This document shows, one piece after another, positions 1 to 64,000 of a stretch of 64,000 bases of DNA. Source of the DNA: Streptomyces sedi (lineage in GTDB: Bacteria > Actinomycetota > Actinomycetes > Streptomycetales > Streptomycetaceae); NCBI RefSeq assembly GCF_006335015.1, contig NZ_VDGT01000002.1, positions 1 to 64,000 of the forward strand, written 5' to 3'. The notes beneath the pieces were generated by a model. The model saw only the letters and a program-made list of their open reading frames with translations. It had not been told where the DNA came from and made no database searches. How positions within the stretch are numbered: position 1 is the stretch's first letter; every line of letters begins with the position of its first letter. Made by a program: the position numbers and the translations under genes.

Positions 1-293
1 CGGGGGTTGGTCGACTACTGACCTTGCCGGTCTGGGTGGGTTGTCGTCTGCGCCCCGGTGGTGGGTTGTTCGCGCAGTTCCCCGCGCCCCTGGTGGGGGC
101 TGGCGTCGTCGTGCGGGTGCGGGTTCACCTGCGGCAGGTGACGGCCCGCTTGGGGGCGCGGGGAACTGCGCGGTGCATGGGTGGCGGGCCGCAGTCGACC
201 ACGGTCCGCACCGGCAAGGTGGGTTGTCGGCGTGAGCCCGCTGGTGGGTTGCTCGCGCAGTTCCCCGCGCCCCTGGTGTGGGCTGGCGCCCCC
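1..293. repeat. Dispersed stem-loop repeat, locus A
   Basis: A left arm GCGCAGTTCCCCGCGCCCC at 72-90 pairs with its perfect reverse complement at 153-171, leaving a 62-base loop. The loop holds an inner palindrome CACCTGC-G-GCAGGTG at 126-140. A second left arm follows at 255-273, 183 bases after the first, so the element begins to repeat in tandem. It abuts the stop codon of the NB-ARC gene and holds no credible coding frame. The same element occurs near 4810, 30213, 35120, 45103 and 58809. Confidence 0.9.
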
Positions 294-2330
294 TCACCCC
301 GCCGGAGGCGCCGGCGGAACGCCGGCCCCGCGGTCGGCCTCCGCGAGCCGCTCCGCGACCCGCGCCGCGGCCTCCGGCTCCCGGGTCAGCTCCGCGAGAA
401 CCAGCAGCGCCGCCCGCGCCTTGGCCCACAGGCCGAGGCGTTCGGCCAGGGCCGCCGAGGCGTCCAGCGCGGCGACGGCCTCCGCCGTCCGGCCGGCCGC
501 GCGCAACGCCTCCCCGCGCACGAGGCCGATCCGCGCGTGCAGCGCCGCGTTGCGTTCGCCCGGCACCCGGGCCAGCGCCTCGTCCAGCTCGGCGAGCGCG
601 GCCTCGGGCCGGCCGAGGTCCAGCAGGGCGCCGGCGAGTTGGTAGCCCTGCACGGCCATGCCACGCTCGTCGCCCGCGTTGGCGTCCTTCGCCGCCCGGA
701 AGTGCTCCGCCGCCTCCGCCGGGCGCCCGACCGCGCGGGCCAGCACGCCCCTGGTCTCGTGCAGCACACCGCGCAGCTGCCGCTGCGGGACCGCCGCGAG
801 CAGCGCCTCCGCCGGCTCCAGGGTCTCCTCGGCCGCCGCGTACTCGCGCAACTCCACACGGGCGCGCGCCAGTTGGTTGACCATTCGCAGCTCGGCGTCC
901 GGCCGTCCGGCCCAGCGGGCCGCCACCACGCCGAGCCGGTGGGACTCGATCCAGTCCCCGTAGGGCTTGCGGCTGTGGTAGTACGCCCACAGCGCCTGAC
1001 ACATCAGCCACACCCGCTCGTGGCGCCCGTCCTCGGCCGCCGCCCGCAACAGCGCCAGCACGCCGGCGTGTTCGCGTTCCATCCAGTCCAACGCCTCGCC
1101 GGGCGCGGAGAGTTCGGGAAGGGCCGCCACCTCGGGGCGGGGCTCGTCGCCGGTCAGCCGCAGCCGTTCGCCGAGCACCGCGCGGTCCACCAACTCGCAG
1201 ACGGCCCATGCGAACGCGGAACCCGCCTCCCGCGCCGCCGCCCGCTCCGCCTCGTCCGGCAGTGTCGCCGCGTGCGCCCGCACCTCGTCGTGGAACGCGT
1301 AGTGGCCCGGCGCCCGCCGGGTGACCAGCCGCGCGGCCTCCAACGCGTCCAGCCCCGCGGACGCGTCGTCGACCCCGAGGCTCAGGGCCAGCTCGCGGGG
1401 GAACGTCGGCCCGGGCAGCGCGCCCAGCAGCCGGTAGAGCCGGCGCGTCGCCGGCGGGAAGCTCGCCAGGACCCGGTCGAACGCGTGCCGCATCGTGACG
1501 GCCTCTCCCTCCCGGGCCAGCTCGGCCACCACCCGCTCCACGCCGGCGCCGGAACCGTCCAACAGCCGTTCCCCCACCGTCCACAGCGTCAGCGGCCGGC
1601 CCCCGCACACCCGCAGCAGCCCGCCGAGCGCCGCGTCGCTGACCTCGCTCTCGTCCAGCCAGGAACGGACCAACTCCCGGCAGGCCGCGGTGTCCAGCTC
1701 GCCCACCGGCACCGGCCGCGCGCCGTCCATCCGCAGCGTGCCCAGCGGGCGGCGGCTGGTGACCAGCACCATCCCGTGACGCGGCAGCAGGGCGCGGACC
1801 TCGGCCGCGTGTTCCGCGTTGTCCACCACCAGCAGCAGCCCGTGGCGGCCCGCGGTGGCGGAACGGTAGACGGCGGCGCGCCCCGCCGGGTCGGCCGGCA
1901 CGAAGTCGGCGCCGACGCCCAGCCGTCGGGCCAGGTAGGCGGCCACCGTGCCCAGGTCGACGGCGCCGCCCCGGCGCTCCTGGGCGAGGTCGACGTACAA
2001 CTGGCCGTCGGGGAACCGCTCGACGTGCCGGGCCGCCCACTGGTAGCTCAGCGCCGACTTGCCGATCCCGCCGTCGCCCGTGAGCACCAGCAGCGCCGGG
2101 CCGCCCGCGCCCTCCGGGCCCCGCGCCCGCGCGGCCTCCCACGCGGCGTCCAGCGCGGCGAGTTCGGCCGCCCGGTTGACGAAGCCGTGGGCGGGAGCCG
2201 GCACGTCCCGGGGGACGGGCGGCCGTTGGGCGTGCACCACGGTGAGCGCCTCGATCACGCCGGCCTGGACCTGCGCCCCGAACACCGTTCCGCTGCTCTG
2301 GTTGTGGACCCGCCCGTCCCCGCCGCTCAT
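294..2330 (-). CDS. STAND NTPase (NB-ARC) with C-terminal TPR repeats, NLR-like
   Basis: The 678-residue product starts at the ATG at 2330 (MSGGDGRVHN); longer upstream frames run into the neighbouring gene. Residues 10-26 (NQSSGTVFGAQVQAGVI) resemble the short amyloid signalling motifs found at the N-termini of bacterial NLR-like proteins, with a VQAG core like a RHIM motif. An NB-ARC-type ATPase follows: Walker A GDGGIGKS at 85-92, Walker B LLLVVDN near 165-171 and an LVTSR sensor near 189-193. The second half is alanine-rich helical TPR-like repeats (about 450-670). It is probably a signalling or defence switch that oligomerises on ligand sensing. It lacks the SARP DNA-binding domain of AfsR-type regulators. 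No effector is visible next to it; the left flank is outside the window. Confidence 0.85.
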   Translation of the reverse strand: MSGGDGRVHNQSSGTVFGAQVQAGVIEALTVVHAQRPPVPRDVPAPAHGFVNRAAELAALDAAWEAARARGPEGAGGPALLVLTGDGGIGKSALSYQWAARHVERFPDGQLYVDLAQERRGGAVDLGTVAAYLARRLGVGADFVPADPAGRAAVYRSATAGRHGLLLVVDNAEHAAEVRALLPRHGMVLVTSRRPLGTLRMDGARPVPVGELDTAACRELVRSWLDESEVSDAALGGLLRVCGGRPLTLWTVGERLLDGSGAGVERVVAELAREGEAVTMRHAFDRVLASFPPATRRLYRLLGALPGPTFPRELALSLGVDDASAGLDALEAARLVTRRAPGHYAFHDEVRAHAATLPDEAERAAAREAGSAFAWAVCELVDRAVLGERLRLTGDEPRPEVAALPELSAPGEALDWMEREHAGVLALLRAAAEDGRHERVWLMCQALWAYYHSRKPYGDWIESHRLGVVAARWAGRPDAELRMVNQLARARVELREYAAAEETLEPAEALLAAVPQRQLRGVLHETRGVLARAVGRPAEAAEHFRAAKDANAGDERGMAVQGYQLAGALLDLGRPEAALAELDEALARVPGERNAALHARIGLVRGEALRAAGRTAEAVAALDASAALAERLGLWAKARAALLVLAELTREPEAAARVAERLAEADRGAGVPPAPPAG

Positions 2331-2400
2331 CGCCCGCGCCCTCCCCTTCGTCGACGCCGCCCGCCGATGCCCGACGGGAGCCTTCCCGTCCCCCAGGGTG

Positions 2401-3231
2401 TCAGTCGCCGGGCGACACCTGGATCGACACGTCGTTGTCGATCGTGAAGTACGGCCGGAACACGGCCGAGCCCACCGTCGCCTCCGGGTAGACGAAGACG
2501 GCCTTGCGGTCGGGGATATCGTCCAGCAGCCGCGCCACCCGCACCGGGCGGGCGTCGGCGGCCGGCCGGACGAACACGTTCCACACCGACGTGGCGCCCG
2601 CCTCGGTCGGCAGCGCCCGGTAGTCGGCGGTGAACGTGAACGCGCCGTCCTCGCCCGGCTCCAGCGCCGCCTCCCGCTCCGGGCCCGCCTTGCCGCGCCG
2701 CCGCAGCACGACGGCGGCACCCGGCCCGAACTCGCGGCCCAGCAGCCGCCCGCGCACCGTCACGCCCTCCGGCTCCGGCCGCACCTCGTCGACCTCGGCG
2801 TGCCCGTCGCGCTGCCAGGCGCGGACCGCGAGAAACCCGTCCTTGGTGCGGTAGGGCAGCCGCACCCGCAACACGCCGTCGGACAGCAGCGGTTCGACGG
2901 GCGCCGTGGGCGCCAGCGCGCGCAGGTCGCGCAGCCCGGGCAGCAGCCGCGCCCGGGGCCGCTCCGGGTCCGCCAGCACATAGGTGTCCCAACGCCCCTC
3001 GCGCAGCCGGGGGTTGGACCCGATCTCGGCCCGCCAGCGGCCGGGTGTCTCCGCCACCTCGACCAGCTCGACGGCGTGCCCCGTGGTCTCCTCCTCGCCC
3101 TTCTTCGGCCGAAGCCGCAGCAGCAGCTGGGGCGCGGTGGCCTCGGGCAGCTCCAGCTCGAAACGGAGCCTGCCCTCCTCGTCGACCCGGCAGTCGACGC
3201 GCGGCGCTTCTACGACGGTGGCCTGGCTCAA
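2401..3231 (-). CDS. Unknown protein coupled to a glycosyltransferase
   Basis: The product is a 276-residue soluble protein without signal peptide or membrane segment. It is rich in predicted beta strands and alternating charged residues. It starts with TTG at 3231, and the TTGA overlaps the stop codon of the GT4 gene, so translation is probably coupled. I do not recognise a catalytic motif. The close pairing suggests a role with the glycosyltransferase, for example in assembling or modifying a surface polymer, but that rests on context alone. The NB-ARC gene starts 70 bases downstream and may share the transcript. Confidence 0.75.
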   Translation of the reverse strand: MSQATVVEAPRVDCRVDEEGRLRFELELPEATAPQLLLRLRPKKGEEETTGHAVELVEVAETPGRWRAEIGSNPRLREGRWDTYVLADPERPRARLLPGLRDLRALAPTAPVEPLLSDGVLRVRLPYRTKDGFLAVRAWQRDGHAEVDEVRPEPEGVTVRGRLLGREFGPGAAVVLRRRGKAGPEREAALEPGEDGAFTFTADYRALPTEAGATSVWNVFVRPAADARPVRVARLLDDIPDRKAVFVYPEATVGSAVFRPYFTIDNDVSIQVSPGD

Positions 3232-4493
3232 CGGTTACCCCTTCGGACGGTGCGCAACGTGGAGACGGCGGCGGCGAACGCGGCGTCCCTGACCAGATGA
3301 CCACGGTTGACCAGTCGGGCCCCGACCCTGGCGCCCAGCGAGACGCGCGGCCGACCACTCGCCTTGACCTCGTGCAGCTCGGTGAAGAGCCGTTCGGCCT
3401 GCTCGATGATCGGAACCGGGTCATAGCGCCGGGAGTTGACCAGTGCGCCCTCGCTCATGGAGGCCCGCAGCGCGTCGTTGTTGACCAGTTCCAGCAGCGC
3501 CTCGCCGAGCGCCCGCTGGTCACCGACCGGCACCAGCCGGCCGTCCTTCCCCGGGGTGATGATCTCCGCCGGCCCGTGCGGGCAGTCGGTGCTCACCACG
3601 GGCAGCCCGCAGCGCATCGCCTCCACCAGCGTCATCCCGAACGGCTCGAAGCTGGAGGTGGAGGCCCCGATCGAGCCCTTCACCCACTCGGCCTCCATGG
3701 CGGGCGCGGCACCCATCAGGAACACGTTGTTGTACAGGCCGAGTTCGTTGATCAGGGCGCGCAGCCGGTCGCGCTCCTCGCCCTTGCCGTAGATCCGCAG
3801 CTGCCAGTCGGGCCGCTCGGCGGCGACCCGGGCGAACGAGCGGATCAGCAGGTCGTAGCGCTTCACCCGGACCAGCCGCCCCGCGGCGACCACGATCTTC
3901 GCGCTCGGGTCGGCGGGCGGCAGCGCCGGCGGCGGAACGCTGTTCGGCAGCGCCTCGACCCGCACGCCGGGAAGCCGCATCTTCCGCTGGTAGGCGGCGG
4001 CGTCGGCATGGGTGACGGTCGTCAGGGCGTCCAGCCGCGGATAGACACGGCGCAGCTCGTTGCGCAGCCCCGGCGGGTGGTTGTCGAGCGTCAGATGCTC
4101 CTGGCCGACCAGCACCGCCTCGCGCGGCCCCTGGAGCGCGAGATGCACGTTCAGCCCCGGGCGGGTGCCGATCACCACGTCCGCTTCGAGCGTGGCGAGG
4201 CAGTGGGCGATCCGCTCGTCCGTCAGGGCGCTGTACTGGCTGTAGCGGTATTCGGCGGCCGGAAAGACCCGGGCGGGTCTGAGATGCCGCGGATCGTCCC
4301 GTTCGGTGCGCAGGTCGACCAGCGGGCGCAGACGCACCCGCGGGTCGAGCGAGAAGTTGGGCTCCTCGCGGTGGCGGAGGACGGAGATGATCTCCACCTC
4401 ATGGCGCGGGACGAGGGCCTCGGCCAGGTTGAACGTCGTCCTGATCGTGCCCCCGATCCCGTATGCGTTGTGCAGCAGGAACGAGATCCTCAT
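3228..4493 (-). CDS. Glycosyltransferase family 4 (GT-B fold)
   Basis: The product is 421 residues from the ATG at 4493 (MRISFLLHNAYGIGGT), chosen because AGGAGG lies at 4505-4510, 11 bases upstream. The N-terminal half has the acceptor-domain loop YGIGGT. The C-terminal half has GRLVRVKRYD (205-214) and the GT4 EX7E signature SFEPFGMTLVEAM with Glu283 and Glu291, which binds the nucleotide-sugar donor. It is a retaining transferase, probably for a cell-surface glycan or teichoic-type polymer; donor and acceptor cannot be read from sequence. It is the first gene of a minus-strand unit and overlaps the next gene by four bases. Confidence 0.88.
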   Translation of the reverse strand: MRISFLLHNAYGIGGTIRTTFNLAEALVPRHEVEIISVLRHREEPNFSLDPRVRLRPLVDLRTERDDPRHLRPARVFPAAEYRYSQYSALTDERIAHCLATLEADVVIGTRPGLNVHLALQGPREAVLVGQEHLTLDNHPPGLRNELRRVYPRLDALTTVTHADAAAYQRKMRLPGVRVEALPNSVPPPALPPADPSAKIVVAAGRLVRVKRYDLLIRSFARVAAERPDWQLRIYGKGEERDRLRALINELGLYNNVFLMGAAPAMEAEWVKGSIGASTSSFEPFGMTLVEAMRCGLPVVSTDCPHGPAEIITPGKDGRLVPVGDQRALGEALLELVNNDALRASMSEGALVNSRRYDPVPIIEQAERLFTELHEVKASGRPRVSLGARVGARLVNRGHLVRDAAFAAAVSTLRTVRRGNR

Positions 4494-4714
4494 ACCGGTT
4501 TCGACCTCCTGGGAAGCCTCGTGGGTTGCCGGTGAGCGAGTGACGCTCGTCACGTGCCGCGTGGTCGGGTGGCGGCGTGGCCGCGTACCCGCCTGCGGCG
4601 AACGGTTCACCGGGACGTTTTCGCGAACTCATCAACGAGCGCCCCGCCCCGAGGATGTGCCCCTGACGGGGCATAACCGGAACGACCTCGCGCCCGCCCA
4701 CCGGCAGTGAAGGG

Positions 4715-4749
4715 GCGCTGTCCGCTGTGCGCTGCCCACTGTGCGGTGT
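4715..4749. repeat. Heptamer tandem repeat (five units)
   Basis: The units GCGCTGT, CCGCTGT, GCGCTGC, CCACTGT and GCGGTGT follow each other without gaps. The period of seven matches arrays near 11807 and 33940, although the unit sequence differs. Confidence 0.6.
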
Positions 4750-4809
4750 GTGACGACCCGCCGTGTGGTCTTGTCGTCGCCGTCGTCTGATCCCCGCCAC
4801 GAATGCACC

Positions 4810-4869
4810 GCGCAGTTCCCCGCGCCCCCAAGGCGCCTACCGGCGGTGAAGGGGCGCGGGGAACTGCGC
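4810..4869. repeat. Dispersed stem-loop repeat, locus B (short-loop type)
   Basis: A 19-base arm at 4810-4828 is perfectly complementary to 4851-4869, with a 22-base loop. Read on the minus strand, the loop (TTCACCGCCGGTAGGCGCCT) matches the short loop at 45305-45326. It sits downstream of the phosphoketolase gene, where it could act as a terminator. Confidence 0.9.
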
Positions 4870-4948
4870 GAGCAACCGTCTGCGGGGTGCACGCGACAAC
4901 GCACCGTGCGGCCCGGGCGCCGTTGTCGTCCGCGAGCCGCCCGCAGGG

Positions 4949-7402
4949 CTACACCGCGCCCCAGTGCCAGTTCGCGACCTCCGGGAGGTCCGTCCCGTGT
5001 TCCGTCACCCAACGCCCGTGCCGGAAGCGGGCCTCCGCCATCCGTTGCCGCAGCCGCGCCGCCCGGACCGAGAGGCCGGGGACGCGGTCGATGACGTCCA
5101 TCACCAGCCGGTACCGGTCCAGGTCGTTGCGGACCACCATGTCGAACGGCGTGGTCGTCGACCCCTCCTCCAGATAGCCGCGCACATGCAGCTGCGGGTG
5201 GTTGTCACGGTGGAACGTCAGCCGGTGGATCAGCCACGGATAGCCGTGGTACGCGAAGATCACCGGCCGGTCGCGGGTGAACAGCGCGTGGTAGTCGCGG
5301 TCCGACATCCCGTGCGGATGGTCCTCCGGCGCCATCAGCCGCGCGATGTCCACGACGTTGACGACCCGCACCGCCAACTCCGGCAGATGCCGCCGCAGCA
5401 GGTCGGCCGCCGCCAGCACCTCCTGCGTCGGCACGTCGCCCGCACACCCCAGCACCACGTCCGGCTCTCGGCCGCCCGGGCCCGCGCCGCCCGCGCCCCC
5501 GCCGCCGGAACCCTCCGTTCCGGCCCACTCCCAGATCCCCGCGCCCGCCGCGCAGTGCGCCCGCGCCGCCTCCAGGTCGAGCCAGTCGAAGCACGGCTGC
5601 TTGCCGGCGACCACCACGTTCACGTAGTCCCTGCTGCGCAGCACGTGGTCGGCCACGGCCAGCAGCGTGTTGGTGTCCGGCGGCAGATAGACCCGCACGA
5701 CCTCGGGCGCCTTGTTGAGGACCTGGTCGACGAAGCCCGGGTCCTGGTGCGAGAAGCCGTTGTGATCCTGTCGCCAGACGTGCGAGGTCAGCAGGTAGTT
5801 CAGCGACGCCACCGGCCGCCGCCAGGGCAGCCGCCGGGAGGTGCGCAGCCACTTGATGTGCTGGTTGGCCATCGAGCCGACGATGTGCGCGAACGCCTCG
5901 TAGCTGGAGAACATCCCGTGGCGGCCGGTCAGCAGGTACCCCTCCAGCCAGCCCTGGCAGAGGTGTTCGGAGAGCACCTCCATCACCCGGCCCTCGTGGG
6001 ACAGGTGCTCGTCCACCGGCAGGATCGCCGTCTGCCAGGTCTTGTCCGTCGCGCGGTACACGTCCTGGAGCCGGTTGGACGCGGTCTCGTCCGGGCCGAC
6101 CAGCCGGAAGTCGCGACGTTCCGCCGTCGACGCCATCACCCGGGCGAGCAACCCGCCCAGTACCTTGGTCGGTTCATGACTGCCCGTGCCAGGTGACGCC
6201 ACCTCGACCGCGCACTCCTCCAGCGCGGGCAGCGGCAGCGCGCGCAGCAGCAGACCGCCGTTGGCGTGCGGATTGGCGCCCAGCCTGCGCTCGCCCGTGG
6301 GAAGCCCCGACAGCACGGCCGCCGTCGGCCCGCCCTCCTCGTCGAACAGTTCCTCGGGGCGGTAGGAACGAAGCCACTTCTCCAACTCCGCCAGATGCGC
6401 CGGGTTCCCCCTCGGGTCGGACAACGGGATCTGGTGCGCCCGCCAGGTGCCCTCCACGGGCAGCCCGTCCACCTCGGCCGGCCCGGTGAACCCCTTCGGC
6501 GTGCGCAGCACGATCATCGGCCAGCGGGGCCGCGCCCGCACGCCCTGCCGCCGCGCCGCCCACCACACATCGGCGATCCGGTCCAGCGCGGTGTCCAGCG
6601 CCGCCGCCAACTCCCGGTGCACGGCGGCGGGTTCGTCGCCCGTCACATAGAGCGGGTCGTGCCCCACGCCCCGCAGGTACTGGTCAAGCTCCGGCTCGGG
6701 AACGCGGGCCAGCACCGTCGGGTTCGCGATCTTGTAGCCGTTGAGGTGCAGGATCGGCAGCACCGCGCCGTCGTGCACCGGGTCGAGGAACTTGTTGGCG
6801 TGCCAGGACGCGGCCAGCGGCCCCGTCTCCGCCTCGCCGTCCCCGATCACGCAGGCCACCAGCAGGTTCGGGTTGTCGCAGGCCGCGCCGTACGCGTGGG
6901 CCAGCGAGTAGCCCAGCTCGCCGCCCTCGTGGATCGAACCCGGCGTCTCGGGCGCCACATGGCTCGGCACCCCGCCCGGGAAGGAGAACTGCTTGAACAG
7001 CCGCCCCATCCCCGCCGCGTCCCTGGTCACGTCCGGGTAGGTCTCGGTGTAGCTGCCGTCCAGCCAGGAGTTGGCCAACGGCGCCGGCCCGCCGTGCCCC
7101 GGCCCCCAGACGGCGAGGGCGTCCAGATCCCGTTCGACGATCGCCCGGTCCAGGTGCGCGTGCACCAGGTTCAGCCCCGGGGTGGTGCCCCAGTGGCCCA
7201 GCAGCCGGGGCTTGATGTGCTCGGGCCGCAGCGGCTCCCGCAGCAGCGGGTTGTCCAGCAGATAGATCTGCCCGACGGACAGGTAGTTCGCGGCCCGCCA
7301 CCGCGTGTCCAACGCGGCGAGCGTCTCCTCGTCCGGCAGCACCACCGGAGCGTGACCCCCGGCGGGCGCCTCCGCCCGCCGGGCGTCCTCGCCCGTGGTC
7401 AA
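4949..7402 (-). CDS. xfp: Xylulose-5-phosphate/fructose-6-phosphate phosphoketolase
   Basis: This thiamine-diphosphate enzyme cleaves xylulose 5-phosphate (and often fructose 6-phosphate) with phosphate, giving acetyl phosphate plus glyceraldehyde 3-phosphate or erythrose 4-phosphate. The 817-residue length fits the family. The signature EGGELGY is at 159-165, the cofactor-binding segment GDGEAETGP at 187-195, and the conserved [12 protein letters not shown] lies around residue 540. A glycine/alanine-rich insert ([14 protein letters not shown]) sits in the last third, probably a surface loop. The ATG at 7402 overlaps the stop of the ChaB-type gene (ATGA), so the two are translationally coupled. 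A pyruvate oxidase gene at 59019-60767 also leads to acetyl phosphate or acetate. Confidence 0.96.
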
Positions 7403-7803
7403 CGGGACCTGGCCCGGCGGGTCGCGCGCCGGTTCGCCGCCTTGACGGCGCCCAACAGCTCGCGACGGTCCATCCGGGAACGCCCGGGAACGTCCAGCCG
7501 CCTGGCCATCTCGTACAGGTGCGCCTTGGTGTCCTTCTCGTCCACGCCCTGCCCGCTGCGCCCGCCGACCTGGCGCGGCCTGGCCGACTGGGGATCGGAC
7601 GGCGCCTTCCGGCCGCGCTCCTTGCGTTCCCAGTGGTCGCCGACCTTCTCGTGCGTGTGCTTGAGCGCCCCGTAGGCGACCCGCTGGGCGCGCTGCCCCC
7701 GGCCGTACTCCTTGAGCGCGTTGTCGTGCGCCTTCACCCAGGTGCGCTGCGCGCTTTCCGGGGAGCGCTCCAACGTCGAGGGCATGTCCTTCCGTCCCGG
7801 CAT
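7399..7803 (-). CDS. ChaB family protein with Rho-N/SAP-like C-terminus
   Basis: The product is 134 residues from the ATG at 7803 ([14 protein letters not shown]), with AGGAGG at 7814-7819, ten bases upstream. The first half ([20 protein letters not shown]) matches the ChaB fold, named for a putative regulator of cation transport. The strongly basic C-terminus ([20 protein letters not shown]...ELLGAVKAA) looks like the small helical nucleic-acid-binding module of Rho-N/SAP type. The combination is common in actinobacteria, often in stress-related operons. It is coupled to phosphoketolase by an ATGA overlap and leads the operon. Its molecular role is not known. Confidence 0.85.
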
Positions 7804-7896
7804 GGGCCGATCACCTCCTGGTACGGGCCCGGCCGGATGAGAACCCGGCACGGGCCGGCGCCGGGTACCCGTGGGGGAGGGAACGAAACGGGCCGG

Positions 7897-7988
7897 CCGC
7901 CGCGAGCGGCGTCGGGTGGCCGCCGCGAACGGTGCCAGCCGGTTGTCGCGAACGGTGTCACGTGGCTGTCGGGAACGGCGTCAGGTGG
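7897..7988. repeat. 23-base tandem repeat (four units)
   Basis: Four contiguous 23-base units start at 7897, 7920, 7943 and 7966, sharing a core like GTCGCGAACGGTGTCACGTGG. The last unit overlaps the stop codon of the XRE gene at 7981. The array lies about 95-185 bases upstream of the ChaB/phosphoketolase operon, so it may be a set of operator sites or simply a slipped array. Confidence 0.8.
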
Positions 7989-8322
7989 GGTGGGGGTGCG
8001 GGGTGAAGCTGATGTGGGAACTCTCCGCGTCCAGGGTGACACTCAGCGCGCCGTCCAGCGCCTTCACCAGCCGTTGCAGCGGTTGCAGCGTCGGCAGGGA
8101 GCCTCCGCCCTCGATGCGGGACACCTGCGAACGCGTCATCTCGGCGCGCTCGGCCAACTCGGTCCGGGACAGTCCCAGCGCGACCCGGCGCTCGTGGATC
8201 AGCCGGCCGAGCTCGACGGCGAGGAGGGCGTCCAACTGCTCCTGGTCGTACGCGCCCGCCCCACGCGGCGGCGCCCCCGACGGCGGGTCGGCGTCCGGGG
8301 CTTGTACCTGGCCTTGGTTCAT
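7981..8322 (-). CDS. XRE family regulator (HigA-like)
   Basis: The product is 113 residues from the ATG at 8322 (MNQGQVQAPD), preceded by GGGGAGA. A helix-turn-helix fills residues 40-90 (LIHERRVALGLSRTELAERAEMTRSQVSRIEGGGSLPT). The short C-terminus resembles chromosomal HigA-type antitoxins, but no toxin frame lies immediately upstream or downstream. It is either an orphan antitoxin-like repressor or a stand-alone regulator. The 23-base tandem repeat at its 3' end is a possible target. The AT-richer stretch 8340-8470 probably carries its promoter. Confidence 0.8.
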   Translation of the reverse strand: MNQGQVQAPDADPPSGAPPRGAGAYDQEQLDALLAVELGRLIHERRVALGLSRTELAERAEMTRSQVSRIEGGGSLPTLQPLQRLVKALDGALSVTLDAESSHISFTPHPHPT

Positions 8323-9090
8323 ACGGTCTCCCCTGTCTGACGGTCCCGTTCGCCCGTTCGTCCGTTGCTTCTTCCGTTGCTGGGGAATGCGGCAGCCTTG
8401 GGGAACTCGGGAATTCCGCAGAGACGATGCCTCCTTCCGCGTCCCTTCTTCCACCCGAAACGGGAGGATTCATCCGTTCGAGCTGCGCACGGCGGTGGCG
8501 GTGACGGTGGTCGGACTACCTGGCGCATGTCCCCGCTTCCGCGGCAGCTGTGGGCGGTCTACGTGGCGCGTGGTCGGCCGGCTCTCCGTCGCGTGCGGAT
8601 GGCCGTGGCAGGCGGCTACGAGGGGGAGGGGCGCGGGGCGTGGCGTCGTGCGCTGTCGACGGGGGCGTGGGCGGCGGGGGCCGCGCCACCCGGGCGCCAT
8701 GACCGCGCGTTCTCCCCGGGCCGGCACGCCGCCGGTGGCGCGGGCGGCGCGCACCCGGCTCCGCCGGGCCTCCCACGGCGCCACCTCCCCACTACGCTGA
8801 CCGCGCCGCGGGGCTACCGTCGTTCCACCGGGCGCGACGCCACGAGGAGCGTGACGCCACGAGAAGGAGGCCCCCATGCGTCGCACGACACCGCCCGTGC
8901 CGTGACGAGGCCGGCCCTTCGGTGACTCGCGAACCGGGACCGTACCGCGCGCTACGTGAGTGACGGCGGGAACGTACGCTGTCCCGGCGGCGGCAGTCGA
9001 GGCGCTGTCGCGCGTGCCCAACGCGATGACGAGGGCGGATCACTTCTTCGACGCGTCCGTGTGCGGCGGACTCGGTTTCGTCTGACCGGG
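8323..9090. other. Gene-poor stretch, one possible leader peptide
   Basis: No frame here shows convincing codon bias or a recognisable domain. The left 150 bases are AT-richer and likely hold the XRE promoter. The only translational signal I can support is at 8876-8905: an ATG preceded by AAGGAGG opens a nine-codon frame (MRRTTPPVP) ending in TGA. It could be a leader peptide for the gene at 9091 or chance. A direct repeat GACGCCACGAG occurs twice, 18 bases apart, just before it. Confidence 0.4.
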
Positions 9091-9519
9091 ATGACAGGGA
9101 ACTTCGTGGCCACCTCCTACGCCTACCGCCATATCTCGGGCCCCTGGGGCCTGCTCGTCGACCTGACCGCTTCGGTCAGGGCGAACGAACCCACCGGAGC
9201 GGCTGTCCCGGTCGCGGACGGCCTGTCGTTGGAAGTGCGGGATCAGAACACCACGGAGGAAGACCGGGAGCAGTTGGTGCCAGGGCTGCTGTACGCCGCG
9301 CCGGCGATCAGGACCGCCGTGGGAACGGCCCAGGTGACGGTCACGGTCGAGCGGTTGGACTACCCGCTGACCGACTACCAGCCGGAGGCGGCGGCGCTCG
9401 CCGTACTCGGCTGGGCCGCCGAGTACTTCGGATTTCCGCCGCTGCCGGCCGAGGCCCGCTATGACAGGGCGTCCAACAGGTACGACGTCGTCCTGGGCGA
9501 GGCCGACGAGACGCGATGA
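9091..9519 (+). CDS. Hypothetical protein
   Basis: This frame encodes 142 residues beginning MTGNFVATSYAYRH. A GTG at 8956 would give a longer N-terminus, but that extension is arginine/glycine-rich and looks untranslated. The product is acidic and predicted to be soluble, with alternating strand-like segments (GLLVDLTASV, AQVTVTVERLDY) and a C-terminal helix. No known family is recognised. Base composition is a little less GC-rich than in the operons nearby, and a gene remnant lies just downstream, so it may belong to an acquired or decaying segment. Confidence 0.55.
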   Translation: MTGNFVATSYAYRHISGPWGLLVDLTASVRANEPTGAAVPVADGLSLEVRDQNTTEEDREQLVPGLLYAAPAIRTAVGTAQVTVTVERLDYPLTDYQPEAAALAVLGWAAEYFGFPPLPAEARYDRASNRYDVVLGEADETR

Positions 9520-9614
9520 ACCCGGGCCCACCATGTCGGCGCACCGTGCCGGGCTCATCCGTGTGAGGGAGTCGACGGTCACCCTTGAACGGCGAGTGCG
9601 CTTTCCGGCGGGAC

Positions 9615-9824
9615 CTACCGCCGGTACGGGTAGACGAACGGCTCGGTGGATCGCCGCACGGACTCCTGTACGGCGCGGGTCCTCGGCCCCGCCGTGTAGA
9701 ACCGACCTCGTGCCTCGCCGTGTTGTTCCAGCCAGTCCGTGCGAACCAGTTCACGTATGTCGCGAGTGGACTGTTGCAGGCTCAGTTCAGCGTCGGACTG
9801 GTAAACCGGCCGCCGAACGCGGGA
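9615..9824 (-). pseudogene. C-terminal remnant of a Fic-type protein (winged helix)
   Basis: Read on the minus strand, this stretch encodes ...VYQSDAELSLQQSTRDIRE then LVRTDWLEQHGEARGRFY and ends at TAG (9615-9617). The pattern (QQ.TRDL.ELV..GWL...G..RGRYY) is that of the winged-helix tail of Fic-family proteins. The frame is closed upstream by a TAG at 9825-9827 and has no start codon, so only about 69 codons remain. It is flanked by non-coding sequence and looks like the scar of a deleted gene. The family assignment is from pattern memory and is moderately sure; the broken state is seen directly. Confidence 0.6.
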
Positions 9825-9894
9825 CTAGGGTCGTTCTCCCCGGGCGGCCGGGCCTGGCCGTCCGTGTGGAGTCCACGGAGGGAGGCGGCCACGA

Positions 9895-10266
9895 GTGCCC
9901 CGACGAACGAGCCGAAGCGCGGCCCGCCGCCCCGTCGGCATCTTCGCCGCGGACGTGCGGGTGTTCCGCCTCTACCGGGACGGCACCGTTCTCGACGTAC
10001 TGGTCAAACCCGCGCCGGGGCCCGAGCAGGCCGCCGCGCTCGCGCGGTGGCTGCGCCCGGACAACCCGATGCGCGGTGTCCACCGCTCCACGTACACGCT
10101 GCGCGGCCGGCGGCTGTCGTTCGCGACGCGCGGCCATCTCGACGGGGGAATCGTGACGGTCGACGGCATCTGGAACGGGGACGCGTTGCTGCTCGACATC
10201 ACCGGCGGGGGTCGGACCGAGAGGGCCCGCCGCTTCCGGCGCATCGACACCGGGGTGCCGCGCTGA
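9895..10266 (+). CDS. Hypothetical protein
   Basis: A GTG start at 9895 with GGAGGGAGG about ten bases upstream gives 123 residues. The first dozen are basic (MPRRTSRSAARRP). The rest alternates short strands and charged turns (VRVFRLYRDGTVLDVLVK, GGIVTVDGIWNGDALLLDI), suggesting a small beta-barrel or sandwich. There is no signal peptide or membrane segment and no family I can name. It runs toward the GH30 gene on the other strand, with 46 bases between the stops. Confidence 0.55.
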   Translation: MPRRTSRSAARRPVGIFAADVRVFRLYRDGTVLDVLVKPAPGPEQAAALARWLRPDNPMRGVHRSTYTLRGRRLSFATRGHLDGGIVTVDGIWNGDALLLDITGGGRTERARRFRRIDTGVPR

Positions 10267-10312
10267 ACCGGGACATGCCCCGGGCGGGGATGGGGCCGGG
10301 GTGCCCGTCGGG

Positions 10313-11749
10313 TCAGAGCGTCCAGGTGTAGGTGGCCACCGCTCCGGCGGGGAGGGTGTCGGTCAGGGAGGCGCCGTCGTCCGTGAGGGAGAAGTCGCGG
10401 GCGGTGTCGCTCGCGTTGACGACGTAGGCGACGCGGGTGCCGTCGGGGTTCTCGAAGACCACGTTCTGGAGGCCGCCCGGGTCCTCGCTGGTGGAGTCGA
10501 GGCGGCGGGCGCCCGGGTCGAGGAACTTGGTGAGGTGGCCGAGGACGTAGAACTCGGCGTTGCGGGTGACCTGGTCGCCGGCGATCTCGACGACGCCGTT
10601 GCAGCGGGTGTCGCAGTGGCCCTGGTGGGGGCCGCCCTGGGCGTCGAGGGCGAGGTTCCAGGTGATGACGGTCTCGCCGCCGTGGCGCATGTTGCGGACG
10701 ACCAGGTTCTCGGCCTGCCAGCGCAGCGTGTCGGCGAAGGTCGAGGACGGGTCGTCGCTGTCGGTGCCGGAGCACTCGGTGAAGAAGACGCGTTCACCCG
10801 CCGCGACGAGTTCGCCCTGGGCCTCGGGCTGTCCGCCGTAGCAGTGGAACGCGGCGCCGGCGACCCGGTCGAGGTCGGAGGTCGCCCCGAGCACCTCCAA
10901 CGGGTAGCCGGGCTCGTCCCAGTTGTGGTCGTAGGCGAACAGCTGGGTCGGCAGCCCGGCCTCGGTCAGCGCGGTGTCCAACACCCGGAGGAACGCGGCC
11001 TGTTCGGACGGGCTCATGGAGGTGGACGGGTAACTGGTGGCGAAGAGCGGTTCGTTCTGCGCGGTCAGGTCGCTCAGTTCGATGCCCGCGTCGCCGTAGG
11101 CGCGCACCGCCTCGACCAGGTAGTCGGCGTAGTCCTCGTAGTGCTCGGGGAGCAGGGTGCCGCCGTTGAGGGAGTTCTCCGACTTCATCCAGGCCGGCGG
11201 TGACCAGGGGCTGCCCATCAGACGGAGGTCGGGGTTGCGGGCCAGCGCGTCGTTCAGCACCGGGATGATCAGCTCGCGGTCGCGGTCGATCGAGAACTGT
11301 CCCGGGGTGTCCTCGTAGGTGTAGAAGTCGCCCGTGTTGAAGTCGGTGCTGCCCAGCGGCTGGCGCAGATAGCTCAGCCCGATGCCGTCGCCGTCCCGGG
11401 AGAAGAGCGAGTCCAGCAGTGCCTCGCGGTCGCCGTCCGGCAGCGACCGCACCAGGCCGGCGGAGGCCTCGGTCACCGAGGCGCCGGCGCCGCTGAACTC
11501 CTGGTGGCGCTGGCGGCCGTCGACCCAGATGTCGGTGGCGGCCGGCTGGCCGTCGAAGGACAGCTCGCCGCGGTCGGCGAGCCGGTTCTGCCCGTCCGGC
11601 GTGGTCAGCCACGCCCGGGCGGTGCTCGGCGCGGCCTGCGCCGAGGTGCCGGCGACCACGCCGAGGCCGCCGGCCAGCAGCGCGCCCGCGGTCAGCCCCA
11701 ACAGGCCGACGCGCAGCGGTGAACGGTGTCGTGCGAGGACGGTTCTCAT
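10313..11749 (-). CDS. Secreted glycoside hydrolase family 30
   Basis: The product is 478 residues from the ATG at 11749 (MRTVLARHRSPLR), with a Sec-type signal peptide running to about SAQAA near residue 40. The catalytic TIM barrel has the acid/base Glu in LTAQNEP and the nucleophile Glu in FFTECSG; GSPWSPPAWMKS is a further GH30 hallmark. The C-terminus is the small beta-sandwich usual in the family. Relatives act as beta-glucosidase/glucosylceramidase, beta-1,6-glucanase or xylanase, so the substrate is a beta-linked glycan outside the cell, not further resolved. It is divergent from a TetR gene across a 390-base repeat-rich region that probably controls both. Confidence 0.92.
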   Translation of the reverse strand: MRTVLARHRSPLRVGLLGLTAGALLAGGLGVVAGTSAQAAPSTARAWLTTPDGQNRLADRGELSFDGQPAATDIWVDGRQRHQEFSGAGASVTEASAGLVRSLPDGDREALLDSLFSRDGDGIGLSYLRQPLGSTDFNTGDFYTYEDTPGQFSIDRDRELIIPVLNDALARNPDLRLMGSPWSPPAWMKSENSLNGGTLLPEHYEDYADYLVEAVRAYGDAGIELSDLTAQNEPLFATSYPSTSMSPSEQAAFLRVLDTALTEAGLPTQLFAYDHNWDEPGYPLEVLGATSDLDRVAGAAFHCYGGQPEAQGELVAAGERVFFTECSGTDSDDPSSTFADTLRWQAENLVVRNMRHGGETVITWNLALDAQGGPHQGHCDTRCNGVVEIAGDQVTRNAEFYVLGHLTKFLDPGARRLDSTSEDPGGLQNVVFENPDGTRVAYVVNASDTARDFSLTDDGASLTDTLPAGAVATYTWTL

Positions 11750-11806
11750 GTGCGGCTCCCTGGGATGGGCCGGGACGTGGGGGATCGCTGTGGGGCGTCG
11801 ACCGGG

Positions 11807-11862
11807 CACTGGTCACTGGTAACCGGTCACTGGCAACTGGTCACTGGTAACTGGCAGCTGGT
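11807..11862. repeat. Heptamer tandem repeat (eight units)
   Basis: Eight contiguous 7-base units run CACTGGT, CACTGGT, AACCGGT, CACTGGC, AACTGGT, CACTGGT, AACTGGC, AGCTGGT. They begin 57 bases upstream of the GH30 start. Inverted copies of the core (ACCAGT) recur at 11888-11906 and near 12020. A 10-base repeat (TGATGTCAGC) follows directly at about 11867. Confidence 0.9.
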
Positions 11863-11915
11863 CGCCTGATGTCAGCTGATGTCAGGTGACCAGTTGAGTG
11901 ACCAGTCGTTCCGGC

Positions 11916-11980
11916 GGCACCGACCACCGGCACCGACCACCGGCAGCGACCAGTGGTGGCGACCACCGGTTCCGACCGGT
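11916..11980. repeat. 13-base tandem repeat (five units)
   Basis: Units begin at 11916, 11929, 11942, 11955 and 11968. The first two are identical (GGCACCGACCACC) and the others differ at one to five positions. They lie midway between the divergent GH30 and TetR genes. Confidence 0.85.
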
Positions 11981-12030
11981 CGGTGGACCCGTCAGGAGAG
12001 AGGTAAGCAGACTGACTGACCAGTTGGTAG

Positions 12031-12060
12031 GTCCGGAACGGAACTGGATGGTTCCGGAAC
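12031..12060. promoter_or_regulatory. Inverted repeat, candidate TetR operator
   Basis: GTCCGGAAC at 12031-12039 is mirrored by GTTCCGGAAC at 12051-12060, giving an imperfect dyad with an 11-base spacer, about 80 bases before the TetR start. The size and position fit an autoregulatory operator. The tandem arrays to its left are alternatives. Confidence 0.45.
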
Positions 12061-12140
12061 CTGGGGGCGCCGCCCGGCCGGTCGTAGACTGCGGACGTCC
12101 GACCCGAGCCCGAGCGTGAACCCCAAGGCAGGAGCCGGTC

Positions 12141-12749
12141 ATGTCCTCAAGCGCGCCCGCGCGTGCCCAGGGTGCCCAGCGGCGGGACGACATCCTGCGC
12201 ATCGCCATGGAGACCTTCGCCACGCGCGGCTACCACAACGCCTCGCTGGCCGAGATAGCCGAACGCTCGGGCCTCACCCAGGCCGGGGTGCTGCACCACT
12301 TCCGCACCAAGGCCGGTCTGCTGACCGGGGTGTTGGAGCTGCGCGACAAGTCGGACATCGAGGCGCTGGGCGACGGCCGCCCCCGTGGGCTGGGGATGCT
12401 GCGGCACCTGGTGGACACCGCGCGGCTGAACGCCGAGCGCGCCGGGATCGTGCGGCTCTACACGGTGCTCTCGGCGGAGAGCGTGACCGAGGGGCACCCG
12501 GCGCAGGAGTACTTCCGCAGCCGCTACACGGGGTTGCGTGCCATCGTGGTCAGCGCGCTGCGGGAGGCGGTGGACGCGGGGGAGGTGGCGTCGACCCTCC
12601 CGGTGGAGAGCGTGGCCAACGGGATCATCGCGGTGATGGACGGGCTCCAGACCCAGTGGCTGCTGGACCCCCGGGCCGTTGACATGGTGGAGACCACGGA
12701 ACGGGTGATCACCGCGCTGATCGGGGTGCGACCGCCGCCCGAGGGGTGA
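12141..12749 (+). CDS. TetR family transcriptional regulator
   Basis: The product is 202 residues with an N-terminal TetR helix-turn-helix (ILRIAMETFATRGYHNASLAEIAERSGLTQAGVLHHFRTK, about 19-58) and an all-helical ligand-binding domain. The motif YHNASLAEIAERSGLTQAGVLHHF resembles regulators linked to carbohydrate-active enzymes in actinobacteria. It is transcribed away from the secreted GH30 gene and toward the secreted sugar dehydrogenase, so a role in sensing a sugar-derived signal is likely but inferred. ATG at 12141; AAGGCAGGAG upstream is a weak ribosome site. Confidence 0.9.
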   Translation: MSSSAPARAQGAQRRDDILRIAMETFATRGYHNASLAEIAERSGLTQAGVLHHFRTKAGLLTGVLELRDKSDIEALGDGRPRGLGMLRHLVDTARLNAERAGIVRLYTVLSAESVTEGHPAQEYFRSRYTGLRAIVVSALREAVDAGEVASTLPVESVANGIIAVMDGLQTQWLLDPRAVDMVETTERVITALIGVRPPPEG

Positions 12750-12752
12750 AGT

Positions 12753-12768
12753 CCCCCGCGCGCGGGGG
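12753..12768. terminator. GC palindrome after the TetR gene
   Basis: The perfect palindrome CCCCCGCG/CGCGGGGG starts three bases past the TetR stop codon. It would form a GC-rich hairpin with a tiny loop and no T-tract, as is common for Streptomyces terminators. Confidence 0.4.
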
Positions 12769-13038
12769 AGATACGGGGTGTACGCGCTCATAGTGGGGGC
12801 GCGCGCTTCGCCCTGCCCGCTCACTTTGTCCGGCAGGTGGATGAAGTTGTGCCATCTTGTTTCAAAGGGGTTTCCAGTCAGGGAGAAAGTCGTTACCGTC
12901 CCTGTGGTGTACCGGTCAACTTCGAGCGGCGCGGCCGTCCCCCTCAACTGACGGCCGCACCGTTCACCTGGCGCGACGGCGCGCGCCTGTGCGACAGCCT
13001 CACCCCCCACCCCCGTGCGCTCTAACGGAGGAACGCTC
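12769..13038. promoter_or_regulatory. Upstream region of the sugar dehydrogenase gene
   Basis: This 270-base region contains an AT-richer island around 12840-12900 (for example TTGTGCCATCTTGTTTCAAA), unusual for the surrounding GC level and the likely promoter site. I cannot assign -35/-10 boxes with confidence. GGAGGAA at 13028-13034 is the ribosome site that fixes the GTG start at 13039. Confidence 0.45.
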
Positions 13039-15468
13039 GTGCACAGGAGACTCAAAGCCGTACTCGCGACCGTGGCGGGCATGACGCTCGCCTCGGCGGG
13101 TGTGGTGATCAGCCAACAGACGGCGACGGCGGCCGAACCGCCGCCGCTCGACGAGTTCCAGCAGGTCGAACTCGCCAAGGGCGAGGCCGAGATGGGCGAG
13201 CCGATGACGCTCGCCGTGCTGCCCGACACGTCCGTCCTGCACACGTCGAGGGACGGCACGCTGCGGCTCACCGGCGCCAACGGACTGACCCAGGTGGCGG
13301 GCGAGATCCCGGTCTACAGCCACGACGAGGAGGGTCTCCAGGGCGTCGGGGTCGACCCCGACTTCGAGCAGAACCGCCACATCTACCTCTACTACGCGCC
13401 GCCGATGGAGACCCCCGCCGGCGACGCGCCGTCCGACGGCACCGCCGAGGACTTCGCCCCCTACGACGGCGTGAACCGGCTCTCCCGCTTCACGTTGAAC
13501 GAGGACGGCACCCTCGACAACGGCAGTGAGGTCGAGATCCTGGACGTGGCGGCCAGCCGCGGCCAGTGCTGCCACGTCGGCGGCGACATCGACTTCGACG
13601 CCGAGGGCAACCTCTACCTGACCACGGGCGACGACACCAACCCGTTCGCCTCCGACGGGTTCAGCCCGATCGACGAGCGGGAGGACCGCAACCCGGCGTT
13701 CGACGCCCAGCGTTCCGCCGCCAACACCGACGACCTGCGCGGCAAGCTGCTGCGCATCCACGTCGAGGACGACGGCAGCTACACCATCCCCGAGGGCAAC
13801 CTCTTCCAGGAGGGCACCGAGGGCGCCCGGCCCGAGATCTACGCCATGGGCTTCCGCAACCCGTTCCGGATGAGCGTCGACCAGGCCACGGGCGACGTCT
13901 ACGTCGGCGACTACGGCCCCGACTCCGGCACCGCCGACCCCGAGCGCGGCCCGTCGGGGCAGGTGGAGTTCAACCGGGTGACCGAGCCCGGCAACTTCGG
14001 CTGGCCGTACTGCGTGGGCGACAACGAGCCGTACATCGACTACGACTTCGAGACCGGCACCTCGGGCGAGGCCTTCGACTGCGCCGCCCCCGTCAACGAG
14101 TCGCCCCACAACACGGGCCTGACCGAGCTGCCGCCGGCGCAGCCGGCCTGGATCCCCTACGACGGCGACTCCGTCCCCGAGTTCGGTGACGGCTCCGAGT
14201 CCCCGATGGCGGGCCCGGTCTACCGCTACGACGCCGACCTGGACTCCGAGCGCAAGTTCCCCGAGTCGCTGGACGGCACCTTCTTCGCCGCCGAGTTCGG
14301 CCGCCAGTGGATCAAGGCCGTGGAGCAGGACGAGGACGGCAACGTCTCCGGCATCCACGACTTCCTCTGGGAAGGCACCCAGGTCATGGACACCGCCTTC
14401 GGCCCCGACGGCGCGCTCTACGTCCTTGACTACGGCACCGGCTACTTCGCCGGCGACGAGAACAGCGCCCTCTACCGCATCGACTACACCGCGGGTGTCA
14501 GCGCCCCGGTGGCGAGGGCCAGCGCCGACGTCACCTCGGGCCAGACCCCGCTGGAGGTCGCGTTCAGCTCCGAGGGCTCGACCGACCCCGACGGCTCCGA
14601 GCTGACCTACGCGTGGGACTTCGGCGACGGCGCCACCTCCGAGGAGGCCGACCCGACCCACACCTTCGAGGAGGCCGGCACCTACAGCGTGGTGCTGACC
14701 GTGACCAACGCCGCCGGCGCCACCGGCAACGCGTCCGTGCAGGTCGTGGCGGGCAACACCGAGCCCGAGGTCAACCTGCTGCTGCCGGGCGACGGCGCGC
14801 TGGTCGACTTCGGCGACGAGGTGCCGTTCGAGGTGGAGGTCACCGACGCCGAGGACACGGAGATCAACTGCGAGGACGTGACCGTCACGTTCATCCTCGG
14901 CCACGACTCGCACGGCCACCCGCAGACCTCGGCCAACGGCTGCTCCGGCACCCTCCAGACCCTCGCGGACGGCGAGCACGACCCGAACGCCAACATCTTC
15001 GGGGTCTGGAACGCCGAGTACACCGACGCCGGCTTCGGCGACGCCCCGCCGCTGACCGGCAGCGACGAGGTCGTCAGCCAGACCAGGCAGCGCCAGGCCG
15101 AGCACTTCGGCGAGGCCGAGGGCCCGACCACGGTGAGCGTCGACGCCGCCCACGGCGGACGCGCGGTCGAGGTCACCGACGGCGGCTGGATCTCGTTCGA
15201 GCCGTATCTGCTGGACAACGCGACGGAGTTCACCGCACGCGTCGCCTCCGAGGGCGGCAGCGGCACCGTCGAGGTGCGCGCCGACGCCCCCGACGGCCAG
15301 CTGCTGGGCACCGTCGAGGTCGGCGACACCGGAGGCGCGGACGCCTTCGAGGACGTCACGACGGAGCTGGCCGACCAGCCGGCCGAGTCCACCACGCTCC
15401 ACCTGGTTTTCACGGGTGGCACGTTCAACCTGGACGACTTCACCTTCAGTACCGGAAGTGAGGAGTGA
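13039..15468 (+). CDS. Secreted PQQ-type sugar dehydrogenase with PKD and C-terminal carbohydrate-binding-like domain
   Basis: The product is 809 residues from GTG 13039 (MHRRLKAVLATVAG), with a signal peptide ending near TATAA. Residues about 40-490 form a six-bladed propeller of the soluble glucose/sorbosone dehydrogenase type (EGLQGVGVDPDF, HVGGDIDFD, AMGFRNPFRMSVD, GNFGWPYC). A PKD domain follows (about 500-580, with WDFGDG), then a beta-sandwich resembling a CBM6-type module at the C-terminus. The protein is strongly acidic. It probably oxidises a sugar or glycoside outside the cell using PQQ or a similar quinone; substrate and cofactor are unproven. Its stop overlaps the start of the ThuA-DUF1080 gene (GTGA), so the two secreted proteins are made together. 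Confidence 0.88.
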   Translation: MHRRLKAVLATVAGMTLASAGVVISQQTATAAEPPPLDEFQQVELAKGEAEMGEPMTLAVLPDTSVLHTSRDGTLRLTGANGLTQVAGEIPVYSHDEEGLQGVGVDPDFEQNRHIYLYYAPPMETPAGDAPSDGTAEDFAPYDGVNRLSRFTLNEDGTLDNGSEVEILDVAASRGQCCHVGGDIDFDAEGNLYLTTGDDTNPFASDGFSPIDEREDRNPAFDAQRSAANTDDLRGKLLRIHVEDDGSYTIPEGNLFQEGTEGARPEIYAMGFRNPFRMSVDQATGDVYVGDYGPDSGTADPERGPSGQVEFNRVTEPGNFGWPYCVGDNEPYIDYDFETGTSGEAFDCAAPVNESPHNTGLTELPPAQPAWIPYDGDSVPEFGDGSESPMAGPVYRYDADLDSERKFPESLDGTFFAAEFGRQWIKAVEQDEDGNVSGIHDFLWEGTQVMDTAFGPDGALYVLDYGTGYFAGDENSALYRIDYTAGVSAPVARASADVTSGQTPLEVAFSSEGSTDPDGSELTYAWDFGDGATSEEADPTHTFEEAGTYSVVLTVTNAAGATGNASVQVVAGNTEPEVNLLLPGDGALVDFGDEVPFEVEVTDAEDTEINCEDVTVTFILGHDSHGHPQTSANGCSGTLQTLADGEHDPNANIFGVWNAEYTDAGFGDAPPLTGSDEVVSQTRQRQAEHFGEAEGPTTVSVDAAHGGRAVEVTDGGWISFEPYLLDNATEFTARVASEGGSGTVEVRADAPDGQLLGTVEVGDTGGADAFEDVTTELADQPAESTTLHLVFTGGTFNLDDFTFSTGSEE

Positions 15469-16886
15469 GCGCGTTGAGTGAAACTACCCGCAGCACCCGG
15501 TTGAGACGAGCCTGCCTCCTGCTCGTCGGGGGCGCCCTGTGCGCCACCGCACTGCCCGCGATGTCGGCGGGGGCCGCCGAGGCCCCCGACGGCGCGGGGC
15601 AGGAGACCGCGGCCGAACCGTTCGACGTACTGGTCTTCTCCAAGACCGCCGGATTCCGGCACGACTCGATCGAAGCCGGCATCGAGGCGATCACGCAGCT
15701 GGGCGAGGCCAACGACTTCACGGTGACCGCGACCGAGGACTCGGCGCTGTTCACCGAGGAGAACCTGGCCCAGTACGAGGCCGTCCTCTTCCTGTCCACC
15801 ACGGGCGACGTGCTCGACGACACGCAGCAGACCGCGTTCGAGGGTTACATCAACAACGGCGGCGGCTACGTCGGCGTCCACGCCGCCGCCGACACCGAGT
15901 ACGACTGGGAGTGGTACGACGGCCTGGCCGGCGCCCTCTTCGACAGCCACCCGCAGATCCAGCAGGCGACCGTCAACGTCGAGGACCACGACCACCCGGC
16001 CACCGCGCACCTGGGCGACACCTGGGAGCGCACCGACGAGTGGTACAACTACCGCACCAACCCCAGGGAAAGCGCCCGCGTGCTGGCCTCGCTCGACGAG
16101 TCCTCCTACGAGGGCGGCAACATGGACGGCGACCACCCGATCGCCTGGTGCAAGGAGTACGAGGGCGGCCTCGCCTTCTACACCGGCGGCGGCCACACCA
16201 TCGAGTCCTTCGCCGAGGAGGACTTCCTCCAGCACCTGCTGGGCGGCATCCAGTACGCCGCCGGCCAGACCGACGCCGACTGCTCCGTCCCGAGCGAGGA
16301 CCCCGAGGACCCCGAGGAGCCCGAGTACACCTCGATCTTCGACGGCACCTCGACCGAGGGCTGGACCCAGGCCGGGCCCGGCGAGTTCGAGCTGGACGCC
16401 GAGGAAGGCACGCTGACCAGCGTCGGCGGCATGGGCCTGTTCTACTACGAGGCCGAGTCGTACGAGAACTTCTCGCTGCTGCTCGACTGGCGCCAGATCG
16501 GTGACTCCAACTCCGGTGTCTTCCTGGGCTCCCCGGTCTCCGACGACCCCTGGGACGCGGTGAACCAGGGCTACGAGATCCAGATCGACGACACCGACGT
16601 CCCCGAGCGGACGACCGGCTCCGTCTACACCTTCCAGGGCGCCGACATCGAGGCCAGGGACGCCGCGCTCAACCCCAACGGCGAGTGGAACACCTACGAG
16701 CTGCGGGTCGAGGGCGACCATCTCCAGATCTTCCTCAACGATGTGCTGATCAACGACTTCACCTCGACCGAGGAGGACCGTAGCCTGGCGGGACACATCG
16801 GGCTCCAGAACCACGGCGACGACGACACCGTGCAGTTCAGGGACGTCCGTGTCGCCGAGCTGACCGACACCGACTGCCAGCACTGA
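15465..16886 (+). CDS. Secreted ThuA and DUF1080 (3-keto-disaccharide hydrolase-like) fusion
   Basis: The product is 473 residues, GTG at 15465 inside the preceding stop codon. A signal peptide (about 1-38, ending SAGAAEA) leads to a ThuA domain (about 50-265: VLVFSKTAGFRHDSI, GGGYVGVHAAADTEYDW, GGHTIESF). ThuA proteins have a class-I glutamine-amidotransferase-like fold and occur in trehalose/3-keto-sugar pathways. After an acidic linker (PSEDPEDPEEPE) comes a DUF1080 lectin-like domain (about 285-468), a family that includes 3-keto-glucoside hydrolases. With the upstream dehydrogenase this suggests oxidation of a glycoside followed by cleavage of the keto product, both outside the cell. That pathway is inferred from families, not demonstrated. 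Confidence 0.88.
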   Translation: MSALSETTRSTRLRRACLLLVGGALCATALPAMSAGAAEAPDGAGQETAAEPFDVLVFSKTAGFRHDSIEAGIEAITQLGEANDFTVTATEDSALFTEENLAQYEAVLFLSTTGDVLDDTQQTAFEGYINNGGGYVGVHAAADTEYDWEWYDGLAGALFDSHPQIQQATVNVEDHDHPATAHLGDTWERTDEWYNYRTNPRESARVLASLDESSYEGGNMDGDHPIAWCKEYEGGLAFYTGGGHTIESFAEEDFLQHLLGGIQYAAGQTDADCSVPSEDPEDPEEPEYTSIFDGTSTEGWTQAGPGEFELDAEEGTLTSVGGMGLFYYEAESYENFSLLLDWRQIGDSNSGVFLGSPVSDDPWDAVNQGYEIQIDDTDVPERTTGSVYTFQGADIEARDAALNPNGEWNTYELRVEGDHLQIFLNDVLINDFTSTEEDRSLAGHIGLQNHGDDDTVQFRDVRVAELTDTDCQH

Positions 16887-16933
16887 CCCCACAGAGCCGA
16901 CCCACCGGTACCCCGACAAGCACCACCCCACGA

Positions 16934-16969
16934 CTCCGTCCACCGCCGCGAGGGGCGGCGGGGACGGAG
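16934..16969 (+). terminator. Hairpin after the ThuA-DUF1080 gene
   Basis: CTCCGTCC at 16934-16941 pairs with GGACGGAG at 16962-16969. The inner arms CCGCCGC (16943-16949) and GCGGCGG (16955-16961) extend the stem past one bulged base, leaving a five-base loop. It lies 48 bases past the stop and separates the secreted pair from the ebo-like operon. Confidence 0.65.
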
Positions 16970-17120
16970 GCCGGCCCCGCGCGGGCCGGAGGGTGACGGC
17001 AGGGGCGGAACCGCCGAACCCGCCCCGCGCCGCCGCCTCGCGCGTTGCCCGGTCACGCCGCACACGTGGCCGGGCACCGCGCGCCCTCGCCCCTTCCGCA
17101 GCTGCACAGAAAGCCGCGAC

Positions 17121-18242
17121 ATGACAACAGAACCCCTGAAACGCGTCGGAGTCTGGCTGATCGGCGCCCGGGGCTCGGTGGCCACCACCACCGTGGCCGG
17201 CCGCGCCGCCCTCGCCGCCGGACTGCACCCACCCACCGGACTGGTCACCGCAGGGCCCGCGTTCGCGGGGGCCGGCCTGCCCCCGCTGGAACAGCTGGTG
17301 TTCGGGGGCCACGACACCCACCCCACCCCGTTGCCCAAGCGCGCCGAACAGCTCGCGGAGGCCGGGGTCCTGCCGCACGGACTGCCGTCCGCCGTCGCCG
17401 ACGAACTGGCGCGCGCCGACGCCGAGATCCGCCCCGGCGGCCCCCAACCCGACGACCCGCGCTCCGACGAGCGGCTGGTCGAGGCGTTCGCCGCCGACAT
17501 CGCCGCGTTCACCGCCGGCCACGGGCTGGCCCGCACCGTCGTCGTCCACCTGGCCAGCACCGAGCCGACGCCGGCCCCCGGCGACGCCCGCGCCCCGGCC
17601 AGCGCGCTCTACGCCGCCGCGGCGATCGCCGCCGGCGCCTCCTACGTCAACTTCACCCCCGCCACCGGGATGCACGCCGAGGGCCTCGCCGCCCGCGCCG
17701 CCGCCGCCGGGCTGCCGCACGCCGGACGGGACGGCAAGACCGGGCAGACCCTGCTGCGGGCCGTGCTGGCGCCGATGTTCGCCCAACGGGAGCTGGCCGT
17801 GCGCGCCTGGTCCGGCAGCAACCTGCTGGGCGGCGGCGACGGCGCCACCCTCGCCGACCCCAGGGCCGCCGCCGCCAAGAACGCCGGCAAGGCCAGGGCG
17901 CTCGCCGACAACCTGGGCAGCGAGCCCGAGGGCGAGACCCACATCGACCACGTGCCGGCGCTCGGCGACTGGAAGACCGCCTGGGACCACGTCGCGTTCG
18001 ACGGCTTCCTCGGCACCCGGATGGTGCTCCAGACCATCTGGCAGGGCTGCGACTCCGCGCTCGCCGCCCCCCTCGTCCTCGACCTGGCGCGGCTGGTGGC
18101 CCGCGCGCACGAGACGGGGATGACGGGACCCGTTCCCGGGCTCGGCTTCTTCTTCAAGGACCCGGACACCGACCCGCCGGGCCTCGCCGAGCAGTACCGC
18201 GAGCTGCTGGCGCTCGCCGACCGGCTGGCTGGCCGCTCGTGA
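17121..18242 (+). CDS. Inositol-3-phosphate synthase-like cyclase
   Basis: The product is 373 residues, shorter than the eukaryotic enzyme and typical for actinobacterial paralogues. It has a Rossmann NAD site (VWLIGARGSVATTTVAG, about 12-28), the catalytic-domain segment GKTGQTLL, the motif WSGSNLLGGGDGATLADP and a lysine-bearing KNAGKARAL. The known reaction is NAD-dependent cyclisation of glucose 6-phosphate to inositol 3-phosphate. It heads a seven-gene operon with EboA and EboE homologues. In other ebo clusters the cyclase slot is held by a 3-dehydroquinate-synthase-like EboD; here a MIPS-like cyclase occupies that place. The stop overlaps the GTG of the prenyltransferase gene. It may be a secondary paralogue rather than the housekeeping enzyme. 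Confidence 0.88.
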   Translation: MTTEPLKRVGVWLIGARGSVATTTVAGRAALAAGLHPPTGLVTAGPAFAGAGLPPLEQLVFGGHDTHPTPLPKRAEQLAEAGVLPHGLPSAVADELARADAEIRPGGPQPDDPRSDERLVEAFAADIAAFTAGHGLARTVVVHLASTEPTPAPGDARAPASALYAAAAIAAGASYVNFTPATGMHAEGLAARAAAAGLPHAGRDGKTGQTLLRAVLAPMFAQRELAVRAWSGSNLLGGGDGATLADPRAAAAKNAGKARALADNLGSEPEGETHIDHVPALGDWKTAWDHVAFDGFLGTRMVLQTIWQGCDSALAAPLVLDLARLVARAHETGMTGPVPGLGFFFKDPDTDPPGLAEQYRELLALADRLAGRS

Positions 18243-19096
18243 CCGGCGGCAGGGCCCGCGCCTGGGTGGAGCTGGTGCGCGGGCCGGCCGCGCTGACCGT
18301 GCCGGGCGACGCCCTGGCCGGCTCGGCGGCCGGCGGCGCGCCGGCCCGCAACACGGCGCTGGCCATCGGGAGTTCGGTCTGCCTCTACTGGGCGGGCATG
18401 GCGCTCAACGACTGGGCCGACCGCGCCGAGGACGCCCGCGACCGGCCGCACCGGCCGCTGCCGTCCGGCCGCGTCGCGCCCGCCGCCGCCTTCGGCGCCG
18501 CCGCCGGCCTCACGGCCGCCGGCCTGGCGCTGGCCGCCGCCGGCAACCGCGCCCAGCTGGCCACCGCCTCCGCGCTGGCCGCGACCGTCTGGGCCTACGA
18601 CCTCAAGCTGAAGCACACCGCGGCCGGCCCCGCCGCCATGGGCGCCGCCCGCGGCCTCGACCTGCTGCTCGGCGCCGCCGGCGCCGGCCGCGTCGCGCCC
18701 GCGGCGCTGCCGCCGGCCGCGCTGCTCGCCGCCCACACCACCGCCGTCACCCATGTCTCGCGGAACGAGGTCGGCGGCGGCGACCGGACCGCGCCGCTGG
18801 CCGCGCTGGCCACCACGGCCGGCATCGCCGCCGTCGTCAGCCGCCCCGGGCCCGAGGCCGGCACGGCGCGCGGCTGCGCCGCCAGCTACCTGCTGACGGC
18901 CGCGCCCGCCCTGACCCGCGCCGCCGGCCAACCCACCGGCGCGCACACCAAGGCCGGCGTCGTCGCCGGCCTCCAGGCGCTGGTGCCGCTCCAGGCCGGC
19001 CTCGCGGCCCGCGCCGGCGCCCGCGCCTCCGTGCCCGTGCTGCTGACGCTGCTGGGCGCGGCGCGGCGGCTGTCCAGAAAGGTCAGCGTCACATGA
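18239..19096 (+). CDS. eboC: UbiA superfamily prenyltransferase (EboC-type, SCO3242-like)
   Basis: The product is 285 residues with GTG at 18239 overlapping the upstream stop. It is a polytopic membrane protein, very alanine/leucine-rich. The first aspartate-rich motif is NDWADRAEDARDRPHRPLPSG (about 50-70). A second polar loop with YDLKLKHTAAGP follows. These motifs bind the prenyl diphosphate and Mg2+. UbiA-type enzymes transfer a polyprenyl chain to a polar acceptor in the membrane. With a cyclitol-phosphate synthase upstream, the acceptor could be a cyclitol or a derivative; that is inference. The second motif is degenerate relative to UbiA proper, as in the actinobacterial subgroup I recall as the SCO3242 family. 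Confidence 0.85.
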   Translation: MTGGRARAWVELVRGPAALTVPGDALAGSAAGGAPARNTALAIGSSVCLYWAGMALNDWADRAEDARDRPHRPLPSGRVAPAAAFGAAAGLTAAGLALAAAGNRAQLATASALAATVWAYDLKLKHTAAGPAAMGAARGLDLLLGAAGAGRVAPAALPPAALLAAHTTAVTHVSRNEVGGGDRTAPLAALATTAGIAAVVSRPGPEAGTARGCAASYLLTAAPALTRAAGQPTGAHTKAGVVAGLQALVPLQAGLAARAGARASVPVLLTLLGAARRLSRKVSVT

Positions 19097-19971
19097 GTCC
19101 CGGCTTCCGCCTGGCGTACGGCACCAACGGCCTCACCGACCTGCGCCTGGACGACGCCCTCGCCCTGCTGGCCGACCTCGGCTACCGGGGCGTCGCGCTG
19201 ACCCTCGACCACATGCACCTCGACCCGCTCGCCCCCGACCTGGCCCGCCGCACCGAGGCCGTCGCCGCCCGGCTGGACCGGCTCGGCCTCGCCGTCGCCG
19301 TCGAGACCGGCGCCCGCTACGTCCTCGACCCGCGCCGCAAGCACGGCCCCAGCCTGCTCGACCCCGACGCGGAGGCCAGGGGCCGGCGGATCGCGATGCT
19401 CACCGACGCCGTCCGCGTCGCCGCCGACCTCGGCGCCACCGCGCTGCACTGCTTCAGCGGCCACCGTCCCGAGGAGACCCCCGAGGAAGTGGCCTGGAGC
19501 CGGCTCGCGGACTCCTTCGCCCCGCTGCTGGACGCCGCCACCGACGCCGGAGTCCCGCTCGCCGTCGAACCCGAGCCGGGCCACCTGCTGGGCGACCTCG
19601 CCGGCTTCCACCGGCTGCGCCGCCGCCTGGACTCGCCCGAGGCGCTGCGGCTGACCCTGGACATAGGCCACTGCCGCTGCCTGGAGCCGGCGCCCGTCGC
19701 CGACTGCGTCACGGAGGCCGGCCCGTGGCTGGCGCACGTCCAGATCGAGGACATGCGGCGCGGGGTCCACGAGCATCTGCCGTTCGGCACCGGGGAGATC
19801 GACTTCCCGCCGGTGCTCGCCGCCCTCGCCGACACCGGCTACACCGGGCTCGTCTCCGTGGAACTGCCACGCCACTCGCACGCCGGACCCCAACTCGCGG
19901 CAGAATCGTTCCAGTTCCTGGAAGCCGCGCTCACCGACACCCGGATGAGCAGTCGTTCGGAGGTCCCCTGA
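19093..19971 (+). CDS. Sugar phosphate isomerase/epimerase-like TIM barrel
   Basis: The product is 292 residues with an ATGA overlap to the prenyltransferase gene. It belongs to the AP-endonuclease-2/xylose-isomerase-like fold. Candidate metal ligands are Glu in LAVEPEPGH, Asp and His in LTLDIGHCRC, His in HVQIED and Glu in VSVELPRHS. Members isomerise or epimerise sugars and also include 3-keto-sugar and cyclitol enzymes (inosose dehydratase and isomerase), which fits the inositol-like cyclase upstream. The exact reaction is unknown. The stop (TGA 19969-19971) shares a base with the eboA start, so the genes are tightly coupled. Confidence 0.85.
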   Translation: MSPGFRLAYGTNGLTDLRLDDALALLADLGYRGVALTLDHMHLDPLAPDLARRTEAVAARLDRLGLAVAVETGARYVLDPRRKHGPSLLDPDAEARGRRIAMLTDAVRVAADLGATALHCFSGHRPEETPEEVAWSRLADSFAPLLDAATDAGVPLAVEPEPGHLLGDLAGFHRLRRRLDSPEALRLTLDIGHCRCLEPAPVADCVTEAGPWLAHVQIEDMRRGVHEHLPFGTGEIDFPPVLAALADTGYTGLVSVELPRHSHAGPQLAAESFQFLEAALTDTRMSSRSEVP

Positions 19972-20609
19972 TGGACTCACCCACCCTGCCGCAGGCCCTG
20001 GCCGCGCTCCGCGCCGAGCTGGTCGAGGCCGTGCCCCACGAGGCCGCCGAGTGGCTGGAGGCGACCCTGGGCTGGGCCGCCGACGCGGACTGGGAGTCCT
20101 CGTTCGCCGTCGCCACCCGCCGCGTCGGCCGCGGCGCGCTGCCCGTGTCCGGGATGCCGGCCGCCGACGCGGCCCGCGTGCTGCTGCTGCACGCCGCCGA
20201 CGCCGACCTGGCGACCGTCACCCGCCTCTACCAGCAGGGCGACGCCGCCGAGCGCCGCGCCGTGCTCCAGGCGCTGTCCTATCTGCACCTGGGGCCGGAG
20301 GCCGTCCCGCTCGTCGAGGACGCCCTGCGCACCAACGACACCCGGCTGATCGTCGCCGCCGTCGGCGACTACGCCGCCGCCCACCTGGACCAGCACCAGT
20401 GGCGGCACGCCGTCCTCAAGTGCGTCTTCACCGGCGTCCCGCTGACCGCCGTCTCGGGCCTGGCCACCCGCACCGACGCCGAGCTGCTGCGGATGCTCGG
20501 CGACTACGCCGCCGAGCGCGAGGCCGCGGGGCGCCCCGTTCCCGAGGACGTCGGCGAGGTCCTCGCCGCCCAGCCGCCGCACCAGCCGCAGCACCCCCAG
20601 GAGCCCTGA
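19971..20609 (+). CDS. eboA: EboA family protein
   Basis: The product is 212 residues with a strong GGAGGT ribosome site eight bases upstream. It is all-helical, with a tryptophan-rich segment (EWLEATLGWAADADWESSFAVATRRVGR, about 23-50). Two HEAT-like helices (RAVLQALSYLHLGPEAVPLVEDALRTND) and VFTGVPLTAVSGL are characteristic of EboA. EboA is the marker of the ebo/edb cluster, implicated in cyanobacteria in moving scytonemin precursors to the periplasm and in Pseudomonas in repelling nematodes. Its biochemical role is unknown. The proline/glutamine tail (QPPHQPQHPQEP) is probably disordered. It overlaps both neighbours by one to three bases. Confidence 0.85.
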   Translation: MDSPTLPQALAALRAELVEAVPHEAAEWLEATLGWAADADWESSFAVATRRVGRGALPVSGMPAADAARVLLLHAADADLATVTRLYQQGDAAERRAVLQALSYLHLGPEAVPLVEDALRTNDTRLIVAAVGDYAAAHLDQHQWRHAVLKCVFTGVPLTAVSGLATRTDAELLRMLGDYAAEREAAGRPVPEDVGEVLAAQPPHQPQHPQEP

Positions 20610-21466
20610 TGCGCATCTTCGACCCGCACATCCACATGTCATCCCGCACCACCGACGACTACCGCGCCATGCGGGACGCGGGGGTGCGGGCCCTCGTCGA
20701 GCCCGCGTTCTGGCTGGGGCAGCCGCGCACCAACGTCGGCAGCTTCCTGGACTACTTCGACGCCCTCCTCGGCTGGGAGCCGTACCGGGCGGCCGAGCAC
20801 GGCATCACCCACCACTGCGCGCTGGCCCTCAACCCCAAGGAGGCCAACGACCCGCGGTGCGTCCCCGTGCTGGCCGAGCTGGACCGCTATCTGCGCAAGG
20901 ACAGCGTGGTCGCCGTCGGCGAGATCGGCTACGACTCGATGACGCCCGCCGAGGACGAGGCGCTGGCCGCCCAGCTCCAGCTCGCCGTGGACCACGAGCT
21001 GCCCGCCCTCGTCCACACCCCGCACCGCGACAAGGTCGCCGGCGTGACCCGCACCGTCGACGTGGTCAGGGAGTCGGCCCTGCCCACCGAGCGGGTGCTG
21101 CTGGACCACCTCAACGAGACGACGGTCGCCGCCGCCAAGGACAGCGGCTGCTGGCTCGGCTTCTCGGTGTACCCGGACACCAAGATGGACGAGACCAGGA
21201 TGGTCCGGTTGCTGCGCGAGTACGGAACGGAGAAGGTGCTGGTCAACTCGGCCGCCGACTGGGGCAACAGCGACCCGTTGAAGACCCGGAGGGTCGGCGA
21301 GGCCATGCTGGCGGACGGCTTCAGCGACGACGAGGTGGACCTGGTGCTCTGGCGCAACCCGGTGGCGTTCTACTCTCTCAGCGGGCGCCTCGACCTCGGC
21401 GAGCGGCCCGAACGCGACGACTACGCCGGCAACGTGCTGCGGCGCGGGGCGCCCGCCGACAGCTGA
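20609..21466 (+). CDS. eboB: TatD family metal-dependent hydrolase (EboB-type)
   Basis: The product is 285 residues starting MRIFDPHIHMSSRT; the HxH is the first metal-binding pair of the amidohydrolase barrel. Further ligands are Glu in VAVGEIGYDSMT, His in ALVHTPHRDK, His in LLDHLNE and Asp in NSAADWGNSDP. TatD proteins are Mg/Zn-dependent hydrolases, often nucleases, but ebo-linked members are thought to act on a metabolite. The ATG at 20609 overlaps the eboA stop (TGATG). The C-terminal extension (GERPERDDYAGNVLRRG) is longer than in housekeeping TatD. Confidence 0.88.
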   Translation: MRIFDPHIHMSSRTTDDYRAMRDAGVRALVEPAFWLGQPRTNVGSFLDYFDALLGWEPYRAAEHGITHHCALALNPKEANDPRCVPVLAELDRYLRKDSVVAVGEIGYDSMTPAEDEALAAQLQLAVDHELPALVHTPHRDKVAGVTRTVDVVRESALPTERVLLDHLNETTVAAAKDSGCWLGFSVYPDTKMDETRMVRLLREYGTEKVLVNSAADWGNSDPLKTRRVGEAMLADGFSDDEVDLVLWRNPVAFYSLSGRLDLGERPERDDYAGNVLRRGAPADS

Positions 21467-21477
21467 GAGGGTTACCT

Positions 21478-22662
21478 GTGCGCTTCCGACACCCCAGTGG
21501 TGGGCTGATACACCTCGCCTACTGCACCAACGTCCACCCCGCCGAGACCCTTGACGGGGTCCTCACCCAGCTCAGCGAGCACTGCGCGCCCGTGCGCCGT
21601 CGGCTGGGCCGGGAGCGTCTCGGCATCGGCCTGTGGCTCGCCGCCGACGTGGTCAAGGCCCTGAGCCGCGACCCGAAGGCGCGCGCCACGCTCACCGAGG
21701 CGCTGCGCCGGGAGGGCCTTGAGGTGGTCACCCTCAACGGCTTCCCGTATCGCGGCTTCGGCTCGGCGAAGGTCAAGCACCGCGTCTACCAGCCGGACTG
21801 GACCACGGACGCCCGTCGGGAGCACACACTCCAACTCGCGTGTCTGCTCGCCGGGCTGCTGCCCGACGACGTCACCGAGGGCACCATCTCCACCCTGCCG
21901 CTGGCCTGGCGCACCCCCTACGACGCGGCGGCCGAGTCGGCGGCCGTCCAGCAGCTGAACCGGCTCTCCCGCGAGCTGGACCTGCTGGCCAGCGGAAACC
22001 GCCGGCAGATCAGGGTCGCCCTGGAGCCCGAGCCGGGCTGCGTCATCGAGACCACCGACCAGGCCAGCAGGCTGCTGACCGGCCCCGAGGCGCCGCCCAC
22101 CGACCGGATCGGGCTCTGCCTGGACACCTGCCACCTGGCCACCGCGTTCGAGGACCCGGACGAGGCCATCGACCGGCTGGTGCGGCAGGAGGTCCCGATC
22201 TACAAGGCGCAGCTGTCGGCGGCCCTGCACGCCGAACACCCGGAACGGCCGGAGGTGCGCCAGGCGCTCGCCGAGTTCGTCGAGGAGCGCTTCCTGCACC
22301 AGACCAGGGAACGCGCCCAGGACGGCACCGTCACCGCCCGTGACGACCTGGACTTGGCGTTGGACGGCGAGAAGCCGCTGAGCGCCTCCGGGCCCTGGCG
22401 GGTGCACCACCACATCCCGCTGCACGCCAAGCCGCCGGCGCCGCTGTCCACCACGCTGCCGGTGCTGCGGCAGTCCCTGGCCCGGCTGGTCGGCGGGCGG
22501 CGCCCGCTCACCCGGCACCTGGAGGTGGAGACCTACACCTGGCAGGTGCTCCCGCCCGAGCTGCGCCCCACCGACGCCGACCAGCTGGCCGACGGCATCG
22601 CCGCCGAACTCTCGCTGGCGCGCGACCTGTTGACCGACCTCGGCCTGAAGGAGGAGGCGTGA
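21478..22662 (+). CDS. eboE: Metabolite traffic protein EboE (TIM barrel)
   Basis: The product is 394 residues from GTG 21478, with GAGAGGG upstream. The N-terminus (GLIHLAYCTNVHPAETLDGV) is the family hallmark. The barrel carries RVALEPEPGCVIET, IGLCLDTCHLA and WRVHHHIPLHAK, supplying likely metal-binding Glu, Asp and His residues as in xylose-isomerase-like enzymes. EboE is always found with EboA and is presumed to handle the small molecule the cluster exports; the chemistry is unproven. It follows the TatD gene by 11 bases. This is the second TIM-barrel isomerase-like protein in the operon. Confidence 0.9.
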   Translation: MRFRHPSGGLIHLAYCTNVHPAETLDGVLTQLSEHCAPVRRRLGRERLGIGLWLAADVVKALSRDPKARATLTEALRREGLEVVTLNGFPYRGFGSAKVKHRVYQPDWTTDARREHTLQLACLLAGLLPDDVTEGTISTLPLAWRTPYDAAAESAAVQQLNRLSRELDLLASGNRRQIRVALEPEPGCVIETTDQASRLLTGPEAPPTDRIGLCLDTCHLATAFEDPDEAIDRLVRQEVPIYKAQLSAALHAEHPERPEVRQALAEFVEERFLHQTRERAQDGTVTARDDLDLALDGEKPLSASGPWRVHHHIPLHAKPPAPLSTTLPVLRQSLARLVGGRRPLTRHLEVETYTWQVLPPELRPTDADQLADGIAAELSLARDLLTDLGLKEEA

Positions 22663-22730
22663 GCCGCGGCCGGCGCCCGCACGCCGGCTGATCCTCCCCG
22701 AGCAATCACGCACCGAAAGGAAGTGCTGCC

Positions 22731-24131
22731 ATGAGCCGCCGACTGGTGGTCATCGACGTGGTGGGACTGACGCCCGAACTGCTCGACCACATGCCCACGC
22801 TCAAGGCGGTCGCCACCGCCGGCTCCCAGGCGCCGCTCGGCACCGTCCTCCCGGCGGTGACCTGCTCGGCGCAGGCGACGTTCCTCACCGGCGAACTCCC
22901 CTCGGGCCACGGCATCGTCGGAAACGGCTGGTACTTCCGCGAGTTGGGCGACGTGCTGCTGTGGCGGCAGCACAACGCCCTCGTCGGCGGCGAGAAGATC
23001 TGGGACGCCGCGCGCAAGGTCGACCCCGAGTACACGGTGGCCAACGTCTGCTGGTGGTACGCCATGGGCGCCGACACCGACTACACCGTCACGCCCCGGC
23101 CGATCTACTACGCCGACGGCAAGAAGGACCCCGACTGCTACACCAGGCCGCCGGAGCTGCACGACGAACTCACCTCGCGCTTCGGTGAGTTCCCGCTCTT
23201 CACCTACTGGGGGCCGACGGCGGCCATCGACTCCTCGCGGTGGATCGCCCACGCCGCCCGCCGCCTGCTGACCACCCGTCAGCCCGACCTGACCCTGGTC
23301 TATCTGCCGCACCTGGACTACGACCTCCAGCGCTTCGGTCCCGACTCCCCGCAGGCCAGGGCGGCTGCCGCCGAACTCGACGGCGAGCTGGCCCCGTTGC
23401 TCGACGCGGCGCGCGCGCAGGAAGCGACGGTGGTCGCGCTCTCCGAGTACGGCATCAGCCCCGTCAGCCGCCAGGTCCACATCAACCGCAGGCTGCGCGA
23501 GGCCGGGCTGCTTGAGGTCTACACCCAGGCCGGGATGGAGTACCTGGACCCGTGGGTCTCCCGCGCGTTCGCCGTCGCCGACCACCAGGTCGCCCACGTC
23601 TACGTGCGCCGCCCGGAGGACCTGGAGCCCGCGCGCGAGGCGCTGAAGGACCTGCCGGGCATCGCCGAACTCCTCGACGACGAGGGCAAGGCCGCCCACG
23701 GCCTGGACCACCCCCGCGCCGGCGACCTGGTCGCGGTCGCCGACGAGGACTCCTGGTTCACCTACTACTACTGGCTGGACGACGCCGACGCGCCGGACTA
23801 CGCCCCCACCGTCGAGATCCACCGCAAGCCCGGCTACGACCCGGCGGAGCTGTTCCTCAACCCGGAGGACCGCCTCGTCAAGGCCCGCGCGGGGGCGGCG
23901 CTGGTCCGCAAGAAGATCGGGATGCGCTACCGCATGAACGTCGTCCCCCTCGACGGCGCCCAGATCCGAGGCAGCCACGGCCGCCTCCCCACCGACCCCC
24001 GCCACCAGCCGGTGCTGATCTGCTCCGACCCCGACGCGCTGAACGGCGACGAGGTCGCCGCGACCGAGGTCAAGTCGCTGCTGCTGCGGCTGGCGGAGCT
24101 GGAGAAGGGCGAGGAACGGGCAGGGGAGTAG
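22731..24131 (+). CDS. eboF: Type I phosphodiesterase/nucleotide pyrophosphatase family (EboF-type)
   Basis: The product is 466 residues with GAAAGGAAG eight bases before the ATG. It belongs to the alkaline phosphatase superfamily. VVIDVVGLTPELLDHMPTL supplies the first metal Asp, TLPAVTCSAQATFLTG contains the nucleophilic Thr/Ser, GHGIVGNGWYF follows, then YLPHLDYDLQRFG and ALSEYGISPV for the remaining metal ligands. RGSHGRLPTDPRHQPVLIC near the C-terminus gives the last His. It has no signal peptide, so it acts inside the cell. Ebo clusters usually contain such an enzyme, presumably to remove a phosphate or nucleotide from the intermediate. It ends the operon. Confidence 0.88.
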   Translation: MSRRLVVIDVVGLTPELLDHMPTLKAVATAGSQAPLGTVLPAVTCSAQATFLTGELPSGHGIVGNGWYFRELGDVLLWRQHNALVGGEKIWDAARKVDPEYTVANVCWWYAMGADTDYTVTPRPIYYADGKKDPDCYTRPPELHDELTSRFGEFPLFTYWGPTAAIDSSRWIAHAARRLLTTRQPDLTLVYLPHLDYDLQRFGPDSPQARAAAAELDGELAPLLDAARAQEATVVALSEYGISPVSRQVHINRRLREAGLLEVYTQAGMEYLDPWVSRAFAVADHQVAHVYVRRPEDLEPAREALKDLPGIAELLDDEGKAAHGLDHPRAGDLVAVADEDSWFTYYYWLDDADAPDYAPTVEIHRKPGYDPAELFLNPEDRLVKARAGAALVRKKIGMRYRMNVVPLDGAQIRGSHGRLPTDPRHQPVLICSDPDALNGDEVAATEVKSLLLRLAELEKGEERAGE

Positions 24132-24191
24132 GCCCGGGGGCGGGCGGTCCTCGCCGTTTTCCCGTGTTGCGGCGCTGACATACTGGCGGCC

Positions 24192-25169
<978 letters not shown>

Positions 25170-25197
25170 CCCCGTTTCCGGGGAAGCCGCCCGCGGC

Positions 25198-25656
25198 TCA
25201 GCTGAAGGCGGCCTCCGGCCGGTCGGCGTTGATCAGCAGCGGAAGCCTGCGGCGCCGGCCGGCCGCGATGATGGCGTACTGGTAGAGCGCCGGCGGCTCG
25301 TGGAGCTCCCGCATGGGAACCCAACTCGCCCCGTCCTTCGGCGGGTTGGCCGGGACTCCGGGGGTGTGCCCGCCGTCCAGGACGTAGGTCAGGCCGTTCA
25401 GCTCGCCCCGTTCGTCCGTCATCGGGCTGACGGCGTAGAACTCGGACAGGGCGCGGTCGTATCCCGTCGTCTCCATGAACAGCTCGCGCGCGGTGAGGAT
25501 CACGCACCGCCCGTCCGGCACCTCGCCGTGCGGCAGCACCCAGCCGTCCTCGCGGCCCTCGCGCGGGCCGCGCACCATCAGGGCGTGGTTGGTCTGCGTG
25601 GTGGCCAGGACGTGGAACGTGACGGACAGGCCGGAACGGACGATGGTCGTGTGCAT
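25198..25656 (-). CDS. Possible Nudix-fold protein with degenerate Nudix box
   Basis: The product is 152 residues. It opens with strands typical of a Nudix fold (LSVTFHVLATTQTNHALMV). The segment GEVPDGRCVILTARELFMETTGYD aligns with a Nudix box (Gx5Ex7REUxEExGU), but has an extra residue between REL and ETTGY and lacks the first Glu. The catalytic site may therefore be altered or lost. If active, it would hydrolyse a nucleoside-diphosphate-linked compound. It sits next to a cluster of small regulatory-type genes on the same strand. Assignment is by pattern and only moderately sure. Confidence 0.6.
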   Translation of the reverse strand: MHTTIVRSGLSVTFHVLATTQTNHALMVRGPREGREDGWVLPHGEVPDGRCVILTARELFMETTGYDRALSEFYAVSPMTDERGELNGLTYVLDGGHTPGVPANPPKDGASWVPMRELHEPPALYQYAIIAAGRRRRLPLLINADRPEAAFS

Positions 25657-25719
25657 GGTGCTGACTCCTCGGTGAGGTGGTGGGTGGGTGGGCCGGGACG
25701 CGTCGTGGGGCCCGGTTGG

Positions 25720-26064
25720 CTAGCCGAGGCCGGGGAGCAGCCCGGCCAGCGCGGTGAGCAGGCACATCAGCCCGACGAACGCCGGGCCCCCGAACCCGCC
25801 GGAGCCCCGCGCGGGTGGCGGCGCTGGCGGGTCGGTGCGTGGGAGGACCCGCCAGTGGCGTTCGGTCCTGGCGAGAAAGAAGGTGTGCTCCGGGTGGTCC
25901 TGGGAATGCTGGATCGCCCAGACGGCGGTGGGCAGCGGGTCGTCGTCGAACAGTGGGGACGTGGCCTCGCACGTCATGCACGCCACGCCGTGGATGCCCT
26001 CCGGCACGCCGGGGCCGCGTGCCTGGACCAGCACCCGGTCCGCACCCCTGACGATCTCGTTCAC
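25720..26064 (-). CDS. Small protein with CxxC/WxxxH motif and C-terminal membrane segment
   Basis: The product is 114 residues from GTG 26064, four bases inside the preceding gene. The N-terminal part has VACMTCEATS and WAIQHSQDHPEHTFF, with Cys and His spaced for a metal site, then WRVLP. A proline-rich linker leads to one hydrophobic C-terminal helix (FVGLMCLLTALAGLLPGL). Similar small proteins are frequent beside Scr1-type regulators in Streptomyces, but I cannot give a function. It is coupled to the Cys-rich protein and the RsbW-like ATPase upstream. Confidence 0.7.
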   Translation of the reverse strand: MNEIVRGADRVLVQARGPGVPEGIHGVACMTCEATSPLFDDDPLPTAVWAIQHSQDHPEHTFFLARTERHWRVLPRTDPPAPPPARGSGGFGGPAFVGLMCLLTALAGLLPGLG

Positions 26065-26345
26065 GACGGGTCCCCCTCGCCGGTCGGCTCGTACAGCGGT
26101 TCGGCGCGGGCCGCCTCGGCGAAGTCCCAGGCCATCGCGTTCAGTTGACGCAGACACGCGTCACACGCGTACAGCGGAGCGGCGACCCCCGACGACGTCA
26201 GGCAGCCGATCCACACCACGGGGCCGGAGCGGAAGCCGCAGTAGAACCAGCAGGGCCCGAACGCTCGTTGCTCCTGCCCCACCCGTTCCGGAGTCGGTAT
26301 CTGGAACTCCCACTCCACGGGGCGCGACGTCCCGACGGCGTTCAC
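26061..26345 (-). CDS. Small cysteine-containing hypothetical protein
   Basis: GTG at 26345 overlaps the stop of the ATP-binding protein gene and gives 94 residues. Four cysteine positions (FGPCWFYCGF, IGCLTSS, YACDACLRQL) suggest a zinc-ribbon-like fold. The tail is acidic. There is no catalytic motif. The overlaps on both sides (four bases each) place it firmly in the operon led by the RsbW-like ATPase. Confidence 0.65.
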   Translation of the reverse strand: MNAVGTSRPVEWEFQIPTPERVGQEQRAFGPCWFYCGFRSGPVVWIGCLTSSGVAAPLYACDACLRQLNAMAWDFAEAARAEPLYEPTGEGDPS

Positions 26346-26806
26346 TCGGCACCCGTCCCGGGGAAGGCCGAACGGCACCTGAACCAGACCGACTTGCCCA
26401 TCAGCGGCCCGACGGGGGAGGCGTAGGGCATGGGCATGTACCCGAGGTCGTCGGCCATCTCGCGCAACAGCCACAGCCCGCGCCCGCACTCCGCCGACCA
26501 GTCCGGGGTCTCGCCGATCACGGGTGGTTGACTCGACCGGTCGCACACCTCGACCAGCACCTCCCCGCCCGCGCGTCGGATGCGGAGGCGGCAGCGCGGA
26601 TCGGTCACGTGGCGGCTGACGTTGGTGAGCAGTTCGGTGACGCCGAGCCGCACCAGTTCCACGGCCTCGGTCGAGGCGCCCCACCGGGACATCAGCTGTC
26701 CGGCGGACCGGCGCCAGGTCTCCATCCGGCGCGCCTCGGCGAGTAAGCCCCGGACGAACACCGGGGGCGCTGGCCTCGAACTCCTCTGACTTCTCAAGCC
26801 GTTCAC
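26342..26806 (-). CDS. RsbW-like ATP-binding protein (HATPase_c)
   Basis: The product is 154 residues from GTG 26806, chosen for the GGAGGTG just upstream; an ATG at 26860 is the alternative. The fold is a single GHKL ATPase domain: N-box VELVRLGVTELLTNVSRHV, G1-like VEVCDRSSQPP and G2 GRGLWLLREMADDLGY. Such stand-alone kinases act as anti-sigma factors or partners in sigma control, and in Streptomyces are typically found beside Scr1/DUF397 pairs, as here. It diverges from that pair. The target protein is unknown. Confidence 0.85.
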   Translation of the reverse strand: MNGLRSQRSSRPAPPVFVRGLLAEARRMETWRRSAGQLMSRWGASTEAVELVRLGVTELLTNVSRHVTDPRCRLRIRRAGGEVLVEVCDRSSQPPVIGETPDWSAECGRGLWLLREMADDLGYMPMPYASPVGPLMGKSVWFRCRSAFPGTGAE

Positions 26807-27046
26807 GGGACACCTCCAGCCGCGACAGCGCGGGCATGGGCAGCAGAAATCCGTACACACAGCGGAGTCGCTCGATGCCGCTGTGCACTTTCAGCAGTGT
26901 GGGTCACGTGACCTCGTTCGCGCAACTCCCGCGTTCTAAGCGGTAATCGAACACGTTCCACCTGCGGGTGAAGCAGGGTTGCGCAACGCGTACAACCGGC
27001 CGATACGCTGCGAACACTTCGTCAGGAGCGGTTCAGGGAGGGGCCC
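26807..27046. promoter_or_regulatory. Divergent promoter region of the RsbW-like and Scr1-type genes
   Basis: These 240 bases separate divergent starts. They are AT-richer than average around 26880-27000 and likely contain both promoters. I cannot define boxes reliably. AGGGAGGGGCCC precedes the ATG at 27047. Confidence 0.4.
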
Positions 27047-27922
27047 ATGTCCATCAACCTCAACACCAACGCGATCTTCGCCATGCGCGACGTCGGCGAG
27101 CAGTTGCAGGCGTTGCGTGACCGGTCCGGCCTGCGGCAGGACGACGTGGCGGCCAAGCTGGGCGTCACGCGGTTCACGGTCAGCAAGCTGGAGCGCGGGC
27201 AGGCGTTTCCGACGCCGGCCCAGCTGAAGGTCTTCTTCAAGCTGTACTCGATGAGCCCGGAGGAGCGGGCGAAGATGCAGGTGACGGTTGACCAGGGCCG
27301 CTCGTACGGTCGCGCGTGGTGGGAGGAGCAGCGCTTCCGTGACCTGTTCAAGGGCGACTCGTACCGCTACTTCCATGTCGAGGACGCGGCCGAGCGGTTG
27401 GCCAGCCACTCCGGCACCTATGTCCCCGGGCTGCTCCAGACCCGCGACTACGCCGAGGCCACCTCGGATTTCGGAATGCAACAGGACAGCGCGGAACGGC
27501 GGGAGTCCTTCGTCGAGTCACGGGCGCGCCGCCAAGCCCTGCTGACCAGGAAGAACCCGACCGAGGTCGACCTGCTCTGCCTGGAGTCGGCGGTGCGCGC
27601 GGTGGTCGGCGGCCCCGAGGTGATGCGGGCCCAACTGGCGCATCTGATCGCGATGATGGAGCTGCCGAACGTCACCTTCCGGCTGATCCCCTACTCCGCG
27701 GGAGCCGCCAGCATCGTGAGTGAGGTGTTCACCATCGTGGACTTCCCCGGGACGGACAACCGGAGCGTGGTCTCCCAGGAGAAGCTCACCGGTGAGATGC
27801 TGCATGATGACCCTGTGGAAGTTCGGCGGGCGCGACGCAAGTTCAGCGGTCTCGCGGACTACGCGCTGAGCCCGGACGAGACGCTTCAGCTCCTGCGGAC
27901 GATCGAGAAAGAACACCGATGA
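27047..27922 (+). CDS. XRE regulator with DUF5753 (Scr1-type)
   Basis: The product is 291 residues with an N-terminal HTH (LQALRDRSGLRQDDVAAKLGVTRFTVSKLERGQAFPT, about 20-56) and the C-terminal DUF5753 domain (about 105-285: SYRYFHVEDAAERL, YVPGLLQTRDYAEA, QLAHLIAMMELPNVTFRLIPYS). Streptomyces genomes carry many such regulators paired with a DUF397 protein; members such as those in the whiJ and abaA loci affect development and antibiotic production. The ATGA overlap with the DUF397 gene confirms the pair. The target is unknown. Confidence 0.93.
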   Translation: MSINLNTNAIFAMRDVGEQLQALRDRSGLRQDDVAAKLGVTRFTVSKLERGQAFPTPAQLKVFFKLYSMSPEERAKMQVTVDQGRSYGRAWWEEQRFRDLFKGDSYRYFHVEDAAERLASHSGTYVPGLLQTRDYAEATSDFGMQQDSAERRESFVESRARRQALLTRKNPTEVDLLCLESAVRAVVGGPEVMRAQLAHLIAMMELPNVTFRLIPYSAGAASIVSEVFTIVDFPGTDNRSVVSQEKLTGEMLHDDPVEVRRARRKFSGLADYALSPDETLQLLRTIEKEHR

Positions 27923-28155
27923 GTGACGAGAAGGAACGACTGCGCTCCGCCCCGTTGGACGGGGTGTGGGTCAAGTCGTCCTACAGCAACGGCAGCAGCC
28001 CCGACTGCGTGCAGTTGATGGCCATCGACGGCGGTGTCGCTGTCGGGGACTCCAAGGCCCCCGGCCGCACCCCTCAGCGCTACACCCGTGCCCAGTTCGC
28101 CGCCTTCCTGGCGGACGTGAAGACGGGCGCGTTCCCCGAGACCCCGGAGCACTAG
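27919..28155 (+). CDS. DUF397 domain protein
   Basis: The product is 78 residues. The family hallmark is VWVKSSYSNGSSPDCVQLMAIDGGVAVGDSKAPG, followed by YTRAQFAAFLADVKTG. DUF397 proteins are partners of Scr1-type XRE regulators, likely modulating their DNA binding. It is translated from an ATG overlapping the regulator stop. A 14-base-pair terminator hairpin follows 22 bases later. Confidence 0.93.
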   Translation: MSDEKERLRSAPLDGVWVKSSYSNGSSPDCVQLMAIDGGVAVGDSKAPGRTPQRYTRAQFAAFLADVKTGAFPETPEH

Positions 28156-28177
28156 CGCGACCCGGTACCACCCCAAC

Positions 28178-28208
28178 ACGGCCCACGCCGCCCCGCGGCG
28201 TGGGCCGT
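28178..28208. terminator. Perfect 14-base-pair hairpin between convergent genes
   Basis: The arm 28178-28191 (ACGGCCCACGCCGC) is exactly complementary to 28195-28208 with a three-base loop. It lies between the stops of the DUF397 gene and the kinase-like gene and can serve both directions. Confidence 0.85.
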
Positions 28209-29009
28209 TCAGTACTCCAGCCCCCGGTGCGTCGCCCAGGCGTGCGTGGCGTCGAACATCGCGCGCAGCCAGGGCTCCTCGGGGCGGCGGAGTGCGCGGT
28301 GGCGGTTCATGCGGGTGTAGGCGACGACGAACGCGTCGATGGCCTTCGGATCGGCGTCCACCCAGGCCGGGCAGCGCGCGGCCCAGGACTCGGCCTCCTG
28401 GGGGGTGTGAGCGTCGGCAACCAGTTGGAGCACCAGCATCGCCGGGTCGATGAAGGCGGCACCTCGGGTGGGCCAGGACCAGTCGACGATCCAGGAACGT
28501 CGTTCACAGATCAGGAAGTTGGACGGGTTGATGTCGGCGTGAAGCAGCGTGTCGCCTCGGAACAGGTCCGTCGTTCCCGCGTCGGCCCACCAGTCCCAGC
28601 GGGTCTCATGCCACTCGCGGGCGATGTCCGGCAACTCCAGCCGCCCGATCTGGTTGAGCATGCCGACGATCGTCGGCAGATCACCTGTGTGGGAGTCGAA
28701 GGCAGCCTCGCGAGCATGGACGCGCTCGAACGCGAGCACGATCCAGTGCTCGTCCTCCGTTGACCACATCAGCTCCGGAGACACGGAGCGCACGAAGGGA
28801 TTGATCAGCCCTTCCCGCACCATTTGATCGCGCCGCCCTCCGGGACGGTTACGCATTCCCTTCAGAAAGAACGACCCGTTCTCGCATTCGACGACCAGCA
28901 GTACATCCGTGCTGAACCCGTGCCCGTCCGGCGGTGGACCGTGGTGGGTCACCGCGCCGGTGTAGGGGCGGATCAGCGACCAGAATTCCGGGCCGGGCGT
29001 GCTGGTCAT
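28209..29009 (-). CDS. Aminoglycoside phosphotransferase/choline kinase-like protein
   Basis: The product is 266 residues from the ATG at 29009 (MTSTPGPEFWSL); a GTG at 29021 is possible. The fold is protein-kinase-like: FFLKGM supplies the ATP lysine, LLHADINPSNFLI is the catalytic HxDxxxxN loop and WIVDWSWPTRG is the DFG-equivalent metal-binding segment. Similar Streptomyces proteins are annotated as APH-family phosphotransferases without known substrate; resistance is possible but not supported by the sequence alone. Confidence 0.8.
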   Translation of the reverse strand: MTSTPGPEFWSLIRPYTGAVTHHGPPPDGHGFSTDVLLVVECENGSFFLKGMRNRPGGRRDQMVREGLINPFVRSVSPELMWSTEDEHWIVLAFERVHAREAAFDSHTGDLPTIVGMLNQIGRLELPDIAREWHETRWDWWADAGTTDLFRGDTLLHADINPSNFLICERRSWIVDWSWPTRGAAFIDPAMLVLQLVADAHTPQEAESWAARCPAWVDADPKAIDAFVVAYTRMNRHRALRRPEEPWLRAMFDATHAWATHRGLEY

Positions 29010-29226
29010 CGAGAGCGTCACCTTCGTGGCCTGCGGACTGTGGGTGTGTGGGTGGCACTGCGGGGGAGCACTCCTCATCGTCCGGATTGCGGGGAGGCGG
29101 GAAGTCTCCCCTGGGAGGGCAGGGATCACCGGCGGGACAACGCGCCGCCGCTGACGCTGCCCGCCTGCACCGTGTCGCGGGAGGTGCCGGACAGCTCCGC
29201 GTGGGAGTCGCCCCGCGACGGCTCAC
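29010..29226. other. Intergenic region, no gene seen
   Basis: These 217 bases separate two minus-strand genes and should contain the promoter of the kinase-like gene. No frame has a family match. G-rich runs occur around 29060-29130 without clear repeats. Confidence 0.4.
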
Positions 29227-29865
29227 TCACACCTGTCCCCGCGCGGAGAAGGGCGAGGGGAGGTGGGCGACGTAACGGTCCACGTAGGAGACCACGTCCT
29301 CGCCCTGCTCGTAGAGCCCCTGGATGAACGCCGTCCAGCGCCGGATCAGTTCGGGGTCGGTGTAGCGCCGGCAGCCGTCCAGCACTCCGCCGTCGGTGTA
29401 GAGCACCTCGTAGAGCACCAGGTCACCGAGGACGACCACCTCGGGAAGCGGGCCGCCGGCCGGTTCCCACTCCCGCACCCGGTCCGCCCCGATGACCCGG
29501 ATCCCCTTGCCCGCCTTCGCCTGCACCCGCAGCGCGTGCAGCTCCCACTGCATGTACGGGGTCAGGGGCTCCTCCACCACCCGGATCCGGTGGAACGGGG
29601 CGCGGCGTTCCTCCTTATGTCGCACCGCGGACAGCCAGTCGTCGTGCTCCTCCTCCAGCAGCCGCAGAGCGTCGTCCCAACGGCCCTCGGCGAGCGCGTC
29701 CCTGCTGGGGTCGTCCTGCTCCTCGAAGTGCTGGAGGCGTTCGAACTTCCAGGAGGAGCGGTCGAGCACGGCGTTGTCGCGTTCCGCGAAGTCCGCGCGG
29801 TAGGGGGCCAGTGCGAGGCGGGTTCCCAGTTCCGGGTCGAGGCGCAGGTCGGAGGAGTCAGTCAT
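29227..29865 (-). CDS. DUF6879 family protein
   Basis: The product is 212 residues, soluble and rich in aromatic and charged residues (SWKFERLQHFEEQDDPSRDALAEG). PFHRIRVVEEPLTPYMQWEL and LGDLVLYEVLY are the conserved core. This is the DUF6879 family, abundant in Streptomyces and usually coupled to a short partner gene and close to XRE/DUF397 loci. The function is unknown. The start overlaps the upstream small gene by eight bases. Confidence 0.85.
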   Translation of the reverse strand: MTDSSDLRLDPELGTRLALAPYRADFAERDNAVLDRSSWKFERLQHFEEQDDPSRDALAEGRWDDALRLLEEEHDDWLSAVRHKEERRAPFHRIRVVEEPLTPYMQWELHALRVQAKAGKGIRVIGADRVREWEPAGGPLPEVVVLGDLVLYEVLYTDGGVLDGCRRYTDPELIRRWTAFIQGLYEQGEDVVSYVDRYVAHLPSPFSARGQV

Positions 29866-30136
29866 CGGGGATGTCCTTCTTCGCCAGCCGCATCATGCGG
29901 CCGGGGATGATCACGAGGCGTTCGTCGGAGGCGACGGCCACCCCTTCGGGGAGGCGCGCGCGGTAGGTCTCGGTGTGGTCCCGGCCTATCACCGCGACGT
30001 CCCCGTTCTCCAGCTCCCAGATGTCCGGGCAACCGTTGTTGTCCTTCGAGTCGCCGCTCTCCGCCGCCGAAACGCCTGACCGGCGCGCGAACCCCGCTGA
30101 CGTGTCGGCTTCCCCGAGGGGGCGACGCCGGTGCAT
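29858..30136 (-). CDS. Small partner of DUF6879, 5' end altered by repeat
   Basis: The product is up to 92 residues. The conserved part is SGDSKDNNGCPDIWELENGD through VVASDERL-like and IIPGRMMRLAKKDIPDD, a family seen just upstream of DUF6879 genes. The only ATG (30136) lies inside the conserved GGTGCATGGGTGGCGGG segment of the dispersed repeat, and no ribosome site precedes it. The repeat probably replaced or displaced the original 5' end, so the native start may be lost. Confidence 0.6.
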   Translation of the reverse strand: MHRRRPLGEADTSAGFARRSGVSAAESGDSKDNNGCPDIWELENGDVAVIGRDHTETYRARLPEGVAVASDERLVIIPGRMMRLAKKDIPDD

Positions 30137-30312
30137 GGGTGGCGGGGGTTGGTCGACTACGGAGCTTCGTGGCTGGGTGGGTTGTCGGCGTGAGCCCGGT
30201 GGTGGGTTGCTCGCGCAGTTCCCCGCGCCCCTGGTGTGGGCTGGCGCCGTCGTGCGGGTGCGGGTTCACCTGCGGCAGGTGACGGCCTGCTTGGGGGCGC
30301 GGGGAACTGCGC
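30129..30312. repeat. Dispersed stem-loop repeat, locus C
   Basis: Arms at 30213-30231 and 30294-30312 are perfect complements with a 62-base loop containing the inner palindrome CACCTGC-G-GCAGGTG at 30267-30281. The conserved flank GTGCATGGGTGGCGGGGGTTGG starts at about 30132, overlapping the 5' end of the small DUF6879 partner gene. The unit lies between divergent genes, so here it is in a promoter region rather than a 3' end. Confidence 0.9.
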
Positions 30313-30420
30313 ATGCGAGGTCGGTTCGTAGGAGAGCGGCAGGTGTTCGATGTATGTGCCGGGCCGTGCTCGCTTGAGGATTCGTACGGAAGGTCGAAGA
30401 GGGGTTGTTTCGTCCGCCTG

Positions 30421-30453
30421 GTTGACGTGCATCGTTGACGCACCTGGTTGACG
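30421..30453. promoter_or_regulatory. Three GTTGACG repeats, 13-base spacing, before the barstar gene
   Basis: GTTGACG occurs at 30421, 30434 and 30447, exactly 13 bases apart. The last copy is 30 bases before the ATG. TTGAC is also a -35-like sequence, so these may be operator half-sites or overlapping promoter boxes. Confidence 0.5.
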
Positions 30454-30482
30454 CGCGCGGCGTCGGGCTTCGGGGCGGCAGA

Positions 30483-31196
30483 ATGGGGTGTATGTGTGCG
30501 TTGGCCGTGCGGCTGAGGGAACCGGGTGCGGGGGTGGCGTGGGTCGAGGCCGGCGTCGTCGAGGGGTTGTTCCGGGTGGGGCCCGGGAGAGGCGGGGAGC
30601 GGGAGCTGTCGCTGCGCGGGGTCGTCGGGCCGGTGGTCGGGGCCGGGCGGCTGGGGCCGGGAGAGGTGGCGCTGCTCGACGACGCCGGCGCGGTGCTCGG
30701 CGCCTACCCGGTGGAGGAGGTGGCCCTCGGCGCGGTCAACGGGCGCGCGGTGACGGTGACGTGCTCCTTCCACCGGTTTCCACACCCGGGCGCCGGCGCG
30801 GTGTGGGAGGAGTGGGCGCGCGCGTTCCCTTCCACGCCGGGGGGTTGGGCGGCGGGTGGTGCGGAGCGCCGCGCGGGGTGGTTGGAGGCGGCGCGGCTGC
30901 ACGCGGTCACGCCGGGGGCGCGCGCGGGCGGGGCATACGCGCTCGACGGCCGCCACCTCGTTGACCGCGCCGCCCTCTACTGCGCGCTCGGCGAGGCGTT
31001 GAACGGCCCCGGCGGCTACTACGGCGCCAACCTCGACGCCCTCCACGACTGCCTGACCGGCGGCTTCGGCCCCCGGCCCCCGTTCACCCTGCGCTGGCGC
31101 CACGCGGCGGCTTCCCGCGCCCGGCTCGGCGAGGAGTACGTCGACGCCTTCGCCGCCACGCTGCGCGAGGCGGGCGTGGGCCTGGCGTGGGAATGA
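30483..31196 (+). CDS. Barstar family protein with N-terminal extension
   Basis: The product is 237 residues (an ATG at 30492 would remove three). The last 90 residues are a barstar-type ribonuclease-inhibitor domain: YALDGRHLVDRAALYCALGE, then GPGGYYGANLDALHDCLTG, which holds the conserved loop that plugs the barnase active site. The first 140 residues form an unknown glycine/valine-rich extension. No barnase-like toxin is adjacent, so it is an orphan immunity-type protein, perhaps protecting against a toxin encoded elsewhere or by neighbours. Confidence 0.85.
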   Translation: MGCMCALAVRLREPGAGVAWVEAGVVEGLFRVGPGRGGERELSLRGVVGPVVGAGRLGPGEVALLDDAGAVLGAYPVEEVALGAVNGRAVTVTCSFHRFPHPGAGAVWEEWARAFPSTPGGWAAGGAERRAGWLEAARLHAVTPGARAGGAYALDGRHLVDRAALYCALGEALNGPGGYYGANLDALHDCLTGGFGPRPPFTLRWRHAAASRARLGEEYVDAFAATLREAGVGLAWE

Positions 31197-31211
31197 CCGG
31201 GGCCGGCGCGC

Positions 31212-31862
31212 TCACGCCCCCAGGTAGCGCAGCACCGCCAGGACGCGGCGGCTGTGGGTGGTGGTCGCCGTGTTGGTGAGGTCGAGCTTGGTGAAGATCG
31301 CGTTGACGTGCTTCTCCACCGCGCTGCGCGAGACGAACAGGCGGGCGGCGATGGAGGCGTTGGTGTGGCCCTCGGCCATCTGCGTCAGCACCTCGCGTTC
31401 GCGGGCGGTCAGGGAGTCGAGGGAGCGTCGTTGGCCGCCCCTGGCGAGGAGTTGGCGGACGACCTCGGGGTCGAACGCGGTGCGTCCCTCGGCGACGCGG
31501 TCCAGCGCGTCGAGGAACTCCTCGATCTCCACCACCCGGTCCTTCAGCAGATAGCCGACGCCCTCCGGCGAGCCGGTCAACAGCTCGGTGGCGTAACGGC
31601 GTTCGACGTACTGCGACAGGACCAGCACCCCGACCCCGGGCCAGCGCTCGCGGATGGCGAGCGCGGCGCGCAGCCCCTCGTCACGGTGGTCGGGCGGCAT
31701 CCGGACGTCGATCACCGCGACGTCCGGGGGCTCGGCGGCGACGGCCGCCAGCAGGGCGTCGGCGTCGCCGACGGCGGCCAGCACCCGGTGGCCCTCGTCG
31801 GCGAGGAGCCGGGCCAGCCCCTCGCGCAGCAGCGTGGAGTCGTCGGCGAGGATCAGGCGCAT
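31212..31862 (-). CDS. NarL/LuxR family response regulator
   Basis: The product is 216 residues. The receiver domain has the acidic pair LILADD, phospho-acceptor Asp in VAVIDVRMPP, VLVLSQY and Lys in GYLLKDRV. The output domain is a LuxR HTH (SLDSLTAREREVLTQMAEGHTNASIAARLFVSRSAVEKHVNAIF). It begins ten bases inside the histidine-kinase gene and forms a two-component pair with it. Signal and regulon are unknown. Confidence 0.95.
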   Translation of the reverse strand: MRLILADDSTLLREGLARLLADEGHRVLAAVGDADALLAAVAAEPPDVAVIDVRMPPDHRDEGLRAALAIRERWPGVGVLVLSQYVERRYATELLTGSPEGVGYLLKDRVVEIEEFLDALDRVAEGRTAFDPEVVRQLLARGGQRRSLDSLTAREREVLTQMAEGHTNASIAARLFVSRSAVEKHVNAIFTKLDLTNTATTTHSRRVLAVLRYLGA

Positions 31863-32977
31863 GGCAGCTCCGCTGTGATGACGGTGGGCCCGCCGGGCGG
31901 GCTGTGGATGTCGAGTCGGCCGTCGAGCGCGGCGACCCTGCGGGCCAGGCCGAGCAGCCCGCCGCCCGCCGGGTCGGCTCCGCCGCGCCCGTCGTCGGCG
32001 ACCCGCAGCGAGAGCGGTTCCGCCGCGCCGCCCGTGACGGTCACGGTGACCTCGGAGGCGTCGCCGCCGTGCTTGACCGTGTTGGTGACCGCCTCGCAGA
32101 TCACGAAGTACGCGGCCGTGGCCACGGGGCGCGGCGGCTCGGTCGGCAGGGTGTGGTGCAGCCGCACGGGCAGCGGGCAGCGTTCGGCGAGGGTCTCCAA
32201 CGCGGCGCCGAGACCGGCCTCGTCCAGGACGGTCGGATAGACCCGCCAGGCGACCTCGCGCAGCTCGGTGAGGGCGAGTGCGGCCTCCCGCCGAGCCTGG
32301 CCGAGGAGTTCGGCGGCACGTTCGGGGGAGCGCTGGGCGCGGCTGAGGGACAGGCCGAGGGCAACCAGACGCTGCTGGACGCCGTCGTGCAGGTCGCGTT
32401 CGATCCGGCGGCGTTCCTCGGTGATGGCCTCCACCACCCCGGCGCGGCTGTCGGCGAGTTGGACGATGCGCTGGCGAAGCGCCTCCTGCTCGCTGGGCCC
32501 GAGGAAGTGGTGGGCGAGCTGCCGTTCCAGGCGGATCACCGCCGCCAGGCCGAGCACGGTGAGGGACGCCAGAAACGCGCCGCCGATCCCCGAGGGCACG
32601 GTCGCCAGCGGCGAACCCAGCGCCCACCCCCACAGCAGCAGCGACCCGTATCCGACCCCGACCACCAACGTGGCCAGCATCAACGCGCCCAGCGCCGCCA
32701 GCCCGACGCGACAGCTGAGATAGGGCAGCGCGCGGTGCGCCGGCCAGCTTCCGGCGATGTCGGCGTCGAGGAGACGGATCAGCCGGGCGCGTTCCAGCCG
32801 GGCGGCGCGGACGGTCAGCGCGGTGAACGGCGGCGGTTGCGCCGTGCGGCGGAGGCGTCCGGCCCAGCCGAGGAGGACAAGGGGCGCCAGGACCAGCCCG
32901 GTGCCGACACCGGTGGTGACGCCTGCCAACTGCCGCAGCAGAAGGCGCGACCGTTCGAGTGGGCCCAGTTTTCGCAC
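31853..32977 (-). CDS. Sensor histidine kinase (HisKA_3)
   Basis: The product is 374 residues. Hydrophobic segments near 20-40, 88-115 and 125-150 anchor the N-terminus. The dimerisation/phosphorylation helix is ERRRIERDLHDGVQQRLVALGLSL, with the phospho-histidine near residue 197. The ATPase domain has N-box VICEAVTNTVKHGG and G-boxes VADDGRGGAD and GGGLLGLARRVAALDG. The GTG at 32977 has an AGGA immediately next to it, so a downstream start is possible. It partners the NarL-type regulator that overlaps it. There is no large extracellular sensor domain. Confidence 0.93.
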   Translation of the reverse strand: MRKLGPLERSRLLLRQLAGVTTGVGTGLVLAPLVLLGWAGRLRRTAQPPPFTALTVRAARLERARLIRLLDADIAGSWPAHRALPYLSCRVGLAALGALMLATLVVGVGYGSLLLWGWALGSPLATVPSGIGGAFLASLTVLGLAAVIRLERQLAHHFLGPSEQEALRQRIVQLADSRAGVVEAITEERRRIERDLHDGVQQRLVALGLSLSRAQRSPERAAELLGQARREAALALTELREVAWRVYPTVLDEAGLGAALETLAERCPLPVRLHHTLPTEPPRPVATAAYFVICEAVTNTVKHGGDASEVTVTVTGGAAEPLSLRVADDGRGGADPAGGGLLGLARRVAALDGRLDIHSPPGGPTVITAELPCA

Positions 32978-33110
32978 TCCTGGGACGTTAGGCGAGGCGG
33001 GGCGTGGGCGGTACTGCGGAGATCCACAGGGTGACCGCTGGGAACCACACGGTGAGTCATGAGGTGGTCCGCGTGGCGTTCCGGGTCGGGGGACTTGTAG
33101 CGTCTCCCAT

Positions 33111-33809
33111 GTGATCGTATCCTCCGCAACTCACCAACTCGCTTCCTCGGCCGAGGACCCGGGCGGCATCGCCGGGTGGGCCACCGACCTGATGGAGGCG
33201 ATGGGCGCCCCGGGCGCCGGCCTGGCCATCGCCCTGGAAAACCTGTTCCCTCCGCTGCCCTCCGAGATCATCCTGCCGCTGGCCGGCTTCACCGCCAGCC
33301 GCGGTGAGATGGATCTGTGGGCCGCGCTGCTGTGGACGACTCTCGGCTCCGTGGTGGGCGCCGTGGCGCTCTACTGGGTGGGCGCGGCGCTGGGACGTGA
33401 CCGGCTCATCGCGATCGCCGAGAAGCTGCCGCTGGTGAAGATCTCCGACATCGAGAAGACGGAGGCCTGGTTCGCCAAGCACGGCAACAAGGCGGTCTTC
33501 TTCGGTCGGATGATTCCCATCTTCCGAAGTCTGATCTCCATCCCCGCCGGGGTGGAGAAGATGCCGCAGCGCACGTTCCTGCTGCTGACCACCCTCGGCA
33601 GCGCGATCTGGAACAGCATCTTCGTGATCGCCGGCTACCACCTGGGCGAGAACTGGGAGGAGGTGACCGATCTCGTCAGCGTCTACTCCAAGGTCGTCCT
33701 CGTGGTGGTGGTGCTGGGGCTGATCGGCTTCATCGTCTACCGGTCCACGCGCCCGGGCGGCGGCAGGCGCCGTGCCAAGGCGGGTCAGGAAGCCGGCCAG
33801 GACGACTGA
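33111..33809 (+). CDS. DedA family membrane protein
   Basis: The product is 232 residues from GTG 33111. The signatures are ENLFPPLPSEIILPLAG with the conserved Glu and Pro residues, and FFGRMIPIFRSLISIPAGVEKM, the DedA/SNARE-associated motif. There are five or six membrane helices. DedA proteins include flippases for undecaprenyl phosphate or phospholipids and support envelope integrity. The C-terminal tail is basic (STRPGGGRRRAKAGQ). It converges with the GH43 gene across a hairpin. Confidence 0.9.
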   Translation: MIVSSATHQLASSAEDPGGIAGWATDLMEAMGAPGAGLAIALENLFPPLPSEIILPLAGFTASRGEMDLWAALLWTTLGSVVGAVALYWVGAALGRDRLIAIAEKLPLVKISDIEKTEAWFAKHGNKAVFFGRMIPIFRSLISIPAGVEKMPQRTFLLLTTLGSAIWNSIFVIAGYHLGENWEEVTDLVSVYSKVVLVVVVLGLIGFIVYRSTRPGGGRRRAKAGQEAGQDD

Positions 33810-33841
33810 CGGTCGTCGTTTTCCCCAGGGAAGCGCGCGAC

Positions 33842-33884
33842 GTGGGGTGTTCGCCTCGGGAGTAACCCGGGACGGACACCCCAC
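33842..33884. terminator. Hairpin between DedA and GH43 genes
   Basis: GTGGGGTGT (33842-33850) pairs with ACACCCCAC (33876-33884). An inner CGGG/CCCG pairing extends the imperfect stem. It lies 33 bases past the DedA stop, between convergent genes. Confidence 0.7.
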
Positions 33885-33905
33885 GGGTGTGTCAGGGGCC
33901 CTTTC

Positions 33906-33993
33906 GGCGGGGCGGCGGGGCGGCGGGGCGGCGGGCGCTGAACGGTGAGCGGTGAGCGGTGAACGGCGGGCGGCGGGCGGCGGGCGGCGGGCG
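33906..33993. repeat. Octamer and heptamer tandem arrays beside the GH43 stop
   Basis: GGCGGGGC-type 8-base units fill 33906-33936. They are followed at about 33940-33993 by 7-base units that drift from ACGGTGA/GCGGTGA to GCGGCGG. The array ends at the GH43 stop codon (33994). Confidence 0.8.
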
Positions 33994-35001
33994 TCAGTAG
34001 GCGACGGGCCAGCCGCTGCTCCAGTCCAGGAGGTTGACGCCGAGCTTGGGGGCGCCGTTCTCCTGGCCGTCGTAGTAGTGGTAGACGAGCAGGTCGCCGT
34101 CGGAGTCGTTGAGCACGCTCTGGCCGCCCGGGCCGATCCACCGGTCGTGGCTCTCCAGCACGAAGGTGCCGCCGCCGTCGCGCAGGTCGACGCCGTCGGC
34201 GTCCAGATAGGGGCCGGTCGGGCTGCTCGCCCTGCCGACCCGGACGCGGTAGGTGCTGTCGGTGCCGGCGCAGCAGGTGCCATAGGAGTTGAACAGGTAG
34301 TAGTAACCGTCCCGCTTCACCAGCGCCGGTCCCTCGATGCCGCCGTCGGCCGAGGCGAGGCCCTGCGGTGCCGGGGCGTCGGGAAACTGCTTGCCGGTCG
34401 CCGGATCGATCTCGATCAGCTTGATTCCGGTCCACCACGATCCGAACGCCAGCCACCAACGGCCGTCGTCGTCCACCATCAGACTCGGATCGATCGCGTT
34501 GTAGTCGTCACCCGAGCCGGTGCGGTGCACCATGCCCTGGTCGTCCCAACTGCCGGGCAACCCGGTCGCGCTGGTGGCCAGGCCGATCGCCGAGGTGTTC
34601 TGCCCGAAGTTGGAGACCGCGTAGTAGAGGTAGTAACGGCCATCGTGGTACGAGACGTCCGGCGCCCACGGGTTGCGGTCGGGGGAGATCTCGCCCCACC
34701 AGTCCTCGGGCGCGGTGAACGCGGAGCCGGCGTCGCTGAACGCGGTCCGGTCCGTCGAGATCCGCGCCTCCAGCAGGTCGTTGGAGCCGTAGACCACGTA
34801 GCCCTGGTCGGTGCGGACCATCGAGGGGTCGTGGATCCCGATGTCGCCGGTGACCAGCCCCGGCGGCGGATAGGCGGCGGAGGCCGTCGGCTGCCACAGC
34901 AGCAGGGCGCAGGCGAGTCCGAGCAGCGTGGCGAGGGCGGTGCGGGTCACGCGGGTCGCGCGGGTCGCGCGCCTTGCGCGCGTGGGTGGGGGGAAGGGCA
35001 C
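33994..35001 (-). CDS. Secreted GH43 endo-arabinanase
   Basis: The product is 335 residues from GTG 35001, chosen because AAGGAGA sits seven bases upstream; an in-frame ATG further up (35094) reads into the dispersed repeat. The signal peptide (TALATLLGLACALLLWQPTASA) ends near residue 37. The five-bladed propeller carries the general base Asp in GIHDPSMV, the pKa-modulating Asp in NAIDPSLMVDDDG and the acid Glu in GGIEGPALVKR. Length and motifs match arabinan endo-1,5-alpha-L-arabinanases. Twin cysteines (GTCCAGTDS) occur in a loop. It would degrade plant arabinan outside the cell. Confidence 0.92.
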   Translation of the reverse strand: MPFPPPTRARRATRATRVTRTALATLLGLACALLLWQPTASAAYPPPGLVTGDIGIHDPSMVRTDQGYVVYGSNDLLEARISTDRTAFSDAGSAFTAPEDWWGEISPDRNPWAPDVSYHDGRYYLYYAVSNFGQNTSAIGLATSATGLPGSWDDQGMVHRTGSGDDYNAIDPSLMVDDDGRWWLAFGSWWTGIKLIEIDPATGKQFPDAPAPQGLASADGGIEGPALVKRDGYYYLFNSYGTCCAGTDSTYRVRVGRASSPTGPYLDADGVDLRDGGGTFVLESHDRWIGPGGQSVLNDSDGDLLVYHYYDGQENGAPKLGVNLLDWSSGWPVAY

Positions 35002-35099
35002 GGGGTCTCCTTCTGCGGACGGGGTGCGGCCCTTCGTGGTCGCCGCCGTGGCGGGGAACGTTGCCGCGGGGCGGGCGGGGGTGACGGGCATCACAGTTC

Positions 35100-35340
35100 C
35101 GCCCGGTGGTGGGTTGCTCGCGCAGTTCCCCGCGCCCCTGGTTGTGGTGGGCGTGGTCGGTTACCTGCGGGTTCACGTGCGGCAGGTGGCGGCCTGCTTG
35201 GGGGCGCGGGGAACTGCGCGGTGCATGGGTGGCGGGGGTTGGTCGACTACTGACCTTGCCGGTCTGGGTGGGGTGTCGGCGTGAGCCCGGTGGTGGGTTG
35301 CTCGCGCAGTTCCCCGCGCCCCTGGTGTGGGTGGGCGTGG
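35100..35340. repeat. Dispersed stem-loop repeat, locus D
   Basis: Arms 35120-35138 and 35201-35219 are perfect complements with a 62-base loop. Here the inner palindrome is slightly decayed (CACGTGCGGCAGGTG). A second left arm is at 35304-35322. The spacer between units contains GTGCATGGGTGGCGGGGGTT and GTCGACTAC, as at loci A, C and F. It separates the divergent GH43 and XRE-flavin genes. Confidence 0.9.
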
Positions 35341-35428
35341 TCGGTCGGGTGCGGCGGCCAGGCGGGTTGCCGTCGCCGGAGGCGATGATCGACGAGCGGT
35401 GGGGGCGGGTTGCGGGGAGGCTGAGGGG

Positions 35429-36100
35429 GTGGAGAACCATCGCACGGACGTCGGGCGCCGGATCGCGCTGCGGCGCGAGCAGCTGGGGCTCGACCGCCGC
35501 GCGGTCGCCGAGCGAGCCGGGGTCGCGCCCGAGTACCTGCGGTACCTGGAGGAGCGGCCGGCCTCGCCGAGCTACGCGTCGTTGACCAGGGTGGCGCGCG
35601 CCCTGGAGACCACGGTCGCCGAGCTGATCGGCGGCCCGCCGCCCAGCGGCGCCGCCCCGCCGGAGGTCAGCCACCGGGACGCGCTGGCCGAGCTGGACGA
35701 GGCGACCTGCTGGGAGCTGCTGGCCGGGCACACCGTCGGCCGTGTCGCCGTCGAGACGGACGGTGGTCCGGCGATCGTGCCGGTCAACTACGCGCTGGAC
35801 GACCACACGCTGGTCTACCGCACCGCGTCCGAGACCTCGCCGGCACGGGCGACGGAGGCGGAGGAGCTGGCGTTCGAGGTGGACCATCTCGACGAGGCGC
35901 AGCGGGTCGGCTGGTCCGTGCTGCTGGTGGGGCCGGCGCGGCGGCTGGCCGACGCGGAGGAGATCCGGGTGCTGACCGAGCGCCTGGCCGGCGCCGGTGG
36001 CGACCCGGCGGGGACCGAGCCCTGGGTCGGAGGGGACCGCGACCTGTGGGTGCGGCTCACCCCGGAGCGGGTCACGGGCCGGCGCGTCACCCTCGTCTGA
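35429..36100 (+). CDS. XRE HTH fused to a pyridoxamine-5'-phosphate-oxidase-like domain
   Basis: The product is 223 residues from GTG 35429 (VENHRTDVGRRIALR) with GGGAGG eight bases upstream. The N-terminus is a lambda-repressor-like HTH (VGRRIALRREQLGLDRRAVAERAGVAPEYLRYLEE, about 8-42). From about 90 on is a split-barrel flavin-binding domain (CWELLAGHTVGRVAVETDGGPAIVPVNYALDDHTLVYRT). The fusion is frequent in Streptomyces and may sense flavin, F420 or redox state while binding DNA. The following genes act in sugar phosphorolysis, but a link is unproven. Confidence 0.9.
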   Translation: MENHRTDVGRRIALRREQLGLDRRAVAERAGVAPEYLRYLEERPASPSYASLTRVARALETTVAELIGGPPPSGAAPPEVSHRDALAELDEATCWELLAGHTVGRVAVETDGGPAIVPVNYALDDHTLVYRTASETSPARATEAEELAFEVDHLDEAQRVGWSVLLVGPARRLADAEEIRVLTERLAGAGGDPAGTEPWVGGDRDLWVRLTPERVTGRRVTLV

Positions 36101-36102
36101 GT

Positions 36103-36170
36103 CCTTCGCCGAGCCTTCGCCGAGCCTGTGCCGAGCCTGCGCCCGGCCTTCCGCCGAGCCTGCGCCGAAG
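36103..36170. repeat. 11-12-base tandem repeat (six units)
   Basis: Units begin at 36103, 36114, 36125, 36136, 36147 and 36159. The consensus is CCTKCGCCGAG; the first two are identical. They directly follow the XRE-flavin stop codon and precede the beta-phosphoglucomutase gene. Confidence 0.8.
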
Positions 36171-36291
36171 CCTCCCCGGTGCCCCCTCCCGCGGGCCGTG
36201 GGGCACCCGTTTGCGGGGCCGCCGCCGGCGGGTTCCCATGGAGGGAACGCCATGGCGCTGCCGTGGCCGACCAGGGAGGCGGTGGTGCCCG

Positions 36292-37026
36292 GTGACTGCG
36301 ACCGTGCCGGACCTGTGGGAGTGCCATGCGGTCATCTTCGACACCGACGGGGTGATCACCGACTCCGCCTCGGTGCACGCGGAGGCGTGGAAGGAGGCGT
36401 TCGACGAGGTTCCGGGAGTGGACCCGCCGTTCGACGCGGACGAGGACTACCGGCGGCACGTCGACGGCAAGTCCCGGCTGGACGGCGCCGCCGCGTTCCT
36501 CGCCGCGCGTGGCATCGAGCTGCCCGTCGGCGACGTGGAGGACGCGCCGGGCACCGAGACGGTCTGCCAGGTCGCGGCGCGCAAGGAGGAGGCGTTCATG
36601 CGCCGTCTCCACGAGCGCGGCGTGGACGTCTTCGCCGGCACCGTGCGGCTGTTGAACAAGCTGCACGAGGCGGGCGTGCCCTGCGCCGCCGTCTCCTCGT
36701 CGCGGCACGCGCGCGACCTGCTGGCCAGGGCGGGCGTCCGTTCGCTGCTGGGCACGGTGGTCGACGGCAACGACATGGCGCGTCTCGCGCTGCCGGGCAA
36801 GCCGGACCCCGCGCTCTTCCTCGAAGGCGTGCGCCGGCTGGGCTGCGACCCGGCGACGGCCGCCGTCGTCGAGGACGCCCTGGCGGGGGTGGAGGCCGGG
36901 CACCGGGGCGGCTTCGGGCTCGTCGTCGGCGTCAACCGCACCGAGACCGAGGACGGCGCGCACGACCTGAGCGAGCACGGCGCCGACCTGGTCGTCGACG
37001 ACCTCGCCCGGCTCGTGCGGAGGTGA
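36292..37026 (+). CDS. HAD hydrolase, beta-phosphoglucomutase-like
   Basis: The product is 244 residues from GTG 36292. The motifs are FDTDGVITDSASVHAEAW (nucleophile and acid Asp), AAVSSSRHARDLL (motif II Ser), GKPDPALF (Lys) and VVEDALAGVEAG (metal Asp). This is the beta-phosphoglucomutase arrangement that interconverts beta-glucose 1-phosphate and glucose 6-phosphate. It is coupled by GTGA overlap to the GH65 phosphorylase, which releases exactly that substrate. Confidence 0.9.
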   Translation: MTATVPDLWECHAVIFDTDGVITDSASVHAEAWKEAFDEVPGVDPPFDADEDYRRHVDGKSRLDGAAAFLAARGIELPVGDVEDAPGTETVCQVAARKEEAFMRRLHERGVDVFAGTVRLLNKLHEAGVPCAAVSSSRHARDLLARAGVRSLLGTVVDGNDMARLALPGKPDPALFLEGVRRLGCDPATAAVVEDALAGVEAGHRGGFGLVVGVNRTETEDGAHDLSEHGADLVVDDLARLVRR

Positions 37027-39548
37027 CCGGCGTGGCCACCGGCATGGACGCGGAGGAACCCACCTGGCCCGGCGGTCCCGACGACCGGACCGGGCCCACC
37101 GAGCCGATGGACCGCTGGGCCGCCTGGTCCGAGGAGGAACGGCAGATCGACGGCTGGGAGTGGGAGTACGAGGGGTACGACCCGCGGGAGGAGCGGCTGC
37201 GCGAGGCGCTGTGCACGCTGAGCAACGGCTACTTCTCGACGCGCGGCGCCGCCCCCGAGGCCCAGGCCGGCCCGGCCCACTACCCGGGCACCTACGCCGC
37301 CGGCCTCTACAACCGGCTGACCTCCACCCTCGCGGGGCGCCGGCTGACGCACGAGGAGATCGTCAACCTGCCGAACTGGCTTCCGCTGCGTTTCCGCGTC
37401 CACCCCGACGAGGGCGCGACCGGCGAGTGGTTCACGCCCGACGCGCACCCGGAGGGGCTGCTGCGGTACCACCAGTCGCTCGACCTGCGACGCGGGGTGC
37501 TCACCCGCGAGCTGCGGCTGCGCGACCCGCACGGCCGGCACCTGAACGTCACCCAGTCCCGGCTGGTCTCCATGGCCGACCCCCATCTGGCGGCGCTGCG
37601 CACGGAGTTCAGCGCCGAGGACTGGACGGGTTCGATCGAGGTGGAGTCCGCGATCGACGGGCTGGTCGGCAACACCGGCGTCGCCCGTTACCACGACCTG
37701 GCCGGCCACCACCTGACGGAGCTGGGCACCGGCGCCGAGGAGCCGGACGTGGTGTGGCTGCGTTGCCGCACCAGCGCCTCCGACGTGCGGATCGTGCTGG
37801 CCGCCCGCACCCGCGCCACCCCGCAGGGGCCGCCGGAGGCGACGCACGACCGGCTGACGGACTTCCGCGCGGCGCAGCGCGTGATCCTGCCGCTGGGCCC
37901 GGGACGGCCGTTGACCGTCGAGAAGGTGGTGGCGCTGCACACCTCGCGGGACCGGGCGATCGTCGGGCCGCTGCCGGCCGCGTTGGAACGGGTGCGCCGG
38001 GCGCCGGACTTCGAGGGGCTGCTGGCCGAGCACGCCGCCGCCTGGGCGCGGCTGTGGCGGCGCGCCGACCTCCAGGTGCCGGGGGAGCCGGGGCATGTGC
38101 TGCGGGTGCACATGTTCCACCTGTTGCAGACGCTGTCGCCGCACAGCGCCGACCTGGACGTGGGCGTTCCCGCGCGGGGGCTGCACGGGGAGGCGTACCG
38201 GGGGCACGTCTTCTGGGACGAGCTGTTCGTGCTGCCCTATCTCAACCTGCACTTTCCCGAGCTGTCGCGGGCGTTGATGGGCTACCGCCACCGGCGGCTG
38301 CCGGCCGCGCTGCGGGCGGCGGCGGAGGCGGGCCGCGAGGGCGCGATGTACCCGTGGCAGTCGGGCTCCGACGGCCGCGAGGAGACGCCGGAGGTCCATC
38401 TCAACCCGCGCTCCGGCCGTTGGCTGCCCGACAACTCGCGCCTCCAGCACCATGTGGGCGCGGCGGTCGCGTACAACGTGTGGCGTTACGGGCAGTCCTC
38501 GGGCGACACGGAGTTCCTGTACGCCGAGGGCGCCGAGATGCTGACCGAGATCGCCCGGTTCTGGGCGGCGATCTCCGAGTTCGACCGGGACGAGGGCCGT
38601 TACCGGATCAGGGGCGTCGTCGGGCCCGACGAGTACCACGAGGCGTACCCCGACGCGGAGCGCGCCGGCCTGGACGACAACGCCTACACCAACGTCATGG
38701 CCTCCTGGACCCTCGCCCGCGCCGCCGAGCTGGTGCGCACCATGCCGGTCTCGCGCCGCTCCGAACTGGCCGACCGTGTCGGCCTGTCGGACGCCGAGCC
38801 GGAACGCTGGGACGAGGTCTCGCGGCTGCTGCGGGTGCCGTTCCACGAGGGCGTGATCAGCCAGTTCGACGGGTACGGCGAGCTGGCCGAGCTGGACTGG
38901 GAGGGCTACCGCCGCCGTTACGGCGACATCCGTCGGCTGGACCGGCTGCTGGAGTCCGAGGGCGACTCCGTCAACCGCTACCAGGCGTCCAAGCAGGCCG
39001 ACGTGCTGATGCTCGGCTATCTGCTGACCCCCGGCGAGCTGATCGAACAGTTCGCCAGGATGGGATACGAGCTGACGGAGGAACGCTGGCGCGCCACCGT
39101 CGACCACTACCTGCGACGCACCAGCCACGGCTCGACGCTCAGCGGCGTCGTGCACGCCTGGGTCCTGGCCAGGGCCCGGCACGCGGACGCGTGGTCGTTC
39201 GTCAAGGAGGCGCTGGCCAGCGACGTCGCCGACATCCAGGGCGGCACCACGGCCGAGGGCATCCACCTGGGTGCGATGGCCGGCACGCTGGACCTGGTGC
39301 AACGCGGGCTGACGGGGCTGCGCTCGGAGGGCGGCGCGCTGTGGCTCGACCCGTCGCCGCTGCCCCAACTCCAGGAGTTCGGCTTCTCGTTGCGCCACCG
39401 CGGGGTGGGGCTGCGGCTGCGGATGCGGCCGGGACAGCTGTGGGTCGGCGTCCCCCCGTGGGAGGAGTACCCGGTGCGGCTGGTCCTCCCCGACCGCATG
39501 GTCGACGTCGCCCCCGGCGAGGACACGGCGGTCCGGCTACCGGACTGA
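37023..39548 (+). CDS. Glycoside hydrolase family 65 (disaccharide phosphorylase)
   Basis: The product is 841 residues. The N-terminal beta-sandwich (about 25-320) leads into an (alpha/alpha)6 barrel with the catalytic acid Glu in VVGPDEYHEAYPD and the phosphate-site region KQADVLMLGYLL, HGSTLSGVVHAWVLAR and TTAEGIHLGAMAG. GH65 enzymes phosphorolyse maltose, trehalose, kojibiose or nigerose, usually giving beta-glucose 1-phosphate. The exact substrate is not readable. The partner beta-phosphoglucomutase overlaps the start, so product is channelled to glycolysis. Confidence 0.93.
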   Translation: MTGVATGMDAEEPTWPGGPDDRTGPTEPMDRWAAWSEEERQIDGWEWEYEGYDPREERLREALCTLSNGYFSTRGAAPEAQAGPAHYPGTYAAGLYNRLTSTLAGRRLTHEEIVNLPNWLPLRFRVHPDEGATGEWFTPDAHPEGLLRYHQSLDLRRGVLTRELRLRDPHGRHLNVTQSRLVSMADPHLAALRTEFSAEDWTGSIEVESAIDGLVGNTGVARYHDLAGHHLTELGTGAEEPDVVWLRCRTSASDVRIVLAARTRATPQGPPEATHDRLTDFRAAQRVILPLGPGRPLTVEKVVALHTSRDRAIVGPLPAALERVRRAPDFEGLLAEHAAAWARLWRRADLQVPGEPGHVLRVHMFHLLQTLSPHSADLDVGVPARGLHGEAYRGHVFWDELFVLPYLNLHFPELSRALMGYRHRRLPAALRAAAEAGREGAMYPWQSGSDGREETPEVHLNPRSGRWLPDNSRLQHHVGAAVAYNVWRYGQSSGDTEFLYAEGAEMLTEIARFWAAISEFDRDEGRYRIRGVVGPDEYHEAYPDAERAGLDDNAYTNVMASWTLARAAELVRTMPVSRRSELADRVGLSDAEPERWDEVSRLLRVPFHEGVISQFDGYGELAELDWEGYRRRYGDIRRLDRLLESEGDSVNRYQASKQADVLMLGYLLTPGELIEQFARMGYELTEERWRATVDHYLRRTSHGSTLSGVVHAWVLARARHADAWSFVKEALASDVADIQGGTTAEGIHLGAMAGTLDLVQRGLTGLRSEGGALWLDPSPLPQLQEFGFSLRHRGVGLRLRMRPGQLWVGVPPWEEYPVRLVLPDRMVDVAPGEDTAVRLPD

Positions 39549-39658
39549 CGCCGCCCGCCGGGGCGGGGGGCGGCGCGGGTGACCGTCCGCCGGGGCGCGG
39601 TCGACCGGTCACGTGTGTGTCCGGCTGAGGCAGTCGTTCCGCGAATCCGCCCGGAGGG

Positions 39659-40549
39659 CTACTCGTCGTGCGGCACCACCGCCACCGGGGTGCGGGCGTG
39701 GTGGAGGGCCGCGTGGGTGACGGGGCCGGCGCGCATGGCCAGCAGGGGGCGGCGCGTGCGGCGGCCCGTGACCAGCAGCGCCGCGTGGAGGGAGCCCGCG
39801 TCGAGCAGCACCTCGGCCGCGTTGCCGTAGCGCAGGTGCTCGACCACCGGCACGCCCGGGTACCGCGCCCGCCAGGGCGCCAACGCCTGGACCAGTTCCT
39901 CGCCGCGCTGGGCCTGGAGGTCCGCGTGCTCGGGCGTGGTCTCGAACTCCTCGGGCGGCGTGGACCCGAAGAGCGACGGCGTGCCCCAGGCCCGCACGGC
40001 GCGCACGGCCGCGCCGCGCGCCGAGGCCATCGAGAACGCGAACTCCAGCAGGGTGGCGGCCGGTTGCCCCAGATCCTTGAGGCCGACCACGATCTCGTCG
40101 CCCTCGGTCTCCTCGGCGGGCGCCCGGTCGTTCGGGCCGTCGTCCGGCCCCGAGCGGACCAGCACGACGGGCCGCGCGGTATGGGTGATCACCGGCAGCC
40201 CGACCGAGCCCAGCAGGAAGCCGGCGACGGGGCCGTGGCCCCGCGAGCCCAGGACCAGCAGTTCGGCCCTGGCGGCCTGTTCCACCAGGCCGGCGGTCGC
40301 CATCTCGGGCAGCAGCTCCGTGGTGACGGTCAGCTCCGGGTGCCGGTCGGCGACCTCGTCGTGGTGGTCCTGGAGCAGCCGCTGGGAGGCGGGCTCGTCG
40401 GGAACGGGCGGCGCGTACAGGGGCTCGTTGATCCAGGCGTGCACCAGGTGCAGGGGCAGCCCGCGACGCACCGCCTCGCGGGCCGCCCACTCGGCGGCGG
40501 CGCGGCTCTGCCGGGAGCCGTCCACGCCGACGATGATGGGGCGGGTCAT
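39659..40549 (-). CDS. Universal stress protein with two USP domains
   Basis: The product is 296 residues. Domain one has IIVGVDGSRQSRAAAEWAAREAV and the ATP-binding tail LVLGSRGHGPVAGFLLGSVG. Domain two (about 150-295) has IVVGLKDLGQPAATLLEFAF and LLVTGRRTRRPLL but lacks the full GxxGx9GS loop, so only the first domain is a clear nucleotide binder. It lies downstream of the nir genes with 135 bases between. Such proteins respond to stress or low oxygen in actinobacteria. Confidence 0.93.
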   Translation of the reverse strand: MTRPIIVGVDGSRQSRAAAEWAAREAVRRGLPLHLVHAWINEPLYAPPVPDEPASQRLLQDHHDEVADRHPELTVTTELLPEMATAGLVEQAARAELLVLGSRGHGPVAGFLLGSVGLPVITHTARPVVLVRSGPDDGPNDRAPAEETEGDEIVVGLKDLGQPAATLLEFAFSMASARGAAVRAVRAWGTPSLFGSTPPEEFETTPEHADLQAQRGEELVQALAPWRARYPGVPVVEHLRYGNAAEVLLDAGSLHAALLVTGRRTRRPLLAMRAGPVTHAALHHARTPVAVVPHDE

Positions 40550-40684
40550 GGCGTACCTCGAATCTCGCCTCGTTCACGGCAGCGGCGGGGCCCGCGGCGG
40601 GCGCCCGCCCTCCGTGCCACTCTCCCGCGCCGAGCCGCGCGGGGCGAGCCGGGCGGGGCCGCCCGGGGCACGCCGGCGTTCGGC

Positions 40685-41071
40685 TCAGCGCAGCCGCAGC
40701 GGGTGGACGGGCAGCGCCAGCGCCGGGTCGTCGGGGGCGTCGAGGCAGACGCCGGTGGCCAGGTCGAAGCGCTGCTTCAGCAGCGGCGAGGCGACGAAGG
40801 GACGCCGCTCGGCGCCCGCCGAGCCCAGCAGGCCCCGGGAGATGACGTAGGCGCCGGTGAACGGGTCGCGGTTGCCGACGGCGTGCGCCTCCCCGTGCCG
40901 GTCGACGAAGACGGCGGCCTGCTCGCCGTCCGGCAGCAGCACGGCCACGCCGCGCCCCGGCAGCAGCGCGGCCGGCGCGCACACCGGGACCCACGCGCCG
41001 GCGTGACCGATCTCCAGCAGCGGCGAGGGGGCGGGAAGCGGACGGGTGAGGGTCGCGGTGGCGGTGGTCAT
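40685..41071 (-). CDS. nirD: Nitrite reductase small subunit NirD
   Basis: The product is 128 residues, ATG overlapping the nirB stop (ATGA). It has the NirD/Rieske-like beta fold (VAVLLPDGEQAAVFVDRHGEAHAVGNRDPFTG), with FVASPLLKQRFDLATGVCLD at the end. The Cys/His ligands of true Rieske proteins are absent, as usual for NirD. It supports NirB in NADH-dependent reduction of nitrite to ammonium in the cytoplasm. Confidence 0.92.
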   Translation of the reverse strand: MTTATATLTRPLPAPSPLLEIGHAGAWVPVCAPAALLPGRGVAVLLPDGEQAAVFVDRHGEAHAVGNRDPFTGAYVISRGLLGSAGAERRPFVASPLLKQRFDLATGVCLDAPDDPALALPVHPLRLR

Positions 41072-43683
41072 GACGGGTTGCTCCCTTCGAGGGTGCGGAC
41101 CGGGAGGGTGGGCCCGGCCAGCACGGTGAGGTCCGGCTTGTGCTGGTCCCGTTCGGGCACGAAGCGGACCGAGGGGTCGGGGGTGCCGGGCGCGTTGACG
41201 AACGACACGAAGCGCGCCAGCTTCTCCGGGTCCTCCAACGTCGCCGCCCACTCGTCCCGGTAGGCGGCGACGTGCGCGGCCATCCGGGCCTCCAGCTCGT
41301 CGCAGATGCCGAGCGAGTCGTGGACCACCACGTCCCGCACGTGCGCGAGCCCGCCGCCGATCCTCTCCAGCCACACGGAGGTGCGCTCCAGACGGTCGGC
41401 GGTGCGGATGTAGAACATCAGGAACCGGTCGATCAGCCGCACCAGTTCGGCATCCGACAGGTCCCGCGCCAGCGACTCGGCGTGGCGCGGGCTGGCGCCG
41501 CCGTTGCCGCCGACGTACAGGTCCCAGCCGCTGGCGGTGGCGATGATCCCGAAGTCCTTGCTCATCGCCTCGGCGCACTCCCGCGCGCAGCCGGAGACAG
41601 CCGACTTCAGCTTGTGCGGCGCGCGCAGTCCCCGATAGCGAAGCTCCAGGTCGATGGCCATCCGCACGCTGTCCTGCACCCCGTAGCGGCACCAGGTGGA
41701 GCCGACACAGCTCTTCACGGTGCGCAGCGCCTTGCCGTAGGCGTGGCCCGACTCGAAGCCCGCCTCGACCAACCGGGCCCAGATCGAAGGCAGTTGGTCG
41801 ACGCGGGCGCCGAACAGGTCGATCCGCTGGCCCCCCGTGATCTTGGTGTAGAGGCCGAAGTCCCTGGCCACCTCGCCGATCACGATCAGCTTCTCCGGGG
41901 TGATCTCCCCGCCGGGGACGCGGGGCACCACCGAGTAGGAGCCGTTCTTCTGGAGGTTGGCCAGAAAGTGGTCGTTGGTGTCCTGCAACGCGGCCTGCTC
42001 GCCGGCCAGCACATGGCCGTCGGCGCCGATCGCGGGCGCCAGCGAGGCGATGATCGAACCGACCGTCGGCTTGCACACCTCGCAGCCCTCGCCGCCGCGC
42101 GCCTCCGGCCTGCCGTGCGCGTCGAGCAGCGCGCGGTGCGAGGCGATCTCCAGGCTGGCGACGATCTCGAAGAGCTCCTGGCGGGTCTGCGCGAAGCAGC
42201 CGCAGAGCCCGGTGTCCACCGCGATCCCGCCCGCCGCCAGCTCCGCGTCGACCAGCTGGCCGACCACGCGCACGCAGGAGCCGCAGCCGCTGCCGGCCCC
42301 GGTGCAGGCGCGCACCTCCGCGACCGAGGCGCGGCCCTCGTCGGCGACGGCCGCCACGATCGCGCCCTTGGTGACGTGGTGGCAGCCGCAGACCACCGCG
42401 TCGTCCGGCAGCGCCGCCGGGCCCAGCGCGGCGGCCGGCGCCAACCCGGCGGGCAGCACCAGCTGTTCGGGCGGGGCCGGCGGCACCGAGCCGGTCAACG
42501 GGCGCAGCATCCCGTAGGAGTCGGCGTCGCCCACCAGCACCCCGCCCAGCAGCGTGCCGTCCGGCCCGACCACCAGCTTCTTGTACACGCCGGCGCGCGA
42601 GTCGGCGTACACCACGTCGAGCGCGCCCTCCGTGCGGCCGTGCGCGTCGCCGAAGCTGGCGACGTCCACGCCCAGCAGCTTCAGCTTCGTCGAGGTGTCG
42701 GCGCCGGTGAACGGCCGTCCCTCCCCGCCGGCGACCAGGTCGGCCGCCGTGGCCGCCATCGCGTAGCCGGGGGCGACCAGCCCGTAGACCACGCCGTCGC
42801 TGGCCGCCGCGCACTCGCCGATCGCCAGCACGGCCGGGTCGGAGGAGCGGCAGTGCTCGTCCACGGCGACGCCGCCCCGCGCGCCGACGGCGAGCCCGGC
42901 CGCCCTGGCCAGCTCGTCGCGCGGGCGTATCCCGGCGGAGAAGACCACCAGGTCCGTCTCCACCCGCGAACCGTCCGACAGCACCACCCCGTCGACCGCG
43001 CCCCGCGCGTCCACGGTGACCTCCCGGCCGCCGACGCCGGTGTGCACCACCAGGCCCATCTTCTCGACCGTGCGGCGCAGCGCCCCGCCGCCGCCCTCGT
43101 CGACCTGGAGCGCCATCAGCCGGGGGCTGAACTCCACGACGTGCGTGGCCAGTCCGAGGTCGCGCAGCGCCCCGGCCGCCTCCAGGCCCAGCAGCCCGCC
43201 GCCCACGACCAGGCCGGTGCGGGCACGGGTGGCGGCGTCCCGGATCGCCGCGACGTCGTCCAGCGTGCGGTAGACGAAGCAGCCGTCCGCCTCACGCCCC
43301 GGCAGCGGGGGGACGAACGGGGCCGAGCCCGTCGCCAGCACCAGCGTGGTGTACCCGACGACGGCACCGGAGCGGGTGGTGACCGTGCGGGCCGCCCGGT
43401 CGATCGCCGACACCGGGTCGTCCAGCCGCAGTTCGACGCCGTGCTCCTCCAGGAAGCCCTCGGGGACCAGCGACAGCTCCTCGGCGCCCGTCCCGCCGAA
43501 CCACGACGTCAGATGGACCCGGTCGTACGCCGGCCGGGACTCCTCGGCGAGCACCACGACCCGGGCACGCGCCGTGACCCCGCGCGCCGACAGCTCCTCG
43601 ACGAAGCGCTGGCCGACCATCCCGTGGCCGACCACCACCACCGTCGGCCTCGGCGCCTGCCCGGACAGGTCACGTCCCTCCAT
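41068..43683 (-). CDS. nirB: Assimilatory nitrite reductase large subunit NirB
   Basis: The product is 871 residues. It comprises an NAD(P)H/FAD reductase module (VVVGHGMVGQRFVEEL; GLVVGGGLLGLEAAGAL), a [2Fe-2S] BFD-like domain (VCGCHHVTKGAI...CTGAGSGCGSC), a ferredoxin-like linker, and a siroheme/[4Fe-4S] catalytic domain. That domain has CVGSTWC (Cx5C) and SGCARECAEA (Cx3C) for the cluster. The six-electron reduction yields ammonium. It starts one base after the FAD oxidoreductase gene and is followed by nirD. A GlnR-like site lies upstream of the operon. Confidence 0.96.
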   Translation of the reverse strand: MEGRDLSGQAPRPTVVVVGHGMVGQRFVEELSARGVTARARVVVLAEESRPAYDRVHLTSWFGGTGAEELSLVPEGFLEEHGVELRLDDPVSAIDRAARTVTTRSGAVVGYTTLVLATGSAPFVPPLPGREADGCFVYRTLDDVAAIRDAATRARTGLVVGGGLLGLEAAGALRDLGLATHVVEFSPRLMALQVDEGGGGALRRTVEKMGLVVHTGVGGREVTVDARGAVDGVVLSDGSRVETDLVVFSAGIRPRDELARAAGLAVGARGGVAVDEHCRSSDPAVLAIGECAAASDGVVYGLVAPGYAMAATAADLVAGGEGRPFTGADTSTKLKLLGVDVASFGDAHGRTEGALDVVYADSRAGVYKKLVVGPDGTLLGGVLVGDADSYGMLRPLTGSVPPAPPEQLVLPAGLAPAAALGPAALPDDAVVCGCHHVTKGAIVAAVADEGRASVAEVRACTGAGSGCGSCVRVVGQLVDAELAAGGIAVDTGLCGCFAQTRQELFEIVASLEIASHRALLDAHGRPEARGGEGCEVCKPTVGSIIASLAPAIGADGHVLAGEQAALQDTNDHFLANLQKNGSYSVVPRVPGGEITPEKLIVIGEVARDFGLYTKITGGQRIDLFGARVDQLPSIWARLVEAGFESGHAYGKALRTVKSCVGSTWCRYGVQDSVRMAIDLELRYRGLRAPHKLKSAVSGCARECAEAMSKDFGIIATASGWDLYVGGNGGASPRHAESLARDLSDAELVRLIDRFLMFYIRTADRLERTSVWLERIGGGLAHVRDVVVHDSLGICDELEARMAAHVAAYRDEWAATLEDPEKLARFVSFVNAPGTPDPSVRFVPERDQHKPDLTVLAGPTLPVRTLEGSNPS

Positions 43684-43684
43684 G

Positions 43685-44953
43685 TCACAACCCTCCGTCG
43701 TCGGTGAGCAGATGCAGCAGCGGGGCGTCGTCCGGCAGCGGTTCGTCGCCCTCCCAGGCGCGTGCCAGCGTGCCGACGCCGCCGAGATCGCCGACGAGCA
43801 CCCCGCCGCGCAGCCGGTCGCCCCTGACCACGACCTTGCGGTAGGCGCCCCGGGTGGCGTCGGCCAGCCGCACCACGTCGTCGCCGGGCGCGGCCTCGGG
43901 CGCGCCGAAGGCCGCCAGGTCGAAGGCGTCGCCGTCCGGCGAGGTGAGGCAGAGCCGGGTCAACGACCTGGTGCCCGCGTAGCGGGCCGGGCCGCCGGTG
44001 AGCACGTCGGCCAGCACGTCCGCCTGCTCCTGCGCGGGCACCGCCAAGCCGTAGAGCCGGCCCGCGTGTTCGGCGCAGTCGCCGAGCGCGTACACGTCCG
44101 GGTCCGAGGTGCGCAGCCGGTCGTCGACGGCGACGCCGCCGCCGGCGCCGAGGGCGAGCCCGGCGGCGCGCGCCAGCGCGGTGCGGGGGCGGACCCCGCC
44201 GGCCGCCACGACCAGGTCGGCCGGGCGCTCCGCGCCGTCCGCGCCGACCACGGCGGCGACCGCGCGGCCCCGGCGGCCCCCGCCTTCGGGCCGGGTGCGC
44301 AGCGCCCGCACCGGCAGGCCGGTGCGCACCTCCACGCCGGCGTCGGTGAGGCGGGAACGGAGCAACGTCGCCGCGTCCGCGTCGAGTCGACCGGGCATCA
44401 GGCGGTCGGCGCGTTCGGCGAGCAGCACGGCGCAGCCGCGCGCCGCCAGTGCGCCGGCCGCCGTCACGCCCAGCGGGCCGCCGCCGACGACCACGGCGCG
44501 GACGCCGGGGCGTGCCGCCTCGGCGACGGCCAGGGCGTCGTCCAGGGTGCGCAACGTGTGCGCTCCGTGCGGCGTCGCGTCGTCGGTGCTCCCGTCGGCG
44601 CTCCCGTCGGCCGGCGGGGCCGGCTCCGGTGTGGCGCCGGTCGCCAACACGAGTTTCTCGTAGGGGAGTTCGGTGCCGTCGGCGCAGCGCACCAGTCGGC
44701 GTTCCCGGTCCAGCTCCCGGGCCGTGGCCCCGGCGCGCCAGTCGACGGCCTTGCCTGTCGCCGGCAGGGCGATCGTCTCGGCCGGGTAGCGGCCGGCGAC
44801 GACCTCGGTCAGCAGCACCCGGTTGTACGCCGGGCGCCGCTCCTCGGCGAGCACGGTCACCGGCGGCCCGTCCGGCGCGGTGCCGAGCGCGCGGGCCAGC
44901 CGCGCGCCGGCCATCCCGCCGCCGACGATCACCACCCGGGGTCGTTTTCTCAT
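43685..44953 (-). CDS. FAD-dependent NAD(P) oxidoreductase of the nir operon
   Basis: The product is 422 residues. It has an N-terminal FAD site VVIVGGGMAGARLARALG, a second nucleotide site VRAVVVGGGPLGVTAAGAL and the FAD-closing VYALGDCAEHAG. It resembles the reductase module of NirB and nitrate-reductase-linked reductases (NasB/NasC type) but has no Fe-S or siroheme domain. As first gene of the operon it may feed electrons to NasA or NirB. The 3' end is one base from the nirB ATG. Confidence 0.88.
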   Translation of the reverse strand: MRKRPRVVIVGGGMAGARLARALGTAPDGPPVTVLAEERRPAYNRVLLTEVVAGRYPAETIALPATGKAVDWRAGATARELDRERRLVRCADGTELPYEKLVLATGATPEPAPPADGSADGSTDDATPHGAHTLRTLDDALAVAEAARPGVRAVVVGGGPLGVTAAGALAARGCAVLLAERADRLMPGRLDADAATLLRSRLTDAGVEVRTGLPVRALRTRPEGGGRRGRAVAAVVGADGAERPADLVVAAGGVRPRTALARAAGLALGAGGGVAVDDRLRTSDPDVYALGDCAEHAGRLYGLAVPAQEQADVLADVLTGGPARYAGTRSLTRLCLTSPDGDAFDLAAFGAPEAAPGDDVVRLADATRGAYRKVVVRGDRLRGGVLVGDLGGVGTLARAWEGDEPLPDDAPLLHLLTDDGGL

Positions 44954-44975
44954 GCTTCTCAGTATCGAGGGGCCT

Positions 44976-45013
44976 GTTACCCGACCACATCACCGCCGTT
45001 TCCCCGGCGCAAC
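44976..45013 (-). promoter_or_regulatory. GlnR-like binding site upstream of the nir operon
   Basis: Reading the minus strand, half-sites are GTTGC (45009-45013), GAAAC (44998-45002), GATGT (44987-44991) and GTAAC (44976-44980), each separated by exactly six bases. The Streptomyces GlnR consensus is gTnAC-n6-GaAAC repeated. The first pair matches with one mismatch. The site ends 22 bases before the ATG. GlnR control of nirB is known in Streptomyces. Confidence 0.75.
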
Positions 45014-45679
45014 GCTGCCCTCATCCCCGCCCGACGGCGGGTGTGAGCTGGCCGCCGGCCTGTTCCGTGGGGTGTCGGCGTGAGCCCGGTGGTGGGTCGC
45101 TCGCGCAGTTCCCCGCGCCCCTGGATGGGGCTGGCGTGGTGGGGCGGGTGCGGGTTCACGTGTGGCAGGTGACGGCCTGCTTGGGGGCGCGGGGAACTGC
45201 GCGGTGCATGGGTGGCGGGCCGCAGACGACTACGGAGCTTCGTGGCTGGGTGGGGTGTCGGCGTGAGCCCCGGTGGTGGGTCGCTCGCGCAGTTCCCCGC
45301 GCCCTTCACTGCCGGTGGGCGGCTCGGGGGCGCGGGGAACTGCGCGAATGCTGGGTGGCGGGCCGCAGACGACCACGGTGCCCCGCTGTCAAGGCGGGTT
45401 GTCGGCGTGAGCCCGGTGCATCCGTGCCTGGGTGCGGACGACAGCGACGGTGCACCGTCCACCCGGGTGGTCGCCCGGTCAACCCCCGGAGGGAATCGCG
45501 CTCTTCTCCCGGCCCCCTCGGTGATCCACAATGAACTCCACCGGGCACACCGGCCCCATCCTGCACTGCGCGGGACCTGACGACACGGCGCCGCCATCAC
45601 GCGCCGGCGGGCCCGCCGAGGGGCGCGCCCGCCCCCCGGCGACCTGCCGCGACGCGCATGGCGGCTGCGAGGATGACAC
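45014..45679. other. Intergenic region dominated by stem-loop repeats
   Basis: These 666 bases hold the repeat unit of locus E at 45069-45375 (annotated separately). The remaining 300 bases before the acetyltransferase gene show no gene. Confidence 0.6.
45069..45375. repeat. Dispersed stem-loop repeat, locus E (long- and short-loop units)
   Basis: Unit one has arms 45103-45121 and 45184-45202 with a 62-base loop. Unit two has arms 45287-45304 and 45327-45345 with a 22-base loop (TTCACTGCCGGTGGGCGGCT), the type seen at locus B. The spacer carries GTGCATGGGTGGCGGGCCGCAG. It is the only locus with both complete types side by side. Confidence 0.9.
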
Positions 45680-46216
45680 ATGACCGAGCTTCGGACCGCC
45701 CACACGGCCGACCTCGACACCGGCACCCTGGCCGCAGCCAGGGCCCTGCTCGACACCGTCTTCGGCGGGGACATGACCGACCAGGACTGGGAACACTGCC
45801 TGGGCGGGGTGCACGCCCTCGTGTGGGAGGGCGCGGAGTTGATCGGCCACGCCGCGGTGGTGCAACGGCGCGTGCTGCACGGCGGACGCGCCCTGCGGAC
45901 CGGCTATGTCGAGGGCGTGGTGGTCCGCGCCGACCGCAGGGGGCGGGGCCACGGGGCCTCGATGATGGCCGAGTTGGAGCGGGTGGTCAGGGGCGGCTAC
46001 GAGTTGGGCGCCCTGTCGGCCTCGGAGGAGGCGTTGGGCTTCTACGCGGCCAGGGGCTGGCAGCGTTGGCAGGGACTCACCTGGGCGCTCACGCCGTTGG
46101 GCATCGCCCGCACCGAGGAGGACGACGACGGCGTCTTCGTGCTGCCGCTGCCGCGGGTGGCGATCGACCTCACCGCCGAGCTGGTCTGCGACTGGCGCGA
46201 CGGCGACGTCTGGTGA
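45680..46216 (+). CDS. aac(2')-I: Aminoglycoside 2'-N-acetyltransferase, AAC(2')-I family
   Basis: The product is 178 residues, the usual length for AAC(2')-I. It closely matches the mycobacterial enzymes over the whole length: DWEHCLGGVHALVW, HAAVVQRRVLHGGRALRTGYVEGVVVRAD, the acetyl-CoA loop RRGRGHGASMM, YELGALSASEEALGFYAARGW and the C-terminal CDWRDGDVW. These enzymes acetylate the 2'-amino group of gentamicin, tobramycin and related drugs, and may have a native role in cell-wall metabolism. No mobile element or antibiotic cluster is nearby, so it is probably intrinsic. Confidence 0.93.
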   Translation: MTELRTAHTADLDTGTLAAARALLDTVFGGDMTDQDWEHCLGGVHALVWEGAELIGHAAVVQRRVLHGGRALRTGYVEGVVVRADRRGRGHGASMMAELERVVRGGYELGALSASEEALGFYAARGWQRWQGLTWALTPLGIARTEEDDDGVFVLPLPRVAIDLTAELVCDWRDGDVW

Positions 46217-46243
46217 CCCCGGGGCGGCCCGCCCCGCCCCGCC

Positions 46244-47125
46244 TCAGTCGGTGGGCGCCCAGGCGCCGGCGGTCGCCGCGCGGCGGGCGTAGCGGGCGAA
46301 GTCACCGGCCGGGCGGCCCAGCACGGCGGGGATGTCGTCGGTGACCGGGGTGTTGCGTCCGTCGAAGACCTCGACGAAGAGCTGTGTCAGCAGTTCGGCG
46401 TGCGCCTCCGTCAGCCCGCCGGCGACCAGCGCCTCCCGGTAGACGGCGGGCGCGACATGGCGGTGGGTCACCGGCCGGCCGGTCGCCGCCGAGAGCGCCT
46501 CCGCGGCCTCCGCGAGGGTCAGCGCGCGCGGCCCGGTCAACTCGTACACGCGGCCCTCGTGTCCGGGGCGGGTCAGCGCGGCGACCGCCACCTCGGCCAG
46601 GTCGTCGAGGTCGACGAACGGCTCGGCCGCCGCGGGCGGCACCGGCAGGGTGAACGTTCCCCCGCGCACCTCGTCGACCAGGAACTCCTCGCTGAAGTTC
46701 TGCGCGAACCAACTCCCGCGCAGCACCGTCCACTCCAGGCCCGACTCGGTCACGGCCTGTTCGGACGCGGCGGCCCACGGCATTCCGCGCCCGGACAGCA
46801 GCACCAGCCGGCGCACCCCGGTGCGGGCGGCGAGGGAGGCGAACGCGGCCAGGTTCTCCGCCGCGCCCGGCGCGGCGACGTCCTCGGGGTAGCTGAGATA
46901 GACAGCGTCGACGCCGGCCACCGACTCGGGCCAGGTGGCGGGCCGGTGCCAGTCGAAAGCCGGGTCGCCGGAGCGCGAGGCGACCCTCGCGCCCGGCAGC
47001 AGGGCGGCGATCCGCCGCCCGGTCTTGCCGGTGCCGCCGGTGAGCAGCACCCGTGCGGCGGGGATCTCCCCGGGGGCGGTGCGTGTGGGGGACGTGGGGC
47101 GGGGCGTGAAGGTCTCCGTGTTCAT
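46244..47125 (-). CDS. NmrA-like NAD(P)-binding protein
   Basis: The product is 293 residues from ATG 47125. The Rossmann motif VLLTGGTGKTGRRIAALL is at about 23-40. YLSYPEDVAAPGAAENL and LVLLSGRGMPW follow. It lacks the YxxxK catalytic pair of classical SDRs, as in NmrA-type redox sensors. It is divergent from the AraC gene, with 80 bases between, and is probably regulated by it. Confidence 0.9.
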   Translation of the reverse strand: MNTETFTPRPTSPTRTAPGEIPAARVLLTGGTGKTGRRIAALLPGARVASRSGDPAFDWHRPATWPESVAGVDAVYLSYPEDVAAPGAAENLAAFASLAARTGVRRLVLLSGRGMPWAAASEQAVTESGLEWTVLRGSWFAQNFSEEFLVDEVRGGTFTLPVPPAAAEPFVDLDDLAEVAVAALTRPGHEGRVYELTGPRALTLAEAAEALSAATGRPVTHRHVAPAVYREALVAGGLTEAHAELLTQLFVEVFDGRNTPVTDDIPAVLGRPAGDFARYARRAATAGAWAPTD

Positions 47126-47205
47126 GGCCTCAGTCCACCGCGTGGCCCGCGCGGGCACCATCGTCTTCCGGCGCGCGGCCATAAGCGAGCGTCTAGGCTG
47201 TGCTC

Positions 47206-48150
47206 ATGGACCCGTTGACCAGTCTTCTGGAGGGCCCCAGGGCCCGGGACGCCTTTCTGCTGCGTGCCCTGCTCAGCCCTCCGTGGTCCGTGCGGGTGCG
47301 GGACCAGGCCCCGTTGACCATGCTCTGTGTCGTGCGTGGCACGACCTGGCTGCTGCCCGACGGGAGGGAGCCGCGGCAGTTGACGGCCGGTTCGGTCGCG
47401 CTGCTGCGCGGCCCCGAGGCGTACCGGGTGGCGGACGATCCGGGCAGCGCGACGGGGGCGGAGATCCTTCCGGGCGGGTGCAGCGTCGATCTGGACGGCG
47501 GCAACCTGTGCGAGACGCTCTCGCTCGGCACCCGCACCTGGGGCAGCGAGTCCGACGCCCCCAACGAGCTGCTGATCGGCACCTATCCGCTGGCGACCGA
47601 GGTGACGGGCGGCCTGCTGCGCGCCCTGCCGCCGGTGCTGTCGCTGAGCCCCGCCGAGTGGGACTGCCCGCTGATGGGGCTGCTGGCCAACGAGATCGAC
47701 CGCGACGCCCCCGCCCAGGACGTGGTCCTCGGGCGGATACTGGACCTGCTGCTGATCTCCGTGCTGCGCGCCTGGTTCGAACGGCCGGGTGCCGAACCGC
47801 CCTCCTGGTACCGGGCCCACGGCGATCCCGTCGTCGGCCCCGCACTGCGGATGCTCCAGGAACACCCCGCGCACGCCTGGACGGTGGCCTCGCTCGCCGC
47901 CAAGGTCGGCGTCTCGCGCGCCGCGTTGGCCCGCCGCTTCAGCGAGCTGGTCGGGCGGCCCCCGATGGCCCATCTCACGGACCGCCGCCTCGACCTCGCC
48001 GCGGAACTGCTCCGCGACCCCGACCTGACGGTGGAGGCGGTGGCCCGCCGCGTCGGCTACGGCAGCGCGTTCGCGTTGAGCACCGCGTTCAAGAGGGAAC
48101 GCGGCATCACCCCGAGCGACCACCGCGGCGCGGCCCTCGCCGGCGGCTGA
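47206..48150 (+). CDS. AraC family regulator with cupin domain
   Basis: The product is 314 residues from ATG 47206 (MDPLTSLLEGPRARDAF); a GTG two codons upstream is possible. The N-terminal cupin-like sensor (about 10-180; CVVRGTTWLLPDGREPRQLTAGSVALLRG) is followed by a two-HTH AraC domain (HAWTVASLAAKVGVSRAALARRFSELVG and VEAVARRVGYGSAFALSTAFKRERG). It is divergent from the NmrA-like gene, the usual arrangement for local control. Confidence 0.92.
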   Translation: MDPLTSLLEGPRARDAFLLRALLSPPWSVRVRDQAPLTMLCVVRGTTWLLPDGREPRQLTAGSVALLRGPEAYRVADDPGSATGAEILPGGCSVDLDGGNLCETLSLGTRTWGSESDAPNELLIGTYPLATEVTGGLLRALPPVLSLSPAEWDCPLMGLLANEIDRDAPAQDVVLGRILDLLLISVLRAWFERPGAEPPSWYRAHGDPVVGPALRMLQEHPAHAWTVASLAAKVGVSRAALARRFSELVGRPPMAHLTDRRLDLAAELLRDPDLTVEAVARRVGYGSAFALSTAFKRERGITPSDHRGAALAGG

Positions 48151-48174
48151 CCGGCCGCGCCGGGGCCCGACCGG

Positions 48175-49638
48175 TCAGGCCGGCCGGTAGACCGTCAGCG
48201 GAGCCGGGTGCTTGTCGATCAGCAGCTCCCCGGGGGCCGGGCCCGCCTCGCCGTCGTAGGCGAGGGAGGCGTCTCCCGCGAGCCCCCTCAGCCGCAGCCT
48301 GGGCAGCCGGGCCGCCGCGTAGACGCCCGAGTTGTCCAGCGTGCCGGTGAGCGCGGCGAGCACCACCCGGGTGCGGGCCAGCCTGCGGTCGGCGCGCACC
48401 ACGCGGACGTCCAGCAGCCCGTCGTCGAGCTGGGTGCGGTGCGCGGGCGCGAAACCCTCGGGCGAGTACAGGCCGTTGCCGGCGAAGAGCAGCCACAGCT
48501 GCTGGCGGTGGCCGTTGACCTCCACCTCGATGGGCTGTCCCGTGCGCATCAGCCGGACCATCGCCACCACCGCCGACGGCCACTTGCCGATCCGGCCCTC
48601 CAACCGCTCGCGGGCGCGGACCAGTTCGGGGTAGAGGCCGACGCTGAACGTGTTGACGAAGTGGGTGGTGGGGCCGTCCGCCTCGCCGACCGGGCGGACC
48701 CGCGCCAGGTCGACCGCGATCGCCCGGCCCTCGGTCAGCGCCGCCGCCGTGTCGTCGAAGGTGTGTATCCCGGTGTCCAGCGCGAAGTGGTTCAGCGTGC
48801 CGCCGGGGAAGACCGCCAGCGGCAGCCGCCGCTCCACCGCGCGGGCCGCCGCCGCGTTGACGCTGCCGTCGCCGCCGCAGACGCCCAGCGCGCCGCCGCG
48901 CTCGGCCGCCCGGTCGGCGGCGGTGTCCAGCAGCGTCAACAGGTCCTCGTCCTCGCCGCGTTCCAGCACCTCGGCCTCGGGCAGCAGCACGCGCAGCCGC
49001 TCCGCGTCCGAACCGCCCTGCCCCGCGCTCTCGTTGACGACCACCACCAGCCCGGCGCCGTCGGCGAGGGCCGGCGCGTGCGCGGCGTGGTGCTGCAACC
49101 GGGTGTCGGCGGGGCGCCGCGGCCACCAGCGGTGGGTGATCAACGCGGCGCCCACGCCCAGGGCGCAGCCGGCCACCACGTCCGCCGGGTAGTGCACGCC
49201 GACATAGACCCGGGAGGCGGCGACGGCGGCGGCCACCGGCGCCACGGCGGCGCCGAGCGCGCCGGACTCCAGGGCGACGCCCGTGGCGAAGGCGGCGGCC
49301 GAGGCGGCGTGGCCGGAGGGGAAGGAACTGGTGCGCGGCGCCCTTGCCAGCCGTCGCGTCAGCGGAACGCCGTCGATCGTCGGGCGCTCGCGGCGGGCGG
49401 CGTACTTCACGAAGACGTTGCTGGTCAGCGAGGCGAGCGCCACGGCGGCGAGGCCGCGGGCGGCGGCCCGCCGGCCCGGTCGGCCGCCGACGGCCGCGAT
49501 CCCGGCGGCCGAGGCCAGCCAGAGCCGGCTGTGGTTGGCCGCCCGGCTCAGCCGGGGCAGCACGGCCTGCACCAGGGGAGGCTCCGCCTCCGCCACGCGC
49601 GCGAAGATCTGCCGATCCCACCGTCCCCACGTGCTCAT
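48175..49638 (-). CDS. PAP2 phosphatase / diacylglycerol kinase fusion
   Basis: The product is 487 residues from ATG 49638, with GGGAGGAG upstream. The N-terminal membrane domain (about 1-165) carries the three PAP2 motifs KYAARRERP, PSGH and SRVYVGVHYPAD. The C-terminal domain is a DAGK catalytic lipid kinase (VVVVNESAGQGG; GVCGGDGSVNAAA; FPGGTLNHFA). The fused activities suggest turnover of phosphatidate or undecaprenyl-type lipids at the membrane. It converges with the AraC gene at a 24-base gap. Confidence 0.93.
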   Translation of the reverse strand: MSTWGRWDRQIFARVAEAEPPLVQAVLPRLSRAANHSRLWLASAAGIAAVGGRPGRRAAARGLAAVALASLTSNVFVKYAARRERPTIDGVPLTRRLARAPRTSSFPSGHAASAAAFATGVALESGALGAAVAPVAAAVAASRVYVGVHYPADVVAGCALGVGAALITHRWWPRRPADTRLQHHAAHAPALADGAGLVVVVNESAGQGGSDAERLRVLLPEAEVLERGEDEDLLTLLDTAADRAAERGGALGVCGGDGSVNAAAARAVERRLPLAVFPGGTLNHFALDTGIHTFDDTAAALTEGRAIAVDLARVRPVGEADGPTTHFVNTFSVGLYPELVRARERLEGRIGKWPSAVVAMVRLMRTGQPIEVEVNGHRQQLWLLFAGNGLYSPEGFAPAHRTQLDDGLLDVRVVRADRRLARTRVVLAALTGTLDNSGVYAAARLPRLRLRGLAGDASLAYDGEAGPAPGELLIDKHPAPLTVYRPA

Positions 49639-49758
49639 CCGAGTCACGCTCCTCCCGCATCGACCGACGTCACCGCGAGCGAACGTACCCGCTCCGGCGC
49701 GCTTCACCGCCCACCGGGGTGCGTCAGACCACCCACCCGGCCGCCCGCGTGGCCTCCG

Positions 49759-51141
49759 CTACGCGGCCTGCCCGATCAGGTCCAGTCGGCGCCGTCTCGT
49801 GTGCCCGTCGTTCACCGACGCCAGGGTCGTGATCAGCAGCAACGAGCCGCCGACGCCGCCGAACCCGGCCGGCAGGGCCAACGTGGGGACGTCCCGCGCG
49901 GGGGCGACCCGGTCGCGCGGGTCGTAGAAGAGCGGCAGCCGGTCCCCGACGCCCTCCCGCTCGCAGCTCGCCAGCCGCTGGGAGAGCGTCCTGCCGTCGT
50001 CGACGAGCCGCACCTCGCACGTGGTGCCGCCGCGCGCGGGGCTGCGTTTGCTGACGATCTCCGCCGTGGCCCACTCGCCGCGCTCCCGCAGCGCCAGCTC
50101 CTGGTGGCCCTGCCAGCCCATGATGGCGACGCAGATCCCGCCGAGCACGAAGAGCGTGAGAAACCCGACGCGCGACCCGTAGTGCACTATCTCCAGGAGC
50201 AGCAGCACCAGGAAGCAGGCGGCCAGCGCCAGCAGCGGCCACACCAGGAAGTCGTTGGACCGTCGGGGCAGCACGGCGGCCAGCAGCGCCAGGCCGCAGC
50301 CGACCAGGCACAGCAGCGCGGAGAGCAGCAGCGCCCTCCACCGGGACAGGCCGCCTATCCATCGGCTGGCCCGCGCGCTGAGCCGGCTCAGCGCCCAGGG
50401 CTCAGCGGCCGAACGGTAGTTGGCGTAGAGCTGGCGGCGCCGGCCCTCGGGGCTGTCCGGCGGCGGCGACGCGCTCTCGACGGGCGGCTGGCCCGGCGCC
50501 CAGCCCACCGGCGGCGGCACCCAGCGCGGACGCCGGTGGCGCAGCGCCCGCACCAGGCCGGGCACCGACCAGGCGAGCGCGAGGAGCCCCCAGACGAGGA
50601 GGGCGGCCACCACCGGGCCGTTCCCCCGCTCGTCGTCCGAGCCGACGAGCGCCTCGCGCGCGCCGGCGCCCAGGCAGACGAGGGTGAACAGCAGCCCGGC
50701 GCCCGAGACCGCGCCGAACAGCAGCCGGCGTCCCGGCATCGAGGGCGCCGCCAGCGGGGCGGCGCGCAGCAGCGGGGCCAGCTCGGCGGCGGCCCGGTGG
50801 CCGGAGCGCAGCAGCAGCGTCAGCAGCCAGGTCGCCACGGCCAGCGCCGGAAGCCCGACGAGCAGCCCCGTCCTGGCCTCGTCCGTCTCACCGTCGGCGC
50901 TGAACTCGACGCTGCTGAAGAAGGCGGCGGAGATCAGCCCGAAGCCGACGGCCAGCGTCATATGCCCCAGCAGTCGCAGCGGTGAGAGGAGTCTGCCCAG
51001 CAGCAGCTCCGCCCGCGCCGCCGTCTCCGGCGGGACGGCGTAGGGATCGGCCGGCCCGGCAGGCCCGGCCGGCCCCACCGGCAACCGGGGAGGCCAGGGC
51101 GGGAGTTCGTCGCCGTCGCGCCCGCTCGTCCGCTCGTTCAT
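49759..51141 (-). CDS. DUF3592-like multi-pass membrane protein
   Basis: The product is 460 residues from ATG 51141. About eight hydrophobic helices occur (for example LLGHMTLAVGFGLISAAFF, LFTLVCLGAGA, ALLLSALLCLVGCGLALLAAV). The segment EWATAEIVSKRSPARGGTTCEVRLVDDGRTL, then GDRLPLFYDPRDRVAPA, is the soluble beta-strand part typical of DUF3592. It has no catalytic motif. The unstructured N-terminus is proline-rich. The role is unknown. Confidence 0.85.
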   Translation of the reverse strand: MNERTSGRDGDELPPWPPRLPVGPAGPAGPADPYAVPPETAARAELLLGRLLSPLRLLGHMTLAVGFGLISAAFFSSVEFSADGETDEARTGLLVGLPALAVATWLLTLLLRSGHRAAAELAPLLRAAPLAAPSMPGRRLLFGAVSGAGLLFTLVCLGAGAREALVGSDDERGNGPVVAALLVWGLLALAWSVPGLVRALRHRRPRWVPPPVGWAPGQPPVESASPPPDSPEGRRRQLYANYRSAAEPWALSRLSARASRWIGGLSRWRALLLSALLCLVGCGLALLAAVLPRRSNDFLVWPLLALAACFLVLLLLEIVHYGSRVGFLTLFVLGGICVAIMGWQGHQELALRERGEWATAEIVSKRSPARGGTTCEVRLVDDGRTLSQRLASCEREGVGDRLPLFYDPRDRVAPARDVPTLALPAGFGGVGGSLLLITTLASVNDGHTRRRRLDLIGQAA

Positions 51142-51285
51142 CTGGTGCGTCCCCCCGCCGAAGTAACTCTGGCGTATCAACCCGTCGCTCGTCGTCACCT
51201 TAGCGGGCGCCTATGACAGTGGCCCATCCCCCCTTGACGGCGGCGGGCCCGCCCCCGGGCCCCTCGCGCGACGGTGCCGGGACCC

Positions 51286-51663
51286 TCAGTCCGCCGCCGG
51301 CGTCCTGCGGGTGTCGGTGACCACGACCGGTTCGCCCGTGGCCGTGACAGAGGTCAGCAGCACCACCGCGTCGCTCACCGCCGTCAGGTCGTGGCGTTCC
51401 CTCGGCACCGGCGCGAGCTGCCCGGCACGCAGCGTCAGCTCCGACTTCGCCGAGTGCAGCCGCACCTCCCCGCGCAGCACCTGGAGGCTGGCCGCCGGCG
51501 GCGACTCGTGCTCCTCCAGCCGGGCGCCCCCGGCGAGCGCGATCACGCTCTGCCGCAACGGGCCGTCCCGCAGGAAGAGATGGGCGCTGCGGCCGTGTTC
51601 GGCTGCCAGCGCCGTGGCGAGGTGCTCGTCGGCGAGGCGGGTCAGGTCGTCCATGCCCTCCAT
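51286..51663 (-). CDS. Cupin domain protein
   Basis: The product is 125 residues from the ATG at 51663; ATG 51654 is an alternative. The pattern SVIALAGGARLEEHESPPAASLQVLRGEVRL, then LAPVPRERHDLTAVSDAVVLLTS is a single cupin barrel. Possible metal ligands (Glu, His) are present but incomplete. It sits between nasA and a membrane protein gene on the same strand; it may be a small binding or regulatory protein. Confidence 0.8.
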   Translation of the reverse strand: MEGMDDLTRLADEHLATALAAEHGRSAHLFLRDGPLRQSVIALAGGARLEEHESPPAASLQVLRGEVRLHSAKSELTLRAGQLAPVPRERHDLTAVSDAVVLLTSVTATGEPVVVTDTRRTPAAD

Positions 51664-51716
51664 GCTGCCCGCGCCGCCCGCCCCCGCAACCGGGCCGGAC
51701 GGGGGAGCCGCACCGT

Positions 51717-53876
51717 TCACCCGTTGACGGCGCGTTCCACCCGGACCGCGCAGACCTTGAACTCCGGCATCCGCGACGTCGGGTCGAGCGCCGGGTTGGT
51801 CAGCGTGTTGGCCCGCCCCTCACCCGGCCAGTGGAACGGCATGAAGACCGTGTCCGGCCTGATGTCCGGGCTGATCCTGGCCGGTGCGACCGCCCGGCCG
51901 CGCCGCGAGACCACCGCGAGCCGCTCGCCGTCCGCCACCCCGAGCCGCGCCGCGAGCCGCGGGTGGAGCTGCACGAACGGGCCCGGCGCCGCCTCGTTGA
52001 GCCGCGCCACGCGCCGGGTCTGCGCCCCCGACTGGTACTGCGCCAGCACCCGGCCCGTCGTCAGCAGCAGCGGGTACTCCGCGTCCGGCTCCTCGGCGGC
52101 GGCGCGGTGCAGCACCGGGGCGAACCTGGCCCGCCCGTCCGGGGTGGCGAACCGTTCCAGGAACAGCCGGGGCGTCCCCGGGTGCGGGGCGTCGTCCGGC
52201 GTCTCGGTGCGTGTCTCCGGGCACGGCCAGAAGACGCCGTCCTCCTCCGCGATCCGCCGGTAGGTGATCCCCGAGTAGTCCGCCTTGCCGCCGGCCGAGG
52301 CGCGCCGCAGCTCGTCGAACACCTCGGCCGGGTCGGTCGGGAAGCCCTTCTCCCAGCCCAGCCGCGCCGCCAACCCGTGGAGCACCTCCAGATCCGTCCG
52401 GCAGCCGGGCGGCGGGTCGAGGGCGCGGCGCCGCAGCAGCACCCGGCCCTCCAGGTTGGTCATGGTGCCGGTCTCCTCCGCCCACTGGGCCACCGGCAGC
52501 ACCACGTCCGCCAGCCGCGCGCTCTCCGAGAGCACCACGTCGCAGACGGCCAGGAAGTCCAGCGCCCGCAGCCGTTCCTCCACGTGCGCCGCCCTCGGCG
52601 CGGAGACCACCGGGTTGGAGCCGAGCAGCAGCAGCGCCCGCACCCCGTCGGGGGTGTCCCGGCCGAGGGCGTCCAGCAGCTCGTAGGCGCTGCGCCCGGG
52701 GCCCGGCAGCGTCGAGGGCTCGACGCCCCACACCCCGGCGACGTGCTCCCTGGCCGCCGGGTCGGTCAGCATCCGGTAGCCGGGCAGCTGGTCGGCCTTC
52801 TGCCCGTGCTCCCGCCCGCCCTGCCCGTTGCCCTGCCCGGTCAGGCAGCCGTAGCCGGAGAACGGGCGGCCGGCGCGGCCCGTCGCCAGGCACAGGTTGA
52901 TCCAGGCGCCCACGGTGTCGGTGCCCTTGGCCTGCTGCTCCGGCCCCCTCGCCGTCAGCACCATCGCCTCCCGGGGTGCGCAGAACATCCGCGCCGCCTC
53001 CCTGAGCCGGGGCACCGGCACCCCGGTGACGCGTTCCACCAGCTCGGGCCAGTGCGCCATCGCCCCGGCCCGCGCCTCCTCCCAGCCGCTGGTGCGGGCG
53101 GCGACGAACTCCTCGTCGACCCGGCCCTCGGCGACCACCAGGTGCAGCAGCCCCAGCGCCAGCGCCAGGTCGGTGCCGGGGCGCGGCGCCAGATGCAGGT
53201 CCGCCTGCTCGGCGGTGCGGGTGCGGCGCGGGTCGACGACGATCAACGTGCCGCCGTTCGCCCGCAGTTCGGTGAGGTAGCGCAGCGCGGGGGGCATGGT
53301 GTCGGCCGGGTTGGAGCCGACGAGGATGACGCAGCCGGTGCGCGGGATGTCGGCGAGCGGGAACGGCAGCCCCCGGTCCAGGCCGAACGCCAGGTTGCCG
53401 GCGGCGGCGGCCGAGGACATGCAGAACCGGCCGTTGTAGTCGATCTGCGAGGTGCCCAGCACCAGCCGGGCGAACTTGCCCAGCGCGTACGCCTTCTCGT
53501 TGGTCAGCCCGCCGCCGCCGAAGACGCCGACGGCGTCGGCGCCGTGGGTGCGCCGCGTCCCTGCCAGCCCCTCGGCCACCCGCGCCAGCGCCGTCTCCCA
53601 GTCGGTCGGCACCAGCGCGCCGCTGCCGGGGTCGCGCACCAGCGGCTCCGTCAGCCGCAGCCCGCGCGCCAGCGTCTCGGGCGCGGCGCGGCCCTTGCCG
53701 CACAGCGCGCCCCGGTTGACGGGGAACGCGGCCCGCTCGGCGACGGCGACCCCGCCGGCCGCGCGCGGGTCGGGCACCAGCCGCATCCCGCACTGGAGCG
53801 CGCAGTAGGGGCAGTGGGTGTCGACGGCGCCGCCCGCGTCGTCGGACGGGTGGGCGCGTGGCGTGTCGCGGCTCAT
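51717..53876 (-). CDS. nasA: Assimilatory nitrate reductase, molybdopterin subunit
   Basis: The product is 719 residues from ATG 53876. The N-terminal [4Fe-4S] ligands are Cys22, Cys25, Cys29 and Cys59 (HCPYCALQCGM...GALCGKG). The Mo-bis-MGD domains follow (DYNGRFCMSSAAAAGNLAFG, VGSNPADTMPPALRYL, GYGCLTGQGNGQGGREHGQKADQLPGYR, AEETGTMTNLEGRVLLR) with the C-terminal molybdopterin-binding barrel. There is no C-terminal BFD domain, so electrons must come from a separate reductase. It reduces nitrate to nitrite for NirBD. Upstream, three GTTAC sites 22 bases apart suggest GlnR control. Confidence 0.93.
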   Translation of the reverse strand: MSRDTPRAHPSDDAGGAVDTHCPYCALQCGMRLVPDPRAAGGVAVAERAAFPVNRGALCGKGRAAPETLARGLRLTEPLVRDPGSGALVPTDWETALARVAEGLAGTRRTHGADAVGVFGGGGLTNEKAYALGKFARLVLGTSQIDYNGRFCMSSAAAAGNLAFGLDRGLPFPLADIPRTGCVILVGSNPADTMPPALRYLTELRANGGTLIVVDPRRTRTAEQADLHLAPRPGTDLALALGLLHLVVAEGRVDEEFVAARTSGWEEARAGAMAHWPELVERVTGVPVPRLREAARMFCAPREAMVLTARGPEQQAKGTDTVGAWINLCLATGRAGRPFSGYGCLTGQGNGQGGREHGQKADQLPGYRMLTDPAAREHVAGVWGVEPSTLPGPGRSAYELLDALGRDTPDGVRALLLLGSNPVVSAPRAAHVEERLRALDFLAVCDVVLSESARLADVVLPVAQWAEETGTMTNLEGRVLLRRRALDPPPGCRTDLEVLHGLAARLGWEKGFPTDPAEVFDELRRASAGGKADYSGITYRRIAEEDGVFWPCPETRTETPDDAPHPGTPRLFLERFATPDGRARFAPVLHRAAAEEPDAEYPLLLTTGRVLAQYQSGAQTRRVARLNEAAPGPFVQLHPRLAARLGVADGERLAVVSRRGRAVAPARISPDIRPDTVFMPFHWPGEGRANTLTNPALDPTSRMPEFKVCAVRVERAVNG

Positions 53877-53898
53877 GCGGCCATCGTCGTCCGGACGT

Positions 53899-53947
53899 GT
53901 TACGGAAGCCAACGCGGCCCGTTACGTGGCCCGTTGCCGCGCGTTAC
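53899..53947. promoter_or_regulatory. Three GTTAC/GTAAC half-sites 22 bases apart, GlnR-like
   Basis: GTTAC occurs at 53899-53903, 53921-53925 and 53943-53947 (GTAAC on the minus strand). GlnR half-sites recur every 11 bases, so every second position is filled here. The array lies 22 bases before nasA and is shared with the divergent CbiX gene. Confidence 0.65.
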
Positions 53948-54058
53948 CCGCCGGATGCGTTCCGCTCAGCGCGCGCCTCCGGCGGCGGTGAGGAACGGCG
54001 CTCGGGGTCGTGACGCCGGCGCAACACGGTGGCAATCCGCCGGGCGCAGGCTTGGCAC

Positions 54059-54787
54059 ATGAACGACCGCCGCCCGCCCACCCTCGTCGCCGTCGCCCAC
54101 GGTTCGCCCGACCCGAGGGCCGAGCCCGCCGTCCGCGCCCTGCTGCGGCTGGTCGGCGCGATGCGGCCCGGGGTGCGGGTGGCCGTGGGGTACCTGGAGA
54201 ACGACCGGCCCACGCTGGAGGGGACCCTGGCCGGGCTCGGCGGCTCGGCGGTGCTGGTGCCGCTGCTCTTCAGCCGCGGCTACCACGTGAAGCAGGAGAT
54301 ACCGGGTGCGCTGGCCGCCGTCGACGACCGGTTGCGGGTCACCGTCGCCGGCTCGCTCGGCCCCCATCCGCTGCTCGCCGAGGCGCTCCACGGCCGGCTG
54401 GTCGACGCCGGCTACCGCGGCGGCCCCGTGGTGCTGGCCGCCGCCGGCTCCCGTGACCCGGAGTCGGCGGCCGGCACCGGATACACCGCCGCGATGCTCG
54501 CCACCCGGCTCGGCGGCGTGCCCGTCGTGCCGGCCTACGCCTCCGCCGACTCCCCGACGGTCGCCGAGGCCGTCGAGGCGCTGCGCGCCAGCGGCCACCG
54601 CGAGGTCGCCGTCGCCTCCTGCTTCGTGGCGCCCGGACGGTTCGCCGAACGCTGCGCCGCCGAGGCGCCCGGCGTGGCCGCCGCGCCGCTGGGCAACCAC
54701 CCCGCGCTGGCCCGGCTGGTGCTGCACCGCTACGACCAGGCGCGCCGCCACTGGCAGGCGCCCGCGCTCGCCGCCACGGCCGGCTGA
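54059..54787 (+). CDS. Sirohydrochlorin chelatase (CbiX/SirB-type)
   Basis: The product is 242 residues. LVAVAHGSPDPRAEPAVR holds the catalytic His of the first half. VLVPLLFSRGYHVKQEIPG holds the second His. The C-terminal half repeats the fold (VVLAAAGSRDPESAAGTGYTAAML). It inserts Fe2+ or Co2+ into sirohydrochlorin; here, beside nasA and with NirB in the window, siroheme for nitrite reductase is the likely product. Confidence 0.9.
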   Translation: MNDRRPPTLVAVAHGSPDPRAEPAVRALLRLVGAMRPGVRVAVGYLENDRPTLEGTLAGLGGSAVLVPLLFSRGYHVKQEIPGALAAVDDRLRVTVAGSLGPHPLLAEALHGRLVDAGYRGGPVVLAAAGSRDPESAAGTGYTAAMLATRLGGVPVVPAYASADSPTVAEAVEALRASGHREVAVASCFVAPGRFAERCAAEAPGVAAAPLGNHPALARLVLHRYDQARRHWQAPALAATAG

Positions 54788-54820
54788 GCCACGCGCCGGC
54801 CGGCGCGTTACGGTCAAGGA

Positions 54821-56125
54821 ATGGTCGAGTACGTCGAGTACAGGGACGTCGAGGGCGGCTACGAGCCGCACGCCGCCGAGCGGTTCGACGCCGAGCCGGA
54901 CAAGCGCCCCGGCCGCACCGCCTTCCAACGGGACCGCGCCCGCGTGCAGCACTCCTCAGCGCTGCGCAGGCTCGCAGGCAAGACGCAGGTCGTCACGCTC
55001 GACGAGGCCGCGGCGCACCAGGACTGGGACGCGGCGCCCCGCACCCGGCTGACGCACTCCCTGGAGTGCGCGCAGATCGGGCGCGACCTCGGCGCCGCCT
55101 TCGGCTGCGACACCGACGTGGTGGAGGCCGCCTGCCTGGCGCACGACCTGGGCCACCCGCCGTTCGGCCACAACGGGGAGCGGGTGCTGGACCGGGTCGC
55201 CGCCGAGGCCGGCGGGTTCGAGGGCAACGCGCAGTCCCTGCGGCTGCTGACCCGGCTGGAGCCCAAGCGGCTGACGGAACCCGACGGCGGGGGCGCGCCC
55301 CGTTCGTTCGGGCTCAACCTCACCCGCGCCACCCTGGACGCGGCCACCAAGTACCCCTGGCCGCGCGGCGGTCACCCCTCCGACCCCGGCTCGCCCAAGT
55401 ACGGGGTCTACGACGACGACCTGCCGGTCTTCGGCTGGCTGCGCCGGGGCGCGCCCGAGGACAGGCGGTGCTTCGAGGCGCAGGTGATGGACTGGGCGGA
55501 CGACGTGGCGTACTCCGTCCACGACGTGGAGGACGGGCTGCACGCCGGCCATCTCGACCCGGCCGCGCTGACCGCGGCCCCGGAGCGCGCCGCGGTCTTC
55601 GAGGTGGCCGCCCGCCGCTACGCGCCGCCGGGGGTGACGGGGGAGGAGCTGGCCGAGGCGCTGGACAGGCTGCTGCTCCAGGAGTGGTGGCCGCACGGCT
55701 ACGACGGGGGCGCGCTCGCCCAGGCCCGGTTGAAGGACGCGACCAGCCAGCTGATCGGCCGGTTCTGCCTGGCCGCCGAGCACGCCACGAGGGAGGCGTT
55801 CGGCACCGGCGCGCTGCGCCGCTACGGGGCGGACGTCGTGGTGCCGCGCGCCACCCGGCTGGAGTGCGCGGTGCTCAAGGCGGTGGCCGACGTCCACGTG
55901 ATGCAGCGGCCGGAGCACTCCCAGGCGCGCGGCGAACAGCGCGAGCTGCTGGAGGAGTTGTGCGACGCGCTGCTCCGGCGCGCGCCCGAGGGGCTCGACC
56001 CGCAGTACCGGGCGCTGCACGCGGCGGTTGAGGACGAACGGGCCGCGCTGCGGGTGGTCGTCGACCAGGTCGCCGCCCTCACCGACGCGGCGGCCCGCGC
56101 GCGCCACGCACGACTGCGCCGCTGA
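54821..56125 (+). CDS. dgt: Deoxyguanosinetriphosphate triphosphohydrolase-like protein
   Basis: The product is 434 residues. The HD metal-binding motif is in [17 protein letters not shown] and [17 protein letters not shown]; later [19 protein letters not shown] provides the last Asp. [23 protein letters not shown] is the conserved N-terminal family motif. It hydrolyses dNTPs to nucleosides and triphosphate. The order dgt, then dnaG and a sigma factor nearby, is conserved in Streptomyces. Confidence 0.95.
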
Positions 56126-56267
56126 CCGCCCCCTTCCGGTGTCGCCCGAGGTGGGGCAGGCTCCATGGGGGTGAACGGGCGGGAAACACCCCGTGCGCAC
56201 GGGGCACGCGCAGGCCGTGCGCGCGCGGGGGGCACCGCCGGACAAGGCCGGTCTGGGAGGCAGGCGC

Positions 56268-57563
56268 GTGGACGGGACACAGACGTATCTGATCATCGGC
56301 GGTGGGCTCGCGGGCGCCAAGGCGGCGGAGTCCCTGCGCGCCGAGGGCTTCGGCGGGCGGGTGATACTGCTGGGCGACGAACACGAACAGCCCTACGAGC
56401 GGCCCCCGTTGTCCAAGGACTACCTGGCGGGGCGCGCCGACCGCGGCAGCGTCTTCGTCCACCCGGCCGGCTGGTACGCCGCGCACCGGGTCGAACTCCA
56501 CCTGGGGCAGCCGGCGGTCGCGATCGACCGGCACCGCCGCGAGGTCCGCCTGGGCGACGGCACCCGGCTGCCCTACGACCGGCTGCTGCTGACCACGGGC
56601 GCCGAACCGCGCCGGCTCGGCATCCCCGGCACCGAACTGGCCGGCGTGCACCACCTGCGGCGGCTGGCCCACGCCGACCATCTGCGGGGCGCGCTCACCG
56701 CCCCCGGCCGCGAGGGCGACCCGCTGGTGATCGCGGGCGCCGGTTGGATCGGCCTCGAAGTGGCGGCGGCGGCACGGACGCTGGGCGTTCCCGTGGTGGT
56801 GGTCGAGCCGGAGCCGACGCCGCTGCACCGGGTGCTGGGGCCCGAACTGGGCGAGGTGCTGGCCGGGGTGCACGCCGAGCGCGGCGTCACGTTCCTCTTC
56901 GTTGACCGGCTCGCGGCGATCGAGGGCCGCGACGGCATCGTCTCCGGCGTGCGCACCGAGGGCGGCGCGCGGCTGCCGGCGCGCGCCGTGCTGGCGGCGA
57001 TCGGCGCCGCGCCGCGCACCGCGCTGGCGGCCTCGGCCGGCCTCGAACTGGCGGACGAGGGTGTCGGCGGCATCGCCGTCGACGCGGCGCTGCGCACCAG
57101 CGACCCGCGGATCTTCGCGGCCGGCGACGTCGCCGCGCAGGAGCTGGGCAGCGGCAGCGACCGGCGCCGCGTCGAGCACTGGGCCAACGCGCTGCACGCG
57201 GGCCCCGCGGCGGCCCGCGCGATGCTCGGCCGTGACGTGGTCTTCGACCGGGTGCCGTACTTCTTCTCCGACCAGTACGACCTGGGCATCGAGTACTCCG
57301 GCTGGGCGCCGGCCGGCGACTACGACCGGGTGGTGTGGCGCGGCGACCCCGAACGGCGGGAGGCGGTCGCGTTCTGGCTGCGCGGCGGCCGGGTGCTGGC
57401 CGGGCTCTCGATGAACGTGTGGGACGTCACCGAGGCGGTGCAACGGCTGGTGCGCTCCGGCCGCGAGGTCGACCCGGCGGCGCTGGCCGACCCGGACGTG
57501 CCGCTGGCCGCACTGGCCGACGGCGAGCCGGTCGGGGAGGCGAGATCGGGGCAGGGGGGTTAG
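56268..57563 (+). CDS. FAD-dependent ferredoxin-type reductase
   Basis: The product is 431 residues from GTG 56268, with GGGAGG seven bases upstream. LIIGGGLAGAKAAESLRAEG is the FAD site. VIAGAGWIGLEVAAAARTLG is the NAD(P)H site. IFAAGDVAAQEL closes the FAD pocket. The C-terminal Reductase_C domain is present (VWRGDPERREAVAFWLRGGRVLAGLSMNVWDV). It reduces a ferredoxin or rubredoxin, usually for a P450 or dioxygenase; no such partner is adjacent. Confidence 0.92.
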   Translation: MDGTQTYLIIGGGLAGAKAAESLRAEGFGGRVILLGDEHEQPYERPPLSKDYLAGRADRGSVFVHPAGWYAAHRVELHLGQPAVAIDRHRREVRLGDGTRLPYDRLLLTTGAEPRRLGIPGTELAGVHHLRRLAHADHLRGALTAPGREGDPLVIAGAGWIGLEVAAAARTLGVPVVVVEPEPTPLHRVLGPELGEVLAGVHAERGVTFLFVDRLAAIEGRDGIVSGVRTEGGARLPARAVLAAIGAAPRTALAASAGLELADEGVGGIAVDAALRTSDPRIFAAGDVAAQELGSGSDRRRVEHWANALHAGPAAARAMLGRDVVFDRVPYFFSDQYDLGIEYSGWAPAGDYDRVVWRGDPERREAVAFWLRGGRVLAGLSMNVWDVTEAVQRLVRSGREVDPAALADPDVPLAALADGEPVGEARSGQGG

Positions 57564-57623
57564 AAAGGGGGCAGGGCGCCCCCCTCGGGCCCCGACGTCC
57601 GAAGCGCCCGGCCGGGAGGTGCG

Positions 57624-58622
57624 GTGCCCACCGAGAACCCCTCGCGGGGTACCGTCACCCGGCTGGTGGAGGCCGCGACGGCGGCGCCCTCCCTGCACAA
57701 CGCGCAGCCGTGGCGCTTCCGCTACGCCGCCGACGGCGGGGTGTTGGAGCTGCGCGCCGCCATGGACCGTTGCCTGCCGCACTCCGACCCGCACGGGCGC
57801 GCGCTGCACATGGGCTGCGGCGCCGCGCTGCTCAACCTGCGGGCCGCGGCGGCCGAAGCCGGCTGGCGCACCGCGTTCCGCGTGCTGCCCGACCACTACG
57901 ACCCGCGGCTGCTGGCCGCGGTGCGGCTGCGCCGCGTCCCCGAGGACGCGCCGCCGGGCGACCCCGACGGCGCGGCCGAGGCGGCGGCCCTCGCCGAACT
58001 GGCCGCACAGATCCCCCGCCGCCACACCAACCGCCGCCCCTACACGGCCGAACGGGTGCCCGACCCGGTGCGGGCGCTGCTGCGCGCGGCGGCCGAACGG
58101 GAGGGCGGACAGCTGCTGTTCGCCTCGCCCTGGCACGCCACGGCGGTGCTGCGGCTGGCCGTGGACGCGGAGGGGCGCGACTTCCACGACCCGGGGCGGC
58201 TGACGGAGCTGGCCCAGTGGACCGACGTCGACGAACGGCCCACCGCCGCGACCGGCGACCCCGGCCACCGCCCGGCCCCCGTCCACGACTTCGCCGGCCG
58301 GCTGGCCCCCACGGAACGGATGCCGGGCGCGGGGGACGGCCCCCCGCCGCAGCTGGCGCTGCTCTCCACGGTGGAGGACCGGCCGGCCGACTGGGTGCGC
58401 GCCGGGCAGGCGCTGGAACGGGCGCTGCTGGTCGCCACGGCGCACGGGCTCTCGGCCGCGGTCAGCTCCGGGTCGCTGGCCTGGACGGAGCTGGGCTGGA
58501 CGGTCAACGACCCCCTCCTCCCCGCCGGCCAGGTCCACGCCGTCCTCCGTCTCGGCTACGCCACGGAGACCCCCGCCTCCCCGCCCCGCCTCCCCCTCCA
58601 CCAGCTCCTCGACCTCCGCTGA
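57624..58622 (+). CDS. Acg family FMN-binding nitroreductase-like protein
   Basis: The product is 332 residues, GTG at 57624 with GGGAGGT close upstream. The N-terminal APSLHNAQPWRF and the internal RRHTNRRPYTAERVPDP are the signatures of the Acg/nitroreductase family known from the mycobacterial dormancy regulon. The family lacks one of the usual FMN-binding lids. It may bind flavin for redox homeostasis or sequester it. It is separated by 60 bases from the reductase gene and could be co-transcribed. Confidence 0.88.
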   Translation: MPTENPSRGTVTRLVEAATAAPSLHNAQPWRFRYAADGGVLELRAAMDRCLPHSDPHGRALHMGCGAALLNLRAAAAEAGWRTAFRVLPDHYDPRLLAAVRLRRVPEDAPPGDPDGAAEAAALAELAAQIPRRHTNRRPYTAERVPDPVRALLRAAAEREGGQLLFASPWHATAVLRLAVDAEGRDFHDPGRLTELAQWTDVDERPTAATGDPGHRPAPVHDFAGRLAPTERMPGAGDGPPPQLALLSTVEDRPADWVRAGQALERALLVATAHGLSAAVSSGSLAWTELGWTVNDPLLPAGQVHAVLRLGYATETPASPPRLPLHQLLDLR

Positions 58623-58659
58623 CGCGCTGCCGCTGGGCTTTCGGGGTTCTTTGCGCCCT

Positions 58660-59018
58660 CACCCCGGTGGCTGGTTGCTCGCGCCGTTCCCCGCGCCCCT
58701 TCACCCCCGGTGGGCGGCTTGCGCGCATGCTGGGTGGCGGGGGTTGGTCGACTACTCACGTGCGTGGCTTGGATGGGTGGTCGTCCTCGGCCCGGTGGGT
58801 GGTTGCTCGCGCAGTTCCCCGCGCCCCTGGGTTGGGGCTGGCGTGGTGGGTTGGGTGCGGGTTCACGCTCGGCAGGTGACGGCCTGTTTGGGGGCGCGGG
58901 GAACTGCGCGGTGCATGTGTGGCGGGGGTTGGTCGACTACGGAGCTTGCTGGTCCGGGTGGGTTGTCGTCCGCGCCCCGGTGGCTGGTTGCTCGCGCCGT
59001 TCCCCGCGCCGCCGGCCG
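58660..59018. repeat. Dispersed stem-loop repeat, locus F
   Basis: A long-loop unit has arms 58809-58827 and 58891-58909. To its left a variant left arm (GCGCCGTTCCCCGCGCCCC, 58681-58699) is followed by the short-loop sequence, but its right arm is truncated. To the right another variant left arm lies near 58994. The locus ends at the stop codon of the pyruvate oxidase gene (59019). The repeats fill the whole interval between convergent genes. Confidence 0.88.
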
Positions 59019-60767
59019 TCAGGGACGGGGAACGTTGCGCAGGTTGGAGCGGGCCAGTTGGGCCATGCGGCCCACGCCGCCGTCGAGGACCATCTTGCCG
59101 GCGGAGAGCGCGAAGCCCGTCACCATCTCGGCCTTGATCTTCGGCGGGATGGACAGCGCGTTCGGGTCGGTCACGATGTCGACCAGCGCCGGCCCCTTGT
59201 GGCGCAGCGCGCCACGCAGCGCCTTGCGCAGTTCCTTGGGCTTCTCCACGCGCGTCGCGTGCACCCCGACCGCCTCCGCCAGCGCCGCGAAGTCCGGGTT
59301 GCGGTAGCCGGTGCCGAACGCCGGCAGGCCGCCGACCATCATCTCCAGTTCGACCATCCCCAGCGAGGAGTTGTTGAAGAGGATCACCTTCACCGGCAGG
59401 TCGTACTGGACGAGCGTCAGGAAGTCGCCCATCAGCATCGTGAACCCGCCGTCGCCCGACATCGAGACGACCTGTCGCCCCCGGTCCAGAAACTGTGCCC
59501 CGATGGCCTGCGGCAGCGCGTTGGCCATCGATCCGTGCCGGAAGGAGCCGATGACCCGGCGCTTGCCGTTGGGCGTGAGATAGCGCGCCGCCCACACGTT
59601 GCACATCCCGGTGTCCACCGTGAAGACCGCGTCGTCGGCCGCCTCCTCGTCCAGCACGTAGGCCGCGTACTCGGGGTGGATCGGCGTGTGCCGTTCGACC
59701 TTGCGGGTGTAGGCGTGGACCTTGCCCTCCAGCGCCTCCACGTGCTTCTTCAACATCCGGTCCAGGAAGCGGCGGTTGTTCTTCTCCTTGACCCTGGGTG
59801 TCAGACAGCGCAGCGTCTCGCCGACGTCGCCCCAGACGCCGAGGTCCAGCTTGGAGCGGCGCCCGAGGTGTTCGGCGCGCACGTCGACCTGGACGATCCG
59901 CACGTCGTCGGGGAGGAAGGCGTTGTAGGGGAAGTCGGTGCCCAGCAGCATCAGCAGGTCGCACTCGTGGGTCGCCTCGTACGCCGCGCCGTAGCCCAGC
60001 AGCCCGCTCATCCCCACGTCGAACGGGTTGTCGTACTGGATGAACTCCTTACCGCGCAGCGCGTGCCCCACCGGTGCCTTGACCCGTTGGGCGAACTCCA
60101 TCACCTCGTCGTGCGAGCCGGCGACCCCGCCGCCGCAGAAGAGGGTGATCCGCCGCGCCTGGTCGACCATCTCCGCGAGCTGGGCGATCTGCGACTCCGA
60201 GGGCCGGACCGTGGGCCGCGCGGTGACCAGCGCGTGCTCCTCGGCCTGCTCCGGCACCTGCTGGGCCGCGATGTCGCCCGGAAGCGCCACGACGCTGACG
60301 CCGCCCCTGCCGATCGCGTGCTGGATCGCGGTCTGGAGCACGCGGGGCATCTGCTGGCGGTTGGAGATCAGCTCGCAGTAGTGGCTGCACTCCACGAAGA
60401 GCCGCTCGGGATGGGTCTCCTGGAAGTAGCTGGTGCCGATCTCGGCGCTCGGGATGTGCGAGGCCAGCGCGAGGACCGGGGCCATCGAACGGTGCGCGTC
60501 GTAGAGGCCGTTGATCAGGTGCAGGTTGCCGGGGCCGCAGGAGCCGGCGCAGGCCGCGAGCACGCCGGTGAGCTGCGCCTCGGCGCCGGCCGCGAACGCG
60601 GCGGTCTCCTCGTGGCGCACCTGGACCCAGTCGATGTTCTTGGTCCTGCGCACCGCGTCGACCACGGGGTTGAGGCTGTCGCCCACCACCCCGTACAGCC
60701 GTCTCACGCCGGACCGCACCAGCGTCTCCACCAGCTGCTCCGCCACCGTCTGCTTGGCCATGGCCAC
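59019..60767 (-). CDS. poxB: Pyruvate dehydrogenase (quinone)/pyruvate oxidase family
   Basis: The product is 582 residues from GTG 60767; ATG 60761 is an alternative. It has a TPP enzyme fold: an N-terminal domain with the catalytic Glu in VRHEETAAFAAGAEAQLTG and LAACAGSCGPGNLHLINGLYDA, a central FAD-type domain, and a C-terminal TPP-binding motif GDGGFTMLMGDFLTLVQYDLPVKVILFNN. It converts pyruvate to acetate and CO2, passing electrons to quinone. The C-terminal membrane-binding region of E. coli PoxB is weakly conserved. It parallels phosphoketolase in making C2 units. Confidence 0.92.
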   Translation of the reverse strand: MAMAKQTVAEQLVETLVRSGVRRLYGVVGDSLNPVVDAVRRTKNIDWVQVRHEETAAFAAGAEAQLTGVLAACAGSCGPGNLHLINGLYDAHRSMAPVLALASHIPSAEIGTSYFQETHPERLFVECSHYCELISNRQQMPRVLQTAIQHAIGRGGVSVVALPGDIAAQQVPEQAEEHALVTARPTVRPSESQIAQLAEMVDQARRITLFCGGGVAGSHDEVMEFAQRVKAPVGHALRGKEFIQYDNPFDVGMSGLLGYGAAYEATHECDLLMLLGTDFPYNAFLPDDVRIVQVDVRAEHLGRRSKLDLGVWGDVGETLRCLTPRVKEKNNRRFLDRMLKKHVEALEGKVHAYTRKVERHTPIHPEYAAYVLDEEAADDAVFTVDTGMCNVWAARYLTPNGKRRVIGSFRHGSMANALPQAIGAQFLDRGRQVVSMSGDGGFTMLMGDFLTLVQYDLPVKVILFNNSSLGMVELEMMVGGLPAFGTGYRNPDFAALAEAVGVHATRVEKPKELRKALRGALRHKGPALVDIVTDPNALSIPPKIKAEMVTGFALSAGKMVLDGGVGRMAQLARSNLRNVPRP

Positions 60768-60961
60768 CGACCACCTCTCGGACGTTCCTGCCGACCCCCG
60801 GGTAACTTATCCCGTAATGCCCGTAACACCCGTCTCATCCCTGTCCCGTCCGGTCGCCCCGGGATCATCCGGGTGAAGGAGGAGGAGGTGAGGGAGGAGG
60901 GAGGGGCCGCCGGGTCCCGGCCCCGGGGCCGGCTGTCGGTGGGCGGCCGTAGACTGCGAGC

Positions 60962-62938
60962 GTGGCGGGCAGGATCAACGACGACGACGTGAAGGCGGTC
61001 AGGGACGCGGTCCCGATCGACGCCGTGGTCGCGGAGTACCTTCAGCTGCGCCCCGGCGGCGGGGGGAACCTCAAGGGCCTGTGCCCGTTCCACGACGAGA
61101 AGTCCCCCTCGTTCCACGTCAGTCCGAGCAAGGGCCTCTTCCACTGCTTCGGCTGCCAGGAGGGCGGGGACACCCTCGCCTTCGTGATGAAGATGGAGCA
61201 TCTCTCCTTCTCCGAGGCCGTCGAGCGGCTCGCCGCCCAGGCCGGCATCACCCTCCGCTACGAGCAGGGCGGTTACACCCCGGGCCGGCAGGCGGGGGAG
61301 CGGACCAGGTTGCTGGAGGCGCACCGCGCCGCCGCCCGGTTCTACGCGGAGAAGCTCGCCTCGCCCGAGGCCGAGATCGGCCGGACCTTCCTCCACGAGC
61401 GCGGCTTCGACCAGGCCGCCGCCGAGCACTTCGGCGTCGGGTACGCGCCGGCCGGCTGGGACCATCTGACGCGCTATCTGCGCGGCGCCGGCTTCAGCGA
61501 CAAGGAGCTGCTGCTCGCCGGCCTCGCCCAGGACGGCAGGCGCGGCCCGATCGACCGTTTCCGCGGCCGGCTGATGTGGCCGATCAGGGACATCACGGGC
61601 GAGGTCGTCGGCTTCGGCGCCCGCCGCCTGCGCGAGGACGACAACGGCCCCAAGTACCTGAACACGCCGGAGACCCCGATCTACCGCAAGTCCCAGGTGC
61701 TCTACGGCATCGACCTGGCCAAGCGGGACATCGCCAACAACAACACGGCGGTCGTCGTCGAGGGGTACACGGACGTGATGGCGTGCCACCTCGCGGGGGT
61801 CACCACCGCCATCGCCACCTGCGGTACCGCGTTCGGCGGCGAGCACGTCAAGATCCTGCGCCGGCTGCTGATGGACAGCTCCGCCTCGCACCGCGCCGGC
61901 GAGGTCGTCTTCACCTTCGACGGGGACGCGGCGGGCCAGAAGGCCGCGCTGCGCGCGTTCGAGGACGACCAGAAGTTCGCCGCCTACACGTTCATCGCCG
62001 TCTCGCCCGGCGGGATGGACCCGTGCGACCTGCGGGTGGCCCAGGGCGACGAGGCGGTCAGGGAGCTGGTCGAGGCGCGCGCCCCGCTCTACGAGTTCGC
62101 GGTCCGTTCCCTGGTCAACCGGCACAACCTGGAGACGGCGGAGGGCCGTTCCGCCGCCCTGGAGCACGCGGCGCCGCTGGTCGCGCAGATCAAGGACGCG
62201 GCCATCAGACACGAGTACGCGGTCCGTCTCGCCGGCCTGGTCGGCATCCCCGACGAGCGTTTCGTGCTGCGCCGGGTCGCGCAGCTGGCGCCGTGGAGCC
62301 GGCAGCGCGGCGAGCGGAACGGCGCCGCTCGGCAGGGCGGCCCGCAGCAGGGCGGTGCGCGGCACGGGGGCGCGTGGGACCCGCAGCACGCCGCCCAGCC
62401 GGCCGCCGCGCCCTCGTTCGGGCAGCCCCCCGGGGGCCCCGCGCTCAACCTGCGCAACCCGGCGCATCTCGGCGAGCGCGAGCTGCTGAAGCTGGCGCTC
62501 CAGTTCCCCGAGCTGGTCTCCCCGGCGTTCGACGCCTACGGCGAGGACGAGTTCACCGCCCCGCCCTACGCCATGGTCCGCCGCCTCATCATGGACGCCG
62601 GCGGCGTCGCCTCCGCCGACCCGTCCTATCTGGGGCGGGTCAGCGAGGCCGCCCCCGACGACGCGGTGCGGGTCCTGGTCAACGAGCTGGCGGTGGAGCC
62701 GCTCCAGGTCGGCCGCAAGCGGCAGCGCGAGATGGACTCCTACGCCGGCTCCCGGCTGGTCCAGGTGCGGCTGGCGGCGGTCAACCGCCGCGTCCAGCAG
62801 CTGGAGTCCGACGCCCGCCGCGCCGAGGCCCAGTCGGGGAACACGACGGCGGCCGACGTCCGCCAGGAGCTGTGGACGCTCAACCAGTACGCCAGGGCGC
62901 TGCGCGAACGCGGGGTCGCGGCGCTCTACGCGGTCTGA
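60962..62938 (+). CDS. dnaG: DNA primase
   Basis: The product is 658 residues from GTG 60962. The CHC2 zinc finger has Cys41, His44, Cys62 and Cys65 ([12 protein letters not shown]...FHCFGC). The RNA-polymerase core has the toprim motifs [13 protein letters not shown] (Glu) and [15 protein letters not shown] (Asp). A Gln/Gly-rich linker (about 440-490) leads to a C-terminal DnaB-helicase-binding domain. It makes primers at the replication fork. A purine-rich tract precedes the start at about 60873-60903. Confidence 0.97.
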
Positions 62939-63132
62939 GCCGCGCCGGGCGACCGCTCGGGGCGGCCCGGGGAGGGTGCGGCGGCGGTCCTGGGCCGGGT
63001 CGCGGGCGGTCAACTTCCGGGTAGCCGTCGAAAATTGTGGCCGCACGCATCTCGTGGCCGGAGTCAGGTGTACCTCACACTGGGGAACGGTGCCGCTCCG
63101 CTCCCGCCGCGACCCTCCTGGAGGTCGTCCAC

Positions 63133-64000
63133 GTGCAGACCCCGACACTCAAGCGCGCGGCTCCCGCCGCCCCCACCCGGTCCGCGACCGAGGAGCTGGA
63201 GGAGCTGGAGGAACGGCCACTCGCCGTCACCACCAGGGCGGAGCCGGGCGGTGGCACGGCCAACGACCTCTTCCGCCAGTACCTGCGGGAGATCGGCCGG
63301 ATCCCGCTGCTCACGGCGGCCGACGAGGTGGAGCTGGCCAAGCGGGTCGAGGCCGGCCTCTTCGCCGAGGAACGACTCAGCGGCACCGCCCAACTGGACG
63401 ATCGCCTGGCCCTCGACCTGGACCGGCTGGTGGTCAGGGGCCGGATGGCCAAGCGCCGGCTGATCGAGGCCAACCTCCGGCTGGTGGTCTCCGTCGCCAA
63501 ACGCTACGTCGGCCGCGGCCTGACCATGCTCGACCTGGTCCAGGAGGGGAACCTCGGGCTGATCAGGGCGGTCGAGAAGTTCGACTACACCCGCGGCTTC
63601 AAGTTCTCGACGTACGCGACCTGGTGGATCCGCCAGGCGATGTCCCGCGCCATCGCGGACCAGGCGCGCACCATTCGCGTTCCGGTCCACGTGGTCGAGC
63701 AGATCAACCGCGTCATCCGCGTCCAGCGCCGGGTGCTCCAGGAACGCGGCTACGAGCCGCCGCCCGAGGAGGTCGCGGCGCTGCTGGGCCTCACGGCCGC
63801 GCGGGTCGGCGAGATCCTGCGGCTGGCGCAGGACCCCGTCTCGCTCCAGACGCCGATCGGCGACGAGGACGACGTGGCGCTCGGCGACCTGATCGAGGAC
63901 GTCGACATCCCCTCGCCGGCCGAGTCCGCAGCTTTCCTGCTGCTGCGCGAGCAGTTGGAGGCGGTGCTCTCCACGCTGGGCGACCGCGAACGCCGGGTGG
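63133..64000 (+). CDS. hrdA: Principal-like RNA polymerase sigma factor, HrdA-type (truncated by window end)
   Basis: GTG at 63133 with GGAGGT eight bases upstream opens a frame that runs past the window end, with 289 codons visible. After a short N-terminus ([17 protein letters not shown]), region 1.2 is [23 protein letters not shown], region 2 is [20 protein letters not shown] through [21 protein letters not shown], followed by region 3 ([18 protein letters not shown]). This is the sigma-70 group 1/2 type. The short N-terminus excludes HrdB, and the position after dnaG fits HrdA of Streptomyces. Region 4 is outside the window. Confidence 0.9.

What the first reader, a model, noticed from the sequence alone, without database searches (positions are those of the whole stretch)
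17121..24131. Ebo-like operon with an inositol-phosphate synthase in place of EboD
Seven genes, mostly overlapping by a few bases, encode a MIPS-like cyclase, UbiA prenyltransferase, TIM-barrel isomerase, EboA, TatD, EboE and an alkaline-phosphatase-fold phosphodiesterase. Canonical ebo clusters have a 3-dehydroquinate-synthase-like cyclase (EboD). Here a different NAD-dependent sugar-phosphate cyclase fills the slot. The simplest hypothesis is a prenylated cyclitol, made in the membrane, trimmed by the phosphodiesterase and TatD, and used as a carrier or exported lipid. Product and role are unknown in actinobacteria.
Basis: partly seen in the sequence, partly recalled or inferred. Interest (0 to 1): 0.8.

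Follow-up and report, generated by a model that had tools for sequence, protein, structure and literature searches.

The report
Ebo operon rebuilt around inositol
A seven-gene bacterial operon of the poorly understood 'ebo' kind carries its own archaeal-type inositol-phosphate synthase where related clusters carry a different ring-forming enzyme, and it likely makes a prenyl-tailed inositol lipid that would help the cell handle molecules outside its membrane.

Summary
Window 17121-24131 encodes MIPS, UbiA, TIM isomerase, EboA, TatD (EboB), EboE and phosphodiesterase (EboF); EboA and EboE pass NCBI's cut-offs. The genome has a second MIPS of mycobacterial type and no EboD-type cyclase. The operon MIPS is of the Archaeoglobus Ino1 type and keeps the residues mutated in its crystals. 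The swap is systematic: of 246 genomes of the genus, 167 have both EboE and this MIPS, 71 neither; none of 112 actinobacterial loci matched EboD, all 5 other-phylum EboB loci fetched did. MIPS-UbiA-TIM clusters also occur in three haloarchaea (no EboA or EboE) and, on an EboD-type EboE/EboF backbone, in Gemmatirosa, so cyclase, prenyltransferase and isomerase seem to move together, though some loci lack UbiA. Secreted-type sugar dehydrogenase/ThuA genes adjoin in 50 of 59 full-flank named loci, as in the window. Best reading: the dedicated MIPS makes inositol phosphate, which UbiA likely prenylates to a membrane lipid serving extracytoplasmic enzymes. No chemistry is tested. New variant of a known kind.

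The parts
17121..18242 (+). Dedicated inositol-phosphate synthase (MIPS, Archaeoglobus Ino1 type)
   Evidence: PF07994, PF01658; closest solved relatives 1u1i/3qvw/3qvx/3qw2; model TM 0.87 to 3qw2; N234, K253, K257, K285, K346 invariant in 13 aligned rows
18239..19096 (+). UbiA prenyltransferase, SCO3242 family (EboC slot)
   Evidence: NF045897 333 bits over cut-off 260; NF035940 EboC 128 bits under cut-off 250; Asp-rich motif N57 D58 D61 D65 invariant in 19 rows
19093..19971 (+). TIM-barrel sugar isomerase/epimerase-like protein, accompanies MIPS-type clusters
   Evidence: PF01261; homologues beside MIPS in Gemmatirosa (45% identity) and three haloarchaea (29-34%)
19971..20609 (+). EboA, predicted all-helical protein
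   Evidence: NF035938 169.6 bits over cut-off 50; model pLDDT 95.8, no PDB match at E 0.001
20609..21466 (+). TatD-family hydrolase (EboB)
   Evidence: PF01026; 61-79% identical in 10 other actinobacterial loci, 55.7% in the Azospirillum ebo cluster
21478..22662 (+). EboE TIM-barrel protein
   Evidence: NF035939 419 bits over cut-off 250; GTG start read from sequence
22731..24131 (+). Type I phosphodiesterase / alkaline-phosphatase fold (EboF)
   Evidence: PF01663 225 bits; nearest solved relatives phosphonoacetate hydrolases, best E 1e-5
15465..16886 (+). Secreted-type ThuA plus 3-keto-disaccharide hydrolase protein, conserved neighbour
   Evidence: PF06283 273.3 bits, PF06439 145.5 bits; hydrophobic N-terminal segment; recurs beside the operon
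13015..15468 (+). Secreted-type GSDH sugar dehydrogenase with PKD and CBM6, conserved neighbour
   Evidence: PF07995, PF18911, PF03422; hydrophobic N-terminal segment; recurs beside the operon

Best explanation
This is an Ebo-type operon in which a dedicated archaeal-type inositol-phosphate synthase stands where other bacteria's ebo clusters carry the DHQS-like cyclase EboD; it likely turns glucose 6-phosphate into inositol phosphate, which the UbiA enzyme is predicted to join to a prenyl chain, giving what would be a membrane-anchored cyclitol lipid. The TIM isomerase would adjust the cyclitol; the phosphodiesterase would remove or cut the phosphate that this cyclase, unlike EboD-type cyclases, leaves on the ring; EboA would hold a complex together; the roles of TatD and EboE stay open. 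The lipid would serve traffic or redox handling of small molecules for secreted enzymes, here a GSDH-type sugar dehydrogenase and a ThuA/3-keto-disaccharide hydrolase. Shown by calls: gene identities, the swap, its spread, the linked prenyltransferase branch, the conserved secreted-type neighbours. Inferred: every reaction, the lipid and its role.
For: Two MIPS in the genome; the other one matches M. tuberculosis 1gr0 at 7.6e-180, the operon one matches Archaeoglobus Ino1 (1u1i) best and 1gr0 only at 6e-10. In a 59-row tree 35 ebo-linked MIPS plus 4 from loci without ebo genes form one group (97/99), far from 8 mycobacterial-type copies (100/100). N255, K278 and K367, mutated in crystals 3qw2, 3qvw and 3qvx, correspond to invariant N234, K257 and K346. 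EboE and this MIPS at E 0.001: both in 167, EboE only 4, MIPS only 4, neither 71 of 246 genomes. 63 of 66 named loci with at least 5 kb upstream of TatD have MIPS within 6.5 kb. EboD references matched none of 112 actinobacterial loci and all 5 other ebo loci fetched through EboB. UbiA of MIPS clusters (actinobacteria, haloarchaea, Gemmatirosa) split from four EboD-cluster EboC at 100/100, whereas Gemmatirosa's phosphodiesterase and EboE group with the EboD type (99/98, 100/100): cyclase, prenyltransferase and isomerase appear to go together. In G475 MIPS and UbiA are both missing from the ebo locus and lie together elsewhere. G360 (one contig) has the ebo genes and UbiA but a single MIPS that is not the ebo type, as expected if the needed product is ordinary inositol phosphate. 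Secreted-type GSDH and/or ThuA genes beside the operon in 50 of 59 full-flank named loci, against 8 genes of each family in the window's whole genome. Published: ebo genes are needed to bring a scytonemin precursor to the periplasm (PMC6282210, abstract start, passages and one section); EboC homologues farnesylate acceptors in vitro (PMC9235831, parts 1-2 of 4).
Against: No enzyme of the operon has been assayed. The EboC homologues tested in print prefer aromatic quinoline acceptors; cyclitols were not among the results I read (PMC9235831). MIPS and UbiA are not inseparable: 7 of the 80 named loci show MIPS without UbiA; 4 of those genomes hold a full-length SCO3242-type UbiA elsewhere, one only fragments, and the genomes of L113 (Thermomonospora) and L075 none; of the 4 ebo-type MIPS loci without ebo genes, only L150 and L153 have UbiA beside it, L152 and L157 do not. 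Some loci keep the ebo genes without MIPS (L020, L149, L155, L107, L119, L185), and one of 14 EboE genomes in the phylum sample (G279) has no ebo-type MIPS that I could place. The Gemmatirosa argument rests on one locus whose MIPS and TatD sit on long branches. 9 of 59 loci have neither GSDH nor ThuA. The operon UbiA falls under NCBI's EboC cut-off. The haloarchaeal loci have no EboA and only weak, generic EboE matches.
Confidence: 0.47

Rival explanations
1. The UbiA product is a redox-active prenylated ring (a quinone-like molecule): inositol phosphate is isomerised, oxidised and dehydrated by the TIM and Gfo/Idh-type enzymes toward a polyhydroxybenzene, then prenylated, and it takes electrons from the secreted sugar dehydrogenase, ScyD/E-type or multicopper-oxidase neighbours.
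For: EboC homologues prenylate aromatic acceptors in vitro (PMC9235831, parts read); neighbours include GSDH, ThuA, ScyD/ScyE-family and multicopper oxidase genes; TIM proteins of these loci score weakly with inosose dehydratase IolE (22-50 bits, cut-off 290); a Gfo/Idh gene lies in L151.
Against: IolE scores are far under cut-off; no Gfo/Idh gene in the window's operon; no aromatising enzyme is recognisable in the seven-gene core; scytonemin mutants were read as an export defect (PMC6282210).
Confidence: 0.15
2. The MIPS paralogue makes a different cyclitol phosphate (other sugar phosphate, other ring size), as Ari2 of the MIPS family makes a five-membered ring.
For: Ari2 shows that the family can change product (molecule name); a second copy beside another MIPS invites new function.
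Against: Operon MIPS is much nearer to Ino1 (2.3e-92) than to Ari2 (8.8e-18), and Ari2 is nearer to the genome's other MIPS (1.7e-62); residues mutated in Ino1 are conserved; G360 manages without an ebo-type MIPS.
Confidence: 0.12
3. The MIPS only raises the general inositol supply (phosphatidylinositol, mycothiol) under the operon's regulation; the Ebo product is made from something else.
For: Inositol is a common precursor in actinobacteria (general knowledge); some ebo copies lack MIPS (L020, L149, L155) and some ebo-type MIPS stand without UbiA.
Against: Near-perfect co-occurrence and adjacency, same company in haloarchaea and Gemmatirosa, no EboD match where MIPS is present, UbiA branch follows the cyclase.
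Confidence: 0.14
4. The locus is a sugar-uptake and 3-keto-sugar catabolism island in which the Ebo genes are passengers kept by shared regulation.
For: ThuA, 3-keto-disaccharide hydrolase, GSDH, TIM, Gfo/Idh and ABC transporter genes in or near loci (that the transporters carry sugars is inferred); L150 and L153 keep MIPS, UbiA and GSDH without EboA/TatD/EboE.
Against: The same operon occurs without GSDH or ThuA in the flanks of L072, L098, L106 and L139-L142, so it is a portable module; a UbiA prenyltransferase has no known role in sugar breakdown.
Confidence: 0.08

Closest known systems
ebo operon (eustigmatophyte-bacterial operon; PMC5133447, PMC6282210)
   Same: EboA, EboB (TatD), EboE and EboF homologues, a UbiA prenyltransferase, one cyclase gene; ScyD/ScyE-family genes adjoin in two Streptomyces plasmids, as scytonemin genes do in cyanobacteria (passages of both papers).
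   Different: MIPS (keeps the phosphate; general knowledge) instead of EboD; an added TIM isomerase; UbiA of a separate branch; other gene order; secreted-type GSDH/ThuA neighbours.
EDB ('edible') cluster of Pseudomonas fluorescens (passages in PMC6282210 and PMC9655573)
   Same: Said to contain a full ebo cluster and to act through small molecules that repel nematodes.
   Different: An eboD homologue is named in the passage; indole products; no MIPS mentioned. Its sequence was not examined here.
Archaeoglobus fulgidus L-myo-inositol-1-phosphate synthase Ino1 (1u1i, 3qvw, 3qvx, 3qw2)
   Same: Fold (TM 0.87) and residues N255, K278, K367, also K274 and K306.
   Different: 34% identity; here dedicated to an Ebo operon.
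Digeranylgeranylglyceryl phosphate synthase (6m31, UbiA superfamily)
   Same: Best match of the UbiA among solved structures; it prenylates a hydroxyl of a phosphorylated polyol (reaction recalled).
   Different: Weak similarity (E 0.0013, residues 47-157); chlorophyll synthase follows at 0.011.
Haloarchaeal TatD-TIM-UbiA-TIM-MIPS-PDE loci (L163, L164, L165)
   Same: MIPS, UbiA, TIM, TatD and phosphodiesterase homologues, with GSDH (L165) or ThuA (L164) nearby.
   Different: No EboA, no clear EboE. I know of no description; PMC8305020 lists the Haloferax MIPS HVO_B0213 under polar-lipid synthesis (passages).

Membership tests
canonical ebo operon | EboA present | tested here: met
   NF035938 169.6 bits, cut-off 50; the full-length model NF035937 gives 71 bits, under its cut-off 320
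canonical ebo operon | EboE present | tested here: met
   NF035939 419 bits, cut-off 250
canonical ebo operon | EboB (TatD-like) present | tested here: met
   55.7% identity over 98% to the Azospirillum ebo TatD; actinobacterial and EboD-cluster TatD form one group of 14 rows (88/95)
canonical ebo operon | EboF phosphodiesterase present | tested here: met
   PF01663 225 bits; groups with EboD-cluster EboF, apart from haloarchaea (100/100)
canonical ebo operon | EboC prenyltransferase by NCBI's model | tested here: not met
   NF035940 128 bits, cut-off 250; SCO3242 family NF045897 333 bits, cut-off 260. The EboC model is narrow: Azospirillum EboC scores 89
canonical ebo operon | EboD (DHQS-like sugar phosphate cyclase) present | tested here: not met
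   No match in the locus; the genome's two DHQS-family genes are AroB (348 bits, cut-off 305) and another cyclase (PRK06203 model 120 bits, cut-off 333, where Azospirillum EboD scores 571). PMC5133447 also reports some ebo operons without eboD (passage)
inositol-phosphate synthase (PF01658/PF07994) | both domains over curated cut-off | tested here: met
   99.9 and 110.7 bits, cut-offs 27 and 25
inositol-phosphate synthase (PF01658/PF07994) | residues mutated in Ino1 crystals conserved | tested here: met
   N234, K257, K346 match N255, K278, K367; K253 and K285 match K274 and K306, whose role is recalled
inositol-phosphate synthase (PF01658/PF07994) | makes inositol phosphate from glucose 6-phosphate | not testable with these tools
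   needs an assay
mycothiol-type INO1 (TIGR03450) | score over equivalog cut-off | tested here: not met
   38 bits, cut-off 638
Ari2-type five-membered cyclitol-phosphate synthase | closer to Ari2 than to Ino1 | tested here: not met
   8.8e-18 against 2.3e-92
MIPS-type Ebo cluster (this report) | MIPS with UbiA and TIM isomerase in one cluster with EboB and EboF homologues | tested here: met
   13 of 14 EboE genomes of the phylum sample, window included; Gemmatirosa and 3 haloarchaea

The most novel reading that the evidence does not exclude
Actinobacteria, haloarchaea and some Gemmatimonadota share a so far undescribed lipid cofactor built from inositol phosphate and a prenyl chain by a portable MIPS-UbiA-TIM cassette; it is the inositol counterpart of the EboD-derived lipid of cyanobacteria and Bacteroidetes, and it works at the outer face of the membrane as the carrier or electron acceptor for secreted sugar-oxidising enzymes.
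Probability: 0.2. Interest if true: 0.9.

Novelty: new variant of a known kind. Interest (0 to 1): 0.7.

Why it matters
What the Ebo pathway makes is an open question; for EboD the substrate (sedoheptulose 7-phosphate) has been inferred from phylogeny (PMC5133447 passages). A lineage that fills the same slot with an inositol-phosphate synthase, an enzyme family of known reaction and easily labelled product, turns the question into a direct experiment: feed labelled inositol and look for the lipid. The operon is common in the window's genus, Streptomyces by protein similarity (EboE in 171 of 246 genomes; 97% MIPS match). SCO3242, which names the UbiA's family, and SCO3243, annotated as myo-inositol phosphate synthase, are listed under the calcium-dependent antibiotic cluster of S. 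coelicolor (PMC3610822 passage; I did not compare their sequences). Related clusters lie in two domains of life. If the cassette reading is right, cyclase and prenyltransferase specificity can be tested by exchange between variants.

Tried and rejected
Considered and set aside: (1) MIPS as sole copy: rejected, two copies of different types. (2) A hidden EboD elsewhere in the genome: the C19 cyclase is not EboD by NCBI's model and sits beside a DegT-like aminotransferase gene by my reading of its sequence. (3) Chance neighbourhood: rejected by co-occurrence and order. (4) EboA fold as a clue to function: the model is confident (pLDDT 95.8) and all-helical, but no PDB match has E under 0.001; the best is an artificial HEAT-like alphaRep protein, E 0.3, TM 0.47; it only agrees with the helical-repeat scaffold idea in PMC6282210. 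(5) Pfam and NCBIfam on EboA used a wrong frame; corrected. (6) Phosphodiesterase substrate from PDB relatives: only weak matches to phosphonoacetate hydrolases and PafA. (7) Literature on MIPS with ebo genes, or on prenylated inositol from such clusters: nothing in the searches; the library holds only CC-licensed PMC papers, so this is weak evidence of absence. (8) The role of K274 and K306 in Ino1 is recalled; the paper sought is not held. (10) MIPS tree: rows are a choice of my loci (13 of the 80 named ones); L039 and L044 fell under the search threshold and L160 was dropped (N-gapped); L041, L043, L045 and L047 turned out to belong to a third MIPS type; the tool warned of long branches and of unlike amino-acid make-up in 7 of the 8 mycobacterial-type rows and two others. 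(11) UbiA tree: rows under 240 residues were dropped, 17 of 19 kept.

Full report
WHAT IS THERE. Curated models name them: inositol-phosphate synthase (PF07994, PF01658), UbiA (NF045897, SCO3242 family prenyltransferase, 333 bits against a cut-off of 260), an AP_endonuc_2 TIM barrel, EboA (NF035938, 169.6 against 50), TatD, EboE (NF035939, 419 against 250) and a type I phosphodiesterase. The closest named protein hits are from Streptomyces (97% to S. zhaozhouensis), so I take the window's genus to be Streptomyces.

THE MIPS IS A DEDICATED, ARCHAEAL-TYPE COPY. The genome has two MIPS genes. The other one, which I take to be the housekeeping copy, matches the M. tuberculosis enzyme 1gr0 at 7.6e-180. 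The operon's MIPS matches Archaeoglobus fulgidus Ino1 best (3e-53 alone, 2.3e-92 as a profile) and 1gr0 only weakly. Its AlphaFold model superposes on Ino1 with TM 0.87. The residues changed in the Ino1 mutant crystals, N255A, K278A and K367A, are conserved as N234, K257 and K346, and K274 and K306 as K253 and K285, in all 13 rows aligned. In a tree of 59 MIPS, 35 linked to ebo genes and 4 from loci without ebo genes form one supported group (97/99); 8 mycobacterial-type copies are far away (100/100). Of the 14 genomes with EboE in the phylum sample, 13 have two MIPS and one (G268) only the operon copy; in G051, G075, G097 and G279 one copy is of a third type.

NO EboD. The genome's two DHQS-family genes are AroB and a further cyclase that scores 120 bits with the model on which Azospirillum EboD scores 571 (cut-off 333). 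Among 117 loci compared by BLAST at E 1e-8, three EboD references matched none of the 112 actinobacterial ones (many cut short by contig ends) and each of the 5 others: Azospirillum, Mycetohabitans, Gloeothece, Salipiger and Ketogulonicigenium plasmids, whose RefSeq annotation says 3-dehydroquinate synthase. These 5 are ones I chose to fetch among the 10 non-actinobacterial rows listed, which lists 40 of 51 records; Gloeothece has only TatD and EboD. The four annotated Streptomyces plasmid loci (L139-L142) read inositol-3-phosphate synthase, SCO3242 family prenyltransferase, isomerase, EboA, TatD, EboE, phosphodiesterase.

HOW GENERAL. EboE occurs in 14 of 296 genomes sampled over the phylum; 13 of the 14, the window's included, have the full MIPS-to-phosphodiesterase order. 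The fourteenth (G279, L032) is fragmentary and its second MIPS is of a third type on another contig. In 246 genomes of the genus, EboE is in 171 and the ebo-type MIPS in 171 at E 0.001, a few of them weak or in fragments: both 167, EboE only 4, MIPS only 4 (two of these weak), neither 71; Fisher p 1.5e-51, which ignores shared ancestry. In 51 pairs of places that I picked from the listings, 50 lie 3.8-5.7 kb apart; G475 is the exception. In the 80 named loci, 66 have at least 5 kb upstream of TatD and 63 of these have MIPS within 6.5 kb; the misses are L075 (MIPS about 8 kb away), L107 and L119.

THE CASSETTE. Three haloarchaeal plasmids carry TatD, TIM, UbiA, a second TIM, MIPS and phosphodiesterase together (L163 Halobaculum, L164 Halocatena, L165 Natronococcus), with 41.5-44.7% identity to the window TatD, 41-43% to MIPS and 36-41% to the phosphodiesterase. 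A tblastn search finds no EboA or EboD there and only weak EboE matches that fall on the TIM genes; two TIM proteins of L163 score 22 and 20 bits with the EboE model, cut-off 250. A fourth haloarchaeon, Halomarina (L162), has the MIPS among glycosyltransferases. Gemmatirosa (L168) carries EboE (460 bits), TatD, phosphodiesterase, UbiA, MIPS and TIM, and no EboA or EboD match. In the UbiA tree (17 rows) the four EboD-cluster EboC separate from all MIPS-cluster UbiA, Gemmatirosa included, at 100/100. In the phosphodiesterase and EboE trees Gemmatirosa groups instead with the EboD clusters (99/98 and 100/100); the TatD tree leaves it on a long branch. So the cyclase, the prenyltransferase and the isomerase appear to have been exchanged together while EboE and the phosphodiesterase stayed. 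It is one case. G475 points the same way: its ebo locus lacks MIPS and UbiA, which lie together at 4.26 Mb.

EXCEPTIONS. Seven of 80 named loci have MIPS without UbiA (L059, L067, L075, L092, L101, L111, L113). Whole-genome searches find a full-length SCO3242-type UbiA elsewhere in four (L059, L067, L092, L111), fragments in one (L101) and none in two (L075, L113). Four ebo-type MIPS stand in loci without ebo genes; UbiA is beside two of them (L150, L153), not the other two (L152, L157). L020, L149 and L155 have the ebo genes and UbiA but no MIPS; L020 and L155 have an FAD oxidoreductase and, by sequence, an inositol monophosphatase-family gene upstream (tested in L020: PF00459, 194 bits). G360 (L149), a single contig, has one MIPS in the genome, not of the ebo type; I read this as the housekeeping enzyme supplying the same compound, an inference.

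THE WIDER LOCUS. Directly upstream in the window lie a GSDH-type sugar dehydrogenase with PKD and CBM6 domains and a ThuA plus 3-keto-disaccharide hydrolase protein, both with a hydrophobic N-terminal segment ending in an AxA-like site, which I read as signal peptides (no signal-peptide program was run). Among 59 named loci with full flanks, 43 have both upstream, 1 has both upstream and a copy downstream, 2 have ThuA only upstream, 4 have one or both downstream, 9 have neither. The window's genome has 8 genes of each family in 6.6 Mb, so the repeated adjacency is not chance, and the change of side in Amycolatopsis (L080, L112) and G204 (L026) argues for function rather than inertia. Other loci have other partners: ScyD/ScyE-family and multicopper oxidase genes (L140, L142), a 4Fe-4S, amidase and glutamine synthetase set (L139, L096, L106), FAD monooxygenase and methyltransferase (L072, L098). 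The operon thus looks like a module joined to different extracytoplasmic or secondary pathways.

MECHANISM. What is known from print: ebo genes are needed to bring a scytonemin precursor to the periplasm of Nostoc, and a prenylated cyclitol or lipid carrier has been proposed (PMC6282210 passages and one section; PMC5133447 passages; PMC6092422 passage); EboC homologues farnesylate quinoline-type acceptors in vitro (PMC9235831, parts 1 and 2 of 4). PMC5133447 noticed EboA fused to a xylose-isomerase-like domain in Actinobacteria (passage), but the word inositol does not occur in the held text of that paper, of PMC6282210 or of PMC9235831. My reading: MIPS makes inositol phosphate, the TIM protein adjusts it, UbiA prenylates it, the phosphodiesterase deals with the phosphate that MIPS, unlike DHQS-type cyclases, leaves on the ring (reaction chemistry recalled; PMC5133447 says the EboD-type product lacks phosphate), and the membrane lipid serves secreted enzymes. 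Every reaction is inferred. The main alternative is that the ring is aromatised and the product is quinone-like, which would fit the aromatic acceptors of EboC and the oxidative neighbours.

VERDICT. The finding is real and wider than reported. It fails two tests of the canonical ebo operon (no EboD; UbiA under the EboC model's cut-off), so I file it as a new variant of a known kind, not as a canonical member. Searches for an earlier description found none in a library limited to CC-licensed papers.

Noticed in passing
L166 8932-17633; L167 8980-18292: Hymenobacter and Roseomonas plasmids carry another MIPS type in a cluster with Gfo/Idh oxidoreductase, YcaO-like protein, sugar isomerase and PIG-L deacetylase. 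MIPS of this type is also the second copy in four actinobacterial genomes (L041, L043, L045, L047; neighbours there not looked at).
   Followed up: partly
L020 12912-15808; L155 11977-14353: Second ebo copies without MIPS in the window's genus have an FAD oxidoreductase and an inositol monophosphatase-family gene upstream of UbiA.
   Followed up: partly
L150, L153, L152, L157: Ebo-type MIPS beside a GSDH gene and ABC transporter genes but without EboA, TatD, EboE and phosphodiesterase; UbiA beside MIPS in L150 and L153, none found in L152 and L157.
   Followed up: partly
L140 2880-4079 and 13008-14486; L142 3096-4298 and 13814-15322: ScyD/ScyE-family gene directly upstream of MIPS and a multicopper oxidase downstream on two Streptomyces plasmids, reminiscent of scytonemin clusters.
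   Followed up: no
L139 11545-16741; also L096, L106: Recurrent set downstream of the operon: 4Fe-4S protein, 648-residue protein without Pfam match, amidase, glutamine synthetase.
   Followed up: no
L181 8578-9750 (own genome, contig 19): A DHQS-family cyclase that is neither AroB nor EboD by NCBI's cut-offs, beside what reads as a DegT-like aminotransferase and a TIM protein; perhaps an aminocyclitol cluster.
   Followed up: partly
L146: Gloeothece plasmid with only TatD and EboD of the ebo set in the stretch fetched, next to ferritin-like genes that also adjoin the Mycetohabitans ebo cluster (L145).
   Followed up: no
window 12141-12749: Gene that reads as a TetR-like regulator just upstream of the GSDH gene; possible regulator of the whole locus.
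   Followed up: no
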